From positions 1 through 64,000 of the forward strand of contig WRFZ01000179.1 of assembly GCA_009778655.1 (NCBI GenBank): a stretch of 64,000 nucleotides of DNA, given 5' to 3'. The notes under the pieces are model-generated. The model did no database searches and was not told where the DNA came from. It saw only the letters and a list, made by a program, of their open reading frames with translations. The translations under genes and the position numbers were made by a program. Below, one piece after another: positions 1-64,000 of the stretch (its first letter is position 1; the number at the start of each line of letters is the position of its first letter). This DNA is from Candidatus Azobacteroides sp. (GTDB lineage Bacteria > Bacteroidota > Bacteroidia > Bacteroidales > Azobacteroidaceae).

Positions 1-31
1 CCGACATTTATTTTCACCCTTCACTTGGTAT

Positions 32-887
32 AACGTCCCGCTAAGACGAAAAACTCCGATTTTGCTACTGAAAAAATGATTAAATTTGTACCTTAATTTC
101 TATAAAATCACGTCAGTTCGATCTACACGATTTTTTTAATAGCGTCCATGTCAATGATTTCTATATTCAAAGCGGGTTTCTTGGGGACAAGATTGTAAGC
201 AATCAAACCGGCAACCAAGTTCCCGATGAAATTGTTGAAGCATCGGTGGCGGGTATGCTCAATCTGGCAACCGTTTTTTAATAAATCATTGACTGTTTCG
301 ATAACAGCCCTTTTTCTTAAGGCAATCTTGTCCCGGATATGCATCAAGGCATTTTTCATATTCTTCCTAATCTTGGTAATCAGATGAATATTGTTGATAA
401 ACAACCTTTCAAACAAGTCTTGAGAGATATACCCTCTGTCACCAAAGAGTTTTCCGAAGAGCTTCTCGTGGAATTTCCTGTCTTTAAGCGGTTCTCTGTC
501 ATCAATATGCCCTTGAGTAATGAGGAATTCGATTATTTCTCCCTTATCATTGATTACCACATGAAGCTTAAACCCGAAAAAATATCCGCCGGTTGATTTG
601 CCTTTGGTTGCCATACCTTTGAATACCTTATGCGACTTCTCCCGTTTGATGTGACATACCCGGATCGGCGTTGAATCTGTGATGGGTATCCTGGTGCATT
701 TGCCTAAACAGCATAGCTGAAGAAAGATAACCATAGGTAAGAGAGCTTTTTGTTGCAGTTCCACTGTATTTGTATCCGTTAACGGAGTTTGTTCGTTTAA
801 CTTAAAGTATTTTAACACTTTAAAGATAAACAAAATCCCGTTATTTTACAAATATTTTTGCAATTTTATTACATCAAACGGGCGTTA
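32..887 (-). mobile_element. IS982-family insertion sequence, internally deleted copy
   Basis: The element holds one minus-strand transposase gene. Its likely ends are an imperfect inverted repeat: TAACGTCCCGCT near 32-43 against TAACGCCCGTTT read on the minus strand from 887. They match apart from a one-base gap and one mismatch. The span of about 860 bp is shorter than the roughly 1 kb usual for IS982 elements. The shortfall fits the missing 5' part of the transposase. No target-site duplication is obvious. The end positions are approximate. Confidence 0.5.
123..833 (-). CDS. IS982-family transposase, N-terminally truncated
   Basis: DDE transposase of the IS982 family, 236 residues against about 290-300 for complete members. 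The catalytic core is intact: first Asp in ITDSTPIRVC, second Asp in FGDRGYIS, Glu in RAVIETVNDLLK. The family ending LVAGLIAYNLVPKKP is also present. The N-terminal region is absent. Family members normally reach the VELQQKALLP segment after about 80-90 residues, whereas here it follows only about 22 unrelated residues. The reading frame runs up to a TTG at 831-833 inside AT-rich leader-like sequence, so the true start is uncertain. An in-frame deletion of the 5' third is the simplest reading, and the copy is probably inactive by itself. Confidence 0.8.
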   Translation of the reverse strand: MFIFKVLKYFKLNEQTPLTDTNTVELQQKALLPMVIFLQLCCLGKCTRIPITDSTPIRVCHIKREKSHKVFKGMATKGKSTGGYFFGFKLHVVINDKGEIIEFLITQGHIDDREPLKDRKFHEKLFGKLFGDRGYISQDLFERLFINNIHLITKIRKNMKNALMHIRDKIALRKRAVIETVNDLLKNGCQIEHTRHRCFNNFIGNLVAGLIAYNLVPKKPALNIEIIDMDAIKKIV

Positions 888-1002
888 CATTAATTAATCG
901 TTGTTTCCTGTAAACTTTTTTCGGGTAAGACAAGTTCGCAATCGGTTGATAAATAATTCGAAAAGAGCCGGAGTGAGACACCCGAACTATCGCTGTGCGC
1001 TT

Positions 1003-1758
1003 TTATTCTTCAAAATGGTTAAGAGTTAACTCTTTCCCGTCGAAGACGGCGTAAGTGAAAAGTTGCAGCCAGTCGCCGATAATCATTATTCGACTTTTGG
1101 AGTTCAACATCTTATCCAACAGTATATGCCGATGCCCGAAAATCAAATAATCAATTTCGGGATGCGTTTGGATATAGGATTTGGAATAAATAATCAAATC
1201 TTCTTTTTCCTCGCCTAAAAAAGGCTTGGGGTATTTTTGCTCTTTCAGACGGCTGTGTTTTGCCCATGTGTTTCCAATTTTAACGCCCAAATCGGGATGA
1301 ATAGCTCGAAATAAAATCTGACAGAACTGGTTGTGGAATATCCCACGAATCAGTTGGAATGATCTGGAATAATCGCCCAATCCGTCGCCATGGGCAAGGT
1401 AAAAAGTTTTATCGGCAAGTTTTGTTACGAAAGGACTTTTATGCAGGGTAAGACCGATTTCTTCGGGTAAGTAATCGTATATCCAAATATCGTGATTGCC
1501 GATGAAATAATGAATTTCCACTCCGCTATCGCTCAACTCCGCCAGTTTTCCCAAGAATCGCGTAAACCCTTGAGGAGCGACTGCTTTGTATTCAAACCAG
1601 AAGTCGAAAATATCGCCCAACAAGTATAGGGCTTTCGCCTCTTCCCGGATGGAATCCATCCAACGAACCAACCGTTTTTCCCTTTCACGCGAGTCGTTAA
1701 AGACAGATGATCCCAAGTGTACATCCGAAACGAAATATATTTTATCTTTTATGCCCAT
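1003..1758 (-). CDS. lpxH: UDP-2,3-diacylglucosamine diphosphatase (LpxH-like metallophosphoesterase)
   Basis: Calcineurin-like phosphoesterase of 251 residues. The LpxH family cleaves UDP-2,3-diacylglucosamine to lipid X and UMP in lipid A synthesis, at the inner face of the cytoplasmic membrane. All metal-binding motifs are visible in order: SDVHLG near residue 10, GDIFDFW near 48, GNHD near 88, HGDGLGDYS near 123 and FGHRH near 208. The length fits the family. The gene starts immediately after the stop of the upstream DUF59 gene with no intervening base, so the two are very probably cotranscribed. I am confident of the fold and fairly confident of the LpxH assignment. Confidence 0.88.
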   Translation of the reverse strand: MGIKDKIYFVSDVHLGSSVFNDSREREKRLVRWMDSIREEAKALYLLGDIFDFWFEYKAVAPQGFTRFLGKLAELSDSGVEIHYFIGNHDIWIYDYLPEEIGLTLHKSPFVTKLADKTFYLAHGDGLGDYSRSFQLIRGIFHNQFCQILFRAIHPDLGVKIGNTWAKHSRLKEQKYPKPFLGEEKEDLIIYSKSYIQTHPEIDYLIFGHRHILLDKMLNSKSRIMIIGDWLQLFTYAVFDGKELTLNHFEE

Positions 1759-2076
1759 TTATAAAAATCCGAGTTCCAATTTTGCTTCTTCGCTCATCAA
1801 GCCCGTATGCCATTCCGGTTCGAAAACGAGTTTTATTTCTACATTATTAATATTTGGAATGGATTCAATCCTCATTTTTACATCTTCAATGATGAAATCG
1901 GCAGCCGGACATGCCGGAGCAGTCAAAGTCATCGTTATCGTCACGTTCTTGTTATCGTCAACGTCCACTCCATATACTAATCCCAAATCATAAATATTAA
2001 CCGGAATTTCGGGGTCATACACCGTTTTCAGCATTTTAACGATTTGATCTTCCAATTCCAACAAATGATTTTCCAT
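1759..2076 (-). CDS. DUF59/MIP18-family iron-sulfur assembly protein (SufT-like)
   Basis: Small DUF59 (MIP18) protein of 105 residues, the size of a single-domain SufT-like protein. Such proteins assist iron-sulfur cluster maturation and are often linked to the SUF machinery. The signature VYDPEIPVNIYDLGLVY lies near residues 19-35, and the TLTAPACP segment with the conserved cysteine lies near 50-58. In this window it is about 10 kb from sufB and instead precedes lpxH with no gap. A TATATTTG box on the minus strand lies about 23 bases upstream of the ATG. Family assignment is firm; the exact client proteins cannot be read from sequence. Confidence 0.85.
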   Translation of the reverse strand: MENHLLELEDQIVKMLKTVYDPEIPVNIYDLGLVYGVDVDDNKNVTITMTLTAPACPAADFIIEDVKMRIESIPNINNVEIKLVFEPEWHTGLMSEEAKLELGFL

Positions 2077-2268
2077 ATTTTTTTCTTTAATTATTACGCA
2101 AATATACGAATAAACCTTTTAGGTAAAAAATTCAAAAATCGGTATTTTTTTATTGTCGGGTTTAAACTTATTTCTTTTTCGAAAGTCTAATTATCCATAG
2201 TAATAGAGGTGCGTTGGATTGCGATTCCTTTTACATATTCCATAAAATACTTTTAATACCAATTATCA
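2077..2268. other. Divergent intergenic region between DUF59 gene and RND operon
   Basis: AT-rich spacer with one recognisable minus-strand promoter box (2099-2106). I see no clear TTTG/TAnnTTTG pair for the rightward efflux operon and no adjacent TetR or two-component regulator. Control of the pump therefore cannot be inferred from this window. Confidence 0.4.
2099..2106 (-). promoter_or_regulatory. Bacteroidota -7 box for DUF59-lpxH
   Basis: Reads TATATTTG on the minus strand, matching TAnnTTTG, 22 bases upstream of the start at 2076. The -33 region at the expected distance is only an A/T tract (TTTT), so this is a partial match. Confidence 0.5.
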
Positions 2269-3366
2269 ATGAATAAAAGCACAAAGATAATCCTATTCTC
2301 CGTCATCGCATTATTTATTGCCGGAATGGCTTTATATCCCGCCGTTAAAAAACAATTGAAAAAAGAAAATACATCTCTTAAAACATCGGCTCCGGCGGGC
2401 GCGTCCGGAGGAAGAAAAGGCTCGTCTCTCAATGTTAACGTTAAAATTATGCAACCGGAAACGTTAGTGAATATTATCCCGATTTCTACGGCGACAATTA
2501 TTCCGGACGAAGAAGTTGATTTGACTTTCGAAACTCCGGGTAAAATCACGGGAATCTTTTTTAGGGAAGGTTCTTCCGTGAAAAAAGGGCAATTGCTGGC
2601 AAAAGTAAACGACCGGTCGCTTCAAGCGGAACTCCAAAAATTGCAGGCTCAGATTCCTTTGGCTGAAGATCGGGTTTTCCGTCAAAAATCGTTATTGGAA
2701 AAAGATGCCGTCAGTAAAGAAGCCTATGAACAAGTGACGACCGAATTAGATAAATTGATGGCGGATATTGAGTTGACAAAAGCGCGAATTGCTCAAACGG
2801 AATTACTTGCTCCGTTTGATGGCATTATTGGATTGCGAAATGTCAGTGAAGGCGCTTATGCTTCTCCGTCAACGATCATTACGAGCTTGACTAAAATTAT
2901 TCCTTTGAAAATAGAATTTTCAGTCAATGAAAAGCAAGCGGATTATGTATCTCCCGGAATGGAAATCGCTTTTCAAACCCCTCCCGATCTTACTGTTTAT
3001 AAAGCGGCGATTTATGCAATAGAAACGCGGGTGGATCCGAAAACCTACACCTTGAAAGTTCGCGCCTCGTATCCGAATGCAAACGGACGTATGCGTCCCG
3101 GACGTTCGGCAAGCGTCGAAATTCATTCCACTCCCATATATAACGCCTTGACTGCTCCGAGCGAGTCGGTCATCAAAGAGATGGGAAGAGACATTGCTTA
3201 TATCTGTTCCGGAGGAAAAGCCAAACAGGTAACCTTGGACATCGGTATGCGGACTGCTTCCGATCTTCAGATAATAAACGGATTAAATTCCGGAGATACC
3301 TTGATTATCAGCGGCGTGATGCAGCTGAGGGATGGATTGCCCGTAATCATTGACAATTACAACTAA
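2269..3366 (+). CDS. RND efflux periplasmic adaptor (membrane fusion protein)
   Basis: Adaptor of a tripartite RND pump, 365 residues. A single N-terminal anchor (residues about 7-26) is followed by the biotinyl-lipoyl half-motif around residues 85-115 (GKITGIFFREGSSVKKGQLLAKVND). Next come an alpha-helical hairpin rich in Lys, Glu and Gln (about 120-170), the second lipoyl half (LLAPFDGIIGLRNVSEGAYA, about 185-204), and beta-barrel and membrane-proximal domains. There is no lipobox cysteine, so it is anchored by a transmembrane helix. It lies eight bases upstream of the pump gene, followed by a TolC gene, giving the usual adaptor-pump-channel order. The substrate cannot be deduced. Confidence 0.9.
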   Translation: MNKSTKIILFSVIALFIAGMALYPAVKKQLKKENTSLKTSAPAGASGGRKGSSLNVNVKIMQPETLVNIIPISTATIIPDEEVDLTFETPGKITGIFFREGSSVKKGQLLAKVNDRSLQAELQKLQAQIPLAEDRVFRQKSLLEKDAVSKEAYEQVTTELDKLMADIELTKARIAQTELLAPFDGIIGLRNVSEGAYASPSTIITSLTKIIPLKIEFSVNEKQADYVSPGMEIAFQTPPDLTVYKAAIYAIETRVDPKTYTLKVRASYPNANGRMRPGRSASVEIHSTPIYNALTAPSESVIKEMGRDIAYICSGGKAKQVTLDIGMRTASDLQIINGLNSGDTLIISGVMQLRDGLPVIIDNYN

Positions 3367-3374
3367 GCAGGAGA

Positions 3375-6300
3375 ATGAACATTTCAGAATTAAGTATCCG
3401 CCGACCGGTTCTTTCCACCGTATTTGTTTTGGTTATTACCATTTTCGGTGTTATCGGCTTTACTTATCTGGGCGTCCGTGAATATCCGAGTGTGGATAAT
3501 CCGATTATTACCGTTAATGTGGGTTATCCCGGCGCTAATGCCGATATTATTGAAAATCAGATTACGGAGCCGCTGGAACAGAACATTAACGGGATTCCAG
3601 GAATCCGCTCGTTATCAAGCGTCAGCAGTCAAGGTTCTTCGCGTATTACCGTCGAATTTGAATTAAGCGTAGATATGGAAACGGCCGCTAACGATGTACG
3701 CGATAAAGTGTCGCGCGCTCAACGATTTCTCCCGCGCGATTGCGATCCTCCGACGGTTTCCAAAGCCGATGCCGACGACCAACCCATTCTTCAAATATCC
3801 ATTCAGAGCAACAAACGAAATCTGCTTGCATTAAGCGAGATTGCCGATTTAACGGTAAAAGAGCGATTACAAACAATCCAAAACGTCAGCGCGGTAAATA
3901 TTTGGGGAGAAAAGCGCTATTCCATGCGGCTGTGGTTAGATCCGGTAAAGATGGCCGCCTACGGCATTACTCCGGTTGATGTTCGAAATGCGATTGATCA
4001 GGAAAATGTGGAACTTCCTTCCGGCAGTATCGAAGGCGATAAAATGGAATTAACCATCCGCACCTTGGGTTTAATGCGGACGCCGGAAGAATTTAACAAT
4101 TTAATCCTTCGTGAAAACGAAAACAATGTGGTGCGTTTTCGCGATGTGGGCTACGCCGAACTTGGACCGGAAGATATTCGCAGTATTATGCGTGAAAACG
4201 GCGTTCCGATGGTCAGCGTGGTCGTAATCCCTCAACCCGGCGCCAATCATATCAATATTTCGGACGAAGTCCAACTCCGAATCAAGCAAATAGAAAAAGA
4301 CTTACCGGAAGATGTGAAATTAGACATTGTTTACGACAATACCCGATTTATACGCGCTTCAATCAAAGAAGTGGAAGAAACAATCTATATAGCGTTTGTT
4401 CTTGTAATTATTATCATCTTTCTTTTTCTACGCGATTGGAGGGCGACATTAGTGCCGATTGTCGTCATTCCCGTTTCCTTAGTCGGCGCATTCTTCATCA
4501 TGTATGTCGCCGGATTTACCATTAATGTCTTATCCATGTTAGCGGTAGTGTTGGCCGTAGGGTTGGTGGTTGATGACGCCATTGTTATGGCTGAAAATAT
4601 TTATGTGCGAATCGAGCGGGGAATCAATCCGAAAGAAGCCGGTATTGAAGGATCGAAAGAAATATTTTTTGCCATTGTTTCCACTACCATTACGCTGATT
4701 GCCGTTTTTTTCCCGATCGTTTTCATGCAGGGGATGACGGGACGTTTATTCAAGGAATTTAGTATAGTCGTATCGGGGGCTGTTTTCATCTCCGCTTTTG
4801 TCGCTTTGACTTTTACGCCTATGCTTTCTACCAAAATATTACGGAAAAGAGAAAATAAAAATTGGTTTTACGTGAAAACGGAACCCTTTTTTGAAGGAAT
4901 GACTCATTATTATGAAAAAGGATTGAATTATTTTCTCTCGCATCGTTGGATGATGTGGCCCATTGTCGTCGTTACATTTATAATTATCGTCGTACTTTGG
5001 GCGCGTATTCCGGCGGAAATGGCGCCCATGGAAGACCGTTCGCAAGTCACCATTAATATGCGAGCGCCGGAAGGCGCCACCTATGAATTTATTCGGGATT
5101 ACGGAGAAAAAATTTCGGCGATAGCCGATTCGGTTGTCCCGGAACGGATTTCGAATGTAACTATGCTTCGCCAAGGATTTTCATTTGTCCAATTGATGCT
5201 GCCGGATATTCGGGAGCGGAAAAGAAGTCAAATGGAAATTGCCGATGAATTAGCCGGCGCGGTAAAGAAAGAAACCGAAGCCCGCTCGTTTGTGCAACAA
5301 CAATCCACTTTCGGCGGCAGGCGCGGAGGAATGCCGATACAGTATGTATTGCAAGCTCCAACTTTGGAAAAATTGCAGGAATTTATCCCCAAGTTTATGA
5401 ATAAAGTTTCGGACAACCCCAAATTTCTGATGTCTGACGTTAACTTGAAATTTACCAAACCGGAAACCCGGATAGAAATCAACCGTGATAAAGCCGCCTT
5501 ACTGGGGGTCAGTACCCGCGACATCGGGCAAACGTTGCAATACGCTCTGAGCGGTCAGCGTATGGGTTATTTCTACATGAACGGAAAGCAATACCAAATA
5601 TTAGCCGAAATCAATCGGCAGCAACGAAACAAACCCTTGGACTTGAAATCCATTTATGTCAAAAACAATCAGTCGCAAATGGTTCAGTTGGATAACTTGG
5701 TTGATTTAAATGAAAGCGTGGCGCCTCCGCAATTGTATCGCTACAATCGCTTCAAATCGGCTACGGTCAGTTCCGGTTTAGCGAAAGGAGTAACAATCGG
5801 AGAAGGTTTGGATGAAATGGATAAGATTGCCAAGGAAGTGTTGGATGAAAGTTTTCGGACCGCATTATCGGGCGAATCGAAAGAATTTCGCGAAAGTTCT
5901 TCCAGCTTGATGTTTACTTTCGGTTTGGCTTTGATCTTGATATTCTTGATTCTTGCCGCACAATTTGAAAGTTTCAAAGACCCGCTCATTGTGATGCTGA
6001 CCGTGCCGCTGGCTATTGCAGGCGCTTTGATTTTTATGGCGATGAAAGGGATTACCATGAATATTTTCAGCCAGATAGGTATTATCATGCTGATCGGTTT
6101 GGTGGCTAAAAACGGTATTCTTATCGTGGAATTTGCCAATCAACGGCAAGAAGCCGGCATGGAAAAAACGGAAGCTATCCGAGGCGCTTCCATACAACGT
6201 TTGCGACCTATCCTGATGACCAGTTTCAGTACCGTTCTCGGAGCATTGCCTTTGGTATTGGCCAATGCGGAAGGAGCAAACAGCCGCATTGCAATGGGTA

Positions 6301-6398
6301 CGGCGGTAATCGGCGGGATGTTGGTTTCCACCTTCTTGACCTTGTTTATCGTACCGACTGTTTATACCTATTTTTCAACCACTCGAAAAAAAAACTGA
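3375..6398 (+). CDS. RND efflux pump permease (AcrB/HAE1-type)
   Basis: Inner-membrane proton-driven transporter of 1007 residues, slightly shorter than the 1030-1050 typical of HAE1 pumps. The N-terminus NISELSIRRPVLSTVFVLVI is typical. Two large periplasmic loops alternate with two six-helix bundles. The proton-relay Asp pair is visible in transmembrane helix 4 (GLVVDDAIVMAENI, about residue 400). The partner Lys lies in helix 10 (GLVAKNGILIVEFAN, about residue 911). A good ribosome-binding sequence (GGAG) sits in the eight-base gap after the adaptor gene. The neighbours supply the adaptor and the outer-membrane channel, so the set is complete. Substrate range is unknown; hydrophobic and amphiphilic compounds are typical of HAE1. 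Confidence 0.93.
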   Translation: MNISELSIRRPVLSTVFVLVITIFGVIGFTYLGVREYPSVDNPIITVNVGYPGANADIIENQITEPLEQNINGIPGIRSLSSVSSQGSSRITVEFELSVDMETAANDVRDKVSRAQRFLPRDCDPPTVSKADADDQPILQISIQSNKRNLLALSEIADLTVKERLQTIQNVSAVNIWGEKRYSMRLWLDPVKMAAYGITPVDVRNAIDQENVELPSGSIEGDKMELTIRTLGLMRTPEEFNNLILRENENNVVRFRDVGYAELGPEDIRSIMRENGVPMVSVVVIPQPGANHINISDEVQLRIKQIEKDLPEDVKLDIVYDNTRFIRASIKEVEETIYIAFVLVIIIIFLFLRDWRATLVPIVVIPVSLVGAFFIMYVAGFTINVLSMLAVVLAVGLVVDDAIVMAENIYVRIERGINPKEAGIEGSKEIFFAIVSTTITLIAVFFPIVFMQGMTGRLFKEFSIVVSGAVFISAFVALTFTPMLSTKILRKRENKNWFYVKTEPFFEGMTHYYEKGLNYFLSHRWMMWPIVVVTFIIIVVLWARIPAEMAPMEDRSQVTINMRAPEGATYEFIRDYGEKISAIADSVVPERISNVTMLRQGFSFVQLMLPDIRERKRSQMEIADELAGAVKKETEARSFVQQQSTFGGRRGGMPIQYVLQAPTLEKLQEFIPKFMNKVSDNPKFLMSDVNLKFTKPETRIEINRDKAALLGVSTRDIGQTLQYALSGQRMGYFYMNGKQYQILAEINRQQRNKPLDLKSIYVKNNQSQMVQLDNLVDLNESVAPPQLYRYNRFKSATVSSGLAKGVTIGEGLDEMDKIAKEVLDESFRTALSGESKEFRESSSSLMFTFGLALILIFLILAAQFESFKDPLIVMLTVPLAIAGALIFMAMKGITMNIFSQIGIIMLIGLVAKNGILIVEFANQRQEAGMEKTEAIRGASIQRLRPILMTSFSTVLGALPLVLANAEGANSRIAMGTAVIGGMLVSTFLTLFIVPTVYTYFSTTRKKN

Positions 6399-6399
6399 T

Positions 6400-7716
6400 A
6401 TGAGAATTTACCTCCCGGCTTTCGTCCTTTGTTTCTTTGTTTCAATCGTTCATGCGCAAGAAATCTATGACTTGAAACGTTGTTTGGAAATCGCATTGGA
6501 GAAAAACTACGATATTCGTATGATTCGTAATGAACAACAAATAACCGCCAATAATGTAACCGTCGGAAATGCCGGATTTCTACCTTCGCTCGATTTGAAT
6601 GGCGGTTATTCGGGAACATTGAATAATACCGATCAAGATAATACCGACGGGACAACAACGAAAACCAATAATATCTTGAATCAAAACGCTAACGTGGGAT
6701 TGAATATGCAATGGACGGTTTTCGACGGATTCTCCATGCAAACCAATTATAAACGGTTGAAAGAATTTGAAACCATGGGTGAAATCAATACTCGACTGAC
6801 TATCGAAAATCTGATTGCCGATTTGACGGCGGAATATTACAATTACGTCCGTCAAAATCTTCGTTTAGCCAACTTACGATCGGCGGTTGCTTTATCCAAA
6901 GAGCGGTTACGGATTGTTGAAGCCCGTTACTCGATCGGCTCCATGTCGCGATTGGATTTAAAACAGGCGCAAGTGGATTTCAATGCCGACAGCTCCAACT
7001 TAATCAGACAATATGAAACGCTTTATACTTCAAGAGTTACCTTGAATCGGCTGATGGCTGTCGAAGACGTGTCTCAAAAAATAGAAGTTACGGATTCGCT
7101 CATAAAGCCGAATCCCGATTTGCAAGAAGAACTGTTGTGGGCGTCCACTTTGCAATCCAATTCCCGCTTGATGTTATCCTTTAAAAATCAAACAATCAGC
7201 GAATTGGATTATAAAAACTTGAAAAGCCGAAATTATCCTTACCTTCGTCTGAATGCCGGTTACGGTTATTCGCTTGATCGGTATGGTTCCGGCTCGGTTA
7301 AGCGACAGGATAATCTGGGCTTCAACTACGGATTTACTTTGGGTTTCAGCATTTTTGACGGATTCAATCGGCAACGGGAACAAAAGAATGCTCGGATTAC
7401 CATTGAGAATCGAAAATTGCAATCGGAACAATTGGAGCAATCGTTAAGAGCCGATTGGGCCAATATGTGGATGGCTTATCGAAATAATTTGAATTTGATT
7501 GCTTTGGAAGAAGAGAATCTGGGAGCTGCAAAAGAAAATTATGAAATTGCCATTGAACGTTACAAATTGGGAGACCTTGCCGGTATTGAATTGCGGGAGG
7601 CTCAAAACAGTTTGCTTGGAGCAGAGGAACGATTGCTTCAAGCGCAGTTCGACACTAAATTGTGCGAGATTTCTTTATTGCAAATCAGCGGACAAATCGC
7701 TTCCTATTTAGAATGA
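6400..7716 (+). CDS. TolC-family outer membrane efflux protein
   Basis: Outer-membrane channel of the preceding pump, 438 residues. It has a cleavable signal peptide ending near residue 20 (IVHAQ) and then the OEP repeat that opens with EIYDLKRCLEIALEKNYDIR. Long amphipathic helices (about 140-230 and 330-430) surround strand-forming segments such as NVGLNMQWTVFDGF and FTLGFSIFDGFNRQRE, in the two-fold pseudo-repeat of TolC. It begins one base after the pump stop. The next gene, aroA, begins 15 bases downstream and could share the transcript. Confidence 0.9.
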   Translation: MRIYLPAFVLCFFVSIVHAQEIYDLKRCLEIALEKNYDIRMIRNEQQITANNVTVGNAGFLPSLDLNGGYSGTLNNTDQDNTDGTTTKTNNILNQNANVGLNMQWTVFDGFSMQTNYKRLKEFETMGEINTRLTIENLIADLTAEYYNYVRQNLRLANLRSAVALSKERLRIVEARYSIGSMSRLDLKQAQVDFNADSSNLIRQYETLYTSRVTLNRLMAVEDVSQKIEVTDSLIKPNPDLQEELLWASTLQSNSRLMLSFKNQTISELDYKNLKSRNYPYLRLNAGYGYSLDRYGSGSVKRQDNLGFNYGFTLGFSIFDGFNRQREQKNARITIENRKLQSEQLEQSLRADWANMWMAYRNNLNLIALEEENLGAAKENYEIAIERYKLGDLAGIELREAQNSLLGAEERLLQAQFDTKLCEISLLQISGQIASYLE

Positions 7717-7731
7717 TTAAAATAAAAAGAA

Positions 7732-8976
7732 ATGATTTATACCATTCAACCCCCTGCATCTGCCATTCATGCGAAAATCCGATTACCGGCATCCAAAAGC
7801 ATCAGTAATCGAATATTGATTTTGAACGCTTTAAGTAAAAGCAATGATCCGATTGAGAATTTGTCGGACAGCGACGATACGCAAGTCCTGCGAAAAGCGC
7901 TTCTTTCGCTTCAATCGGGCGCTGCCGATTTCGATGTGGGCGCCGCAGGTACTTCCATGCGTTTTTTAACCGCTTACCTTACTCAAAAAGAAGGGATCCA
8001 GACGATTACCGGTAGTGAACGAATGAAAAATCGTCCGATACGGATTTTAGCGGACTCCCTGCGTGAAATCGGAGGCCAAATCGAGTATATGGAAAAAGAA
8101 GGATTTCCGCCGCTTCAAATTCGCGGCCGAAAATTAACCGGAGGAGCCATTCGATTGAATGGCGGCGTGAGTTCGCAATATCTTTCCGCATTGATGATGA
8201 TAGCGCCTCTCACGCAACAAGGTTTGGATATTCAATTGGAAGGAAATATCATTTCACGTCCTTATATTGATATGACGGCTCGACTGATGCAGACATTCGG
8301 CGTTCAAGTTTTCCGGAACGGGCAACACATTCGGATTGAACCGCAAATCTATCAACCGGTTCCTTTCACGGTAGAAAATGATTGGTCGGCGGCATCTTAT
8401 TGGTACGAAATAGCAGCATTGGCGAAAAACTCCGCCGAAATAGAATTAACCGGATTGGAACAGAACAGCCTGCAAGGCGATGCAAAAGTTGCGAAACTAT
8501 TCGAATCAATTGTTTCGACCGATTACGATACATTCGCCGGCAAAATAATCATTCGGAAAATATCGGCCAAGTCCGGTATTTCTATGAACTATGACTTTAC
8601 CAATGAACCGGATTTGGCCCAAACGCTTGTCGTAACCTGCTGTTTATCGGATATTCCTTTTCATTTCACCGGATTGCAGAGCCTCCGGATAAAAGAAACC
8701 GACCGTATTTCAGCTTTACAAACCGAATTAAAAAAGTTGGGCTATACAGTGAAAACGAGCGAAGCTGCAATGGAATGGACGGGCGAACGTTGCAGCCCGG
8801 ATGCGAATCCGGTAATTTCCACCTACGAAGATCATCGGATGGCAATGGCTTTTGCTCCCGCTTGTCTGAAAACCGAAAAAATCCGGATAAAAGACCCCGG
8901 CGTCGTTTCCAAATCCTATCCGAAATTTTGGGAAGATTTGGAAAAAGCGGGATTTGATATTAAGGCCGTCAAGTGA
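7732..8976 (+). CDS. aroA: 3-phosphoshikimate 1-carboxyvinyltransferase (EPSP synthase)
   Basis: Sixth enzyme of the shikimate pathway: shikimate-3-phosphate plus phosphoenolpyruvate gives EPSP. It has 414 residues, at the short end for the family. Visible signatures are PASKSISNRILILNAL (about 17-32), GAAGTSMRFLTAYL (about 64-77), RIKETDRISALQTELKKLG (about 321-339) with the catalytic KETDR, and EDHRMAMAFAP (about 365-375). Position 15 bases after the tolC-like gene suggests possible readthrough from the pump operon, although it has no functional tie to efflux. Overall assignment is secure. Confidence 0.93.
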   Translation: MIYTIQPPASAIHAKIRLPASKSISNRILILNALSKSNDPIENLSDSDDTQVLRKALLSLQSGAADFDVGAAGTSMRFLTAYLTQKEGIQTITGSERMKNRPIRILADSLREIGGQIEYMEKEGFPPLQIRGRKLTGGAIRLNGGVSSQYLSALMMIAPLTQQGLDIQLEGNIISRPYIDMTARLMQTFGVQVFRNGQHIRIEPQIYQPVPFTVENDWSAASYWYEIAALAKNSAEIELTGLEQNSLQGDAKVAKLFESIVSTDYDTFAGKIIIRKISAKSGISMNYDFTNEPDLAQTLVVTCCLSDIPFHFTGLQSLRIKETDRISALQTELKKLGYTVKTSEAAMEWTGERCSPDANPVISTYEDHRMAMAFAPACLKTEKIRIKDPGVVSKSYPKFWEDLEKAGFDIKAVK

Positions 8977-9000
8977 AATACCGGTGATTTTTAATAATTT

Positions 9001-9031
9001 TTTGTTTTCTATATATTTTGTATTATATTTG
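9001..9031 (+). promoter_or_regulatory. Bacteroidota housekeeping promoter upstream of lipoprotein gene
   Basis: TTTG at 9001-9004 and TATATTTG at 9024-9031 are separated by 19 bases, a full match to TTTG-N19-21-TAnnTTTG. Transcription would start near 9038, leaving about 78 bases of leader before the ATG at 9116. Confidence 0.75.
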
Positions 9032-9115
9032 CAGATTAATTGAAAGACTTTTTCAGTTTGTGAACATTCACTATCCGTCCGCCTCAAGAGAGATATACAT
9101 ATAAAAAATAATAGA

Positions 9116-10096
9116 ATGAAAACAACAGTGGTTTTTAGATGGTTTGCATTGGCAGCTTTATGTGTTGGTATTTTCTCATGTTCAAATGAGATTCCACAGG
9201 AAAATGATATTAAAGGCGAATTAATTCCGGTTTCCTTTAAGGTAGGATTTGATAAAGAGATAACTCCGTTTCGGTCCGACGAAACAATGAATCCGAGCAA
9301 TTTCTTTTACTATGTGTATAACGCTGAAACGGGCGATCTCTATAAAAATTTGAGATTTTATAATTTTACCGGCGCAATTAATGATTCGCTTCCGGAAGGT
9401 AATTATACGATTGTTTTTGTGGAAGTTAATAAAGACACTAACCTTTCATGGAATTATTATCCGTCAGCAATAGATGGCAGCAACATAAAAAAATATCCTA
9501 CCTTTTTTGAAATTCTCACTACCGATTTTCTAAATACGAACCATGATGTTTTTTATAAAAAAACAAATTGTTTAATTGACAAGGATAGCTCCAATAATTA
9601 TTCGGTTACCTTAGACAGAATTGTCGGGAAAATTGAATTTGTTCTTGAAGATGTTATTCCAAGTGAGGTAAGTACAATAGAAATAGAAACCGGCGATTTT
9701 GAGTTTCCTATATCGTTTTATTATAATTTTAATACTGACTTTACAAAAGGCACGCCTTTCCATAAATCAGTTAACATAACAGAACTTGACAAAGCTGCAA
9801 GCGGATACACCTTATTTTTTATTACTTTTGAAAATATAAATTTTGATCAAAGCAGGTATCCGATTTCAATAAAATTAACGGCTCGCAGAAGTCTTCCCGA
9901 AGGAGTTGTTGATACGGGACAATCGTTCGTTACTTCCAAAGTGATTGAAAATGTTGATATATTGAGAAACAAGACCGTGCGGTACTCCGGAAAATTGTTT
10001 GACAACATAACGCCTCCGTCCGATACCAATCCGTCCTCTTCTTTTTCAATAACCGGAGATGAGGAATGGGGAGAAACGATTGATAAAACCTTTTAA
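9116..10096 (+). CDS. Fimbrillin/Mfa2-like surface lipoprotein (tentative)
   Basis: Exported lipoprotein of 326 residues. The signal peptide ends at a lipobox (GIFSC, Cys near residue 22), followed by Ser-Asn-Glu. The body is beta-rich, without transmembrane segments, and has a central segment RIVGKIEFVLEDVIPSEVSTIEIETG. That pattern, with an N-terminal half ending in a Val/Ile-rich strand and then a second domain, resembles FimB/Mfa2-type fimbrial anchor lipoproteins of Bacteroidales. Sequence recognition is weak, and it may be another beta-sandwich lipoprotein. It stands alone under its own promoter, and no fimbrial partner gene is adjacent. It ends 12 bases before the convergent radC. Confidence 0.6.
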   Translation: MKTTVVFRWFALAALCVGIFSCSNEIPQENDIKGELIPVSFKVGFDKEITPFRSDETMNPSNFFYYVYNAETGDLYKNLRFYNFTGAINDSLPEGNYTIVFVEVNKDTNLSWNYYPSAIDGSNIKKYPTFFEILTTDFLNTNHDVFYKKTNCLIDKDSSNNYSVTLDRIVGKIEFVLEDVIPSEVSTIEIETGDFEFPISFYYNFNTDFTKGTPFHKSVNITELDKAASGYTLFFITFENINFDQSRYPISIKLTARRSLPEGVVDTGQSFVTSKVIENVDILRNKTVRYSGKLFDNITPPSDTNPSSSFSITGDEEWGETIDKTF

Positions 10097-10108
10097 AAAG
10101 GGATAAAA

Positions 10109-10807
10109 TCAACTGATTTTGCCTTCGTCGGCATAACTGTAATATTTCCCGTCCGTAAGAATAACATGGTCCACTAAACGCATATCAATCAGTTCGAGGC
10201 CGGCCTTAATCCGATGAGTTACGGTATTATCGTGGGAACTCGGTAAATGGTTTCCGGAAGGATGATTATGACAAAGAACCACAAAAGACGCTAAACGAGT
10301 AAGCGCTTCCTTATAGACGAGTTTCCCGTCAACTATCGTTTCGGAAGTTCCCCCTTGGCTTACCTTAAATCGGTCAATAATTCGACTCGAGCGATTCAAG
10401 AAAAGCGCCCAAAATTCTTCATACTGCAAATCGCAAAGAAACGGATAGAAATAATTGTAAATATCCAAGCTGCAAATAATTTTCTTCCGTGATGCCTCTT
10501 CCGCTTTTCGCCGTTTGCCTAATTCGAGAGCGGCGATAATTCCGATTGCTTTGGCTTCGCCGATTCCTTTGAAATTACTCATCAGATAATCAGCAGAAAT
10601 TTTCCCTAAACGATTGAGATCATTTTCAAACGATTGGAGAATTCGTTGCGACAATTCTACCACGGTTTCGTCTTTCGTCCCGGAGCGGAGAATTATGGCT
10701 AATAACTCTGCATTACTGAGAGTATTTACGCCTTTTGTCAATAATTTTTCACGCGGTCGGTCTTCCGGCGACCAATCTTTCACGCTAAGTTTAGCTGAAT
10801 CAGTCAT
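10109..10807 (-). CDS. radC: RadC-family JAB-domain protein
   Basis: Protein of 232 residues with the usual RadC layout. An N-terminal UPF0758 helix-hairpin-helix region spans about residues 1-95 (LSNAELLAIILRSGT, FKGIGEAKAIGIIAALELG). The C-terminal JAB metalloprotease-like domain carries its motif VLCHNHPSGNHLPSSHD near 175-190. RadC was named for DNA repair, but a direct repair role has been questioned. Cytoplasmic. The gene converges on the fimbrillin-like gene and lies just downstream of efp on the same strand. Confidence 0.9.
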   Translation of the reverse strand: MTDSAKLSVKDWSPEDRPREKLLTKGVNTLSNAELLAIILRSGTKDETVVELSQRILQSFENDLNRLGKISADYLMSNFKGIGEAKAIGIIAALELGKRRKAEEASRKKIICSLDIYNYFYPFLCDLQYEEFWALFLNRSSRIIDRFKVSQGGTSETIVDGKLVYKEALTRLASFVVLCHNHPSGNHLPSSHDNTVTHRIKAGLELIDMRLVDHVILTDGKYYSYADEGKIS

Positions 10808-10859
10808 TGTTTGTTAAAGGTTTCGATAAAATTTGGTTAAATGTATCTGTTCTTTGAGC

Positions 10860-11423
10860 TTACTTTGCTCTTTCCACGTAGGAACCGTCTCGTGTATCCA
10901 CGCGAATTTTTTCTCCTTCATTGATAAACAACGGAACACGAATCGTTGCCCCGGTTTCGAGGGTTGCCGGTTTGGTGGCGTTGGTTGCAGTATCGCCTTT
11001 AATTCCCGGCTCGGTATAGGTAACCGTTAAGACCACATGAGCCGGTAATTCGGCAAACAAAATCGTTTCCGATTCGGCATGAATGATAACATCGGCCGTA
11101 TCGCCTTCTTTCAAAAAATCTACGCCGGTGATATTATCTTTTACAATGGAAACTTGTTCAAAAGTTTCGTTATTCATAAAATTATACCCCATATCGTCTT
11201 GATACAGGTATTGATACGGTCTTCTTTCAATGCGAACCTCATCAACTTTAACTCCCGCATTGAATGTTTTGTCTATTACGCGACCGGTAGTGACGTTTTT
11301 CAGTTTTGTCCGGACGAAAGCGGGACCTTTACCCGGTTTCACATGCAAAAATTCCGTTATATAATAATATTGCCCGTCAATATCCAGACACATACCATTC
11401 TTAAAATCAGCTGTAGTTGCCAT
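10860..11423 (-). CDS. efp: Translation elongation factor P
   Basis: EF-P relieves ribosome stalling at polyproline stretches. The length, 187 residues, is typical. The N-terminal KOW-like domain shows [34 protein letters not shown], with the modifiable Lys in the PGKGP loop. Two OB domains follow, including [15 protein letters not shown] and the family C-terminal signature segment ([25 protein letters not shown], about residues 153-177). No partner modification genes (epmA or epmB) are in the window. A TAAATTTG box lies on the minus strand at 11462-11469, about 38 bases upstream, without a clear -33 element. Confidence 0.94.
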
Positions 11424-11592
11424 ATTTTATTTTATATTGTTTGTAGATTTTATTTTCAGCACAAATTTACACAAAGTTTTTGAAAAACCCGTATATTTGC
11501 ATGGAGAAATTTAAATTGAAAAGTTACGGAAGTAAATTATTTGAGAGAAGGAAAAGGAAAGAGAAAGCTGAATATAAAATAACAATATATCT

Positions 11593-11907
11593 ATGAATCA
11601 GCAAATTTTCAAGGAAATACAAACATTGAAAAGGCGAATATTACCGAATGAAAAAGTTATACTTTTTGGTTCTCAAGCGCGTGGCGATGCGAAACCGGAT
11701 TCGGATTGGGACTTACTCGTTTTGCTTGATAAAAGAGGTAAAGTAACATTTGAGGAAGATGCAGCCTACGGCTATCCTTTTGATAAAATCGGGTGGAAAT
11801 TCGGAGTCGCTATAAATACATTGTTATATTCAACAGAAGATTGGGAAAAGCGAAAAATTACGCCGTTTTATAAGAATATTGAAAATGATGGTATTGAGAT
11901 TATGTAA
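11593..11907 (+). CDS. MNT-type minimal nucleotidyltransferase (probable antitoxin)
   Basis: Minimal nucleotidyltransferase of 104 residues. The fold signature is visible: GSQARG at residues 26-31 and the metal-binding pair D38 and D40 in PDSDWDLLVLLDKRG. Proteins of this family pair with HEPN-domain proteins. In characterised MntA/HepT systems the MNT protein neutralises the HEPN toxin by adenylylating or AMPylating it. The HEPN partner follows after nine bases. The pair sits as an island between efp and sufB, so transfer is plausible. Whether this copy acts as an antitoxin is inferred from context alone. Confidence 0.82.
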   Translation: MNQQIFKEIQTLKRRILPNEKVILFGSQARGDAKPDSDWDLLVLLDKRGKVTFEEDAAYGYPFDKIGWKFGVAINTLLYSTEDWEKRKITPFYKNIENDGIEIM

Positions 11908-11916
11908 ATTAATATT

Positions 11917-12321
11917 ATGAAACTATCGGAAGAAGAAAAAAAAGCAATTGTCAAATATAGATTAGAGAGAGCAAAAGATACGCTATTGGATGTTTGTGTT
12001 TCAATTCAAAATAATCGTTGGAATAATGCAGCAAACAGACTGTATTACGCTTGTTTCTATGCCGTAATGGCATTGTTGATAAATGATGGATATGAAGCGC
12101 ATACTCACACCGGAGTAAAGGCATTGTTAGGACTGCATTATGTAAAGAACGGAACAATAAATGAAGAATTAAATCAAGCGTATCGAAAAATGTTTAATCT
12201 TCGGCAAACGGGTGATTATGATGACTTAGCCGTAATAACAGAAAATGACGTTAACCCTCTTGTTGAACCGGCCGAGAAATTTATTGCCGAGATAGAGAAC
12301 TTAATAAATAGAAATTCTTAA
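11917..12321 (+). CDS. HEPN-domain protein (UPF0332-like), partner of MNT protein
   Basis: All-helical HEPN protein of 134 residues of the UPF0332/COG1895 type. Conserved segments are NRLYYACFYAVMALL (about residues 40-54) and NLRQTGDYDD (about 95-104). HEPN partners of MNT proteins are often RNases carrying an R-x4-6-H motif. I find no Arg with a His four to six residues after it, so RNase activity should not be assumed. The stop codon abuts the sufB stop on the opposite strand with no intervening base. That tight convergence suggests this pair arrived or was moved next to sufB by recombination. Confidence 0.78.
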   Translation: MKLSEEEKKAIVKYRLERAKDTLLDVCVSIQNNRWNNAANRLYYACFYAVMALLINDGYEAHTHTGVKALLGLHYVKNGTINEELNQAYRKMFNLRQTGDYDDLAVITENDVNPLVEPAEKFIAEIENLINRNS

Positions 12322-13773
12322 TCATCCTACGCCTCCTCCCAAACTGACTTGCAGCAACTTTTGAGCTTCAACCGCAAATTCCATCGGCAGTTTGTTCAGT
12401 ACTTCTTTGGCATATCCGTTGACAATTAATCCGACGGATTCTTCGGTGGGAATCCCCCGCTGATTGCAATAGAACAATTGGTCTTCACTGATTTTGGAGG
12501 TCGTGGCTTCGTGTTCCACAATCGCCGATTCGTTTTGAATATCCATATAGGGAAACGTATGCGCTCCGGAAGTATCGCTCAGCAATAAACTGTCGCATTG
12601 GGAGTGGTTGCGAGCGTTTTCTGCGTTCTTACCGATTCGCACCAAGCCGCGGTAACTGTTTTGACTTTTCCCTGCGGAAATTCCTTTGGAAACAATACGG
12701 CTCTTTGTATTTTTACCGATATGAATCATCTTGGTACCTGTATCGGCCTGCTGGTAATTATTTGTTACGGCTACCGAATAAAATTCGCCGCTCGAATGAT
12801 CGCCCGACAGAATGCAACTCGGATATTTCCAAGTAATGGCGGAACCGGTTTCCACTTGCGTCCAAGATATTTTGGAGGACTCGCCTTTGCAAATTCCGCG
12901 TTTGGTTACAAAATTATAGATGCCTCCTTTCCCGTTCTTATCACCCGGATACCAATTTTGAACCGTCGAATATTTCACTTCCGCCCGATCGAGAGCAATA
13001 ATTTCCACAATCGCCGCATGCAATTGATTTTCGTCGCGCATGGGAGCCGTACAGCCTTCCAAGTAACTTACATACGCATCTTCTTCCGCCACAATCAAGG
13101 TACGCTCGAATTGTCCAGTATTCATGGCGTTGATTCTGAAATAAGTAGATAATTCCATCGGACATCGGACGCCTTTGGGAATAAACACAAAAGAACCGTC
13201 GCTGAAAACAGCCGAGTTGAGCGCGGCAAAAAAGTTATCCCGATAAGGGACAACGCTTCCCAAGTATTTTTTCACCAAATCGGGATGAGATTGAACGGCT
13301 TCGTTGAAAGAACAGAAGATAACTCCTTTTTCCGCCAGATTTTCTTTATAGGTTGTTTTTACGGAAACGCTATCCATCACCGCATCAATGGCCATTCCGG
13401 AAAGTATTTTCTGCTCATGCAAAGGGATTCCCAGCTTATCGAATGTTCGTAACAATTCGGAATCCACTTCGTCCGGATTTTTTGTGCCGGCGGCTTTCGC
13501 TTTCGGAGCCGCATAGTAAATGATGTCTCCGTAGTCAATCGGCGGAATTACGAGATGCGCCCATTCGGGCATTTTCATTGTCAACCAATGTCGGTAAGCT
13601 TTCAAACGAAAATCCAACAACCATTCCGGTTCGTTCTTTTTAGAAGAGATAAGTCGTACTATATCTTCATTCAATCCTTTGGGGATAAAATCCGTTTTAA
13701 TGTTCGTAACAAATCCGTATTCATAGTCTTTGTTCGTCCATTCATTGAGCAGATCTTGGGTATCGTCAGCCAT
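12322..13773 (-). CDS. sufB: Fe-S cluster assembly scaffold SufB
   Basis: SufB is the scaffold subunit of the SufBCD complex that builds iron-sulfur clusters on cytoplasmic SUF machinery. It has 483 residues, normal length. Recognisable segments are [60 protein letters not shown] split across the core, EGCTAP, and the C-terminal beta-helix with RTNP-like [10 protein letters not shown]. It is the last gene of the rimP-nusA-infB-cvpA-sufB run, two bases after cvpA. SufC, SufD and SufS, normally encoded directly downstream of sufB in Bacteroidota, are not there. The MNT/HEPN pair occupies that place. Confidence 0.95.
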
Positions 13774-13775
13774 AC

Positions 13776-14282
13776 TTAATGTTTAAAAAAGTCTTTAATA
13801 TAAGGAAAAACCGTCGGGAAAATCATTTTTACCTTTTCATAGTAAACCGAACTTTCCTTGACGGGTTTAGTAATTAATTGAGATTGGTTGTCAAAAACAG
13901 CTAAAAAGTTAAGCGCTATACTTAAACAAAGCGCCCACATAAGCGTGCCGAACAAAGCTCCGAACAGGTGGTTAATCATTCCGACAGGAGTATAATTAAT
14001 AACATTATCCGCTAATTTAGCTAATACGGCAAATACGGAAACAATTATAATAAAAGCCAATACATAATAGATAGCATTTTGTACACCCGGCGAGAACCAA
14101 CTGTTTTCGTTTTGAATATGCGATTGCATCCAATTCCGCATCCAATTCGCGACCGCTCCCGATAAAAAAACGGCTGCTACCAAGGAGATAAGAGAAATAA
14201 CCTGCTTAACAATTCCGGTGATTAAGCCATGTACAATACCGATAACTATACAGACAATTATTACGATGTCCAACCAGTTCAT
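13776..14282 (-). CDS. CvpA-family membrane protein
   Basis: Inner-membrane protein of 168 residues with four predicted helices: [18 protein letters not shown] (about 6-23), [18 protein letters not shown] (about 29-46), [21 protein letters not shown] (about 69-89) and [25 protein letters not shown] (about 105-129). This is the CvpA/colicin V production family, implicated in envelope integrity in other bacteria. Its ATG overlaps the infB stop by four bases, indicating translational coupling. Family call is good; function in this organism is unknown. Confidence 0.85.
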
Positions 14283-17251
14283 AGCGTTTGCTTCACTTCA
14301 ACTTCTTCAAATGCTTCGACAATGTCTCCTATTTTGATGTCATTAAAATTATGAATATTTAATCCGCATTCATAGCCTTGGGTTACTTCTTTTACGTCGT
14401 CTTTGAAACGTTTCAACGAACCTAATTCGCCGGTAAAGATAACAATACCGTCTCGAACGAGACGAATTTTGTTGCCTCGCTTGATTTTTCCTTCTTTGAC
14501 CATGCAACCGGCAACCGAACCCACTTTGGTAATTTTGAATACTTCTCGAATTTCCACATTGGCCGTGATTTCTTCCTTGATTTCCGGCAAAAGCATACCT
14601 TCCATAGCTGCTTTTACTTCTTCGATAGCGTTATAGATAATCGAATACAAACGAATATCTACTCCTTCTTTTTCTGCCGATTTTCGGGCGGATAAGGACG
14701 GACGCACTTGGAATCCTACGATAATGGCATCCGAAGCGGCAGCCAAAATCACATCCGATTCGGAGATTTGTCCCACGCCTTTGTGTATAACATTTACTTG
14801 AATATGTTCGGTGGAAAGACGGATGAAAGAGTCGGACAGAGCTTCGACCGAACCGTCCACATCGCCTTTTACGATGAGATTCAATTGTTGGAAACTGCCG
14901 ATGGCGATTCGCCGTCCGATGTCGTCCAGCGTCAACAGCTTTTGCGTGCGCAAACCTTGTTCGCGTTGCAATTGTTCGCGTTTCGTAGCTATTTCACGCG
15001 CTTCCTGTTCGGTTTCCATTACGTGAATAATATCTCCGGCTTGCGGAGCGCCGTTCAAACCGAGAATCAGTACCGGTTCGGAAGGCCCGGCTTCGATTAT
15101 TCTTTGGTTTCGTTCGTTGAACATGGCTTTGACGCGCCCGTAATGAGTTCCGGCCAAAATCACGTCGCCCATTTTAAGTGTACCGTTTTGTACCAACATG
15201 GTGACGACATAGCCGCGACCTTTGTCTAAGGAAGATTCAATCACCGAACCTACGGCTTTTCGTCTCGGATTGGCTTTCAAATCCAACATTTCGGCTTCCA
15301 ACAAAACTTTTTCCAATAAATCTTGAACGCCGATGCCTTGCTTTGCCGAAATATCCTGCGATTGGTATTTTCCTCCCCAATCTTCAACCAGATAGTTCAT
15401 ATTGGCGAGCGTTTCCTTTATTTTTTCCGGATTGGCTCCGGGTTTGTCAATTTTGTTAATCGCAAATACCATCGGAACGCTTGCCGCCGAAGCGTGGTTA
15501 ATCGCTTCAATGGTTTGCGGCATCACATTGTCGTCGGCTGCAACAATAATGATAGCAATATCGGTTACACTTGCTCCGCGAGCACGCATCGCCGTAAATG
15601 CTTCGTGGCCCGGCGTATCAAGGAAAGTAATCTTACGCCCGTCGGGTAATTCCACATTATATGCGCCGATGTGTTGGGTAATGCCTCCGGCTTCACCGGC
15701 AATTACGTTGGTTTTCCGGATATTATCCAATAAAGAAGTTTTACCGTGGTCAACATGTCCCATAACCGTAATAATCGGGGGACGCGGAACCAAATCCGTT
15801 TCGTTATCTTTTTCTTCCGATATGGCTTCTACTACTTCCGCACTTACATATTCGGTTTTGAATCCGAATTCTTCGGCTACGATATTGATGGTTTCGGCAT
15901 CCAAACGCTGGTTAATGGAAACCATGATACCGATACTCATGCAAGTGGAAATAATCCGGACGACCGGAACGTTCATCATGCTTGCCAAGTCATTGGCCGT
16001 AACAAATTCCGTGATTTTAATAACCTTGCTTTCTTGGGCTTCCAGTTGCGATTGTTCGCTTTGGCGTTGCGAGAGGGCATCTCGCTTTTCACGCCGGTAT
16101 TTGGCGCCTTTCTTTAAACCTTTGTTCGTTAATCGAGCCAAAGTTTCTTTGATTTGTTTCTGAACATCTTCTTCGCTGATTTCGCTTTTTACCGGTTTTC
16201 TGAGCCGGAGTCGCACGTTATCTTGCTTGCTGAAAGAAGAGGCTCCTTTTTCGATATCTATTTTTTCGCGTTTGATTCGATTGCGTTTCTTCTTATTCTT
16301 CGATTCGTCCAATTCCGATTTTTTCACTAAAACCGGTTTTTCTCTTTTTTCCGGTTTGTCCGATTTATCCGGTTTTTTTTCTTCGACTGCGGGCTTTTTG
16401 GCTTTAGCGGCTAAAGCGGCTTTTTTCTCCTTTTCGACTCGTTCTTTCCGTTTTTCTTCTTTGCTTTTCTTTTTAGGTCGGGTGGATTGATTAATTGCCG
16501 TTAAATCAATTTTTCCCTTAACCTTAATTGGTTCTATGACCGGTTTACTAAAACGGAATACTTCTTTTTCTTCGGCATCTGCACCGGAATCTTCTTCTTC
16601 ATCTAAAGGCAATAGAGGTAACTCTATTTCTTCGGTTTCCTCTTCACTTTCTTCTTCGGTTTCTTCCTCCGGAATTTCCGGTTCTTCCTCTTCTTCCGGT
16701 TCTTCAGTATTTGAGTCGTCGTCAGCGAAGGGGATTTCTTCCTCCTCCAAAGTAACTTCCGGAACGGCAGGCTCTATCTCAATTTCCTCTTTTTCCTCTA
16801 TTGTTTCTTCAATGATGATTTCTTCTGCGGACGGAAGAATGATTTCTTCTTTTTCAACCAAGTCGGGTTTTTCGCTCTCTTTTTCTTTCGGCGCTTCGGC
16901 TTTCGGTTTACCGATAGCATCCAAATCAATTTTTCCGACAGTGACGAATTTAGGTCTGAAATCTTCCGGCACTTCGGTTTTAATTTCTTCTACTTTTTTC
17001 GAATGTTCGTAGCCTTCTATCGCCACTGTTTCTTTTTTTTCTTTATGGTGACGGTCAAAGATCATTTTATCCGATTCTTCTTTGATATTTTTATCTTTTT
17101 TAAATTCTTTAATAAGGAGGTCGTATGCCTCATCGTTAATTTTTGTATTGGGGTCTTCTTTTACGTCAAAACCCTTCTTGTGTAAAAAATCCACCACGGT
17201 GGATAGTCCTACATTTAAATCTCTCGTTACTTTATTTAATCTGATAGGCAT
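14279..17251 (-). CDS. infB: Translation initiation factor IF-2
   Basis: GTPase that places initiator tRNA on the small subunit. It has 990 residues, long because of a Lys/Glu-rich low-complexity region from about residue 60 to 400, as is common in Bacteroidota. An IF2_N-like domain opens the protein ([19 protein letters not shown]), and a second IF2_N-like segment lies near 415-470. The GTP-binding domain starts near residue 493 with [12 protein letters not shown], then DTPGHEAF and NKID. Domain 2 and the C-terminal initiator-tRNA-binding domain follow. It overlaps cvpA by four bases and follows nusA by nine. Confidence 0.96.
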
Positions 17252-17260
17252 ATTCTTTTT

Positions 17261-18511
17261 TTATTCTTCTTCAAATTCAGCGCTCAAAATGCGGAAGACT
17301 TCCTCTACCGTGCTTTCTTCCAAATCCGCCTTTTCCATTACTTCGTTTCGATCCATGGCCAATACATTTTTCGCCGTATAACAACCGATGTTTTTCAAAG
17401 CTTCGATAATCCACGTTTCGATTTCGTCGGCAAATTCATCCAGATAGATATCTTCATCACCCATATCCACATCACGAAAGACGTCAATCGTATATTCGGT
17501 CAGCATGCCGGCTAATTTAATGTTCAGTCCGCTTTTTCCGATGGCTAACGAAACTTCTTCCGAGCGGAGATAGACTTCGGCTTTTTTATCAGCTTCGTGT
17601 ATTTTTATCGAAGATATTTTTGCCGGACTTAACGCCCGTTGAATAAATAAAGCAGTATTAGCCGTATAGTTGACAACATCAATGTTTTCGTTACATAATT
17701 CACGCACGATCCCATGAATACGGGCGCCTTTCATTCCTACGCAAGCGCCTACGGGATCAATCCGGTCGTCATACGATTCAACGGCTACTTTGGCTCGTTC
17801 GCCCGGAATGCGGGCAATTCGTTTAATGGTAATTAATCCGTCGTGAATTTCGGGTACTTCCAATTCAAATAAGCGTTGCATGAACAAGTTGGAAGTGCGC
17901 GACAAAATGATTTTCGGATTGTTGTTTTGATTTTCCACTTTTACCACTACCGCCCGACAAGTTTCGTTTTTACGGAAAAAGTCGCCCGGAATCTGTTCGC
18001 TTTTCGGAAGAATCAATTCATTTTCGTCTTCGTCCAAAAGAAGAATTTCTTTTTTCCATATCTGATATACTTCGGCCGAGATTATTTGACCTACCCGGTC
18101 TTTGTATTTGGCGTAAATACTGTCTTTTTGTAATTCCAGTATTTTGGAAGCCAAAGCTTGGCGAAGATTCAAAACGGCTCTGCGACCGAATCCGGCAAAA
18201 TTAACTTCATTCGTGATTTCTTCTCCCGCTTCATAATCCGGATCAATTTTCTGCGCCTCCGAAAGGGCTATTTCCAGATTGGAATCAACCACTTCGCCAT
18301 CCGGAACCACTTTGAGGTTGCGCCAGATTTCGAAATCGCCTTTATCGGGATTAATAATGATGTCGTAATTTTCGTCCGAACCGAACATTTTACTGATTAC
18401 ATTACGAAAAGCTTCTTCAAGAATGCTGATTAATGTAGTTCGATCAATGTTCTTGTTTTCTTTAAACTCGGCAAAAGTATCTATCATGTTTGCTTCTTGT
18501 CTCTTTGCCAT
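17261..18511 (-). CDS. nusA: Transcription termination/antitermination factor NusA
   Basis: RNA polymerase-binding factor of 416 residues. It comprises an N-terminal polymerase-binding domain, an S1 domain (about 130-200, KYKDRVGQIISAEVYQI), KH1 and KH2 (RIPGERAKVAVESYDDRIDPVGACVGMKGARI, about 230-265, and VSLAIGKSGLNIKLAGMLT), and a short acidic tail. It lacks the C-terminal acidic repeats of the E. coli protein, as usual outside Proteobacteria. A heptanucleotide repeat fills the 19-base gap to rimP, so the leader immediately before the ATG is repeat sequence. Confidence 0.95.
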   Translation of the reverse strand: MAKRQEANMIDTFAEFKENKNIDRTTLISILEEAFRNVISKMFGSDENYDIIINPDKGDFEIWRNLKVVPDGEVVDSNLEIALSEAQKIDPDYEAGEEITNEVNFAGFGRRAVLNLRQALASKILELQKDSIYAKYKDRVGQIISAEVYQIWKKEILLLDEDENELILPKSEQIPGDFFRKNETCRAVVVKVENQNNNPKIILSRTSNLFMQRLFELEVPEIHDGLITIKRIARIPGERAKVAVESYDDRIDPVGACVGMKGARIHGIVRELCNENIDVVNYTANTALFIQRALSPAKISSIKIHEADKKAEVYLRSEEVSLAIGKSGLNIKLAGMLTEYTIDVFRDVDMGDEDIYLDEFADEIETWIIEALKNIGCYTAKNVLAMDRNEVMEKADLEESTVEEVFRILSAEFEEE

Positions 18512-18513
18512 AC

Positions 18514-18548
18514 ACTTTAAAACTTAAAACTTATAACTTAAAACTATA
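18514..18548. repeat. Heptanucleotide tandem repeat (AACTTAW units) at rimP/nusA junction
   Basis: AACTTAA, AACTTAT, AACTTAA and AACTATA lie in register at 18521-18548, with a degenerate unit at 18514-18520. On the coding strand these units encode the last residues of RimP (Ser-Phe-Lys-Leu-stop) and form the nusA leader. Confidence 0.8.
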
Positions 18549-18995
18549 TTTTGCATATTTTATCTCATTGTAAAGAAAAGTCAAGTCTTCTTCGACCGTC
18601 ACTTTTCTTTTTGCTCCTTCCGGTTTGATTTGCTTCCGAACCGTCAGCACAATCTTATCTTCATCAACCGCTTTTAAAATACCGACGTGTTTTATACCCG
18701 ATTTTGCCAATACTTCAATTTCGTTTCCGATATTTTTTCGGTATTGACGCGGTATTTTAAATGCTTGACCGATTCCCGCGGAACCGACCTCTAAGGCATA
18801 ATCTTCTTTTTCTCGATCTAATTTCGATTCAATATAGGAAGACAAAGCAACGCAATCATCAATTGAAACGGTTTGATCATTATCAATTTCCACCACAATC
18901 GTATTATCCGGTTTTACTTCAACAGTTACCGGATAATTATCCGAAGACTTTAAAAAATCTTCAACGATTTCTTTTACTACCCGTTTATCAATCAT
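18531..18995 (-). CDS. rimP: Ribosome maturation factor RimP
   Basis: 30S assembly factor of 154 residues when started at the ATG at 18993-18995 (MIDKRVVKEIVEDFL). The frame stays open to an ATG at 19044-19046. That start is rejected because it lies inside a full-match promoter box (19044-19051) and would add 17 residues that do not resemble the family. Typical RimP segments are visible: CVALSSYIESKLDRE and YALEVGSAGIGQAFK near residues 53-90, and an Sm-like C-terminal domain (IEVLAKSGIKHVGILK). It is the first gene of the rimP-nusA-infB-cvpA-sufB operon. Confidence 0.92.
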   Translation of the reverse strand: MIDKRVVKEIVEDFLKSSDNYPVTVEVKPDNTIVVEIDNDQTVSIDDCVALSSYIESKLDREKEDYALEVGSAGIGQAFKIPRQYRKNIGNEIEVLAKSGIKHVGILKAVDEDKIVLTVRKQIKPEGAKRKVTVEEDLTFLYNEIKYAKYSFKL

Positions 18996-19043
18996 AAACA
19001 AGAAAAAAAGAGGGACAAATGCCCCCCTCCTCCCAAATTTCCG

Positions 19044-19075
19044 CAAAGGTAATATTTTATTTAATGAAAGCCAAA
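19044..19075 (-). promoter_or_regulatory. Promoter of the rimP-nusA-infB-cvpA-sufB operon
   Basis: On the minus strand TTTG (19072-19075) is followed after 20 bases by TACCTTTG (19044-19051), a full match to the Bacteroidota consensus. Predicted transcription start is near 19037, about 42 bases before the rimP ATG. It excludes the longer rimP start. Confidence 0.8.
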
Positions 19076-19175
19076 TATTTAAAGATTTTTTTTAATTTGC
19101 CGGGAAAAGATGTGAAAAAATCAAAATATGTCATTTGTTTATACATAAAAGCGAGATTTATTTAATTATCTTTTC

Positions 19176-19183
19176 TATCTTTG
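19176..19183 (+). promoter_or_regulatory. Bacteroidota -7 box upstream of DUF2723 gene
   Basis: TATCTTTG matches TAnnTTTG and lies 49 bases before the ATG at 19233. The -33 region has only a weak TTTA match at shorter spacing. Confidence 0.5.
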
Positions 19184-19232
19184 CGCGAAAAATAATCTGT
19201 TGTTTGGAAAATTATAAATATAATTAGATTGT

Positions 19233-22200
19233 ATGAAGACCTATAAACTGCTAAATAATATTTTAGGGTGGGTTATTTTTGCCGTTGCAACCACTGTTTA
19301 TTTGTTGACTATCGAACCGACTGCCAGTTTTTGGGATTGCGGTGAATTTATTTCCTCTGCTTATAAATTGGAAGTAGGGCATCCTCCCGGCAATCCGATT
19401 TTCATGATGGCTTCCAATTTATTTACGCACTTGACGTCGGACGTTTCTCGGAAAGCGGCAATGGTAAACAGCATGTCTGCTGTTGCCAGCGGTCTTACCA
19501 TTCTGTTTTTGTTTTGGACAATCACTCATCTGGTACGGAAACTTCTTGTCAAAAAAAATGAAGAAACTGTTTCTTTAACACGAATAATCAGTATTTTAGC
19601 TTGCGGGGCCGTCGGCGCTTTAGCTTATACTTTTTCCGATACGTTTTGGTTTTCGGCGGTCGAAGGCGAGGTATATGCCTCTTCTTCTTTGATGACTGCC
19701 CTTGTTTTTTGGTTGGCATTGAAGTGGGAAGATGTCGCCGATGAACCGAATGCCGATCGCTGGTTAATACTGATTGCTTACATGATGGGACTTTCCATTG
19801 CCATCCATTTGCTGAATCTGCTTTGTATTCCCGCTATCGTATTGGTTTATTACTTCAAAAAATATCCGAATCCCAATCTGAAAGGTTCAATAATCGCATT
19901 ACTTATCTCTTTTGCCATTTTAGGTATTATTCTTTTCGGAATTATCCAAGGAGTGATGAAAGTCGCCGGATGGTTTGAATTATTGTTTGTCAATCAATTC
20001 GGACTACCATACAACAGCGGCGTCGCTTTTTATATGCTTTTGCTTGTAGGTGTTCTTGTCTGGGGTATTTGGGAAACCATGAGAGAAAAATACGACGCTG
20101 TACGAATGAAAATCGCTTTTATTTTAGGCGTCGGATTATTGGGAATCCCGTTTTTGGGAAATCAGCCTTTTGTGGGAATCCTGCTGTTAGCGATTTTATC
20201 CGCCGGCTTATTCATTTACAAAAAAGTCAACCCGGTTTCTTTAAATTCCATATTGATAGCGCTGTTTGTAATCCTCATCGGATATTCGTCTTTCGCATTG
20301 ATTATGATTCGTTCGGCATCGAATCCGCCGATGGATCAAAATTCTCCGGAAGATATTTTTACATTGAGAAGCTATTTGAGTCGGGAACAGTACGGTGAAA
20401 CGCCGCTGATTTACGGGCCGACTTATGTTTCCGAAACAAAAACGGAAAACGGGGAGGTGGTGACGGAAGACGAAGGCCCCGTTTGGGCTCAGATTGCGAA
20501 ACACGATCCTTCTGAAAAAGATCGCTATTTTGTTGCAACACGGAAAGAAAGACCGGTATTTATCAGTGAATTAAATACCTTATTTCCTCGAATGTACAGC
20601 AGAGAAGCAAACCATATTCAAGGATATAAAAATTGGGCGAATATAAAAGGAGAACGAGTGCGCGTCTCGACTCCGGGCGGTTCGAGGGTCTTTATTAAAC
20701 CCACATTTATCGAAAACCTTCGTTTCTTCTTCAATTATCAAGTTAATTTTATGTATTGGCGATATTTTATGTGGAATTTTTCCGGTCGTCAAAACGATAT
20801 TCAAGGAAACGGAGGAATTGCAAACGGGAACTGGATTACCGGAATTAAATTTCTTGATGCATTCCGACTCGGGCCGCAGGACGATTTACCGGACAGTATC
20901 GTCAAAAATAAAGGATACAATCGGTTTTATATGTTGCCTTTGCTGTTGGGGATTTTGGGCGTTTTCTTTCAGATTTATTCGGGGAAAAAGGGAGTTCAAG
21001 GATTCTGGATTACTTTTTTACTGTTCTTTATGACGGGATTGGCAATTGTGGTTTACTTGAATCAAAAGCCTTTTGAACCGCGAGAGCGAGATTATGCTTA
21101 TGCCGGATCCTTTTATGCGTTTGCTATTTGGATCGGGTTGGGAGTAGCTGCAATCATTCATATTCTGAAAAAATACGCCAAAATGCCGGCTGTTCCGGCG
21201 GCCGTTGCCGGCGCGATTCTGTGTATATTGGTTCCCTTTCAAATGGCGTCTCAAACGTGGAACGATCACGACCGTTCCAAACGATACGTATGCAGGGATT
21301 TCGGATATAATTATTTAACTACTTGCGAACCGAATGCGATTATTTTTACGATGGGCGATAACGATACTTTCCCGCTTTGGTATGGTCAGGAAGTGGAAGG
21401 ATACCGCACGGATGTTCGGGTTTGCAACTTGAGCTACCTGCAAACCGATTGGTATATTGATCAGATGAAACGACAGGCATACGAATCCGCTCCGTTGCCT
21501 ATTTCATGGAAAAGAACGGATTATATTCAAGGAACTCACGATATAGCGTATATCATCAAACAAACCGACGAACCGATGGACGTCGGGCGCGCGTTGGAAT
21601 GGATTAAATCGGATGACATACGAACCAAACAAATACGAGGCTACGAAATTGATAACCTTCGTACCGAAATGCTTTATCTTCCGGTTGATTCGGTGGCGGC
21701 GGTTCAATCCGGAGCTGTTAAGCCCGAAAACTACAACAAGATAGTAAAAAATATATTTATTAACTTAGGTGAAAGAAGGGATTCGGACGGAGAGGTTGTT
21801 GAACCGGCAAAAAGATTTTTATCAAAGCAGGAATTAATAATTTTGGATATGTTAAACAATAACAAAGACTGGTCGCGTCCGATTTATTTTGCAACGACTG
21901 TCGGTCCGGAAAATTTCCTGCGCTTAAATTCTTTTTTGCGTCAAGACGGAGTCGCTTATCGGTTAGTTCCTTATAATACGGGAATGAGCGATGAATTTGA
22001 CACGGACTCAACAACTACCGCTCCAAAACGATTGGATGTTGATACCGATATATTATACGATAATCTGATGCATAAATATCGTTGGGGTAATTTGGAACAG
22101 CCGGGTTTATACTTAGATGAAAATGCCACGAAACTGGCAAAAGTGTTCCGGATGATGTTCGGAAGATTGAGCTACGATTTAATTAATGAAGGAAAAACGG

Positions 22201-22583
22201 AAAAGGCGAAAGAAGTGTTGGACTACGGCATGAAGGTTCTTCCGGGATACAATGTTCCTTACGATTATTATTCGACAAACGAAATCGCAAGAGCCTATTT
22301 TCAATTGGGAGAAACCGAAAAAGCGCGGGAAATTTATGATGTATTAGTGAGCAATTCAATGAAAAGCTTAAAGTGGTTTTCCAAGCTGAATATTCAGCAG
22401 TACGGACAAACATTGGATGACATCCGGAGAGAATTGTATTACATGCAAAGTATGTTTAAGAATTATCAATCCGTAAATCCGGAAGCTTCCCAAACGTATG
22501 TCAGCGACTACAACAACTGCCTGGAACAATACGAAAAATACGTAAGATCCCGTCAAGTCAGCAGAGGCGGGGCAAACCGATAA
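19233..22583 (+). CDS. DUF2723 family polytopic membrane protein (GT117-type)
   Basis: Large membrane protein of 1116 residues. It has about a dozen N-terminal and central helices up to about residue 680 and a soluble C-terminal half whose end (about 960-1060) looks like helical repeats (KAKEVLDYGMKVLPGYN, YFQLGETEKAREIYDVL). The DUF2723 hallmark follows helix 1: EPTASFWDCGEFISSAYKLEVGHPPGNP, split here as a signature with Asp-Cys-Gly-Glu. The family is common in Bacteroidota and has been classed with glycosyltransferases of the protein-mannosyltransferase type, so a sugar-transfer role is possible. Substrate unknown. A deacetylase gene follows after three bases. Confidence 0.85.
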   Translation: MKTYKLLNNILGWVIFAVATTVYLLTIEPTASFWDCGEFISSAYKLEVGHPPGNPIFMMASNLFTHLTSDVSRKAAMVNSMSAVASGLTILFLFWTITHLVRKLLVKKNEETVSLTRIISILACGAVGALAYTFSDTFWFSAVEGEVYASSSLMTALVFWLALKWEDVADEPNADRWLILIAYMMGLSIAIHLLNLLCIPAIVLVYYFKKYPNPNLKGSIIALLISFAILGIILFGIIQGVMKVAGWFELLFVNQFGLPYNSGVAFYMLLLVGVLVWGIWETMREKYDAVRMKIAFILGVGLLGIPFLGNQPFVGILLLAILSAGLFIYKKVNPVSLNSILIALFVILIGYSSFALIMIRSASNPPMDQNSPEDIFTLRSYLSREQYGETPLIYGPTYVSETKTENGEVVTEDEGPVWAQIAKHDPSEKDRYFVATRKERPVFISELNTLFPRMYSREANHIQGYKNWANIKGERVRVSTPGGSRVFIKPTFIENLRFFFNYQVNFMYWRYFMWNFSGRQNDIQGNGGIANGNWITGIKFLDAFRLGPQDDLPDSIVKNKGYNRFYMLPLLLGILGVFFQIYSGKKGVQGFWITFLLFFMTGLAIVVYLNQKPFEPRERDYAYAGSFYAFAIWIGLGVAAIIHILKKYAKMPAVPAAVAGAILCILVPFQMASQTWNDHDRSKRYVCRDFGYNYLTTCEPNAIIFTMGDNDTFPLWYGQEVEGYRTDVRVCNLSYLQTDWYIDQMKRQAYESAPLPISWKRTDYIQGTHDIAYIIKQTDEPMDVGRALEWIKSDDIRTKQIRGYEIDNLRTEMLYLPVDSVAAVQSGAVKPENYNKIVKNIFINLGERRDSDGEVVEPAKRFLSKQELIILDMLNNNKDWSRPIYFATTVGPENFLRLNSFLRQDGVAYRLVPYNTGMSDEFDTDSTTTAPKRLDVDTDILYDNLMHKYRWGNLEQPGLYLDENATKLAKVFRMMFGRLSYDLINEGKTEKAKEVLDYGMKVLPGYNVPYDYYSTNEIARAYFQLGETEKAREIYDVLVSNSMKSLKWFSKLNIQQYGQTLDDIRRELYYMQSMFKNYQSVNPEASQTYVSDYNNCLEQYEKYVRSRQVSRGGANR

Positions 22584-22586
22584 GTT

Positions 22587-23201
22587 ATGTTGATAGAAAG
22601 AGCGCCCGAACTGTATCGCAATCTGTATCACGGTTCACATTGGAGATTTAATATTAATAAAAAAGAAATTTACCTCACATTCGATGACGGTCCGATACCC
22701 GAGATTACGCCTTGGGTATTGGACGTGTTGGATAAATACAACATTAAGGCCACCTTTTTCTGTGTAGGCGATAATGTTCGAAAACATCCGGAAGTCTATC
22801 AAATGCTGCAAGAACGCGGCCACAAAACAGGAAATCACACTTTCCATCACATACAAGGATTGAAAAGGGATACGCAGTCGTATATGGACGACGTGGAAGA
22901 AGCCGACCGACTGATTCAGAGTAAACTTTTTCGTCCGCCTTACGGACACATGCGACTCCCGCAATTTCACGCCCTGCAAAAAAAATATAAAATAATTATG
23001 TGGGATGTGGTAACTCGCGACTACAGTCATTTGATGACTGCCGACCAAGTATTTGAAGTCGTGAAAAAATATACCCGCAACGGTTCGATCATTGTCTTTC
23101 ACGACTCATTAAAAGCCGGCGACCGCATGAAAGAATCATTACCCAAATCCATCGAGTGGCTGCTGGAACAAGGCTACAGTTTCCGGGTGATAGAGGAATA
23201 A
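22587..23201 (+). CDS. Polysaccharide deacetylase (NodB-homology family)
   Basis: NodB-type carbohydrate esterase 4 domain filling the whole protein (204 residues). Motifs: LTFDDGP (about 31-37) with the catalytic base and metal-binding Asp, GNHTFHH (about 78-84) supplying the metal histidines, RPPYGH (about 114-119), WDVVTRDY (about 137-144) and IVFHDS (about 170-175). No signal peptide or membrane helix is visible at the chosen start, unlike exported peptidoglycan deacetylases. It may act at the cytoplasmic face, or be exported by an unrecognised route. Spacing of three bases after the DUF2723 gene suggests a shared role in surface glycan or glycoprotein synthesis. Confidence 0.87.
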   Translation: MLIERAPELYRNLYHGSHWRFNINKKEIYLTFDDGPIPEITPWVLDVLDKYNIKATFFCVGDNVRKHPEVYQMLQERGHKTGNHTFHHIQGLKRDTQSYMDDVEEADRLIQSKLFRPPYGHMRLPQFHALQKKYKIIMWDVVTRDYSHLMTADQVFEVVKKYTRNGSIIVFHDSLKAGDRMKESLPKSIEWLLEQGYSFRVIEE

Positions 23202-23360
23202 ACTGTTATAAATCAACAGCATCAGAAAAAGAGAATACAACGGTGCTTTGCATCCCACAGAGGTACCTCCTTAACCGGTTCTTTTCATTTAAAGTAAAAT
23301 TATTCGAAATTTCCAAAACAAAAATCTTGAAAGTTTTGTTATATACGTGTTGTGTATTAC

Positions 23361-23436
23361 AAATAAATACAAAACGGTAAAATTGATAATTTCGGATTGT
23401 AATTTTACGACATTTTTAATTTAAAATATAGGATTT
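23361..23436 (+). promoter_or_regulatory. Leader copy 1 with GTAAAATT...AATTTTAC inverted repeat
   Basis: The inverted-repeat arms are GTAAAATT (23377-23384) and AATTTTAC (23401-23408), 16 bases apart. The right arm sits within TGTAATTTTACG (23399-23410 region), which includes a TAATTTTA box. The leader is closely matched, base for base over most of its length, by the sequence just upstream of the next gene at 24504. Confidence 0.65.
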
Positions 23437-24375
23437 ATGAAAACAACAATTCCTCACTCAGAATTACATCACCGGAAAGGAAAGGGCAGCGTTGTATTAT
23501 TCCTGTGTGTCATTATTCACTTTGCAACTTATTCTCCGGTGTGTTTGAGTCAATTACAAGTAAAAATAGGCAATGACACCACCTTTTGTTCCGGAAACAT
23601 AGAAGAAGGCATACAATTAGCTTCTCAACTTGTTGTTACGGGTGGAACAGCTCCTTATCAATACTGCTGGAGTATCTCCGAACCTTATGAATATCTTCCG
23701 GGAAGATTTAATTATGCAAGCAGTGTGTTGAATGATACAACATCGGCTAATCCTTTATTTCTATATCCGTACATAAATGATCCGCAAGAATGGACTCGAT
23801 TTATTTTAACGGTTAAGGATAATACCGGAAATGAAGCTGCGGATAGTATTCATGTCCGATTTTCCGAATATATGGTAAGCATACCGGAGCCCGTTGTATT
23901 TTCAATTAATAAAGGGGACAGCGTTTTTATAGATGTTTCCGATGTAAATTACGGCGGAATTTTACCGTACACTTCTTATTCATGGATACCCGAAGAAGGA
24001 GTAAGCGATCCGGATTCTCCGAAGGCGTGGTTCAAGCCGAGCGAAAAAACACACTACCAATGTATGATTACGGATTCCGTCGGCTACATCGGGTATGCAG
24101 GAAGCGGTTATTTAATTCTCATAAAGTCAGAAACAGCTATTCAATCCATTGTAAAAAACAATACGATATATCAGCATAACGAAAATATCTTTTTTGATAA
24201 TCCCAATAACGAAAACATAAAACTTTCATTTTATGATTTATCCGGAAAATTAATACATGAAGGAGCGACAACGGCCGACCGATATAATCCTGCTTTTATC
24301 GGAAAAGGAACTGTTTTTGTGTGTATAATAACAATAAATAACAAACAAGAAACCATAAAATACATTGTGCCATGA
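23437..24375 (+). CDS. Exported protein with T9SS C-terminal sorting domain
   Basis: Secreted protein of 312 residues. The signal peptide is long and ends near residue 39 (YSPVCLSQ). The middle holds two PKD/Ig-like beta-sandwich stretches (VTGGTAPYQYCW about 68-79; VNYGGILPYTSYSWIP about 169-184). The C-terminal 70 residues form a type A sorting domain: KLSFYDLSGKLIHEG, then FIGKGTVFVCIITINN and a terminal KYIVP. In Bacteroidota this domain directs export by the type IX system whose core genes gldLMN lie at the right end of the window. No catalytic motif is recognised; an adhesive or structural surface role is plausible. Confidence 0.75.
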   Translation: MKTTIPHSELHHRKGKGSVVLFLCVIIHFATYSPVCLSQLQVKIGNDTTFCSGNIEEGIQLASQLVVTGGTAPYQYCWSISEPYEYLPGRFNYASSVLNDTTSANPLFLYPYINDPQEWTRFILTVKDNTGNEAADSIHVRFSEYMVSIPEPVVFSINKGDSVFIDVSDVNYGGILPYTSYSWIPEEGVSDPDSPKAWFKPSEKTHYQCMITDSVGYIGYAGSGYLILIKSETAIQSIVKNNTIYQHNENIFFDNPNNENIKLSFYDLSGKLIHEGATTADRYNPAFIGKGTVFVCIITINNKQETIKYIVP

Positions 24376-24430
24376 AATCATCATTAATAATAAATCTTCG
24401 AATTAATTAGTATTAAAAATAATTAAAAAT

Positions 24431-24503
24431 AAATACAAACCGGTAAAATTAATAATTTAAAATTGTAATTTTACGGTATTCTTCATTTAAAAACAGATGA
24501 TTT
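24431..24503 (+). promoter_or_regulatory. Leader copy 2 with GTAAAATT...AATTTTAC inverted repeat
   Basis: The arms are GTAAAATT (24443-24450) and AATTTTAC (24467-24474), again 16 bases apart. The right arm overlaps TGTAATTTTACG at 24465-24476. The distance from right arm to ATG is 29 bases, against 28 in copy 1. Flanking words AAATACAAA, ATTTAAAA and GATTTATGAAAAC are also shared. Confidence 0.65.
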
Positions 24504-25682
24504 ATGAAAACGGCAATGAAACGGTTACCATTTATAGCAAGTAAATCTGTCAAATTGATTGTTGCATCCGTATTTTTGATGTTGACAATGAATGTTCAAT
24601 TACGGGCAAATCCAATAGCCGTATATCCTCCGGAATTTTTTGTTTCCGAGTTAAAATTCGATTCATCGGGAGAATGGGTTATTGAACTGAAAAGCATTCA
24701 TTTTGATATCCCCGAAGATGTTGATAGTATCCGTATAAGTACATCAAGCGGAAGTGCGAAATGGAAAAATCCCATGCTTTCTGATACCGAAGATACTATT
24801 TTCATATTACGAAATGACAGTTTGGACTCTGATTTAGTCATTCATCAAGAAGGAGATTTTGTACAGATAACAACATTTTACAATGAAGGGTACTACGGAG
24901 AATCAATTACCCATACGCTAACTTTCGGTAATTATCAGGGAGCGACAGTACGCAGTCCAAAAGGAGAAGAATCCATTGCTTATGTTGCTGATTATCGTAT
25001 GGATTACAACCATGATGATTTTTTTAAGAGTAGGAGTGTTCCTATTTACAGTAATCTATACACTATAGCAACAGGCTATCCAAATGAAAGTAACGTATGT
25101 GTCGGGAAAATTAAAGCAAAAATTCACAATCCCAATAATCAACCGTTTTCAGAATCTAAACTTCAATTAAGAGATGAACATTACACTAATGTTTTTGATA
25201 TGGAGCAGCAAGAAGATGGCACATATTTGGGAAATCTCTATGCCTGTTATTATTATTTTGACAAATTGCATCCGTGGATAGATCCATTTACAGGCTACTA
25301 TAATAACTCTTATAGGCGTGATTATTGGACAATTGAGCCTATTCAATTTGAGGGGGAACAAGATACGGTTATCTCTCTTGACATCTGCATAAACAGCTAT
25401 ATGGATATACAAACTGTCAAAAAAGAGGAGGATCATGTTTTAAAAATATATCCGAATCCGATTATCGAAAATTCTTTTTATTACGAAACGGCATTACCCG
25501 TAAAATCAACAAACAGTGTAATTGAGATTATCGGATTGAACGGACAGAAAATAGGATATTATCCCGTATCTGAAAGTAAAGGAAACATAAAACTTCCCTC
25601 GAATATTCTTCACGGAATTTACACCGTATGTCTGATTGTCAATAATAAGAATTATATAGCCGTAAAAATAATGGTTCCGTGA
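24504..25682 (+). CDS. Exported protein with T9SS type A sorting domain
   Basis: Secreted protein of 392 residues with a signal peptide ending near residue 36 (NVQLRANP). The middle is beta-rich, with no family I recognise. The C-terminal sorting domain is clear: VLKIYPNPIIENSFYYET (about 312-329) carries the YPNP signature, followed by IEIIGLNGQKIGYY and HGIYTVCLIVNNKNY, ending in KIMVP. It shares its upstream leader with the preceding gene, though the two proteins are not close copies. Its stop overlaps the GTG start of the next gene by four bases, so the third gene is translationally coupled. Confidence 0.78.
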   Translation: MKTAMKRLPFIASKSVKLIVASVFLMLTMNVQLRANPIAVYPPEFFVSELKFDSSGEWVIELKSIHFDIPEDVDSIRISTSSGSAKWKNPMLSDTEDTIFILRNDSLDSDLVIHQEGDFVQITTFYNEGYYGESITHTLTFGNYQGATVRSPKGEESIAYVADYRMDYNHDDFFKSRSVPIYSNLYTIATGYPNESNVCVGKIKAKIHNPNNQPFSESKLQLRDEHYTNVFDMEQQEDGTYLGNLYACYYYFDKLHPWIDPFTGYYNNSYRRDYWTIEPIQFEGEQDTVISLDICINSYMDIQTVKKEEDHVLKIYPNPIIENSFYYETALPVKSTNSVIEIIGLNGQKIGYYPVSESKGNIKLPSNILHGIYTVCLIVNNKNYIAVKIMVP

Positions 25683-26254
25683 TAGAATTTAGAGCAATAA
25701 TTTCAAGTCTGATGTTGATAGCGAATTTTTCCGTATATGCGCAGGAAAGAGTCTCTTTTTTTGAAGAACATATAGACTTTGAGCTTGACAGCGTTTATTT
25801 CAGCATAAACGGAATTTATTCTTTTCATAATCCGACGGATAAAGAAATAAATCAGCGTATTGTTTTCCCGTTTTCGGTAGAAACGGATCAAATTGATTCC
25901 ATCTCTGTAATCAATCTGGAAAATTTGAACCGAATCCAATTTCGACGCTTGAAAAAAACTATTGTATTTCTTGTAAATATGCCGTCCCGTGATACTGTGG
26001 ATGTGAATATTTTTTACAGACAAAAGGCAGTAGAGAAAAATACCTATATTATTACATCTACCCGGTCATGGAAACAGCCGCTGGAAAAAGCAGTTTATAC
26101 ATTAACAACTTCTTTACCGGTAAATGAAGAATGTTTTTCATATCCTTTTATTTCCAAAGAAACAATAAACGATAAAATTCTTTTTCGCTGGGAAAAAACA
26201 AATTTTATGCCGGATAAAGAATTTGAAATAGCAGTAAAAACCGCATCCCGTTAA
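25679..26254 (+). CDS. Exported hypothetical protein coupled to T9SS cargo gene
   Basis: Protein of 191 residues starting at GTG within a GTGA overlap with the preceding stop. A signal peptide ends near residue 21 (NFSVYAQ). The rest is predicted beta-sandwich with alternating hydrophobic strands (VYFSINGIYSFHNP, INQRIVFPFSVE, TVDVNIFYRQ). It has no sorting domain and no lipobox cysteine, so it is probably periplasmic. I do not recognise the family. Coupling to a T9SS cargo gene suggests a partner, inhibitor or assembly factor, but nothing in the sequence proves that. Confidence 0.65.
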   Translation: MIEFRAIISSLMLIANFSVYAQERVSFFEEHIDFELDSVYFSINGIYSFHNPTDKEINQRIVFPFSVETDQIDSISVINLENLNRIQFRRLKKTIVFLVNMPSRDTVDVNIFYRQKAVEKNTYIITSTRSWKQPLEKAVYTLTTSLPVNEECFSYPFISKETINDKILFRWEKTNFMPDKEFEIAVKTASR

Positions 26255-26402
26255 GAGATACACCTTTAACAGAAATGCTAACCTCCTATCCGACAGGCGT
26301 TATGTACGAGTTGTTAAGCCGACGTACAATATAGTAATATAAAAAACACAATCGAAGTCGAAAAAATATTTCAAATATGTATCAATTATTACATATTCTT
26401 GA

Positions 26403-26417
26403 TTAGAAAATTTCTAA
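26403..26417. promoter_or_regulatory. Palindrome 1, TTAGAAA-A-TTTCTAA
   Basis: Perfect seven-base inverted repeat around one base, 176 bases upstream of narK. The half-site TTAGAAA differs by one base from the half-site of the second palindrome (TTAGGAA). Candidate operator for control of the nitrate cluster. Confidence 0.5.
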
Positions 26418-26430
26418 CTTGCGTCCCGAA

Positions 26431-26453
26431 TTTTAGGAACCCGATTCCTAAAA
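26431..26453. promoter_or_regulatory. Palindrome 2, TTTTAGGAA-N5-TTCCTAAAA
   Basis: Perfect nine-base inverted repeat around CCCGA. Its centre is 32 bases (about three helical turns) from the centre of palindrome 1. It lies just upstream of a -7-like AACCTTTA at 26463-26470, where a dimeric activator would bind. It is not the FNR consensus TTGAT-N4-ATCAA. It could alternatively be an RNA hairpin. Confidence 0.5.
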
Positions 26454-26592
26454 CTTTATTACAACCTTTATGCCTAATAACAAATGAAAGAAATTAAAAG
26501 TGATGATTTAATTAAGTTTTCTTAGTGATGGGAGGGTTTTTTAAATAACAGTGAATTTATTGATTTATTAATTTATTAATATCTATACAATT

Positions 26593-28065
26593 ATGAGTTC
26601 TTCTTTAGCACAATCGCACAAGGTTCTTTTTTTGAACACCCTTGCTTTTATCTTATGTTTTGCCTGCTGGACCATGAACGGGGTCTTAGTGGCTTTTTTA
26701 ACAGATAAGGGAATTTTTGATTTCTCTGTAGTACAAATAGGCTGGCTTTTAGGTATTCCCGTTTTAACAGGCTCTCTTTTAAGGCTGCCTTTAGGGATTA
26801 TGACCGATAGATACGGAGGTAAATACATATTTATCGGATTATTGCTCTTTTGCGCATTATTTTTGTTTTTGCTTCCCTTTGCGACTTCATTTCTTATGTT
26901 CGCTACAATCAGTTTTATGTGGGGGATGGTAGGAGCGAGTTTTGCTGTCGGAGTAGGATATACCTCCGTTTGGTATCCTAAAGAATGGCAGGGAAGAGCG
27001 TTGGGTATCTTCGGCGTGGGAAATGCTGGAGCCGCATTAACCACTTTTATCGCTCCGTCTCTGCTTAATCATTTCTCTCAAAGCGACCCGCAGAACGGAT
27101 GGAAAATGCTACCCGTGATTTATGGCATATCTTTGATTGTAGTAGCTGTACTGATGCTGCTATTTGCTAAAAACAAAAAATACGAGAATGTTTCTACAAG
27201 TCTTGCCTATGAATTATCGCCCTTAAAAAGCGTTCGGGTCTGGCGGTTCGGTTTATACTACTTTCTGGTATTCGGCTTTTTTATAGCTTTCTCTCAGTGG
27301 TTAGTTCCTTACTTCATGAACGTTTACGCTACGTCATTAGTTGTGGCCGGGTTGTTCGCATCCTGTTTCAGCCTTCCGGGCGGAGTTATCCGGGCTGTGG
27401 GCGGATTTTTAGCGGATAAATTCGGAGCAAGAAAAGTGATGTACTGGGTATTGGGATCCTCCGTAATAATCAGCTTTTTGCTTATGTTTCCCAAAATGGA
27501 TATTTTTACGGGCGGAGTAGGCGTTTCATCCGGAGGCAAAGGTACGGTAACCGAAGTTGCTCCGGATAGAATAGTAGTAGGTACGAAAGAGTACAAGGTA
27601 AATATCGCGGGACAAGGAGTGGATTTGGAAAATAACAACAGCGTGTTTCCCTCCAAAGCTTCTTGGCAGGAAGTGGTGGTGAAACAAAATCAAGACGTAA
27701 AGAAAAAGGAATTACTTGCCAAAGGGATCACCCACATTCATTTCAGCGCGAATATGTGGATATTTATAGTTCTGGTTTTTATGCTGGGATTTTCATGGGC
27801 TATCGGTAAAGCGGCCGTTTACCGGTATATTCCCGATTATTTCCCGAAACAAGTGGGAGTTGTGGGAGGAATCGTCGGATTGATCGGAGGATTAGGCGGC
27901 TTTGTAGGGCCTATCATTTTCGGATACATCTTGAATTATACCGGATTTTGGACCAGTTCATGGATATTTATCTTCCTCCTTTCTATCCTGTGTCTTGCCT
28001 TATTAATACATGCCGTCAGCTATTTGAATAAGAAAAAAACGTCTGAAATTCAAAATAATATATAA
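26593..28065 (+). CDS. narK: NarK-type nitrate/nitrite transporter (first copy)
   Basis: Major facilitator transporter of 490 residues, probably importing nitrate and/or exchanging it for nitrite across the inner membrane. The nitrate-porter signature is visible in helix 5 (ALGIFGVGNAGAALTTFIAPSL, about 137-158). The MFS loop motif GIMTDRYGGK is near residue 68 and the second-half equivalent GGFLADKFGARK near 270. An unusual hydrophilic insertion of about 85 residues (about 301-385, rich in Gly, Val, Lys) splits the second half between two helices. It heads the nitrate/molybdenum cluster; a second NarK gene follows after 47 bases. Confidence 0.88.
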   Translation: MSSSLAQSHKVLFLNTLAFILCFACWTMNGVLVAFLTDKGIFDFSVVQIGWLLGIPVLTGSLLRLPLGIMTDRYGGKYIFIGLLLFCALFLFLLPFATSFLMFATISFMWGMVGASFAVGVGYTSVWYPKEWQGRALGIFGVGNAGAALTTFIAPSLLNHFSQSDPQNGWKMLPVIYGISLIVVAVLMLLFAKNKKYENVSTSLAYELSPLKSVRVWRFGLYYFLVFGFFIAFSQWLVPYFMNVYATSLVVAGLFASCFSLPGGVIRAVGGFLADKFGARKVMYWVLGSSVIISFLLMFPKMDIFTGGVGVSSGGKGTVTEVAPDRIVVGTKEYKVNIAGQGVDLENNNSVFPSKASWQEVVVKQNQDVKKKELLAKGITHIHFSANMWIFIVLVFMLGFSWAIGKAAVYRYIPDYFPKQVGVVGGIVGLIGGLGGFVGPIIFGYILNYTGFWTSSWIFIFLLSILCLALLIHAVSYLNKKKTSEIQNNI

Positions 28066-28112
28066 GTGAAATAACCGATTTACTAACAAATAATTTAAAA
28101 CTAAATAATACA

Positions 28113-29468
28113 ATGGCTACATGGATTAATGATTGGAACCCCGAAGATAATCATTTTTGGGAATCGAAAGGAAAGAAAATAGCGTGGAACACGCTGACGA
28201 TTACTACTATTTCGTTGCTTCTTTCTTTCGTCGTTTGGTATTTGATGAGTGGTATAGTAACTAAACTGCCGGGAGTCGGATTTAATTTCACGGAAAGGCA
28301 GTTATTCTGGTTGGCTGCGTTGCCCGGATTGGCTGCCGGATTTTTACGAATCATACATTCCTTTTTAATTCCGATTTACGGAACACGACATACGATAACG
28401 ATTTCAACCATAATTAAGTTGATTCCGGTTATCGGATTAATGATGGCTGTTATGAATGTGAATACTCCGTTTTGGGTATTTGCGGTACTATCGTTTACCA
28501 CCGGTTTCGGAGGCGGCGACTTTTCTTCGTTTATGCCTTCTACCAATTTGTTTTTCCCGGCGCGTTTGAAAGGAACCGCTTTAGGAATCCAAGCGGGTAT
28601 CGGTAATTTCGGAGTAAGCGTAGTCCAATTTTTAGTTCCGGCACTATTGGGAGTAGCAATCGTAGGAGCTCCTCAGATGTTGAAAACAACCAATGTGGCT
28701 ACCCACGAAGTAACGACCAAAGCGATCTATTTGCAAAGCCCGATCGTTATTCTTATTCCGCTCTTAATCATCATGACCATCGTATGTTGGATATGGTTAA
28801 AAAGTATTCCTTTGAAACGAACATTTAAAGAACAAATGGGTATTTTCAAAATTAAACATACGTGGTTTTGTACCATTACTTATATTATGACTTTCGGAAC
28901 TTTTTCCGGCTTGGCAGCCGCTTTCCCGTTGATGATAAAATCGTTGTACGGAGGTTTCGAAGGCGGACCGGATCCGTTGAAATACGCATTTTACGGTCCT
29001 CTGATCGGTTCTGCAAGCAGAGTATTGTTTGGATTCGTGGCAGATAAAGTGGGAGGTGCTGTATTAACCACCATTACCGGTATCGGATTTGTCGTTTGTA
29101 TTGCTATTATGGTTCAAACAGGCGCAGTAGCTCCGACTTCCTTAGACCAATTCCACATTTTCCTATGGACGATGCTGATCATGTTCTTCTTCTCGGGAGT
29201 AGGTAATGCAGCTACATTCAGACAATATCCTATTATATTTAAAAGTAATTCCGTACATGGCGCAGGCGTTATCGGATGGACAGCCGCTATTGCATCTTTC
29301 GGACCTTTTGTTTTTTCAAACATCATCGGTTCTGAACTTCAAAGTACCGCAGCAGCAGGCCATAAAGGCGTTAACACTTTTTTCTGGGGACTGCTGGTAT
29401 TTTCTGTAATAGCAACTATTATTAACTGGTATTACTATCAAAGGAAAGGATGCGAAAGACCGAGTTAA
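28113..29468 (+). CDS. narK: NarK-type nitrate/nitrite transporter (second copy)
   Basis: Second MFS transporter of the NarK family, 451 residues with about 12 helices and no insertion. The helix 5 signature reads ALGIQAGIGNFGVSVVQFLVPALLG (about 153-177, shown in pieces). A loop motif GFVADKVGGAV lies near residue 307. Its sequence differs clearly from the first copy. The pair may therefore mirror the NarK1 (nitrate/proton symport) and NarK2 (nitrate/nitrite exchange) split known where both occur, with nitrite leaving as product. Which copy does which cannot be told here. The 45-base gap to the next gene is filled by a heptanucleotide repeat. Confidence 0.86.
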   Translation: MATWINDWNPEDNHFWESKGKKIAWNTLTITTISLLLSFVVWYLMSGIVTKLPGVGFNFTERQLFWLAALPGLAAGFLRIIHSFLIPIYGTRHTITISTIIKLIPVIGLMMAVMNVNTPFWVFAVLSFTTGFGGGDFSSFMPSTNLFFPARLKGTALGIQAGIGNFGVSVVQFLVPALLGVAIVGAPQMLKTTNVATHEVTTKAIYLQSPIVILIPLLIIMTIVCWIWLKSIPLKRTFKEQMGIFKIKHTWFCTITYIMTFGTFSGLAAAFPLMIKSLYGGFEGGPDPLKYAFYGPLIGSASRVLFGFVADKVGGAVLTTITGIGFVVCIAIMVQTGAVAPTSLDQFHIFLWTMLIMFFFSGVGNAATFRQYPIIFKSNSVHGAGVIGWTAAIASFGPFVFSNIIGSELQSTAAAGHKGVNTFFWGLLVFSVIATIINWYYYQRKGCERPS

Positions 29469-29474
29469 GAAGTC

Positions 29475-29516
29475 AATTATAAATTATGAATTATGAATTA
29501 TAAATTATGAGTTATG
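29475..29516 (+). repeat. Heptanucleotide tandem repeat (AATTATR) containing a start codon
   Basis: Units in register: AATTATA, AATTATG, AATTATG, AATTATA, AATTATG and AGTTATG. The last unit's ATG (29514-29516) is the start codon of the cytochrome b-like gene, so repeat sequence replaces any ordinary ribosome-binding region. Confidence 0.88.
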
Positions 29517-30554
29517 GCTAAATCGGAGAATACGCTTAGCAGAAGCGCATTGGTTAAAGCAATTATTGCTTCTGTTCTTCTTATAATATTGGTTTTCTTG
29601 GGATCCGGGAATTTCCGGGAATTGGATGCAGCCTTGATTCCTTATTTATTGGGAGTAATTCTTGCCGTTTTCGGTATTACCTACCGTCTTTCGGTTTGGC
29701 TGCAACGCCCGCCGACCCGATTGTATTGGAAACGTATGGGGAAACTTTCGTTGGCTCATCCGATAAAGTTCATTCAACTGCTTTTTAGAAACCTCATTTT
29801 TCAAAAATTCATTTATTCGAGAGGTAAAGACCGTTGGATAGGACATTTCTTGATGTCAATCGGATGTATCGCCGCTTTCGGCGTCACCATTCCATTGACT
29901 TTCGGATGGATCGGTTTTGTTCTGAAATCCGGTTCCCTGACAGGATACGAAGCCCATATGTTCGGATTTAAAGCAATGAGCTTTCAATTAGGATCTTTTA
30001 TCGCTTATATGCTCTTTCACGTTTTAATTTTCTGCTCCATAGCTGTAATTATCGGTGCAATGATCATGTTGAGAAGACGAATGACCGAGGAAGGATTGGT
30101 CGCCACTCAAACTTTTGAAGGCGATTTGCTTCCGTTGCTTTTGATAATTGCCGTTGCGGCTACGGGACTCGGAATCGCTTTTGATTATATGTTTTTGGAC
30201 GGAAAAGTTCACCAATTCATGTCGGTAACGCATGCCGTAACCGTCATTCTGTTCTTATTATGGATTCCGTTCGGCAAATTCATTCATATTGTTCAACGTC
30301 CGATGCAGATAGGAGTGAATATTTACAAAATGGAAGGCGAAAAACAAGGGATGGCGGTATGCCCTCTTACGAAAGAAGAATTTGCCACCAAGATGCACAT
30401 CGCCGATTTGAAAGAAGTAACCTTGGAAACGGGATTTGATTTCAGATTGAAAAACGGTGACAATCATTTGAATTACAGCCCCGAAGGAAAGCGATCGCTT
30501 TTAGCTAAAGCTCACTTGAAAGCAAGAGAAGATGCGGGAAGTTATTTTGGATAA
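29514..30554 (+). CDS. NarI-like membrane cytochrome b subunit
   Basis: Integral membrane protein of 346 residues with about six helices (about 12-31, 38-63, 107-137, 156-186, 204-227, 235-260) and a soluble C-terminal tail. Histidines lie in or near helices: H111 (helix 3), H169 (helix 4), H233, H240 and H258 (helix 6). The H240/H258 spacing resembles the paired heme ligands in NarI helix V. I read it as a b-type, quinol-oxidising anchor for the molybdenum enzyme encoded next. The assignment rests on topology, His placement and context more than on strong sequence similarity. The start is the ATG inside the heptad repeat. Confidence 0.68.
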   Translation: MAKSENTLSRSALVKAIIASVLLIILVFLGSGNFRELDAALIPYLLGVILAVFGITYRLSVWLQRPPTRLYWKRMGKLSLAHPIKFIQLLFRNLIFQKFIYSRGKDRWIGHFLMSIGCIAAFGVTIPLTFGWIGFVLKSGSLTGYEAHMFGFKAMSFQLGSFIAYMLFHVLIFCSIAVIIGAMIMLRRRMTEEGLVATQTFEGDLLPLLLIIAVAATGLGIAFDYMFLDGKVHQFMSVTHAVTVILFLLWIPFGKFIHIVQRPMQIGVNIYKMEGEKQGMAVCPLTKEEFATKMHIADLKEVTLETGFDFRLKNGDNHLNYSPEGKRSLLAKAHLKAREDAGSYFG

Positions 30555-30576
30555 CAGTAGAAAAAATGAATAGAAT

Positions 30577-32799
30577 ATGGCTAAACTACCTGTAAGTGAA
30601 GAAAAAATAATTGACCAATTCGGTCCTCATAAACACTACCCTCCCTTGGGTGGATTTAAGGGCGTATCCAACCCGGACAAATTGGTAAAAACGCATTGTT
30701 GCTTTTGCGGCATGCAATGCGGTATTCAATTAAAGGTAAAAGACAATAAAGTGGTAGGCTTTGAACCTTGGAAAGAATTTATTTTTAACGAAGGCCGGCT
30801 TTGCCCCAAAGGAGTACAACGTTATTTGCAGAATAATCACCCCGATCGTTTGCAGACGCCTTATAAAAGAGTAGAAGGCGTAGGCTTTGTACCTATCGAA
30901 TGGGAAGAAGCAATGTCTAAAGTCGTTTCGGAAATTCAGCGAATCCAAAAGCAATACGGCAACGATGCTTTTGCCATGCTTTCGGGAGTATCGTTAACCA
31001 ATGAAAAAAGCTACTTGCACGGAAAATTCGCTCGAGTAGCGTTAAAAACCAAAAATTTGGACTATAACGGCCGCTTATGTATGGTAAGCGCGGGAGCCGG
31101 AAACAAAAAAGCTTTCGGTTTAGACAGAGCATCCAACAACTGGAGCGATTTGAAACATGCCGAAGTGATTATGGTTGCCGGAGCCAATGTGAGCGAAACT
31201 TTCCCGACACTTACTTACCCGATTTGGGAAGCAAGAGATAACGGGGCTAAATTGATTGTTGTAGATCCGAGAGTCGTTCCTTTTGCCCGTACCGCCGATT
31301 TGCATTTAGACTTGCGGCCGGGAACCGATTCCGCCTTATTCGGCGCCATACTGAAAGTATTGGTGGACAATAATTGGATAGATAAAGATTTTATCGAAAA
31401 TTACACCAGCGGTTTTGAAGATACCGTTGCATCCATACAAGACCATACGTTGGAATGGGCGGAAAAAGTAACCGGAGTTTCTGCGGAAAAAATATATAAA
31501 GCCGCGGAAATGTGGGGCAAGGCAAAAACCAGTTTTGCTCTCCATGCGCGAGGAATTGAACATCATACCAAAGGAGTAGATAATGTGGTAAGTATGATCA
31601 ATCTGGTATTGGCGACCGGAAGAATCGGAAAACCTTACTGCGGATATGCTACGATTACCGGACAAGGAAACGGACAAGGCGGTCGGGAACAAGGACATAA
31701 ATGCGATCAGCTCCCCGGCAATCGGGATATTGAAAATCCGGAACACCGGAAATACATTGCGGAAGTTTGGGGTATTAATGAAGCTGATCTGCCGGGCAAA
31801 GGTCTCAGTGCGCATGAGATAATACATGCCATTCACAGAGGCGAGATTAAAGGACTTCTCAGTATTTGTTTCAATCCTTTGGTATCTCTTCCGAACAGCA
31901 ATTATGTTCGGGAGGCTTTGGAAAAATTGGAATTTTATGTAGCGATTGACTTCTTTTTAAGTGAAACGGGAAGGTATGCGGATATTGTATTGGCCGGTTC
32001 GCTTCACGAAGAAGAAGACGGAACGGTTACTACGGCGGAAGGAAGAGTCGTTCGAATTAATCAGGTTGTCACACCTCCCGGGAAGGCCCGCAAAGACAGC
32101 GAGATAATTAAAGAAATAGCGCGTCGTTTAGGTTCCGGTGATAAATTTAATTTTGAAAACAGTGAAGCTATTTTTAATGAAATGCGTGTGGCTTCCAAGG
32201 GAGGTACAGCCGATTATTACGGAATTACCTATGAAAAGATTGAAAAAAACATGGGCGTATTTTGGCCCTGTCCGTCTTTAGATCATCCGGGAACGCCCCG
32301 GTTGTGGGAAGACCGGAAGTTCAGAACTCCGGACGGGAAAGCTCATTTCAATCCGGCGCCTTACCGTCTGTCCGCAGAAATGCCGGACGAAGAATATCCG
32401 ATTATTTTAACGACAGGAAGGGTGGTATCGCAATACCTCAGCGGTTCTCAAACCCGCAGGATAGGGAAATTAGTGGATCAATATCCCGAACCTTTATTGG
32501 AAATTCATCCCGAACTGGCGGCAAAATACGGAATACAACAAGGAGATTTGATCCGGGTAAAGACCCGGAGAGGCGAAGTAACGCTCCCGGCTAATGTTGT
32601 AGCAACGATACGGAAAGATACCGTTTTTATCCCTTATCATTGGGGCGGATGCCATTCCGCTAATTTATTAACAAACGATAGCCTTGATCCGGTTTCCAAA
32701 ATTCCGGAATTTAAAGTATGCGCTTGTAAATTAGAAAACACAAAGGAAAAAGCTCCCGATTCGAAGCTATCAAATGCGTATCAAAGTTTTTCTCATTAA
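30577..32799 (+). CDS. Molybdopterin oxidoreductase, Nas/Nap-lineage nitrate reductase catalytic subunit
   Basis: Catalytic subunit of 740 residues. An N-terminal 4Fe-4S motif is present (C41-x2-C44-x3-C48-x27-C76, ending RLCPKG). A Cys ligand for molybdenum is at C168 in [12 protein letters not shown], as in NapA/NasA-type enzymes rather than the Asp of NarG. The [21 protein letters not shown] stretch (about 360-380) and the C-terminal molybdopterin dinucleotide-binding domain ([11 protein letters not shown]) support the nitrate reductase/formate dehydrogenase group. No Tat or Sec signal is present, so the enzyme should be cytoplasmic. Nitrate as substrate is inferred from the two adjacent NarK genes; a formate dehydrogenase-like role is the main alternative. 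Confidence 0.83.
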
Positions 32800-32810
32800 A
32801 ATACAGAATT

Positions 32811-33380
32811 ATGGTTACAACAGAATACAATAAAAATATGCAGTTCTTTACGGATATGCAACGCTGTATCGGATGCCATGCTTGTGAAGTAGCTTGTGCG
32901 GAATGCGAAACCAACGGTCAAGACACGATGATTCATATTCATTATGTGGACAGAGCCAACACCATTCAAACAACGATGCAAGTATGCATGCATTGTGACG
33001 ACCCGGTTTGCGCTAATGTATGTCCGGCCAATGCAATTGTCAAAAATGCCAACGGAGTAGTGCTTTCGGCAAATACCTCCCGTTGCTTCGGATGCTCCAA
33101 TTGCGTAATGTCTTGTCCTTTCGGCGTACCTATCAAGAAAGAAGAATCCGAATTAATGATGAAATGCAATATGTGCTACGACAGAACCGGCGCCGGACTG
33201 AGGCCCATGTGTGCAACCGTTTGTCCGAGTAACGCTTTATTCTACGGCACGCCGGAAGATATAGAAGAAAGACGTCCGCACAGTACTCCGGTAAACAAAT
33301 TTATCATCGGAGAACAGGAAATTATCACTAAAGTAAATGTAATGATGCCGAAAGGCAGTACAGAATTAACAATCCACTAA
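32811..33380 (+). CDS. Four-cluster ferredoxin-type electron transfer subunit
   Basis: Electron-transfer subunit of 189 residues in the DmsB/NrfC/NarH superfamily. Sixteen cysteines form four 4Fe-4S sites: C19/C22/C25/C29, C59/C62/C67/C71, C92/C95/C98/C102 and C119/C122/C134/C138. It has no signal peptide, matching the cytoplasmic catalytic subunit 11 bases upstream. It should wire that subunit to the membrane cytochrome. An internal ATG at residue 10 is a possible alternative start, since the family often begins just before the first cysteine motif. Confidence 0.88.
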   Translation: MVTTEYNKNMQFFTDMQRCIGCHACEVACAECETNGQDTMIHIHYVDRANTIQTTMQVCMHCDDPVCANVCPANAIVKNANGVVLSANTSRCFGCSNCVMSCPFGVPIKKEESELMMKCNMCYDRTGAGLRPMCATVCPSNALFYGTPEDIEERRPHSTPVNKFIIGEQEIITKVNVMMPKGSTELTIH

Positions 33381-33391
33381 ATAAAAGGAAA

Positions 33392-33898
33392 ATGTCGCAA
33401 GATAATAATAATAAAACCCCTGTATGGAAATCTGATTTTCCGATTAAACAAGATGAATCAACCCTCATTTCACGCAGGAAATTTACTAAATTATTGTGTT
33501 TGTTATCCGGAGGATTAGCTTTAGGAACCGGAGCGATTGCAATTAAATCCGTAGCTTGTCCTCGTGCGCGAATAGGAGGAGAATATTTTGTTTGTGAAGC
33601 GTCCGAATTACCTGTCGGAGGAATGAAGTCTTCTATTATTATCAACGATAAAACCGAAACACCTTATATCCTGATTCATTTGGCTGAAGACAAGTGGAGA
33701 TGCTTTGCACAAAAATGCACCCACTTGTCTTGTTCGGTTTTGTATCGTCCCGATATGAAGAAAATTATGTGTCCTTGCCACGAAGGAGCTTTTGATCCCG
33801 AAACCGGCGAGGTATTGCAAGGCCCGCCGCCGAGACCTTTACCGCAAATATCTGTAATTGTGCGTGAAGGGAAAGTATATCTAACCGACAAAGCATAG
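33392..33898 (+). CDS. Tat-targeted Rieske 2Fe-2S protein
   Basis: Rieske protein of 168 residues. A twin-arginine signal (SRRKFTKLL, about 27-35) is followed by a hydrophobic stretch (about 35-55), suggesting an exported, membrane-tethered domain as in QcrA. Cluster-binding motifs are CTHLSC (about 109-114) and CPCHEGAF (about 128-135). Ser replaces the usual Gly in CTHxGC. The cluster would face the periplasm while the catalytic subunit lacks export signals, so it must act on the quinol side of the complex. Spacing of 11 and 4 bases to its neighbours supports a single operon. Confidence 0.87.
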   Translation: MSQDNNNKTPVWKSDFPIKQDESTLISRRKFTKLLCLLSGGLALGTGAIAIKSVACPRARIGGEYFVCEASELPVGGMKSSIIINDKTETPYILIHLAEDKWRCFAQKCTHLSCSVLYRPDMKKIMCPCHEGAFDPETGEVLQGPPPRPLPQISVIVREGKVYLTDKA

Positions 33899-33902
33899 AA
33901 AT

Positions 33903-34175
33903 ATGAGCGATTATAGAGAAACCCAAAATTTGATACATCCGGATAAAACCAACATTCTGATGGCAACCATAGTGGTGATATTGATAGTGATAGTAACATT
34001 GCAACTATGGATCATGTACGGAGCATTGAACAGCTCGGAGGATAGTAATCAAGTGTTCGTGTGGGCAGCTTTCGGAGCTTCTTTGTTGCTGTTTATAGCA
34101 GGATTATGGTTGCTGAAATACCTTCCGGATACAAAAGCGAAAGAAGTAAAGGACCCCGACAATCCCTATGTGTAA
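33903..34175 (+). CDS. Small two-helix membrane protein of the nitrate cluster
   Basis: Protein of 90 residues with two transmembrane helices (about 18-40 and 51-70) and a charged C-terminal tail ending KDPDNPYV. I do not recognise the family. It begins four bases after the Rieske gene and overlaps moaA by eight bases, so it is tightly embedded in the operon. It is likely an accessory or structural subunit of the membrane complex, but no cofactor ligand (no His pair, no Cys) is visible to suggest a redox role. Confidence 0.7.
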   Translation: MSDYRETQNLIHPDKTNILMATIVVILIVIVTLQLWIMYGALNSSEDSNQVFVWAAFGASLLLFIAGLWLLKYLPDTKAKEVKDPDNPYV

Positions 34176-35154
34176 ATTATTTGACTCATACAACAGAGTC
34201 CATAATTATTTGCGAATCTCTTTGACGGATGATTGCAATTTTCGATGTATTTACTGCACGCCGGAAGAGAGCATACAATGCTTTTCCCGACAAGAGTTGA
34301 TGACATCGGATGAAATCTTTGAGATAGCAAAACTTTTTACGGATAACGGAACAAACAAAATCCGCCTTACCGGAGGAGAACCTCTGGTAAGGTATGATTT
34401 TGCCGAAATTGTAGAAAAATTGGCCCGATTACCGGTTGAACTTACGCTCACCACCAATGGCGCTTTGTTACACAAATACGTAAAGCTACTGAAAGAAAAC
34501 GGAGTAAAATCCGTAAACATTAGCCTTGATTCTTTTGATAATGAACGATTTAAATCCATAACTAAAAGGAATGCATTCTCTCAAGTATGGGAGAATATCC
34601 TTCTTTGTCTGAAAGAAGGCTTTTATGTTAAACTGAATGTCGTGGTTATGAAAGGCATCAATGAAGCGGAAATTCCGGATTTTATTGCCCGGACTCGAAA
34701 CTTACCGATACATGTACGGTTTATAGAATTTATGCCTTTCAGCGGAAACGATTGGGAAATAAGTCGTGTAGTTACAATGAAGGAAATGCTTTCCGCCATC
34801 GAAGAAGACTTCTTCGTTGAGAAAATACAAGATAATAAACACGATACGGCAAAAAAATACAGAGTTCGAGGTTATAAAGGAACATTCGCCTTTATAACTG
34901 CCGTGAGCCACCCTTTTTGCAATGAGTGTAACCGAATACGACTTACAGCCGACGGTAAAATAAAAAATTGTCTTTTCGGAAAAGAAAAATTCGATGTATT
35001 GGGCCCTTTGCGAAAGGGAGAAGATATTCAACCCGTTATTTCAGAATGCTTAATACGAAAACAGGATAAACCGGAAAATCGGCCGGAGAATTATAAAAAC
35101 CGGGATTCCGATTATTTGGAAGACCAATTAATGATTATTAAGATCGGAGGGTAA
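34168..35154 (+). CDS. moaA: GTP 3',8-cyclase MoaA
   Basis: Radical SAM enzyme of 328 residues that starts molybdenum cofactor synthesis from GTP. The SAM cluster motif is C23-x3-C27-x2-C30 (DDCNFRCIYCTP). The second, C-terminal cluster site is visible in HPFCNECNRIRLTADGKIKNCLFG (about 248-271, in pieces). The family's C-terminal GG is represented by a final IGG. It begins inside the end of the 90-aa gene (eight-base overlap), directly linking cofactor synthesis to the reductase operon. Confidence 0.92.
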   Translation: MCKLFDSYNRVHNYLRISLTDDCNFRCIYCTPEESIQCFSRQELMTSDEIFEIAKLFTDNGTNKIRLTGGEPLVRYDFAEIVEKLARLPVELTLTTNGALLHKYVKLLKENGVKSVNISLDSFDNERFKSITKRNAFSQVWENILLCLKEGFYVKLNVVVMKGINEAEIPDFIARTRNLPIHVRFIEFMPFSGNDWEISRVVTMKEMLSAIEEDFFVEKIQDNKHDTAKKYRVRGYKGTFAFITAVSHPFCNECNRIRLTADGKIKNCLFGKEKFDVLGPLRKGEDIQPVISECLIRKQDKPENRPENYKNRDSDYLEDQLMIIKIGG

Positions 35155-35198
35155 AATTTTTTACTCTTCGATATGTCAAAAAAAACCTATCGAATAAA

Positions 35199-36389
35199 AT
35201 GAACTTTATTACAGTACAAGAAGCGGAAACGCTTATTAAGAAAGAAATTTTTCGGACACAACCGGTAGAAAAACCGCTGTCGGAGGCTTTGCATTTTTAT
35301 TCCGCCGCGCCGGTTTACGCTCCCATAGATGTTCCTCCTTTTGATAATTCGGCTATGGACGGGTATGCTTTTGCCTACCAAGATTATGTTGATAAGAAAG
35401 AGATTAAAGTATGTTACGCCATCCAAGCCGGAGATACGAAATTACCGATTTTGCAATCGGGCGAAGCCGCTCGTATTTTTACCGGAGCGATGATACCCGA
35501 AGGCGCCGATACGGTAGTCATGCAGGAAAATACGAAAGAAGAAAACAGAATCCTTCATATCAAAGAACATACTTTTAATAAAGGAGAGAATGTCCGTCCG
35601 AGAGGTTCTCAATCCCAAAAAGGAGATTTGATTTTGGCCGAAAATGTTTTGATTAATCCGGGGACCATCGGAATGTTAGCCGGATTCGGGATTAATAAAA
35701 TACGCGTTTTTTCTTTACCGAAAGTAGAAATTATTATTACCGGAAATGAATTTGTCGAACCGGGAAAGCCGATGAAAGAAGGCCAAATTTACGAAAGTAA
35801 CGCGATTACATTGCAAGCAGTCTTGAAAGAACAAGGTATCGAGGCACAATCGCCGGTGAAAGTCCGGGATAACAAAGATGTTACTTTTCCGTCTATCAAG
35901 AAGGGTTTGGAAACGGCGGATGTCTTATTAATTACCGGAGGAATTTCCGTAGGAGAATATGACTTTGTAAAAGAATCGCTGGAAAAATCAGGCGTTGAAG
36001 AGTTGTTTTACAAAATACAACAAAAACCGGGCAAACCTCTGTTTTTCGGGAAAAAAGAGAATCATTATGTTTTTGCTTTACCCGGAAATCCGGCATCTGT
36101 ATTGATTTGTTTTTATCGCTACGTTCGGCCGTTTCTGGAAGGACTGAAAGGAAATCCGAATCCTTTTGAAAACAAGATGATTGCCCGATTAAGCGGTGAT
36201 TACAATAAAAAGAACGAACTTACCAATTTACAAAAAGGATTGTTGAAGAATGACGGTACGGTTACCGTTTTGCCTAATCAAGAATCGTATAAAATGAATG
36301 CCTTTACGGAAACAAACTGTGTGGTGGAAATTTCGGGAGAAAAGAGAAAAATGGCTGAAAATGAAAAAGTGATCGTATGGAAAATATGA
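35199..36389 (+). CDS. moeA: Molybdopterin molybdenumtransferase MoeA
   Basis: Inserts molybdate into adenylylated molybdopterin. It has 396 residues, typical length. The family signature PPFDNSAMDGYAFA lies at about 46-59. The MoCF-binding domain shows TGNEFVEPGKPMKEGQIYESN near 184 and ITGGISVGEYDFVKE near 246. The active-site segment KPGKPLFFG is near 278, and ALPGNPASV follows. The stop overlaps the next gene by 13 bases. All known partners for the final cofactor steps except a MoaD-activating enzyme are encoded downstream. Confidence 0.92.
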   Translation: MNFITVQEAETLIKKEIFRTQPVEKPLSEALHFYSAAPVYAPIDVPPFDNSAMDGYAFAYQDYVDKKEIKVCYAIQAGDTKLPILQSGEAARIFTGAMIPEGADTVVMQENTKEENRILHIKEHTFNKGENVRPRGSQSQKGDLILAENVLINPGTIGMLAGFGINKIRVFSLPKVEIIITGNEFVEPGKPMKEGQIYESNAITLQAVLKEQGIEAQSPVKVRDNKDVTFPSIKKGLETADVLLITGGISVGEYDFVKESLEKSGVEELFYKIQQKPGKPLFFGKKENHYVFALPGNPASVLICFYRYVRPFLEGLKGNPNPFENKMIARLSGDYNKKNELTNLQKGLLKNDGTVTVLPNQESYKMNAFTETNCVVEISGEKRKMAENEKVIVWKI

Positions 36390-36703
36390 AAATAGAGGGA
36401 CATATTTGGATGGACACGCCCGGTGGATTAAAAATCGGCAGAGGCAGGGCTATGCTGTTGGAGTTAATCGGGCGCACGGGTTCTATTGCCGAAGCTGCGC
36501 GAATATCGGGAATCCCTTACCGGAGAGCTTGGGAAATGATTCGGGAAATGAATAAATATGCTGCAACTTTATTGGTCGTAAAAAGCGTCGGCGGAAGAGA
36601 CGGAGGCCGGTCAACTTTGACCGATGAAGGGCGAAGAGTACTTTCAATGTTTCGAAAACTCAACCTTGATTTTGAGCAGTTCAAAAAGGTAGCGCATGAT
36701 TGA
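36377..36703 (+). CDS. Solo ModE-type winged helix DNA-binding protein
   Basis: Protein of 108 residues corresponding to the N-terminal domain of the molybdate regulator ModE. The helix-turn-helix is GSIAEAARISGIPYRRAWEMIREMN (about 35-59, shown in pieces), followed by the wing VVKSVGGRDGGRSTLTDEGRRVL. The C-terminal molybdate-binding Mop/TOBE domains of full ModE are absent. It either senses through a separate protein or responds to something else. It overlaps both moeA (13 bases) and mobA (8 bases), so it is an integral operon member and a candidate autoregulator of the cluster. Confidence 0.85.
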   Translation: MENMKIEGHIWMDTPGGLKIGRGRAMLLELIGRTGSIAEAARISGIPYRRAWEMIREMNKYAATLLVVKSVGGRDGGRSTLTDEGRRVLSMFRKLNLDFEQFKKVAHD

Positions 36704-37280
36704 ATATATGATTGAGGAGGCCTGTATATTAGCCGGAGGAAAAAGTTCTCGAATGGGAGAAGACAAGGGATTGAAATTACTGCACGGCAAGCCGATGATT
36801 CGGTATGTGATAGAAGCGTTAATTCCTCGTTTTCCACGGATAAAAATCAGCGCCGGAAATCCGGAATATAACATGTTCGGGTATGAAGTGGTCGCTGATG
36901 TTATTCCGGAAAAAGGACCGATGGGCGGAATTTATACGGCGCTGAAAAATTTGTCCGGTGATGATCTGTTTATTATCAGTTGCGATATGCCGTATATCTC
37001 CGGTTCATCATTCGATGGTCTGTTGCAACAAAAAAACGAGTCGGCAACGGTAGCCGTTTGCGACGGAAAAATTCAACCGTTGTTCGGCATCTACGGCAAA
37101 AATCTGATTCCCCTGCTGGAAGCGAAAATCGAACAAAATCAATTGGGAATGACCGCGTTTTTACGGGAAATAAATGCAACCTTCGTTGACATAAACAATG
37201 AGGCCGGTTTTTTGAATATTAATACGCCGGATGATTTCAGACACATAGAAAATGAATTTAAAAATAAATCAGAGAAATGA
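36696..37280 (+). CDS. mobA: Molybdenum cofactor guanylyltransferase MobA
   Basis: Attaches GMP to molybdopterin, giving the dinucleotide form required by DMSO-reductase-superfamily enzymes such as the one encoded here. It has 194 residues. The nucleotidyltransferase signature LAGGKSSRMGEDKGLKLLHGKPMI (about 13-36, in pieces) is clear. SCDMPYIS (about 93-100) supplies the metal-binding Asp, and the C-terminal NINTPDDF is typical. The start at 36696 overlaps the preceding gene; an ATG at 36708 is a possible alternative. No mobB is seen. Confidence 0.9.
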   Translation: MIEYMIEEACILAGGKSSRMGEDKGLKLLHGKPMIRYVIEALIPRFPRIKISAGNPEYNMFGYEVVADVIPEKGPMGGIYTALKNLSGDDLFIISCDMPYISGSSFDGLLQQKNESATVAVCDGKIQPLFGIYGKNLIPLLEAKIEQNQLGMTAFLREINATFVDINNEAGFLNINTPDDFRHIENEFKNKSEK

Positions 37281-37504
37281 GAATCCGAATTTTTGGAAAT
37301 CTGACCGACATCTTCGGCGCCGATAATTATACGATTGAACCGGCAGCCACCGTATCGGATTTGAAGGAAAAGCTGGAACAAATTTTTCCTCAATTGAGAA
37401 ACTGCGTTTATTTAACGATAGTTAATGACGAAGCGGCGCAAGAAAACGATTCCATTCCTTCCGATGCCGAAGTGGCTTTGCTTCCGCCGTATTCGGGAGG
37501 GTAA
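37277..37504 (+). CDS. moaD: Molybdopterin synthase small subunit MoaD
   Basis: Ubiquitin-fold sulfur carrier of 75 residues that donates sulfur to precursor Z within molybdopterin synthase. It starts with the beta strand MRIRIFGNLTDIFG and ends in the essential double glycine (LLPPYSGG). It overlaps mobA by four bases and precedes moaE by 11, giving the usual subunit pair. Its activation needs an E1-like adenylyltransferase (MoeB), which is not in this window and must be supplied elsewhere, perhaps by a ThiF homologue. Confidence 0.92.
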   Translation: MRIRIFGNLTDIFGADNYTIEPAATVSDLKEKLEQIFPQLRNCVYLTIVNDEAAQENDSIPSDAEVALLPPYSGG

Positions 37505-37515
37505 ATAATAGGATT

Positions 37516-37956
37516 ATGAATGAACGACAAAAAAACTTCTTTATTGAAGGCGCAATTTCCGAAATTTATATAGCGGAAATATTGCAAAAATACAGAACGG
37601 AAACAAAAGCGGGAGGGCACAGTATCTTTTTAGGTCAAGTGCGCGCCGATGAAAAAGACGGCCAAGAGGTGCAAGCCATCGAGTTTACGGCGTATCAAGA
37701 ACCGGCGATAAAAAAAATGGCGCAAATACGGGAAGAGATTATCGCTAAATACAAATTAATCGGTTTGCATGTTTATCACAGCTTGGGAATCGTGCAAAAA
37801 GGCGAAATCTGCCTCTTTGCCTTTACTTGCGCTCAACACCGAAAACCGGCGATGGAGGCTTGCAGCGAGTTGGTGGAACGGTTGAAAAAAGAATTACCCG
37901 TTTGGGGCAAAGAAATTTGTAACGACGGTTCTCATCATTGGAAAGAAAACAGATGA
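37516..37956 (+). CDS. moaE: Molybdopterin synthase catalytic subunit MoaE
   Basis: Large subunit of molybdopterin synthase, 146 residues. Family segments: GGHSIFLGQVRADEKDGQEVQAIEFTAYQ (about 33-61, in pieces), the central helix with KKMAQIREEI, and the C-terminal AQHRKPAMEACSELVERLKKELPVWGKE, which carries the conserved His-Arg and catalytic-site lysines. The TGA stop shares its last base with the first unit of a nine-copy heptanucleotide repeat that fills most of the gap to moaCB. Confidence 0.91.
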   Translation: MNERQKNFFIEGAISEIYIAEILQKYRTETKAGGHSIFLGQVRADEKDGQEVQAIEFTAYQEPAIKKMAQIREEIIAKYKLIGLHVYHSLGIVQKGEICLFAFTCAQHRKPAMEACSELVERLKKELPVWGKEICNDGSHHWKENR

Positions 37957-38018
37957 ATTATAAATTATGAATTATGAATTATGAATTATGAATTATAAAT
38001 TATGAATTATGAATTAAT
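37956..38018 (+). repeat. Nine-unit heptanucleotide tandem repeat (AATTATR)
   Basis: The units, in register, are AATTATA, then AATTATG four times, AATTATA, AATTATG twice and AATTAAT. The array begins on the last base of the moaE stop codon and ends 15 bases before the moaCB ATG. Same unit as the array at 29475-29516. Confidence 0.92.
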
Positions 38019-38033
38019 ACAAATTTTTTAGTT

Positions 38034-38942
38034 ATGATAGACATTACATCAAAAAACAGTTCGTTGCGGAAGGCAACAGCACAAGCCGTAGTGAAAACAA
38101 GTTCACCGCAAACGATACAGGCTGTGCAAGAGAATAAAGTCCCCAAAGGGAATGTATTTGAAATGGCAAGAGCCGCAGCATTACTTGCGGCTAAACATAC
38201 CGCTTCGGTGATACCCGATTGCCATCCGATGCCCATAGAATATGCGGCAGTCGGCTTTGAAATCGAGGATTTGCAAATCATTATTACGGCGGAAATAAAA
38301 ACCGTCTATAAAACCGGAGTAGAGATGGAAGCCTTGTATGCCGCTTCCGTTGCGGCCCTTACTATTTACGACATGCTGAAACCCCTTGATAAGAATATGG
38401 AGATACTCCATATTCAATTATCGGAAAAACGAGGAGGCAAATCGGATAAGAAGGATGTTTTTGACGTACCGTTGACCGCTTCGGTAATCGTATGTTCCGA
38501 CAGCATTTCCGGAGGAGATAAAGAAGATAAAGCCGGAAAAGTAATCATGGAAAAACTGAAAACCGGAGGAGTAATCGTCTCCGATTATATCATTATCCCC
38601 GATGAAATCGAGGAAATTCAAGCCAAAGTAAAGGCATATACCCGGCAGGGAATCAATATGGTGTTGATTACCGGCGGTACCGGATTATCCAAACGGGACG
38701 TAACGCCCGAAGCCGTAAAGCCTTTGTTGGACAGAGAGATTCCGGGTATAGCAGAAGCCATGCGGAATTACGGTCAAGACCGGACGCCATTGTCAATGCT
38801 CTCCAGAAGCATTGCCGGATTTATCGGAGAAACCTTGGTGATCGCTTTGCCCGGCTCTACCAAAGGTGCGGAAGAATCCATGGATGCTATTTTCCCTGCC
38901 GTATTGCATGTTTTTAAAATTCAAGATGGATTTCAACATTAA
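38034..38942 (+). CDS. moaCB: Fused MoaC-MoaB/MogA molybdenum cofactor protein
   Basis: Bifunctional protein of 302 residues. Residues about 1-150 are MoaC (cyclic pyranopterin monophosphate synthase), with KGNVFEMARAAALLAAKHT, PDCHPMPIEYAAVGFEI and GVEMEALYAASVAALTIYDM. Residues about 160-302 are the MoaB/MogA adenylyltransferase-type domain, with ITGGTGLSKRDVTPEAVKPLLDREIPGIAEAM and IALPGSTKGAEESM (in pieces). Fusions of this type are known and combine an early step with a late activation step. Together with moaA, moaD, moaE and moeA, the cluster covers the pathway except MoaD adenylation. Confidence 0.9.
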   Translation: MIDITSKNSSLRKATAQAVVKTSSPQTIQAVQENKVPKGNVFEMARAAALLAAKHTASVIPDCHPMPIEYAAVGFEIEDLQIIITAEIKTVYKTGVEMEALYAASVAALTIYDMLKPLDKNMEILHIQLSEKRGGKSDKKDVFDVPLTASVIVCSDSISGGDKEDKAGKVIMEKLKTGGVIVSDYIIIPDEIEEIQAKVKAYTRQGINMVLITGGTGLSKRDVTPEAVKPLLDREIPGIAEAMRNYGQDRTPLSMLSRSIAGFIGETLVIALPGSTKGAEESMDAIFPAVLHVFKIQDGFQH

Positions 38943-39000
38943 GAAAATAATTGGGAATTATTAATTAAAATTATAAATAACAATTTAAAATTAGAGATTT

Positions 39001-39747
39001 ATGAGAAAAACAATTTTTTTAGTTTTACTTTCGCTGGTAAGCATCGGTATCTTTGCTCAAAAAGCGAATATTGCGGCTGCGGCTAATTTGAGATTTGTGT
39101 TGGAAGAAATAAAGACACAATACGTGAATGAAAACCCGAATGCGACCATCCAACTCACTTTTAGCTCATCGGGTACACTTACACAGCAAGTTACAAACGG
39201 CGCTCCTTTTGATCTTTTTCTGTCGGCCGATACCGTTTTCCCGAATAAAATAAAGGATGCCGGGATGGCTTCGGGTTCGGTAGAAACCTATTGTTACGGT
39301 AAAATAGCGATGTGGAGTTCTTCTCTTGATCTTTCTCAAGGTCTTCCTATCGTATTGTCTCCCGAAGTAAAGAAAATAGCCATTGCCAATCCGGTAAATG
39401 CTCCTTACGGAGAAAATACGGTTGCGATGCTTAAAAATCAAAACCTGTACGATAAAGTCAGCGATAAAATTGTTTGGGGAGAAAACATTAGTCAAACCGC
39501 GCAATATGCCTTTTCGGGAAATGTGGAAATAGGCTTTATCGCTCTTTCATTGGCGTTGGCTCCCGATATGAAAGATAAAGGGAAATATTATGTCTTGCCT
39601 GAGAATATTTGTCCGCCTGTCGAACAAGCCGCCGTTCTTGTTAAAGGATGGGAAAAGAATGGAGAAGCGGCTAAGTTCTTGAAATACTTGAGGAGTGAAA
39701 AATGTAAGCCCTTATGGGAAAAATACGGATACAGTCTGCCGCAATAA
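39001..39747 (+). CDS. modA: Molybdate ABC transporter substrate-binding protein ModA
   Basis: Periplasmic binding protein of 248 residues. The signal peptide ends near residue 20 (SIGIFAQ). The mature start NIAAAANLRFVLEEI is the ModA hallmark, with ligand-contact residues expected in AAANL and in the TFSSSGTL segment (about 53-60). GAPFDLFLSADTVFPNKI (about 67-84) is also typical. It opens the molybdate-uptake section of the cluster. It is separated from the permease gene modB by an outer-membrane porin gene. Confidence 0.9.
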   Translation: MRKTIFLVLLSLVSIGIFAQKANIAAAANLRFVLEEIKTQYVNENPNATIQLTFSSSGTLTQQVTNGAPFDLFLSADTVFPNKIKDAGMASGSVETYCYGKIAMWSSSLDLSQGLPIVLSPEVKKIAIANPVNAPYGENTVAMLKNQNLYDKVSDKIVWGENISQTAQYAFSGNVEIGFIALSLALAPDMKDKGKYYVLPENICPPVEQAAVLVKGWEKNGEAAKFLKYLRSEKCKPLWEKYGYSLPQ

Positions 39748-39769
39748 AACATTTTAAAAAATAAATCTT

Positions 39770-41014
39770 ATGAAGAAACTATTATTTATTGTAAGTATTT
39801 CTCTCTTGTCCGTAACCCATGCATTCGGACAAGCAATCAAAGTTGATGCCGAAGTTCGCTCGCGCGGCGAGTATCGCGACGGATTCCGAGAACCGTTGGC
39901 AGATACGCTCAATCCGGTTTATGTAAACAATTTACGAACCAAACTGAATATCGCATACGCTTCGTCGGACGTTAAAGCCAAAGTATCGTTGCTTGACACG
40001 CGCACGCTCGGCGGTACCGAGCCGGGAAGAACCGGCAGCGGAATAGGAGTTCTCGAAGCATGGGGAGAATATAACTTTACTCCCGAATTTTCGTTTTCGA
40101 TCGGGCGGCAAGGATTGGAGTATGACGACAAACGTTTGTTTTCATACAACAATTGGAGCAACACGCCCGCAGCGCACGACATCGCAATGCTGAAATACAA
40201 CGGTTCGGGATTATCGGTTCATTTCGGCACGGCGTATAACAACGCAAGCGATGCTCTTTATCAATCTATCACTCCCTACACAATGACCTACAGAACGTTG
40301 AACTTCATTCGGGCCGAAAAAAATTTCGGATTGCTTTCCGCGTCGGCTCTTTGGGTTAACGACGGTTATCAAAGCGGATCCGAAAACGATGTAACTACGA
40401 CCTACCGCAATACGGTGGGCGGTAACTTGTGGCTGACAAACAAAAAAAATCCTTTCACATTTTTAGCAAGCGGATATTACCAATTCGGACATGACCGATC
40501 AAACAAAAAACTAAGCTCTTATCTGTTGGCAATTAATGCGCAGCAAACGTGGGCCGGAAGATACAGCTTGCAAATCGGAGGCGATTTGTATTCGGGTTCC
40601 GCTTACGACATAGATGCAAAGAAAAGCAACACATTTAACAAACTGTACGGTTCTAACCATTCTTTCAACGGTTCCATGGAATATTGGAGTACTTTGCCGA
40701 ACCAAGGTCTGTTTGATTTTTTTGCGGGTGCAACCGCCAAAGGTTCTTCTAAATTCGACATTAACTTGACTTATCACTACTTTGCCACGGCGAGAGCCAT
40801 GAATGCAGACGGCGATAAAGGTTTGGGTTCGGAAATTGATCTCACGGCAAACTATACGGTTAACGAACTGCTGGCCGTACAAGGCGGCTGGAGCTTCTAT
40901 TTCAAAAACAACGGAACCGATATAGTGAAGAGCAAAACAGGTATAGATACCCGTTTCCCTCAATGGATATACCTTCAATTAACATTTAAGCCCGTATTTT
41001 TTAATAAAAAATAA
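39770..41014 (+). CDS. Outer-membrane beta-barrel porin (alginate-export-like)
   Basis: Protein of 414 residues with a signal peptide ending near residue 21 (THAFGQ). A succession of amphipathic strands follows, for example FTPEFSFSIGRQGLEYDD, NLWLTNKKNPFTFLASGYYQF and FDINLTYHYFATARAM. It ends in aromatic-containing strands (WIYLQLTFKPVFF), as outer-membrane barrels do. The overall pattern resembles the alginate-export/porin superfamily. Its place between modA and modB, with gaps of 22 and 8 bases, points to a channel for molybdate or nitrate rather than a sugar. That substrate is inference from position. Confidence 0.75.
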   Translation: MKKLLFIVSISLLSVTHAFGQAIKVDAEVRSRGEYRDGFREPLADTLNPVYVNNLRTKLNIAYASSDVKAKVSLLDTRTLGGTEPGRTGSGIGVLEAWGEYNFTPEFSFSIGRQGLEYDDKRLFSYNNWSNTPAAHDIAMLKYNGSGLSVHFGTAYNNASDALYQSITPYTMTYRTLNFIRAEKNFGLLSASALWVNDGYQSGSENDVTTTYRNTVGGNLWLTNKKNPFTFLASGYYQFGHDRSNKKLSSYLLAINAQQTWAGRYSLQIGGDLYSGSAYDIDAKKSNTFNKLYGSNHSFNGSMEYWSTLPNQGLFDFFAGATAKGSSKFDINLTYHYFATARAMNADGDKGLGSEIDLTANYTVNELLAVQGGWSFYFKNNGTDIVKSKTGIDTRFPQWIYLQLTFKPVFFNKK

Positions 41015-41022
41015 AAACGTAA

Positions 41023-41700
41023 TTGAAATCTGATTTTATCAATACGCTTGCATTAACCGGAGAATTAGCCGTAATAACGACGATCCTGTTATTGATTGTG
41101 GGGCTTCCCATTGCCTACGGGCTGTCTTACAGCCGCCGAAGAATAAAAGCTGTTTTTGAAGCGCTGATATGTATGCCGCTGGTATTGCCTCCGACCGTTC
41201 TGGGATATTATCTGTTGGTGGCTTTCAGTCCACAAAATGCTTTCGGGGCTTTTCTGGAAAAATATTTTGATACCCGTCTGGCATTTACCTTCGAAGGAAT
41301 TGTCATAGCAAGTATTATTGCCGGACTTCCTTTTATGATACAACCGCTTCAGAACGGATTTACAGCCCTGCCCGAAAGTTACAGGGAAGCTGCCTATACC
41401 TTGGGAAAATCTAAATTCGAGACTTTTTATCGGGTATTGCTTCCTAACATAAAACCGTCTGTTATTACGGGAATAGCTCTGACTTTTGCTCATAGTATCG
41501 GTGAATTTGGAATCGTTTTAATGGTGGGAGGCAATATTCCGGGCGAAACCCGTATTGCCTCCATTGCCATTTACGATCAGGTGCAAGCGCTAAACTACAA
41601 AGCGGCCAATCAATATTCCGGCATTTTATTTATTATTTCTTTTGCATTGCTGACGCTGATTTACAGTATTAATAAGAATTTCAGGTTGAGGATGAACTAA
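41023..41700 (+). CDS. modB: Molybdate ABC transporter permease ModB
   Basis: Inner-membrane permease of 225 residues with five to six helices. The EAA loop that docks on the ATPase is visible (EAAYTLGKSKFETFYRVLLPNIKP, about 122-145, in pieces). The ModB-typical GEFGIVLMVGGNIPGETR is near 161-178. The only in-frame start near the previous gene is TTG at 41023, eight bases after the porin stop. Upstream MPLVLPPTVLGYYLL is typical of the family. Confidence 0.9.
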   Translation: MKSDFINTLALTGELAVITTILLLIVGLPIAYGLSYSRRRIKAVFEALICMPLVLPPTVLGYYLLVAFSPQNAFGAFLEKYFDTRLAFTFEGIVIASIIAGLPFMIQPLQNGFTALPESYREAAYTLGKSKFETFYRVLLPNIKPSVITGIALTFAHSIGEFGIVLMVGGNIPGETRIASIAIYDQVQALNYKAANQYSGILFIISFALLTLIYSINKNFRLRMN

Positions 41701-41717
41701 ACCCCAAAAGTCAAGAG

Positions 41718-42371
41718 ATGATACATATTCATGTGGAACGAAAATTAATGAGCGCCGACGGAGTGAAAATACTGACGATCGAAACCCGGATTCCGGAAAA
41801 TCAATTAATCTGTATCACGGGACATTCCGGAGCCGGAAAAACGACGATGCTTCGTATGATAGCGGGATTAACTCGTCCCGATAAAGGAATTATTCAAATA
41901 GGTGAAACAACGGTTTTCGATTCTTTTCAAAAAATAAATCTCCCCCCGCAAAAAAGAAATATCGGGTTTATGTTTCAAGATTACGCCTTATTTCCCAATA
42001 TGACGGTAGAAGAAAATATCGCCTTTGCACAGTCCCGGGAAAAAGATAAAGATTGGATAAATATGTTAATGGAGACTTTCGGACTGAAAGCGTTGAGAAA
42101 ACAAAAACCGGACAAACTATCGGGAGGGCAGAAGCAAAGAGTGGCGCTTGCCCGCGCTTTAGCAAGGAAAGCAAACATTCTGTTATTGGATGAGCCGCTC
42201 TCTGCCGTAGATCGTAAAATGCGAACGGAACTGCAAGATGAAATATTGAAAACGCATCAACTTTTCGGCTCGACGATCTTGTTGGTGAGTCACGATGAAG
42301 ACGAAATCAATAAAATGGCTTCCTATATTTTTCCTATGGACGGAGAAAAATCAGAATTGAAAAAAGTCTGA
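41718..42371 (+). CDS. modC: Molybdate ABC transporter ATP-binding protein ModC
   Basis: ABC ATPase of 217 residues: Walker A GHSGAGKTT (about 35-43), Q-loop near FMFQDYALFPNM, signature LSGGQKQRVALARALA (about 134-149), Walker B ILLLDEPLSAVD and the switch histidine in LVSHDEDE. It lacks the C-terminal Mop (molybdate-binding) domain that makes typical ModC about 350 residues, so feedback inhibition by bound molybdate is not expected. It is the last gene of the cluster; ychF follows after 98 bases with its own promoter box. Confidence 0.88.
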   Translation: MIHIHVERKLMSADGVKILTIETRIPENQLICITGHSGAGKTTMLRMIAGLTRPDKGIIQIGETTVFDSFQKINLPPQKRNIGFMFQDYALFPNMTVEENIAFAQSREKDKDWINMLMETFGLKALRKQKPDKLSGGQKQRVALARALARKANILLLDEPLSAVDRKMRTELQDEILKTHQLFGSTILLVSHDEDEINKMASYIFPMDGEKSELKKV

Positions 42372-42398
42372 GATGTAACGAGTATAAGATATAATTCC

Positions 42399-42406
42399 TA
42401 TCTTTG
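42399..42406 (+). promoter_or_regulatory. Bacteroidota -7 box for ychF
   Basis: TATCTTTG lies 63 bases upstream of the ychF ATG and marks a new transcription unit after modC. No good TTTG occurs at the -33 distance. Confidence 0.5.
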
Positions 42407-42469
42407 TACGCTCTTATAATAAAAAATGGTTATTGAGAACGTAAATTGTTACAATAAAAGATATATTCA

Positions 42470-43573
42470 ATGGCATTACAATGCGGTATCGTCGGGCTTC
42501 CCAATGTGGGCAAATCAACGCTGTTTAACTGTCTTTCCAATGCGAAAGCGCAAGCGGCAAACTTTCCTTTTTGTACAATAGACCCCAATGTCGGCGTCAT
42601 TACCGTACCCGACGAACGTCTGAATAAGCTGGCCGAATTGGTGCATCCGCAGAAAATTGTCCCGACCACCGTCGAAATTGTTGATATTGCCGGATTGGTG
42701 AAAGGCGCCAGTCAAGGCGAAGGGCTGGGTAATAAATTCCTTGCCAACATTCGTGAAACGGATGCAATCCTGCATGTGCTGCGTTGCTTCGACGATGAAA
42801 ACGTAACCCATGTGGATGGCACGATTAATCCCGTTCGCGACAAAGAAATCATTGATTACGAACTTCAACTGAAAGACCTTGAAACGGTGGAATCCCGTAT
42901 TAATAAAGTACAAAAACAGGCGCAGACCGGCGGCGATAAACAGGCGAAAATTCAGCTTGATGTTTTGTTGCAATTTAAAGCCGCGCTTGAACAAGGCAAA
43001 GCGGCCCGAACGGTGAAATTCGACAACAAAGAATCCGAAAAAGCGGCTCACGATTTGTTTCTTTTGACGAATAAGCCGGTTTTGTACGTTTGTAATGTAG
43101 ATGAGGCTTCGGCTGTTTCCGGAAATGCCTATTCGAATGCAGTTCGCGAAGCGGTTAAAGGAGAGGAAGCCGAATTGTTAATCGTCGCCGCCAAAATCGA
43201 ATCGGAAATAGCCGAATTTGAAACTTACGAAGAACGCGAAATGTTTCTCGATGAACTCGGTTTGAAAGAATCGGGCGTTAACCGACTGATTAAAGCTGCA
43301 TATAGATTGTTGAATCTGGAAACGTTCCTCACTGCCGGCCCGCAGGAAGTTCGTGCGTGGACTTATCTGAAAGGGAGTAAAGCCCCGCAATGCGCCGGAG
43401 TCATTCATACCGATTTTGAAAAGGGATTCATTCGGGCCGAAGTAATCAAATATGCCGATTATATTAAACTCGGTTCGGAAAGCGCTTGCAAAGAAGCCGG
43501 CAAAATGTTTGTCGAAGGAAAAGAATACGTCGTACGCGACGGAGATATTATGCATTTTCGCTTTAATGTTTAA
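42470..43573 (+). CDS. ychF: Redox-regulated ATPase YchF (Obg family)
   Basis: OLA1/YchF-type P-loop protein of 367 residues, which prefers ATP over GTP. The P-loop is [12 protein letters not shown] (about 8-19). Switch regions include [21 protein letters not shown], seen here with VDIAGLV near 65. The [12 protein letters not shown] segment is near 202-213. The C-terminal TGS domain ends with [18 protein letters not shown], the family terminus. It is a conserved housekeeping protein that binds ribosomes and is linked to oxidative-stress response elsewhere. Confidence 0.95.
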
Positions 43574-43592
43574 TTAATTAAATACTAACTAA

Positions 43593-44474
43593 ATGAAAAA
43601 GTTTTTTTTATTATTTGCGATTTTTTTTATTTGGATGGGCGCTCAAGCGCAGGAGAGCAAAAAGGTAGCCGGCGATTTAACGAGTTATGCTAAAGAAGAT
43701 ACCACGCGAGGGTGGAAGCATTTCGGAATCACAAGCCTTTCCTTTGGTCAGACTTCGCTCCAAAACTGGGCGGCCGGAGGCGACAATACGGTCTCGGGTG
43801 AGTTTGTTTTTAATACTTCGTTGAACTATTTGGACGACAAATTTTTTTGGGATAATAATTTATTGTTGGAATACGGATTGTTGTATTCATCAACTTCCGA
43901 TTGGCAAAAAGCAAGCGATAAATTGAGTCTGACCTCTATCGGCGGACGCAAAATTTCCAAAACATGGTCTGTTTCCGCTTTATTGAAGTTTTATACTCAG
44001 TTGACCAATGGGTATAATTATCCGGACAGAGACCATTACATTTCCTCTTTTATGGCTCCGGGCTATCTGGATATAGCTTTGGGTTTTACTTATAAACCGA
44101 ATCCGAAATATTCGTTGTTTCTTTCTCCGGTATCCGAACGGGCTATTTTTGTTGTGAGCGACTCGCTTTCCAATATCGGCGCTTTTGGCGTTGACGCGGG
44201 AAAGAAGACGAAGTTCGAGACCGGAGCTTATTTACTGGCTAACACAACGCAAGCGCTTTCATCCAATCTGAGCCTCATTTCCACGGTGGATTTATTTACT
44301 CCCTATACGAAAGATTTCGGAAATATTGACGTCAATTGGGATTTGCTTTTGAATTATAAAATCAATAAATTATTGACCGCTTCTTTAAACACCACGCTTC
44401 GGTATTATGATAAAGAAATAAAAAGAGTTCAGTTTAAGGAAATTGTGGGCTTGGGATTAACGTATCAATTTTAG
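43593..44474 (+). CDS. DUF3078 outer-membrane beta-barrel protein
   Basis: Protein of 293 residues with a signal peptide ending near residue 19 (MGAQAQ). The DUF3078 signature follows: GWKHFGITSLSFGQTSLQNWAAGGDNTVSG (about 40-69, in pieces). Repeated amphipathic strands fill the rest, ending in IVGLGLTYQF with the terminal Phe typical of outer-membrane barrels. The family is widespread in Bacteroidota and of unknown function. It is two bases upstream of a cyclophilin gene, which suggests folding assistance or simple co-expression. Confidence 0.83.
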   Translation: MKKFFLLFAIFFIWMGAQAQESKKVAGDLTSYAKEDTTRGWKHFGITSLSFGQTSLQNWAAGGDNTVSGEFVFNTSLNYLDDKFFWDNNLLLEYGLLYSSTSDWQKASDKLSLTSIGGRKISKTWSVSALLKFYTQLTNGYNYPDRDHYISSFMAPGYLDIALGFTYKPNPKYSLFLSPVSERAIFVVSDSLSNIGAFGVDAGKKTKFETGAYLLANTTQALSSNLSLISTVDLFTPYTKDFGNIDVNWDLLLNYKINKLLTASLNTTLRYYDKEIKRVQFKEIVGLGLTYQF

Positions 44475-44476
44475 TT

Positions 44477-45121
44477 ATGAAACAGAGAAATTTGATTTTA
44501 TTTATTTTTAATATTTTATTATTTATGACGATATCTTGTCAATCGAACGCACAAACCTATACGATTGAAACCAATCTGGGTAATATGCGGGTAAAATTAT
44601 ACGATCAAACGCCGTTGCACAAGGAAAATTTTGAAAAATTAGTTGCAGAGCAATTCTATGATGGCGTATTGTTTCACCGTATCATTGCTGGATTTATGAT
44701 TCAGACGGGAAATCCGGCAACCAAATCTGATTCGATCGAAATAGATCTAAACTATACCATTCCGGCTGAATTTGTTCCCGAATACTTTCACAAAAAAGGA
44801 GCTTTGGCCGCCGCGCGCACCGGCGACGCCGTGAATCCGGAAAAACGTTCCTCCTCTTCACAATTCTATATTGTGCAAGGTCGCACTTATACCGATGAAG
44901 AATTAAACCAAATAGAAGAACGATTACAAATCGAATTTTCGGAGTTTCAACGGGGAATCTATAAAACCGTAGGGGGAACTCCTTTCTTAGATCAAAATTA
45001 TACGGTGTTCGGTGAAGTTATCGAAGGATTGGATGTGGTTGATGCTATTGCATCTGTCCCGACCGGTCCGGGCGACTTCCCGGAAAAAGACATTCGAATA
45101 CTGCGAATCGTCAAAGATTAA
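44477..45121 (+). CDS. Cyclophilin-type peptidyl-prolyl isomerase, probable lipoprotein
   Basis: Cyclophilin domain protein of 214 residues. The signal peptide ends at a plausible lipobox (MTISC, Cys near 21). Catalytic-fold segments are FYDGVLFHRIIAGFMIQTGNP (about 55-75), with the key Arg in FHR, then GALAAARTG (about 110-118) and SSSQFYIVQGRTYTDEEL. GEVIEGLDVVDAI (about 178-190) completes the barrel. An insertion around residues 130-165 is common in bacterial forms. Likely periplasmic or inner-leaflet-anchored, assisting folding of exported proteins. Confidence 0.88.
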   Translation: MKQRNLILFIFNILLFMTISCQSNAQTYTIETNLGNMRVKLYDQTPLHKENFEKLVAEQFYDGVLFHRIIAGFMIQTGNPATKSDSIEIDLNYTIPAEFVPEYFHKKGALAAARTGDAVNPEKRSSSSQFYIVQGRTYTDEELNQIEERLQIEFSEFQRGIYKTVGGTPFLDQNYTVFGEVIEGLDVVDAIASVPTGPGDFPEKDIRILRIVKD

Positions 45122-45132
45122 TCTATCCGGCA

Positions 45133-45579
45133 ATGGCGGCGATTCTCGGTGACGACTATTTTATGGAACAAGCCTTATCGGAAGCGGCTGTCGCTTTCGA
45201 TAAAGGCGAAATTCCTATCGGAGCCGTCATTGTATGTGAAGGAAGAATTATTGCCCGGTCACATAATCTGACTGAAACCTTGAATGACGTCACGGCCCAT
45301 GCCGAGATGCAGGCGATTACCGCAGCCGCTTCCGTACTCGGAGGTAAATATTTGATTGATTGTACATTGTATGTTACGGTTGAACCCTGTCCGATGTGTG
45401 CCGGCGCATTAGCATGGGCGCAAATCGGCCGAATCGTTTATGGCGCCGACGATGAAAAACGCGGATATACGAAACTGACTCCAGATGTGCTTCATCCGAA
45501 AACTAAAGTCCAATCCGGCATTAAGGCGGACGAAGCCACTCGATTGATGAAGCGGTTCTTTAAGGAGTTGAGGGATTGA
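45133..45579 (+). CDS. tadA: tRNA adenosine deaminase TadA
   Basis: Zinc deaminase of 148 residues that converts A34 to inosine in tRNA-Arg(ACG). Zinc-site motifs: H56-A-E58 (TAHAEMQAI), with Glu as proton shuttle, and P-C86-x2-C89 (EPCPMCAGA). The N-terminal DDYFMEQALSEA is family-typical. Residues 1-6 are an extension, and an ATG at residue 11 is a weaker alternative start. It follows the cyclophilin gene by 11 bases. Confidence 0.92.
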   Translation: MAAILGDDYFMEQALSEAAVAFDKGEIPIGAVIVCEGRIIARSHNLTETLNDVTAHAEMQAITAAASVLGGKYLIDCTLYVTVEPCPMCAGALAWAQIGRIVYGADDEKRGYTKLTPDVLHPKTKVQSGIKADEATRLMKRFFKELRD

Positions 45580-45624
45580 CGGGAAATTATTTATCGGTTT
45601 TTATCATTAAAACAATATCATTGA

Positions 45625-45915
45625 ATGAATGACGGAGAAAAAAATACCGTTTCCAAAATGATTCGAATTTATTGTCGTGCCAAGCACAAGCAACGAGGAG
45701 GATTATGTCCCGAGTGCAAGCAGTTGGAATCGTATGCTCATCAACGGTTGGAATATTGTCCTTATAAAGAAAATAAGCCCGCGTGTGAAAAATGTGCTAT
45801 TCATTGTTATAAAAATGAATACAAAGAAATAATCAAGATAGTAATGAGATTTTCGGGACCTCGAATGTTGTTCTATCATCCGGCAGAGGCTATTCGACAT
45901 TTTACAAGAAAATAA
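45625..45915 (+). CDS. YgbA-like nitrous-oxide-stimulated-promoter family protein
   Basis: Cysteine-rich protein of 96 residues matching the YgbA_NO family. Visible are KMIRIYCRAKH near 10-20, CPECKQLESYAHQRLEYCPY (about 28-47), KPACEKCAIHCYK (about 51-63) and FSGPRMLFYHPAEAIRH (about 75-91). Six cysteines suggest metal or Fe-S binding. In enteric bacteria ygbA is under the NO-sensing repressor NsrR and helps recovery from nitrosative stress. Its presence 3 kb from a nitrate-reduction cluster is suggestive. It stands between tadA and the epimerase gene, not inside the cluster. Confidence 0.82.
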   Translation: MNDGEKNTVSKMIRIYCRAKHKQRGGLCPECKQLESYAHQRLEYCPYKENKPACEKCAIHCYKNEYKEIIKIVMRFSGPRMLFYHPAEAIRHFTRK

Positions 45916-45935
45916 GCTTAATATCAACAAACCAA

Positions 45936-46895
45936 ATGAAAAATATATTAATTACCGGAGCGAGCGGATTTATCGGAAGTTTTCTGGTAGAAAAAGCGCT
46001 GAATCGGAATTGGAAAGTTTGGGCAGGCATACGACAAACCGGCAGTAAAAAATACCTTAGCGACGAACGGATTTCATTTATTGATTTGTTCTATTCCGAT
46101 AAAGATAAACTCAAACAACAAATAGAAAATCACCGAACGCTCTTTGGAAAATGGGATTATGTTATCCACAATGCGGGAGTAACCAAATGCCTTCACACCG
46201 AAGATTTCGAAAAAATCAACTACGGTTTCACCCGTAATCTGATTGAAGCCTTGAAAGAAGCCGGCGCTGTTCCGGATAAATTTATTTTGATGAGCAGTTT
46301 AAGCGCGGCACCTCCGACGGATTCCATATATGGAAAAAGTAAACGAAAAGCCGAAGAATTTCTGGAAGCTCAAACGGATTTTCCGTTTGTGATTCTACGC
46401 CCTACCGGCGTTTACGGGCCTCGCGATAAAGATTATTTTCTGATGTTGAAAAGCATAAAAAAAGGTTTAGAACTGACTGCGGGTTACGAACCTCAAATAC
46501 TTACTTTTATCTATGTAACCGATTTGGCTGAGGTTGCATTGCTTGCGGCGGAAAGCGCTTTTAGTCGTAAAACATATAATGTTTCCGATGGAAATACGTA
46601 TTCCGACGAAACTTATACTCAAATAGCGAAGAAAACCTTGGGTAAAGAACGGGTTCTGAAATTAAGAGTTCCTTTGATAGTTTTGAAAACGGTTTCCGGT
46701 TTGGCGGAATTGTGTTCAAAAATATCAAAGAAACCCTCTACGTTGAATCGCGATAAATATAAAATCATGAAACGCCGCGACTGGACTTGCGATATTTCTC
46801 CTTTAATATGTGATTTGGGCTTTCAAGCCGAATACGATCTGGAACGCGGAATCCGCGAATGCGTAACATGGTACGCCAACCAAGGTTGGCTATAA
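45936..46895 (+). CDS. NAD-dependent epimerase/dehydratase (extended SDR)
   Basis: Extended short-chain dehydrogenase/reductase of 319 residues. The NAD-binding GASGFIG is at residues 7-13, the catalytic Tyr-Lys pair lies in IYGKSKRKAEE (about 129-139), with the Ser of MSSLSAAPP upstream, and LRPTGVYGPRDKDYF follows. Substrate is likely a nucleotide sugar or a related small molecule; nothing nearby identifies it. The gene converges on the TrpB-like gene with 19 bases between stops. Confidence 0.85.
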   Translation: MKNILITGASGFIGSFLVEKALNRNWKVWAGIRQTGSKKYLSDERISFIDLFYSDKDKLKQQIENHRTLFGKWDYVIHNAGVTKCLHTEDFEKINYGFTRNLIEALKEAGAVPDKFILMSSLSAAPPTDSIYGKSKRKAEEFLEAQTDFPFVILRPTGVYGPRDKDYFLMLKSIKKGLELTAGYEPQILTFIYVTDLAEVALLAAESAFSRKTYNVSDGNTYSDETYTQIAKKTLGKERVLKLRVPLIVLKTVSGLAELCSKISKKPSTLNRDKYKIMKRRDWTCDISPLICDLGFQAEYDLERGIRECVTWYANQGWL

Positions 46896-46914
46896 TTACC
46901 GCTTCTCCGGAATT

Positions 46915-48276
46915 TTACGGTACTAATTTTTCCAAACAATTTAACGAACGGGCAATTTCTTCATCGCTCAATTGATAATTTGTCATTTTCCCGGAAAGGA
47001 ACCGGTCGTAGGCGCTCATGTCTATCAATCCGTGTCCGGAAAGATTGAACAATATGACTTTGGATTTTCCTTCTTCTTTCGCTTTTTTCGCTTCACGAAT
47101 TGCCGAAGCAATGGCATGAGTAGATTCGGGTGCCGGGATGGTTCCTTCTGTCCGGGCAAACAATTCTCCCGCTTCGAACGATTCCAACTGAGGAATATCC
47201 TGCACTTCTACATAGCCGTCTTTACGCAATTGACTGACAAGGGGTCCGGCTCCATGATAGCGCAAACCGCCGGCGTGAATATCTGCCGGTTGAAAATCGT
47301 GTCCCAAAGTGTACATGGGAAGGAGTGGCGTTAATCCGACGGTATCGCCAAAATCATACTCGAATCTTCCACGGGTCAATTTAGGGCAGCTTCTCGGCTC
47401 GGAAGCAATAATCCGTATCGCTTTACCGGATGTCAACCGATGACGCAAGAACGGAAAACTGATTCCGGAAAAATTAGAACCGCCGCCGAAACATCCGATA
47501 ACTATTTCCGGATATTCGCCGGCCATTTCCATTTGTTTTTCCGCTTCTAAACCGATAATTGTTTGATGAAGAATGACATGATTTAATACGGAACCTAAGG
47601 TATAGCGAGTGTTATCGCTCTTAATCGCTTTTTCTATGGCTTCGGAAATTGCAATTCCCAAGCTGCCCGAATTTTCGGGATCGCGGGCGAGAATTTTTCG
47701 CCCGGCTTCGGTTGTATCGCTTGGTGAAGAAACTACGCCTGCGCCCCAAGTTTGCATCATGATGCGACGGTAAGGCTTTTGGTTGTAACTTACTTTTACC
47801 ATGAAAACATCCAGATTTAAGCCGAAAACGCTGCAAGCAAAAGCAAGCGCCGTTCCCCATTGACCGGCTCCCGTTTCGGTAGTAAGGCTTTTAATTCCCT
47901 GTTTTTTATTATAGTAGGCTTGAGGTAATGCGGAATTTAACTTGTGCGAACCGACCGGACTAAGTCCTTCATTCTTGAAATAGATATGCGCCGGCGTATC
48001 CAATGCTTTTTCTAAGCTCGAAGCACGAACCAAAGGAGTCGGTCGCCATATTTTATACAGTTCGCGAACTTCATCGGGTATTTCAATCCATCGTTCTTGC
48101 GACAATTCCTGATTGATCAATTCTTTCGCAAAAATAGGTTCTAAGTCTTGCGGCTTCAAGGGTTGTTTCGTTCCGGGGTGAAGCGGAGGTAAAGGTTTAT
48201 TCACCATGTCCGCAACAATATTGTACCATGAGGTAGGAATATCGTTCTCACTAAGTAAAATTTTTTTTGTTGCCAT
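46915..48276 (-). CDS. trpB: TrpB2-type tryptophan synthase beta-like PLP enzyme
   Basis: PLP-dependent enzyme of 453 residues, longer than classical TrpB (about 400) and matching the TrpB2 subgroup. The PLP lysine is K112 in SPVGSHKLN. The Gly-rich phosphate-binding loop is [10 protein letters not shown] (about 244-253), and [12 protein letters not shown] is near 135. TrpB2 proteins usually lack the interface for TrpA and may condense indole and serine alone. No other trp gene is nearby, so it is a stand-alone copy and may serve indole salvage. Conserved residues of the active site appear intact. Confidence 0.88.
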
Positions 48277-48514
48277 TATGATTGTTTTTTAATAAAATTT
48301 TTTGCAAAGAAACACAAAAAAAACGTTTTATCCAACCGTTGTGAAAATAAAATTTCAAATGAATTTTCTTGTTTTATAAAAAGTCTGTCATCCCGCGCTT
48401 GATGCGGGATCCCCTGTTAAAACATAAATGATGAGGCGTGTCGCGTCTCTACTTTTGAGGCAGTATATTCTTCAAAAAAATTGAAATTGATTACATTAGC
48501 TTTAAATATGTCGC
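48277..48514. other. Intergenic region between trpB-like and 86-aa genes
   Basis: No coding frame is apparent. It holds an A/T-rich leader for the trpB-like gene and the dispersed-repeat block at 48384-48440. The far end near 48480-48514 shows nothing recognisable. Confidence 0.5.
48384..48440. repeat. Dispersed intergenic repeat: ATCCCGC/GCGGGAT hairpin plus CGCGTCTCTAC motif
   Basis: A perfect seven-base stem ATCCCGC (48390-48396) / GCGGGAT (48404-48410) encloses a seven-base loop. About 25 bases further right is GTGTCGCGTCTCTAC. Both words resemble short palindromic repeats dispersed in many bacterial genomes. The base composition is far more GC-rich than the surrounding spacer. Only this copy is in the window. 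Confidence 0.55.
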
Positions 48515-48775
48515 TTACTTCAACCGGCTTGCGAGGTATTCCTTCTTCCATGCTTCAAATTCTCTGTCGGCTTCCTCTATGGTCATAAATTCCCCTTCTT
48601 CAATTCGCCGGAAATGTTCCCACCACTCCTCTTGCGTACCGTGAAACGGAACATTGGGATTCCATTCATTAGAAGGCGAAATTTTGACAGTTGCCGGTCG
48701 GCGCTGATAAGCCGTCGCAGGCTCCCCAACGATCTGCGACGTATTTTTCGGAATTTTATATGATTTATTCGACAT
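48515..48775 (-). CDS. Small hypothetical protein (86 aa)
   Basis: Protein of 86 residues I do not recognise. The N-terminal half is polar and probably disordered. The C-terminal half is a predicted charged helix pair (EEWWEHFRRIEEGEF, then TIEEADREFEAWKKEYLASRL). Such small charged helical proteins are often antitoxin or accessory proteins, but there is no partner gene beside it. It has a full-consensus promoter that overlaps the divergent nitroreductase promoter, supporting it as a real, expressed gene. Confidence 0.65.
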   Translation of the reverse strand: MSNKSYKIPKNTSQIVGEPATAYQRRPATVKISPSNEWNPNVPFHGTQEEWWEHFRRIEEGEFMTIEEADREFEAWKKEYLASRLK

Positions 48776-48797
48776 GGCTTAATTAATTAGTATATTG

Positions 48798-48829
48798 CAA
48801 AGATATAATTTTTTTGTATCTTTACCAAA
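48798..48829 (-). promoter_or_regulatory. Promoter of the 86-aa gene, overlapping a divergent promoter
   Basis: On the minus strand TTTG (48826-48829) is followed after 20 bases by TATCTTTG (48798-48805), a full consensus match. On the plus strand the same stretch contains ATTG (48794-48797), 19 bases, then TATCTTTA (48817-48824), a near match serving the nitroreductase gene. Confidence 0.75.
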
Positions 48830-48840
48830 AAATTAGATTT

Positions 48841-49656
48841 ATGACCATTGTAGAAGCAATAGAAAAACGCCGATCGGTTCGGAACTATACCGGAGAACCG
48901 CTTCGAAAGGAACACGTAACCTTGATTACAGATTACATTGCCGGACTGAAAGCCCCGTTTGATGCACCTTCTATACGCATTCAATTGATTCATACCCGGC
49001 AAGAATCCGGTAAAGTTAAACTGGGCACCTATGGCTTTGTCGGAGGCGCTTCGGATTTTCTCACACTCGTTTTTGAAAAAGAAAGTTCATTCCCGCTCAT
49101 GGAAGAAGCGGCTGCATATGCTTTCGAACAAGCGATTCTTTTTTGTACCGGTCTTGATTTGGGTACTTGCTGGTTAGGCGGCGCTTTCAATCGGAAAGAT
49201 TTTTCCGAACCGGTACGGTTGAAACCGAATGAAGTCCTGCGGATTGTTTCTCCTGTCGGCTATATAAATCCTAAAATTCGGTTTACGGAAACACTTTTAG
49301 GGCAAAGGAAAAATCATTTTTCCCGCAAACCGTTTGAATCGCTTTTCTTTCGCGAAGATTTTAATACGCCTTTATCGGAAGAAACTGCCGGCATCTACGG
49401 AAAGCCGCTTGAAATGGTGCGCATAGCTCCTTCAGCCAATAATCTGCAAACGTGGAGAATCGTATTGAGCGGAAATAATTTACATTTCTATCGGCATTTA
49501 TCCGTAATCGGATTCAGCGCTATTGACTTGGGTATTGCTTTGTGTCATTTCGAACAAACATGTAAGGAATCGGGTATTGCCGGAAAATTTGAAGTATTGA
49601 ATAATAAAGCGCCCGAAAAGAAAGGCGAAGAGTACGTTATTTCTTGGGTGGTATAG
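48841..49656 (+). CDS. Nitroreductase-family protein
   Basis: FMN-dependent nitroreductase-like protein of 271 residues from the ATG at 48841. The frame is open to a TTG at 48814. That start is unlikely because it overlaps the -7 box and gives a run (YLYQKIRF) unlike the family. The N-terminal EAIEKRRSVRNYTGEP (about 5-20) is the FMN-binding signature. GLDLGTCWLGGAF (about 105-117) and APSANNLQTWRIVL (about 203-216) are also typical of the longer two-domain nitroreductases. Substrate unknown. Its 3' end overlaps the convergent helicase gene by 20 bases. Confidence 0.84.
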   Translation: MTIVEAIEKRRSVRNYTGEPLRKEHVTLITDYIAGLKAPFDAPSIRIQLIHTRQESGKVKLGTYGFVGGASDFLTLVFEKESSFPLMEEAAAYAFEQAILFCTGLDLGTCWLGGAFNRKDFSEPVRLKPNEVLRIVSPVGYINPKIRFTETLLGQRKNHFSRKPFESLFFREDFNTPLSEETAGIYGKPLEMVRIAPSANNLQTWRIVLSGNNLHFYRHLSVIGFSAIDLGIALCHFEQTCKESGIAGKFEVLNNKAPEKKGEEYVISWVV

Positions 49657-51475
49657 AATGATTCCGTTTCGGAACGTCTAATTTTAACGTTTCGGCCAAC
49701 GGAACATTGTTATACCGAACTTTGCGCCTGTTTTCGAGGAACAACAACATATCTTCTTCAAAAGTAATTAAGTTTTTTAGGAACGTTCGGTTTTTCTTGT
49801 TAATCTTGGAAGCGGCGATCAAATCTTGCAACGGTTTCAGAATATTTGTAACAAATTGCTCGTGAAAATAAACAAGCGCTTTTTGACACCGAATTTTCAA
49901 TAAGGAAATAACCTCATCTTCCGATGTATCTTGTCGAATGATTTGCGTCAGTTGTTGCCGAAATTTGATGGTGATGTCTTCCCATTCGATTATTTTTTTC
50001 TTGAAACCAGCAAACAAAAGCTTAGCCGGCTCATATTCAGGCGCTGTTTTGTCCTCCGTTAATTTATCAAATCTACGCAATAAATCATACATGGGACGCC
50101 AGTCGAAATACAACAGCAGACGTTCCGTCCAAAATTTTTTCTTTCCCGTTCGAAATATCCGAAGCAATTCGTTTTCGTCTTTCTCGGTTTGACTGAACCG
50201 GATAGCATAATCGTCGGTAAGAATACTGTTGGAATGTATTTTAGAAAAAAGCACGATTCCGTCAAGCGATGTACAACGACTTAAAGCGACGTAGGTTTGT
50301 CCCGCCGCAAAAGACCCGCCTGCATCAATGATCGCCTTTTCAAAAGTTAATCCTTGACTTTTATGAATGGTAATCGCCCAAGCCAAACGAAGCGGATATT
50401 GGGTAAACGAGCCTAATTTTTCTTCCTCGATTTTTCCCGATTCTTTATTCAGCGAATAACGCATATTCTCCCATACTTCTTTCTGTACCAATATTTCTGT
50501 ATTTTGTTCCGAAATATAAACGTAAATTTGGTCGGCAATGATCCGGCTGATTGCAGCAATTGTCCCGTTAACAAAACGTCCTTCCGTATCGTTTCGGATA
50601 AACATCACTTGTGCGCCGGTTTTCAAGTGAAGTTCCGTATCCGTAGGCAAAGCAAAATCCGGGAAATCGCCGTCAACGGTTCCGGAAAAAACACGTTCTT
50701 CTGCGGATAATTCCTCTAATTTACGCCGATTGATTGCATCGGATCGGTAATTGTGAGTCGTCAGAATAATGTAATTCTCCTCTTCTTTCGGTTTGAAATT
50801 CGGATTGTATCGCTTGTTGAGTTCACGCAAATCATCTTGTGTAGCTATATTGTTTCGGATACGATTCAACAAATCCACAAACACCGGATCGCCTTGACGA
50901 TAAACGGTTTTCAGTTCAAGATACACCGGTTCGGTTTGTCGTATCACCCGTGCATGAAAAAAAAACGTACTTTCATAATACTTTTGCAGTAACTTCCATT
51001 CTTCATCTTTGGCAACCGGAGGTAATTGAAACAGATCGCCGATATACAAAACTTGTATGCCTCCGAATGGTAGCGTATTACGACGGATGCGCCGCAAGGT
51101 TTCATCAATGCAATCAAGGACATCGGCGCGCAACATGCTGACTTCATCAATAATCAGCAATTCCAATTGGTTGAGTAATTCGATTTTCTGTTTGGAAAAT
51201 CGAAAAAAAGTTTTCTTCAAAGGATTGGATACGCCGGGTAAATACGGTTCAAAAGGCAATTGGAAAAGCGAATGGAGCGTCACCCCGCCGGCATTAACGG
51301 CGGCAACCCCGGTCGGAGCCGCTACAATAGCGTTTTTGTACGTATGCTCCCGGATGTATTTTAAAAAAGTAGTTTTCCCCGTCCCGGCTTTTCCTGTCAG
51401 AAAAACGTGTTCGGAGGTTTGGTTAATAAAATCGGCGGCTAACCGAAAAATGACATTGTTTTCGTCGGGTTTCAT
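49637..51475 (-). CDS. PIF1/RecD-like superfamily 1 DNA helicase
   Basis: ATP-dependent helicase of 612 residues. Walker A is GKAGTGKT (28-35), then VAAPTGVAAVNAGGVTLHSLF (about 51-71), Walker B LLIIDEVSMLRADVLD (about 107-122) and IYIGDLFQLPPV-like YIGDLFQLPPVA. The C-terminal motif is ITIHKSQGLTFEKAIID (about 373-389), followed by VALSRCTSLDG. This order is typical of bacterial PIF1-like proteins. Residues about 450-612 are a helical region of unknown role. Likely works in DNA repair or replication-fork maintenance. Confidence 0.87.
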   Translation of the reverse strand: MKPDENNVIFRLAADFINQTSEHVFLTGKAGTGKTTFLKYIREHTYKNAIVAAPTGVAAVNAGGVTLHSLFQLPFEPYLPGVSNPLKKTFFRFSKQKIELLNQLELLIIDEVSMLRADVLDCIDETLRRIRRNTLPFGGIQVLYIGDLFQLPPVAKDEEWKLLQKYYESTFFFHARVIRQTEPVYLELKTVYRQGDPVFVDLLNRIRNNIATQDDLRELNKRYNPNFKPKEEENYIILTTHNYRSDAINRRKLEELSAEERVFSGTVDGDFPDFALPTDTELHLKTGAQVMFIRNDTEGRFVNGTIAAISRIIADQIYVYISEQNTEILVQKEVWENMRYSLNKESGKIEEEKLGSFTQYPLRLAWAITIHKSQGLTFEKAIIDAGGSFAAGQTYVALSRCTSLDGIVLFSKIHSNSILTDDYAIRFSQTEKDENELLRIFRTGKKKFWTERLLLYFDWRPMYDLLRRFDKLTEDKTAPEYEPAKLLFAGFKKKIIEWEDITIKFRQQLTQIIRQDTSEDEVISLLKIRCQKALVYFHEQFVTNILKPLQDLIAASKINKKNRTFLKNLITFEEDMLLFLENRRKVRYNNVPLAETLKLDVPKRNHSIPPKK

Positions 51476-51641
51476 TCTTGTTCAAATATCTGTTACTGCT
51501 CAAAAATATTTAAATTAAACGAAACAAAATTATAAAATTTTTTTCAAAAAACAAACTTTGTAAGTTCCTTCGGCGTATTCCTCAATAAATTATTTTATCT
51601 GCATTTTTGGTTTTTTCTCATTGATATTTCAATTATATAAT

Positions 51642-51653
51642 GTAATTTTACGA
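51642..51653 (+). promoter_or_regulatory. TGTAATTTTACG motif upstream of the tricorn-like gene
   Basis: The 12-base word also occurs in the two duplicated leaders at 23399 and 24465. It contains TAATTTTA, with ATTG 19 bases before it (51620-51623), so it may be the -7 region of a promoter variant. The downstream ATG is at 51687. Confidence 0.5.
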
Positions 51654-51686
51654 AATATTTAATACATAATATTGACAACTTAATAC

Positions 51687-54600
51687 ATGAACAAACAGTT
51701 AATCCTTTCGATTCTTGCCGTAACGGCTTTTTTCACCGTTTCAGCTCAACAGGAAGCGCGTTTATTGCGTTTCCCGACTATTTATGATAATCAATTGGTA
51801 TTCTCTTACGCAGGCGATTTGTATTCTGTATCTTCGCAAGGCGGCGTTGCTCGGAAAATCACCAATGACGACGGATACGAAATGTTCGCGCGCTTTTCGC
51901 CCGATGGTAAACAATTGGCTTTTACGGCCCAATACGACGGGAATACGGAAGTCTATGTGATGCCCGCTTCCGGAGGCGAACCGGTTCGACTTACCTATAC
52001 CGCCACTTTGGGTCGCGATGATATATCCGACCGCATGGGGCCGAACAATATTACGTTGACATGGAAAGACAATGAACACATAGTTTATCGTTCACGGAAA
52101 CAATCGTTCAACGATTTCAAAGGCAAATTGTATTTGGTCTCCGTCAAGGGCGGACTGTCGGAAGAACTTCCTTTGCCCGCCGGCGGATTTTGCTCCTATT
52201 CTCCCGATAAAACTCAATTGGCATACAATCAAGTATTTCGTGAATTTCGTACATGGAAGTATTACCAAGGCGGCATGGCGGACGAAATTTGGATTTATGA
52301 TTTTAATACCAAGAAAACAGAAAAAATAACCGATAATCCACATCAGGATATTTGTCCCATGTGGATCGGGAAAGAGATTTATTATATTTCCGACCGCGAC
52401 AGAATTATGAATTTATTTTGTTATAATACGGAAACAAAACAAACGCGTAAAGTAACCGACTTTAATGAATATGACATCAAGTTTCCAAGCTTGGGTAATC
52501 AATCAATCGTGTTTGAAAACGGCGGATATATCTATAATTTTGATATTGCTACCCAAAAAGCGACAAAGATTCCGATTTATCTGGAAGAAGATTTAATCGG
52601 CGGACGCACGAAGTTGATTGACGCTTCCGGAAGAATCGCCGGGGCCGATGTTTCGCCCGACGGGAATCGCTTGGTTGTGAGCGCTCGCGGCGATATTTAC
52701 ACTGTTCCCGTCAAATCGGGTATTACCCGCGACTTGACCGAAACGTCGGGCGTACACGAACGGAATCCGAGTTGGTCGCCCGACGGTACCCGAATTGCGT
52801 ACATTTCCGATGCTACCGGTGAAGATGAAATTTATATCCGCTCGCAAGACGGGTTGCAAAAACCGGTTCAAATCACATTCAACAGCGATACTTATAAATA
52901 CGGTTTCGACTGGTCGCCCGACGGAAAGAAAATCCTCTGGAGCGACAAAATGCAACGTTTGCGTTATGTGGATGTGGATTCTAAGAAAATTACGGATGTG
53001 GAACAAACGCTCGACGGAGAAATACGCGGATTTAACTGGTCGCCCGACAGCCGTTGGATAACCTATACTTTACCTCGCGCAAATACAACCGATGTCGTAA
53101 TCATTTATAATTTGGAAAGTAAAGCAAAACATATCGTATCGGACGAATGGTTCGATACGGTCAACGGCTTTTTCAGCGATGACGGGAAATATTTCCTGTT
53201 CTCCTCGGCAAGAAATTTCAATCCGATTTACAGCAATACCGAATGGAATCATGCTTATACTAACATGAACAAACTGTATATCACTACGCTCAAGAAATCT
53301 ACACCTTCTCCGTTTGCCTACGAAAACGATGAAGTGACTATCAAAAACGACAGCGTTGCCGCTAAAAAAGACCAACCGGCTGCCGGCAAAAAGGAATTGA
53401 AAATCGAAATTGATTTCGACGGCATACAAGGACGTACTTCCGAACTGAATGCGCCTTTTGGAGTTGCCTGCATTGACGGAAATGTTTATTACAACCGCGA
53501 CGGAAACCTCTACTTGTTCGATTTGCAAAAGAAGAAAGAAACCGAATTGGGTAATTACTCCATCGTATCTATAACTCCGGATAATAAAAAATTTTTAGTA
53601 CGCTCCGGAAGAGGCGACTATGCTGTTATTGACGCTCCCAAAGGGAAGATTAGCGCCGATGGAACCGTCAATCTCTCGGATGTGAAAACCGTTGTTGATT
53701 TACATGCCGAATGGAATCAGATTTATAACGAATGCTGGCGACAGATGCGTGATTTCTTCTATGATCCCAACATGCACGGCGTAAATTGGGAAAAAATCAG
53801 AGAAAAATACCAACCTTTGGTTCAATATGTCAATAACCGGAATGATTTGAATTATATTATCGGCGAAATGATCGGCGAATTGAGTTGCGGTCATGCCTAC
53901 ATTGCCGGAGGCGATAAGCGCGAACCGCAACGAATATCAACCGGTTTGTTGGGCGCTCAACTGAGTCGGGACGCTTCGGGTTATTACCGCATTGATAAAA
54001 TACTTGCCGGCAGAAATTGGTCGGAACAGCTTCGTTCGCCGTTGACGGAAGCCGGCGTTGATGCCAAAACTGGTGATTTCATTACGTATATCAATGGTAA
54101 ATCAACCAAAGAGATGAACGATATTTACGCCGCACTTTACGATAAAGCCGGCAAACAGGTCGAATTGACTCTGAACGCTCAACCCTCGGAAACAAACGGA
54201 CGAAAAGTCATTGTTAAACCCATTGCCGACGAATCGGCTTTGTATTATTTCGATTGGGTACAAGGTAATATTGACAAAGTAAACAAGGCAACCGACGGTA
54301 AAGTGGGGTATATTCATATTCCGGATATGAGCGTCGAAGGACTGAATGAATTTGTAAAATATTATTATCCGCAATTGAATAAACACGCTTTAATCATTGA
54401 TGATCGAGGAAATGGCGGAGGAAATGTTTCTCCTATGATTATTGAACGCTTACGCAGGGAATTGGCAATGATGACCGCTCCCCGTAACGGTCGCCCGGCT
54501 CCCAAACCCGACGGATTAATGATTGGACCCAAAATACTGTTATTAGACAAATATTCCGCTTCCGACGGCGATTTGTTCCCTTACCAATTCAAATTCTATA

Positions 54601-54905
54601 AATTAGGAAAAACGGTCGGCGAGCGTTCATGGGGAGGCGTTGTCGGTATTCGAGGCACATTGCCGTTGATTGACGGAGGTTCGCTGAATCGTCCCGAATT
54701 TGCGCACTACGATGCCGAAGGAAAACAATTCGTAATTGAAGGACATGGCGTGGATCCGGACTATGTGATAGCTAACGATCCCGCGAAAGAATATGCCGGC
54801 ATTGATCAACAATTGGATAAAGCCATCGAACTGATTTTGGAAGATTTGAAAACGAATCCAGGCAACTATCCGGAGCGTCCGCCGTATCCCGATAAATCAA
54901 AATAG
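51687..54905 (+). CDS. Tricorn-like S41 protease with beta-propeller and PDZ domains
   Basis: Exported protease of 1072 residues. A signal peptide ends near residue 20 (FTVSAQQ). The N-terminal half contains TolB-like propeller repeats (RFSPDGKQLAFTAQYDG, DVSPDGNRLVVSARGD, PSWSPDGTRIAYISD, FNWSPDSRWITY). Then come a Tricorn C1-like region (about 670-750), a PDZ domain (about 760-840) and the S41 core with YSASDGDLFPY near 950, where the Ser is the expected nucleophile. Family members trim peptides; in Bacteroidota they are periplasmic. A DUF362 gene follows after 44 bases. Confidence 0.9.
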   Translation: MNKQLILSILAVTAFFTVSAQQEARLLRFPTIYDNQLVFSYAGDLYSVSSQGGVARKITNDDGYEMFARFSPDGKQLAFTAQYDGNTEVYVMPASGGEPVRLTYTATLGRDDISDRMGPNNITLTWKDNEHIVYRSRKQSFNDFKGKLYLVSVKGGLSEELPLPAGGFCSYSPDKTQLAYNQVFREFRTWKYYQGGMADEIWIYDFNTKKTEKITDNPHQDICPMWIGKEIYYISDRDRIMNLFCYNTETKQTRKVTDFNEYDIKFPSLGNQSIVFENGGYIYNFDIATQKATKIPIYLEEDLIGGRTKLIDASGRIAGADVSPDGNRLVVSARGDIYTVPVKSGITRDLTETSGVHERNPSWSPDGTRIAYISDATGEDEIYIRSQDGLQKPVQITFNSDTYKYGFDWSPDGKKILWSDKMQRLRYVDVDSKKITDVEQTLDGEIRGFNWSPDSRWITYTLPRANTTDVVIIYNLESKAKHIVSDEWFDTVNGFFSDDGKYFLFSSARNFNPIYSNTEWNHAYTNMNKLYITTLKKSTPSPFAYENDEVTIKNDSVAAKKDQPAAGKKELKIEIDFDGIQGRTSELNAPFGVACIDGNVYYNRDGNLYLFDLQKKKETELGNYSIVSITPDNKKFLVRSGRGDYAVIDAPKGKISADGTVNLSDVKTVVDLHAEWNQIYNECWRQMRDFFYDPNMHGVNWEKIREKYQPLVQYVNNRNDLNYIIGEMIGELSCGHAYIAGGDKREPQRISTGLLGAQLSRDASGYYRIDKILAGRNWSEQLRSPLTEAGVDAKTGDFITYINGKSTKEMNDIYAALYDKAGKQVELTLNAQPSETNGRKVIVKPIADESALYYFDWVQGNIDKVNKATDGKVGYIHIPDMSVEGLNEFVKYYYPQLNKHALIIDDRGNGGGNVSPMIIERLRRELAMMTAPRNGRPAPKPDGLMIGPKILLLDKYSASDGDLFPYQFKFYKLGKTVGERSWGGVVGIRGTLPLIDGGSLNRPEFAHYDAEGKQFVIEGHGVDPDYVIANDPAKEYAGIDQQLDKAIELILEDLKTNPGNYPERPPYPDKSK

Positions 54906-54949
54906 ATAAACAGATAAAAAATATAATTAAACAATTAAATTCAACGAAT

Positions 54950-56059
54950 ATGTCAAAAGTTTATTTTACCGATATGCGTGCCAAACCCGGTCACAATATG
55001 TTGGACAAATTACTGATCTTGATTCATAGAGCCGGTATTGAACAAATTGACTTTAAGGATCAATTTACCGCGATTAAAATTCATTTCGGCGAACCCGGAA
55101 ATTTATCCTACATCAGAGCCAATTATGCGGCTAAATTGGTTCAATTTTTGCTCGGCAAACAAGCAAAGCCTTTTTTAACCGATTCAAACACTTTGTATAA
55201 AGGATGTCGAGCGAATGCGATTGATCATATCAAAGCAGCATTCGAAAACGGATTTAATCCGATAGCCGTTCCTTGTCCGGTAATTATTGGAGACGGTTTG
55301 AAAGCGATTGATTACAGGGAAATACCGATTGACTTGCCCTATTGTAAAACAGCTAAAATCGGTTCGGCGATTGCCGATGCGGATATTATTATCTCTATGA
55401 ATCATTTCAAGGGTCATGAACAAACCGGATTCGGCGGCGCTTTAAAAAACATCGGGATGGGATCCGGATCAAGACAAGGTAAATTGGATATGCACTCTTC
55501 GTCTAAACCACTTATTGATGCGGAAATATGTACGGGCTGCGGTCAATGCGTAAAGTATTGCGCTTCGGAGGCCGTTCATCTGAATGATAAGAAAAAAGCG
55601 GAAATTAATTATGAAAAATGTATAGGTTGCGGTCAATGCGTGGCGGTCTGTCAATATGAAGCGGCTCAGCCGGTGTGGGATAGTTCGACAGACATTTTGA
55701 ACCGTAAAATTGCCGAATATGCTTTTGCCGTTTTGAAAGGCAAACCGAATTTTCATATCAATTTCATTATAGATGTTTCCCCGAATTGCGATTGTTGGGG
55801 TTCCAATGATGCGGCAATTGTTCCGAATATCGGGATTGCGGCTTCTTTCGATCCGGTGGCATTGGACAAAGCTTCGGCAGATATGGTTACCGGTTCCGCC
55901 GCCAACTTAAATACGGCATTAGATGTCAAAGCATACGGAGATCTCCAAAATACGGATAAATTCAAAATACTTCATCCGCATACCAATTGGGAAGAAGGAT
56001 TGAAACACGCGGAAGCAATCGGTTTGGGAAGTATGAAATACGAGTTAATCACGGTATAA
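54950..56059 (+). CDS. DUF362 ferredoxin-type iron-sulfur protein
   Basis: Protein of 369 residues combining a DUF362 domain with two 4Fe-4S sites: C194/C197/C200/C204 and C224/C227/C230/C234 (each CxxCGQC-type). The DUF362 part flanks the ferredoxin insert (TAIKIHFGEPGNLSYIR about 40-56; IISMNHFKGHEQTGFGGALKNIGMG about 147-171, in pieces). These proteins occur widely in anaerobes, and their substrates are unknown. It has no signal peptide, so it is cytoplasmic. It is probably independent of the protease upstream in function. Confidence 0.86.
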   Translation: MSKVYFTDMRAKPGHNMLDKLLILIHRAGIEQIDFKDQFTAIKIHFGEPGNLSYIRANYAAKLVQFLLGKQAKPFLTDSNTLYKGCRANAIDHIKAAFENGFNPIAVPCPVIIGDGLKAIDYREIPIDLPYCKTAKIGSAIADADIIISMNHFKGHEQTGFGGALKNIGMGSGSRQGKLDMHSSSKPLIDAEICTGCGQCVKYCASEAVHLNDKKKAEINYEKCIGCGQCVAVCQYEAAQPVWDSSTDILNRKIAEYAFAVLKGKPNFHINFIIDVSPNCDCWGSNDAAIVPNIGIAASFDPVALDKASADMVTGSAANLNTALDVKAYGDLQNTDKFKILHPHTNWEEGLKHAEAIGLGSMKYELITV

Positions 56060-56097
56060 AGTCCTGTAATGTATTTGCGCGAATATATTTGAATGAA

Positions 56098-56706
56098 TTA
56101 CAATTGCTTCGATTGCATTCTTGAAACAGCGCCCAAATAACCGCCGTGGTGCCGTTTGGCATAATCGGCAACCGTGAAACCGATGCGCTTCATGGTTTCT
56201 ACAACCAGTAAATCGCCGATTACGGTCATGACAGTGGTTGAAGTGGTCGGAGTCAGTCCCAAAGCGCAAACTTCGGGCGGATTTCCGGTGAGTAAACAAA
56301 TATCCGCATTTTTCGCCAATTCGCTTGTTTCATTACTCGTAATCACGATGAATCGGATATCCGGAATCAACTGACGGGCCAATCCGACCAATTCGATAAT
56401 TTCCCGCGTTTTTCCCGAATTGGAAATGAGCAACATTAAATCGTTTTCGCGGAGGATACCTAAATCGCCGTGTTGCGCATCACTCGGATGCAGAAAACAA
56501 GAAGGCGTTCCCGTCGAACTGAAAGTGGTCGCGATATTGGAAGCGACTTGGCCGGCTTTTCCCATTCCGCTGCAAACCAATTTTCCTTTTTTCCGGTGTA
56601 CTTGCGTTACAATCAAGTCAATCGCCCGTTCGTATACGTCCGAAAGCGGAATCCGATGAATCGCTTCTATCTCTTTTTCGATAATTTCCTTTAAAGTAGT
56701 AATCAT
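56098..56706 (-). CDS. SIS-domain sugar-phosphate isomerase, KdsD-like without CBS domains
   Basis: Single SIS domain of 202 residues. Segments LVCSGMGKAGQVASNIATTFSSTGTPSCFLHPSDAQHGDLG (about 43-83, in pieces) match arabinose-5-phosphate isomerase (KdsD/GutQ), which makes the Kdo precursor. NSGKTREIIELV is the second phosphate-binding loop. The paired CBS domains of E. coli-type KdsD (about 320 residues) are absent. CBS-free forms are known from Bacteroides. A Kdo role fits lpxH elsewhere in the window. A divergent peptidase gene lies upstream with overlapping promoter boxes. Confidence 0.83.
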   Translation of the reverse strand: MITTLKEIIEKEIEAIHRIPLSDVYERAIDLIVTQVHRKKGKLVCSGMGKAGQVASNIATTFSSTGTPSCFLHPSDAQHGDLGILRENDLMLLISNSGKTREIIELVGLARQLIPDIRFIVITSNETSELAKNADICLLTGNPPEVCALGLTPTTSTTVMTVIGDLLVVETMKRIGFTVADYAKRHHGGYLGAVSRMQSKQL

Positions 56707-56726
56707 TATAACTATTTATTATGATA

Positions 56727-56750
56727 CAAAGATATTTATTTCTATTTTTG
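56727..56750. promoter_or_regulatory. Divergent overlapping -7 boxes for SIS and M16 genes
   Basis: The minus-strand TATCTTTG (56727-56734) serves the SIS gene starting at 56706. The plus-strand TATTTTTG (56743-56750) serves the M16 gene starting at 56774. The -33 elements are weak (TTTA and TATG). Only eight bases separate the two boxes. Confidence 0.6.
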
Positions 56751-56773
56751 TACGCTAAAAAATACGGTAAAAT

Positions 56774-57997
56774 ATGCAATATTCTTCATTTGTTTCGCCC
56801 GTAGGGCTTCGAATCATCCATTTACCATCCGATTCACCGGTTTCTTATTGCGGTTTTGTCGTGCATGCCGGAACGCGCGACGAGCGGTTCACCCAATACG
56901 GATTGGCGCATTTCGTCGAACACATGTTATTCAAAGGAACCGAAAAACGGAAAGTCCGACACATCTTGAATCGAATGGAAGCGGTAGGAGGCGAGTTGAA
57001 CGCTTACACAACCAAAGAAGAAACATTTTTATATACCGTTTGCTTACGGGAAGACGTCGAGCGAGCCATTGAATTGCTTTCCGATTTGATTTTCCGGTCT
57101 CAATTTCCGGAAACCGAAATTGAAAAAGAACGGGAAGTGGTGATTGATGAAATTCATTCGTATGAAGATACGCCTTCCGAACTTATTTTTGATGAATTTG
57201 AAAACCGGATTTTTGCCGGAAACGACTTGGGACATGCTATATTAGGAGAAGAGGAAAGCATTCAGCGTTTCACATCCGCCACTTGCCGTGATTTTGTAAG
57301 CGATTTTTACCGCCCGGAAAACATGGTTTTCTTTTCCTACGGGAAAACGCCATTTTCGAGAATCCGTAAATATGTCGAAAAATATTTACTGGCGAGTTTT
57401 TCCGGCGGTTTCAATCATTTGCATCGTTGTTGTCCGAAGTTATTGCCTGCCGAGACCGTTGTGCAAAACAAGAACCTGCATCAAACGCATGTTGTAATCG
57501 GCGGAAGAGCTTACGGGCTTTTTGACGAAAAACGAATGGGATTGTTACTGTTAACCAACATTTTGGGAGGTCCCGGTATGAATAGCCGGCTTAATGTGAA
57601 TTTGCGTGAAAAATACGGATTGGTTTATACCGTAGATGCTGAAGTCCTCTCTTATACCGATACCGGCGTGTTTACCGTTTATTTCGGATGCGACTCCGAA
57701 TCAATGGAACAATGTTTACATTTGGTTCGGAAAGAATTGAAGCAGCTGCGCGATAAACAATTGTCGGAATCGCAATTTGCGGCGGCCGTCAAACAGTGGA
57801 AAGGACAATTGGGAATTGCAAGCGAACACAAGGAAAACGCCGCCTTGCGGTTGGGGAAAAATTTCCTGCATTTCAACCGGTACGACGCTCTGCCGCAAAC
57901 GTATCAAAAGATTGAAGCGCTTACGGCAGAGGGTTTATTGGAAATAGCCAATGAAATCTATGAAGAAAAACGATTGTTTTCTTTGATTTATCAATAA
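56774..57997 (+). CDS. M16-family zinc metallopeptidase
   Basis: Insulinase-type peptidase of 407 residues. The inverted zinc motif HFVEH is at 46-50, with the third ligand Glu expected in EIEKEREVVIDEIHSYED (about 113-130). The second, inactive domain covers about 215-407, including NILGGPGMNSRLNVNLREKYGLVYTV with the conserved Arg-Tyr pair. No signal peptide is visible, so it is probably cytoplasmic, like the processing-peptidase-type members. It overlaps the convergent T9SS gene by seven bases. Confidence 0.9.
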   Translation: MQYSSFVSPVGLRIIHLPSDSPVSYCGFVVHAGTRDERFTQYGLAHFVEHMLFKGTEKRKVRHILNRMEAVGGELNAYTTKEETFLYTVCLREDVERAIELLSDLIFRSQFPETEIEKEREVVIDEIHSYEDTPSELIFDEFENRIFAGNDLGHAILGEEESIQRFTSATCRDFVSDFYRPENMVFFSYGKTPFSRIRKYVEKYLLASFSGGFNHLHRCCPKLLPAETVVQNKNLHQTHVVIGGRAYGLFDEKRMGLLLLTNILGGPGMNSRLNVNLREKYGLVYTVDAEVLSYTDTGVFTVYFGCDSESMEQCLHLVRKELKQLRDKQLSESQFAAAVKQWKGQLGIASEHKENAALRLGKNFLHFNRYDALPQTYQKIEALTAEGLLEIANEIYEEKRLFSLIYQ

Positions 57998-58971
57998 GCT
58001 TTTACTAATTTTTCGGTGTAAATTTTATCTCCTACGGTTATTTTCAATAAATAAACGCCCGGCTGCTGCGTATATTTCGAGACATCCTTCGAAAGCGTTT
58101 GCGTACCGCTTTGCACTTGAGATACGAGCGTTGTTAATTGAGCGCCGCCGGGAGCATATAACGTTACCGTCACAAGCGCTTTTTCCGTTAAAGTATAAGA
58201 GAGTTGTATTTTATCCCGGAAAGGATTCGGAAATACTTGAAACAAAAATGTGTCTGCCGAAGACCGGACAACTGCCGGATTTTTTGCTTGCGTATTCAAA
58301 TACGATTGAGCAATTAACAGTTTCCGGGTTCCGTCGGCAGCAATGGAATAATCTTCCATAGTGACGAAAAGCGGTAACCGTACTTCTTGCGCATACCACA
58401 AATATTTTACCCGTTCGAATGAAGCGGTTCCTTCGGTGGTCTTGACCCGCAAAGCAGAAAAAGACACATCGCCCGGAAGTATTATTACGCCGATTGCATC
58501 GGCATAGGTAGAATACGTACCTTCCACCCGACCGGTATAGTTTTTATCTCCTACGGTATAAGTCCCTGCATATTTCCCGGAAAATTGAGTGCCATAGGTC
58601 TGCGGATATTTGGTTTTTACAATAGGTTCCGTTAATTGAAGGCTTGCATTTCCGGTTTTATATCCCCAATATTCATTGGCATTTTCCGTAATGTTAAAAA
58701 AGAATTCGCATCCGTCGTTTCGGCTTGCTTTAATCCTTCCCGCATCATCCGATAAAGTCGCGATGGATTTATCATCATTTAATAAAGTCGCTTTACTGAA
58801 ATCCCAAACGCAATTTTTACCGGATTCTCCCGGCGATTGATATTGTACCGCCACGCATTCATGACTTAATCCCGACAAAAAACCGTGATCGGCCTTTGTC
58901 ATTGTTACTTGTGAAAAGAGTAACGGCGTTACTCCCAATGCAATAAGTAAAAGAGTAAATAAACGTTTCAT
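57991..58971 (-). CDS. Exported protein with T9SS type A sorting domain
   Basis: Secreted protein of 326 residues. The signal peptide ends near residue 20 (VTPLLFSQ). The middle 200 residues form a beta-rich domain I do not recognise (KYAGTYTVGDKNYTGRVEGTY). The sorting domain spans about 240-326: FLFQVFPNPFRDKIQLSYTL, then VTVTLYAPGGAQ and QQPGVYLLKITVGDKIYTEKLVK. It should be exported by the T9SS whose core is encoded 1.3-5 kb away. A TATCTTTG box on the minus strand at 59009-59016 lies 37 bases upstream. Confidence 0.8.
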   Translation of the reverse strand: MKRLFTLLLIALGVTPLLFSQVTMTKADHGFLSGLSHECVAVQYQSPGESGKNCVWDFSKATLLNDDKSIATLSDDAGRIKASRNDGCEFFFNITENANEYWGYKTGNASLQLTEPIVKTKYPQTYGTQFSGKYAGTYTVGDKNYTGRVEGTYSTYADAIGVIILPGDVSFSALRVKTTEGTASFERVKYLWYAQEVRLPLFVTMEDYSIAADGTRKLLIAQSYLNTQAKNPAVVRSSADTFLFQVFPNPFRDKIQLSYTLTEKALVTVTLYAPGGAQLTTLVSQVQSGTQTLSKDVSKYTQQPGVYLLKITVGDKIYTEKLVKAY

Positions 58972-59008
58972 AACCTGTTATTTTTAAAATTGATTGTCAA
59001 AGAAAAAA

Positions 59009-59016
59009 CAAAGATA
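59009..59016 (-). promoter_or_regulatory. Bacteroidota -7 box for T9SS cargo gene
   Basis: TATCTTTG on the minus strand, with TTTA 18 bases before it. The ATG is at 58971. Confidence 0.5.
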
Positions 59017-59111
59017 ATAGTTTTTTTTGAAAAATAAATATTTTATCAAGTAGTAATCAGAATAAAAAAGCGAGGATTGTACAAGACAGAACTATTCGAT
59101 TGTTTTAGTCT

Positions 59112-59636
59112 CTAATATAAAAGCAAGCCCGATATTCCGGCCAATACAATCATTACAATCGGGTGCATTTTCAGATATTTTGTCAGAACAAAAGCGATAA
59201 AAAAAATCAGAACGCTTTTATAATCGGTGAAATTTTCTTTGTTCATAAGGAGGAGCGTGGCCGAAGCAATCAGACCTACCGTTACCGGACGCAATCCGAG
59301 GAAAGCGTAATTTACCCAGCGATTCGAACTAAATTTTTGGTATGCTTTGGCAATCATCAGAACGAGAATGAAGGAAGGAAGACAAACCGCAAACGTGGCG
59401 ACAATCGAACCCCATACATTTCCGGTTACCGTGTAACCGATGTAAGTAGCCGAGTTGATTCCGATCGGGCCGGGAGTCATTTGGGATATTGCCACAACAT
59501 CGGTAAATTCTCCGGCGCTCAACCAAGCGTGTTTTTCTACTACTTCGTGCTGAATCAGCGAAAGCATGGCATATCCGCCGCCAAAACCGAATAATCCGAT
59601 CTTACAATAGGTCCAGAATAATTGCCAGTAAATCAT
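59112..59636 (-). CDS. Short chromate transporter subunit (ChrA family), second of pair
   Basis: Half-length CHR-family membrane protein of 174 residues with about five helices. The family signature is FGFGGGYAMLSLIQHEVVEKHAWLS (about 15-39, in pieces), followed by AISQMTPGPIGINSATYIG (about 49-67). Short-chain ChrA proteins are encoded in tandem and act as a pair in place of the fused long ChrA. They export chromate in studied cases, but in many bacteria the natural substrate is unclear. Its leader is a heptanucleotide repeat. Confidence 0.87.
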   Translation of the reverse strand: MIYWQLFWTYCKIGLFGFGGGYAMLSLIQHEVVEKHAWLSAGEFTDVVAISQMTPGPIGINSATYIGYTVTGNVWGSIVATFAVCLPSFILVLMIAKAYQKFSSNRWVNYAFLGLRPVTVGLIASATLLLMNKENFTDYKSVLIFFIAFVLTKYLKMHPIVMIVLAGISGLLLY

Positions 59637-59638
59637 TT

Positions 59639-59680
59639 GTAAGTTGTAAGTTATCAGTTATCAGTTTTAAGTTTTAAGTT
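59639..59680. repeat. Heptanucleotide tandem repeat (NNNAGTT) between chromate transporter genes
   Basis: Six units appear as three identical pairs: GTAAGTT twice, ATCAGTT twice and TTAAGTT twice. The array runs from two bases upstream of one gene's ATG into the coding end of the other, providing its TAA stop (59674-59676). On the opposite strand the unit is AACTNNN, the same class as at 18514-18548. Confidence 0.88.
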
Positions 59681-60228
59681 TTCGGGGTTGATTTATCAGA
59701 TTTCAGTTTTCCATAGATTAATCCGCCGATTGCAGCCGCCAAAACGACATAAACCGGGGAAACACCCCAAAACCAAATCAGAAAAGCGGCGGCAACGGGA
59801 ATGATAAGGGTGCGAATATTGATTCCTACTTCTTTGGCTGTGGAGAACACGGGAACGGCGATGAGCGCTACTACGGCCGGACGAATCGCCTTGAATATTT
59901 TCATCACATATACATTTTCATTAAATTGTCTGAAAAATAAAGCGATGAGCAATATGATCACAAACGAAGGCAATATAGCGCCTAAAGCGGCTACGATACT
60001 GCCTTTGTTTCCTTTCAACCGATAACCCGCCAAGATGGATATGTTGACGGCAAATACTCCGGGTAGCGACTGCGCAATGGCAACCCGGTCAATAAATTCG
60101 GTTGCGTCTATCCATTTTTTCCGAACTACCATTTCCCTTTCTATCAAAGGCAGCATGGCATATCCGCCTCCGAAAGTGAAAGCGCCGATCTTTATAAACG
60201 TATAAAATAGTTGCCAATACAAATTCAT
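59674..60228 (-). CDS. Short chromate transporter subunit (ChrA family), first of pair
   Basis: Half-length CHR-family protein of 184 residues with about five helices. The signature FTFGGGYAMLPLIEREMVVRKKWI (about 17-40, in pieces) precedes AIAQSLPGVFAVNISILAGYRLKG (about 50-73). It pairs with the gene 37 bases downstream. The last few residues (TPKT-stop) are encoded within the start of a heptanucleotide array, which may have replaced the original C-terminus. It starts one base after the gldN stop, so it could be cotranscribed with the T9SS genes. Confidence 0.87.
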   Translation of the reverse strand: MNLYWQLFYTFIKIGAFTFGGGYAMLPLIEREMVVRKKWIDATEFIDRVAIAQSLPGVFAVNISILAGYRLKGNKGSIVAALGAILPSFVIILLIALFFRQFNENVYVMKIFKAIRPAVVALIAVPVFSTAKEVGINIRTLIIPVAAAFLIWFWGVSPVYVVLAAAIGGLIYGKLKSDKSTPKT

Positions 60229-60229
60229 G

Positions 60230-61288
60230 TCATCGAGTTCTTCTGACGCTTTTTGTCGGTGAAGCCGGCGATGAAGATTTTTCCTTTTTTACCGCTTTGG
60301 GTTTTTCTTCTTTTTCTTTTTTTGCAGTTTCGTTTTTGACGGTTCCGTTTTTAACGGTTTCTTTCTTACTGCTTTTATTAACGACAACTTGGGTTGTATC
60401 TTTCGGTACCCACAATTGATCTTTAAAAGTTTTCAACTGATTTTCAATACTGTCTTGAGCCGACTTCAGTTTTTCGGGATCGTTTCCCACTTGCTGCGCC
60501 AGACTTTGGTTTTTCAAGTTGACCGTTTTAACAATATCGCCTTTGTACATATTTTTTGTAAAAAAATCGTCAATAGTATAAGTCATGACATTATTGTAGT
60601 CGGAAGTCATAATCATGGTACGTGAAATATACGGACGTAGGGTTTCATAAGGAATCCAGAACAAAGGATTAACTGTTGTATCTCCGATGTAATAATCGGT
60701 TCTTACCAGCAATGGACAAATAGCAATTACCTGCGATTTGTAGGTACCGGTTGCAGCGTCGAAATACCAGCCTTCCTTGATTTGGTATTGTAACACTTCG
60801 GAGCCGGGAATATCAGCGTCATCCACAATGTAGCGGATATTATCACCGCTTCCCTGTGTTTTATAAAGTATCTGGAACTTTTTCAGAATATCTTCGAAAT
60901 TTACTTTTTCATCATCGGTAAACACTTCCCGTCCGTCCAAATAATTGTAAGCGGTGATTTTTCCGTCCGCCATTAATTTGAATATCGTAGTAAACAAGTT
61001 CATTCGGTCGCCGATGGGCTGTACCGGATAATACAGAGCGGCATTATTATCTTTTTCCAAATCAATATACCGATACATTTCACGCAGCCAAACGACGTGT
61101 GCCGGCGCTTTGGATGTTTCTTCGTTTTTTATTTTGGCCCTTTCGGTTAAAACGGGGGTATTGTCGGGTACTTTTTCCGATGCGCGTTGACGAGGGGTTC
61201 GGCGCGGCGTATCCTGATTTTGGGAAAAGCTTGCCGATGAACAAGCTAAAAATGCTAAAATCAGACCGATAATATGTAATGATTTCAT
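60230..61288 (-). CDS. gldN: T9SS/gliding motility protein GldN (PorN)
   Basis: GldN/PorN forms the periplasmic ring of the type IX secretion system with lipoprotein GldK/PorK. It has 352 residues. A signal peptide ends near residue 22; a cysteine at 16 gives a possible but unconvincing lipobox. Family segments: VWLREMYRYIDLEKDNNAALYYPVQP (about 65-90, in pieces), MNLFTTIFKLMADGKITAYNYLDGREVF and NPLFWIPYETLRPYISRTMI. The last 40 residues are a Lys/Glu/Ser-rich tail (KKEKEEKPKAVKKEKSS) likely to be disordered. It lies 20 bases after gldM. Confidence 0.92.
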   Translation of the reverse strand: MKSLHIIGLILAFLACSSASFSQNQDTPRRTPRQRASEKVPDNTPVLTERAKIKNEETSKAPAHVVWLREMYRYIDLEKDNNAALYYPVQPIGDRMNLFTTIFKLMADGKITAYNYLDGREVFTDDEKVNFEDILKKFQILYKTQGSGDNIRYIVDDADIPGSEVLQYQIKEGWYFDAATGTYKSQVIAICPLLVRTDYYIGDTTVNPLFWIPYETLRPYISRTMIMTSDYNNVMTYTIDDFFTKNMYKGDIVKTVNLKNQSLAQQVGNDPEKLKSAQDSIENQLKTFKDQLWVPKDTTQVVVNKSSKKETVKNGTVKNETAKKEKEEKPKAVKKEKSSSPASPTKSVRRTR

Positions 61289-61308
61289 TTTATTTGATGA
61301 ATTAGATA

Positions 61309-62868
61309 TTAATTGATAATTATTTCCAAAGGAGATTTCAAAGTTCTTTCGCTTCCGTCGGGCCCGCGTGCGACCATTCCTCGTATTAGTACGGTTTTTC
61401 CTCGTACCAAACTGCGTATCAACGCCTTTTGTCGGTCGGAGAAACGTGCGCCGTCAGACAATTCCCGAATAGTAAGTCCCATATCGTTGGTAGTACTTAC
61501 TTCAAAGCGCAAAACGGTGAAAGGCATTTTCAAGATTCCGTCATCAATGGCCGCTTCGGCAACATTCACACCGACCAATTCCGCTTTCGATAAAGGCCCG
61601 CCATCGAAAGGAAGAGCCTTTCCTTCAATAGTTAAGTAGGGTTTTGGATCCGGCAGCACTCTTACTCGGAAATTGGGTTTCGCCATTTCTTGGATTCGTC
61701 CGTCGGGCATTTTAGCGCTTACCGTAATAATGGCTTCCGTACCTGCTTTTGCCGGTCGGGCTACCCAGATACCGTTTCCTTTGGGAGTCAAAGAACCGTT
61801 GGTCATAGTTGCCATTACGTTTTGACCGGTAATACCCGGAACAGCTATACGGATATCATTGTCTATCCCTGCATAAAGAACATTCATCAATACCGGAGCT
61901 ACCGTTGCGCTCGGTTCCTGTACAAAATATTCGGTCGAAAAAGTATATTGCCGGGAACTGCCGTCTCCTTGCGGCATTTCGATGTATCCTTTTACCGGAA
62001 AAGTTCCGGTCGAACCGGCGTTTACTACATAACGACCGTTTGCTTCCGCAGGCAGATATTTATCGTTTACAAAGATTTTTGGGCGTTGTGTGGAGTCTTG
62101 AGCCGAAAGAACAATATCGGCCTGGTAAGAACCGCCGCTGATAACAGTTTGCGATTGAGGAATAACAAAAGCGGAAACTTTATTTACACGATAATCGGTT
62201 AAATCCACATTGTTCAACAAATCGCTCAGAACGGCGCCTTCGGCATAACGAATATCGTTTTGTATTTTAGTCAATAGGGTAACGGCAGCCGCTACCGGCA
62301 TTTGCCAAAACATGGATTCTTCCCACGTTTGCTTGTTTTCTTTCGCTTTAGCGGAAGGTTCCGTACTCAGATTATTTTCGATGATGTTCTTAATGGAAGG
62401 ATTCGTTACCAAGGTAGCAACATATTCCCGATACGAATCAATCTGGGATTTCAATCGTGCGCCATCGTTTTTTTTACGTTCAAACATGACTTCGTAAGCA
62501 GCGTTCAAATCGTCGGGATGTTTCAACTGCTCCGGATCGCCGTCTTTGCCGTCTGATTTAATAACAATCCGGTTTTTAAGATCTTGCGCGTAGTTATATA
62601 ATGAGTCGGTTCTATCTTTTACTTGTTTCCCTTTTTCATACCATACTCTCGTCTTTTCTTCATTGGCTTTATAGTAACTATTCAAGTCGTCGAAAATCCG
62701 TTCATTGCGTTGCGTTGTAGATTTTACGGAACGCAACAGGCTTTCTTCTACCAATTCAAATCCGTCTAATACTTCCGTAGAAACGTTGAGTGCAAGCATT
62801 CCGATGAAAACCAGATACATTAGGTTTATCATTTTCTGCCTCGGTGAGTTAGGACTGTTTACCGCCAT
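61309..62868 (-). CDS. gldM: T9SS/gliding motility protein GldM (PorM)
   Basis: GldM/PorM is a periplasmic dimer anchored by one helix, forming with GldL the proton-driven motor of the type IX system. It has 519 residues. The N-terminus SPRQKMINLMYLVFIGMLALNVSTEVLDGFELVEESL (in pieces, about 7-43) contains the anchor helix and is strongly conserved. Four periplasmic domains follow, ending LKSPLEIIIN. It is 29 bases after gldL and 20 before gldN, the usual order. Confidence 0.95.
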   Translation of the reverse strand: MAVNSPNSPRQKMINLMYLVFIGMLALNVSTEVLDGFELVEESLLRSVKSTTQRNERIFDDLNSYYKANEEKTRVWYEKGKQVKDRTDSLYNYAQDLKNRIVIKSDGKDGDPEQLKHPDDLNAAYEVMFERKKNDGARLKSQIDSYREYVATLVTNPSIKNIIENNLSTEPSAKAKENKQTWEESMFWQMPVAAAVTLLTKIQNDIRYAEGAVLSDLLNNVDLTDYRVNKVSAFVIPQSQTVISGGSYQADIVLSAQDSTQRPKIFVNDKYLPAEANGRYVVNAGSTGTFPVKGYIEMPQGDGSSRQYTFSTEYFVQEPSATVAPVLMNVLYAGIDNDIRIAVPGITGQNVMATMTNGSLTPKGNGIWVARPAKAGTEAIITVSAKMPDGRIQEMAKPNFRVRVLPDPKPYLTIEGKALPFDGGPLSKAELVGVNVAEAAIDDGILKMPFTVLRFEVSTTNDMGLTIRELSDGARFSDRQKALIRSLVRGKTVLIRGMVARGPDGSERTLKSPLEIIIN

Positions 62869-62897
62869 AATTTATTTTTTTGAGTAGGCTGAATTTT

Positions 62898-64000
62898 TTA
62901 CGGATTCGGAAAATGCGAGCCGAAACTCGGATTCCCGCCCGCTCCGTACATATTCATGGTCATTGCATTAAGCAAACGATTGTAAACGCCGTTGAGGGCG
63001 TGCAATTGTTGCGCCATTTTCTCGGTTTCGCTCCGAAATACCGAACTGTCAACGATGGAACCTTCATACAAATCTTTAATTCGCATCAAACCGGCATTGA
63101 TCCGTTCAATTGCATCAATTTGCGAGCTGATGCTCTTCAACTGAATCTCATAGATAGTGTTTAATCCTTGAATATTACGGTTCAATGATTCCATCTGATG
63201 CACGTATCCGCGCGACGACTGGTTGATGCCGTCGGAGTTGTCCGTAATACTTTTATACGAGTTAAGCAGAACGTCGGAGACATCGGTGAGGCTGTTCGTT
63301 ACCGTACTGAATTTCTGCATGTTTTCCGACATTTCCGTCAATTGATCCAAGTATTGTTGAGTAGCATTCGTCATCTCGGCCATTTTGGACAGTTGGTCGG
63401 CGGCGGCAGCCATTTTCTTAATACTTGCCGTCAAGGCATTACTGTCTTCCTCCGAAATTTCCACTGCATTAGGAATCCCAAATGATTGGCGCACCTGTCT
63501 GGGAGTCATTGCTCCTACCGCCTCGGTAGCGTTTTTCGGTTCTTGAGGCGCCGAACTTCCGCCGAAGCCGCCCCCGCTAAAGCCACCGAAACTACCGCCT
63601 CCGATAATAATCGGACCGGAACCTGTTCCTCCTTTACCGCCGCTTGCCGCCGCACCGGGTTGCATAGCGGTTTCACCGACTTTTCCTCCTCCGATTACGA
63701 CCGAACCGCTTCCTCCCCCGCCATTACCAAATGCAGGGCGATCGTTTGTATCGTTCGTTTCTAAAACCGGAAATACCCAATCCCATCGCCACTCACGTAT
63801 CGGTTGATCAAACGCAGAAATAGTGAATACTATGGCTTCTACTATAAAACCGACATATAGTAAGGTATTACCCAAACCATTGGGCCAGTGCATCAATTTT
63901 GCCAAAACGCCGATAACAATTACGGCGGCGCCTAAGCTGTAAAATATTTGGAAAAAACGTTTTCCCTGTTCGCCGGATAAAAATTTTTCGACGATATTTT
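62898..64000 (-). CDS. gldL: T9SS/gliding motility protein GldL (PorL), 5' end beyond window
   Basis: Cytoplasmic-membrane motor subunit partnering GldM. The frame continues to the window edge: 31 further residues before 63905 (FLSGEQGKRFFQIFYSLGAA) match the first GldL helix. The TTG at 63903-63905 is therefore internal, and the true start lies beyond 64000. Two helices (GAAVIVIGVLAKLMHW and LLYVGFIVEAIVFTISAF) contain the membrane Glu in VEAI, the expected proton-pathway residue. A Gly-rich linker of about 65 residues with GGGG runs follows, then a long coiled-coil cytoplasmic domain. gldK would be expected upstream. Confidence 0.92.
   Translation of the reverse strand, partial: NIVEKFLSGEQGKRFFQIFYSLGAAVIVIGVLAKLMHWPNGLGNTLLYVGFIVEAIVFTISAFDQPIREWRWDWVFPVLETNDTNDRPAFGNGGGGSGSVVIGGGKVGETAMQPGAAASGGKGGTGSGPIIIGGGSFGGFSGGGFGGSSAPQEPKNATEAVGAMTPRQVRQSFGIPNAVEISEEDSNALTASIKKMAAAADQLSKMAEMTNATQQYLDQLTEMSENMQKFSTVTNSLTDVSDVLLNSYKSITDNSDGINQSSRGYVHQMESLNRNIQGLNTIYEIQLKSISSQIDAIERINAGLMRIKDLYEGSIVDSSVFRSETEKMAQQLHALNGVYNRLLNAMTMNMYGAGGNPSFGSHFPNP

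Follow-up and report, generated by a model that had tools for sequence, protein, structure and literature searches.

A conserved five-gene set joining a NasC-lineage catalytic subunit to a NarI-like cytochrome b probably encodes an inward-facing respiratory nitrate reductase in Candidatus Azobacteroides sp.

The respiratory nitrate reductase NarGHI combines a cytoplasmic molybdenum subunit with a four-cluster iron-sulfur subunit and the cytochrome b NarI, and is accompanied by NarK transporters. The same combination was predicted for a locus of five intact open reading frames on the forward strand (29514-34175) of the 64,000-nucleotide stretch of DNA analysed here (the window). However, NarG is Asp-ligated whereas the catalytic subunit of this locus is Cys-ligated, its ferredoxin subunit has only 189 aa yet a full set of cysteines, and it has two extra subunits, a DUF6755 protein and a Rieske protein, the latter having no counterpart in NarGHI. 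The haloarchaeal nar operon likewise unites a nitrate reductase with a membrane cytochrome b that is not the classical NarI (PMC8301774), but there the catalytic subunit belongs to the NarG family and carries a Tat signal, and NarC is a bc1-type cytochrome b, in contrast to the cytoplasmic Cys-type subunit and NarI-like cytochrome b predicted here. Arsenite oxidase AioAB also pairs a molybdenum subunit with a Tat-type Rieske partner; however, AioA has no protein ligand to Mo (PMC10100899) and is found together with its Rieske protein on one side of the membrane, whereas opposite sides are predicted for the present pair. Nap shares the Cys-Met active site, but NapA is exported and falls in another clade, and in bc1 and b6f complexes the Rieske protein is partnered by a bc-type rather than a NarI-like cytochrome b. 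The neighbouring clade is formed by the NasC-type enzymes (NF047855; Paenibacillus, Mycobacterium, Deinococcus grandis), which are likewise Cys-Met proteins with no export signal and have an 11-residue motif in common with the catalytic subunit; their sampled genes sit with nirB, whereas that of the host sits with genes for cytochrome b, ferredoxin, Rieske and DUF6755 proteins.

Comparison with relatives showed a conserved set of five predicted subunits whose catalytic member belongs to the lineage of the assimilatory nitrate reductase NasC, and the set probably encodes a membrane-bound, cytoplasm-facing respiratory nitrate reductase (menaquinol:nitrate oxidoreductase). As a sequence-only reading of this DNA had described, the five genes are tightly spaced; the gaps measure 22, 11, 11 and 4 bp, and there is an 8-bp overlap between the last gene and moaA (Table 1). 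The gene-neighbourhood search proposed in that reading recovered the same order of cytochrome b, Mo subunit, four-cluster ferredoxin, Tat-type Rieske and DUF6755 genes in 86/86 sampled loci, which came from Bacteroidota and four Deinococcus plasmids and included one truncated at a contig end. Because the set is retained in two phyla, its arrangement cannot be due to chance; the complex appears common to many flavobacteria and some Deinococcus. The protein noted earlier as having two helices has two transmembrane helices and matches DUF6755 above cut-off; it is probably a structural subunit, and an open-access literature search found no papers on this family. In a survey covering Bacteroidota genomes and plasmids, DUF6755 and the catalytic clade were found in exactly the same 7 of 296 Bacteroidota genomes, and DUF6755, the cytochrome b and the catalytic clade co-occurred exactly across these genomes and 72,556 plasmids. 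Promoter-like sites in the region were no more frequent than in shuffled sequence.

Table 1. Features of the nitrate reductase locus and its surroundings (positions in the window).
Feature	Position	Strand	Basis
NarK1, MFS nitrate/nitrite transporter	26593..28065	+	TIGR00886 E 1.4e-55, below cut-off
NarK2, MFS nitrate/nitrite transporter	28113..29468	+	TIGR00886 E 2.9e-73, below cut-off
NarI-like cytochrome b, six TM helices	29514..30554	+	fold match, hhalign, conservation, model
Catalytic Mo-bisMGD subunit, NasC lineage, 740 aa	30577..32799	+	NF047855, tree, Cys168-Met169
Predicted Mo ligand Cys168 and diagnostic Met169	31078..31083	+	active-site alignment
Four-[4Fe-4S] ferredoxin subunit, 189 aa	32811..33380	+	PF13247; 17 conserved Cys
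Tat-signal membrane-anchored Rieske [2Fe-2S] protein	33392..33898	+	PF00355 E 2.6e-13
Rieske cluster motif, residues 109-130	33716..33781	+	C114/C129, candidate disulfide pair
DUF6755 two-helix membrane protein, 90 aa	33903..34175	+	PF20540 41.5 bits, cut-off 27
moaA	34168..35154	+	TIGR02666 above cut-off
moeA	35199..36389	+	sequence and position; homologues at same place in relatives
ModE-type regulator domain	36377..36703	+	TIGR00637 E 1.6e-21, below cut-off
mobA	36696..37280	+	sequence and position
moaE	37516..37956	+	PF02391
moaC fused to MoCF_biosynth (moaB/mog-type) domain	38034..38942	+	PF01967 and PF00994
modA, molybdate-binding protein	39001..39747	+	TIGR01256 above cut-off
Outer-membrane porin-like protein (Alginate_exp family)	39770..41014	+	PF13372
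modB and modC, molybdate ABC transporter	41023..42371	+	PF00528, PF00005; names from position after modA

The catalytic subunit contains the domains PF00384, PF01568 and PF04879 and the cluster motif C41-C44-C48-C76, and its Cys-Met active site is present in 86/86 sequences. Inspection of the translated N terminus revealed neither a twin-arginine motif nor a hydrophobic stretch, in agreement with the earlier description of a Cys-ligated subunit without an export signal. Phylogenetic analysis, which the same reading had proposed as a check, placed the catalytic subunits of the five-gene loci in one clade (100/100) that grouped with the NasC-type assimilatory nitrate reductases (100/100), beside and not within the sampled NasC-type sequences and outside NapA, NasA, NarB, NarG and the formate dehydrogenases, with NarG as the most distant row. 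The suspected Nas/Nap lineage was thus narrowed to NasC. The view that the enzyme matches neither NarGHI nor Nap was also upheld: position 168 is Cys and not Asp, and membership of Nap was rejected since NapA falls in another clade and the subunit has no RR signal. Among curated models NasC (NF047855) was the closest with 844 bits, under its equivalog cut-off of 1100 bits, whereas the NarG model TIGR01580 gave 64.9 bits against a cut-off of 1084. The cut-off of the formate dehydrogenase model TIGR01591 (Fdh-alpha) was missed only slightly (634 bits), and formate dehydrogenases are the nearest solved structures by sequence; nevertheless, every sampled formate dehydrogenase with a readable site has Cys/Sec-His, and the position of the subunit next to NasC led us to reject its membership of that family. 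Together with the NarK neighbours, this makes a formate dehydrogenase, or a reductase of some other oxyanion, a most improbable identity.

The affiliation with NasC could also be read as pointing to assimilation with electron donors outside the quinone pool, the more so as the neighbouring NasC-type clade sits by nirB and the closest annotated plasmid relatives outside the catalytic clade lie beside or near that gene. We consider this very unlikely, as the membrane partners are invariant across loci; nirB was not among the identified neighbours of the host operon, relatives keeping the five-gene set instead. Moreover, Flavobacterium denitrificans possesses an additional enzyme of 1,176 aa, which matches the Nas-type sequences of the tree in length, and in the type-strain genome of F. 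columnare (NBRC 100251) the catalytic subunit of the five-gene set is the only PF00384 enzyme. A different strain of this species, ATCC 49512, grew better anaerobically with nitrate, and only a 'soluble cytoplasmic nitrate reductase' was found in it by the authors (PMC5395568). The host genome likewise contains no second PF00384 enzyme besides the operon catalytic subunit.

The cytochrome b alone gave no Pfam match above cut-off, but weak PF02665 (NarI) matches, below cut-off, were obtained for 13 of 24 family members. A structure model of medium confidence (pLDDT 73, pTM 0.60), built like the other models from the Bacteroidota rows only and without those of Deinococcus, matched NarI (Z ~10.8) and EtfD (Z 12), although a Z of ~11 is not decisive on its own for a helical protein; matches to ion channels and receptors (Z ~7-8) were set aside as common helix arrangements. 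The candidate heme ligands are H111, H169, H240 and H258. In an hhalign comparison with E. coli NarI, H240 and H258 aligned with its two-His segment (H187/H205), with the same 18-residue spacing, whereas H111 and H169 differ in position from the NarI ligands, and H169, a candidate ligand of the distal heme, is absent in 3/85 sequences. In fold and at two ligand positions the protein resembles NarI, as proposed. The ferredoxin subunit is a short relative of FdnH, DmsB and NarH in which 17 cysteines are kept in 86/86 sequences, enough for the four [4Fe-4S] clusters previously suggested.

The Rieske protein has the expected Tat signal (SRRKFTK, with RR at residues 28-29) and one hydrophobic helix, and TatC is present in the host genome. 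Its cluster motif pair is of the bc type (C-T-H-L-x-C / C-P-C-H; CTHLSC/CPCH in the host), and a bc/b6f-type Rieske protein of Chlorobaculum is its nearest solved relative by both sequence and fold. Furthermore, the operon Rieske is retained in six genomes, in four of which it is the sole Rieske protein, and a search of all six detected no bc-type cytochrome b (PF13631). These features, together with the candidate disulfide Cys pair, would suit a hybrid of Nar and half a bc complex in which quinol electrons are split, one passing via the Rieske protein to a periplasmic acceptor such as a nitrite reductase or cytochrome c and the other via heme b to nitrate. Such bifurcation seems rather unlikely, however, given that the cytochrome b is NarI-like and not bc-type and that neither a cytochrome c nor any other periplasmic acceptor was conserved within the five-gene set in the 86 loci compared.

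We therefore favour a NarGHI-like route, in which menaquinol would be oxidised at the periplasmic side of the cytochrome b and electrons would cross the membrane via two hemes b and pass through the four [4Fe-4S] clusters of the ferredoxin to that of the catalytic subunit before reducing nitrate in the cytoplasm at the Cys-ligated Mo-bisMGD. With its two half-reactions so placed, the enzyme would be electrogenic, as is NarGHI. The NarK proteins would carry nitrate in and nitrite out, and in this host, whose genome encodes NrfA, nitrite would probably be converted to ammonium by that enzyme. In the least certain step, the Rieske protein would most likely dock on the predicted periplasmic hairpin of the cytochrome b (residues 131-160 of the model) and accept electrons from quinol at an early stage; its potential is proposed to be lower than that of the bc1 Rieske protein because two tuning hydroxyls are missing. 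No onward path for electrons held there is evident in this model, which counts against it. The central proposal of the sequence-only reading, recruitment of an assimilatory-type subunit into a quinol-linked membrane complex, is thus supported by the NasC-side tree position, the Cys-Met site, the NarI-like cytochrome b, the five-gene set in two phyla and the F. columnare data on nitrate-dependent anaerobic growth and sole PF00384 status, with menaquinol as the donor that we infer.

We know of no biochemistry on the five-gene complex. Open-access papers, including those on Rieske proteins, nitrate reductase and Flavobacterium, yielded no description of it. Surveys restricted to narG and napA, such as that of PMC8235139, would miss it, and because genes of this type tend to receive the label "assimilatory", such bacteria may respire nitrate unnoticed; if our reading is correct, counts of nitrate respiration are too low for Flavobacterium, Algoriphagus, Cyclobacterium, Apibacter and some Deinococcus. 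NasC and NasA homologues have been said to serve assimilation exclusively (PMC10100899), a rule that would fail if this clade respires nitrate. An inward-facing quinol:nitrate reductase would then have evolved here along a path of its own, and a Rieske protein would be placed within a NarI-type complex.

Downstream, the island continues with genes for molybdenum cofactor synthesis and molybdate uptake (Table 1), and no NarJ-like gene was seen in it. The two importers reported upstream are both NarK-type, and NarK1 contains a hydrophilic insertion of ~80 aa that is common to the Bacteroidota relatives aligned.

The five tightly spaced genes described in the sequence-only reading proved to be intact ORFs on one strand, with intergenic gaps of 22, 11, 11 and 4 bp, and the start of moaA overlaps the fifth gene by 8 bp. 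They encode a NarI-like cytochrome b, a Mo-bisMGD catalytic subunit (PF00384, PF01568, PF04879), a four-cluster ferredoxin subunit (PF13247), a Rieske protein (PF00355) carrying SRRKFTK, and a DUF6755 protein (PF20540). The gene-neighbourhood search which that reading had proposed found the set collinear, on one strand and within 6.5 kb in all 86 loci compared (80 from genome contigs, the window, L044 and four Deinococcus plasmids). All five genes were matched by blastp in 81 loci; L076 lacks cytochrome b because its contig ends there, and the four Deinococcus loci lack only the DUF6755 match, three being annotated as DUF6755 at that place and the fourth encoding a hypothetical protein similar to those three. 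Among 296 Bacteroidota genomes, catalytic relatives of at least 75% identity and DUF6755 occurred in the same seven, the next enzymes below this class being at most 39% identical; among 72,556 plasmids, cytochrome b, DUF6755 and the 60–80% catalytic class occurred in the same four Deinococcus records. The Deinococcus cytochrome b is 37% identical to ours, and is wrongly annotated as 'MFS transporter' in the public records (L125, L129, L130, L131). The literature searched, mostly open-access and without preprints, contained no mention of DUF6755 and no description of the complex, which may be described elsewhere.

Features of the window and the host genome
Feature	Coordinates	Remarks
Island	26593-42371	15.8 kb
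NarK1 gene	26593-28065
Five-gene operon	29514-34175
Genes downstream of operon	up to 42371	molybdenum-cofactor and molybdate-uptake genes, one porin
ATGAATT repeat	37953-38016	7 bp x9, between moaE and moaC fusion gene
NrfA gene (L156)	G000:C105:4629-5921	NrfA-type ammonifying nitrite reductase, host genome

The phylogeny suggested earlier, against NarG, NapA, NasA/NarB and FdhF, was built from 56 catalytic-subunit rows. The 17 five-gene rows formed one side of a single branch (100/100) and grouped with four NasC-type rows (100/100), of which that from Paenibacillus scored above the NasC cut-off; NapA, NasA, NarB, NarG and formate dehydrogenases all fell outside. Cys168-Met169 is present in 86/86 catalytic subunits. 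Cys-Met is likewise the rule among sampled Nas and Nap, the one exception being the cyanobacterial/Streptomyces NarB type (Cys-Thr); NarG carries Cys-Asp at the corresponding position, and every sampled formate dehydrogenase with a readable site has Cys/Sec-His. Placement within the formate dehydrogenases, named earlier as contrary to the proposal, is opposed by both the tree and the Cys-Met site. NasC/NasA is regarded as exclusively assimilatory (PMC10100899).

The cytochrome b model (pLDDT 73, pTM 0.60) comprises six transmembrane helices, strands at 133-158 and a C-terminal domain; by the positive-inside rule both termini would be cytoplasmic and hairpin 131-160 periplasmic. EtfD (Z 12.0) and NarI (Z ~10.8) headed the fold matches, the others being mostly at Z 8 or below, except a designed protein (9.9) and three channel entries (8.1-8.6). 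In hhalign, THAVTVILFLLWIPFGKFIHIVQRP pairs with the last NarI helix, whose two heme ligands are H187/H205, so that H240 and H258, likewise 18 residues apart, correspond to them. H111 is kept in every row not gapped there, and H169, on another helix, in 82/85. From the topology, H111-H258 may ligate the cytoplasmic heme and H169-H240 the periplasmic one. H169, the candidate distal-heme ligand, is replaced by Gly or Lys in L044, L070 and L073.

The Rieske protein carries the cluster motifs C109-T/P-H-L-x-C114 and C127-P-C-H130, and TatC is encoded in the host genome. In published mutagenesis, replacing the Ser/Tyr pair of the bc1 Rieske lowers its potential; as G132 and F134 occupy those positions in all 86 sequences, a lower potential is predicted here by analogy. 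A search of six genomes found no PF13631 bc-type cytochrome b, and four of these genomes yielded no Rieske besides that of the operon. The sequence itself shows the gene set, the lineage and the motifs; beyond these, we infer that menaquinol would be the donor, that electrons would pass through the complex in an electrogenic reaction with the Rieske docked to it, and that DUF6755 may be a structural subunit. Nothing in a NarI-type complex evidently calls for a Rieske, whose part is the least certain step of this mechanism. For that reason we retain a bifurcated version, improbable as we consider it, in which the Rieske passes one quinol electron to a periplasmic acceptor and the other crosses heme b to nitrate.

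For the preferred quinol-coupled nitrate reductase, carriers offer physiological context. Flavobacterium columnare ATCC 49512 grows better anaerobically with nitrate, its nitrate reduction being ascribed to a soluble cytoplasmic enzyme (PMC5395568); in a different strain, NBRC 100251 (L062), the five-gene enzyme is the sole PF00384 match. F. denitrificans DSM 15936 has, besides the operon, an enzyme of 1,176 aa, about as long as those in the Nas-type rows of the tree; none of its PF00384 matches has an open frame comparable in length to NarG (~1,250 aa) or NapA (~830 aa). In our host, NrfA could plausibly catalyse the next step. The window's molybdenum-cofactor genes probably serve the five-gene enzyme, since no second PF00384 protein was found in the host genome (assembly ~90% complete).

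The host alone among 119 genomes of its order carries the five-gene clade, which is absent from a same-genus genome of 1.2 Mb. Apibacter, which belongs to another order, has the catalytic subunits most similar to the host's (83-85%); of the loci compared, it also gives the best match to NarK2, ModE and the porin, and much of the island most resembles it. This likeness, with the absence from the other genomes sampled in the order and from the same-genus genome, suggests that the island was likely transferred horizontally. The copy number of the ATGAATT repeat might be variable. NarK1 contains at residues ~300-395 a hydrophilic insertion of ~80 aa, by eye like a lipoyl/barrel-sandwich motif, which is common to the aligned Bacteroidota relatives and lacking in Deinococcus NarK1.
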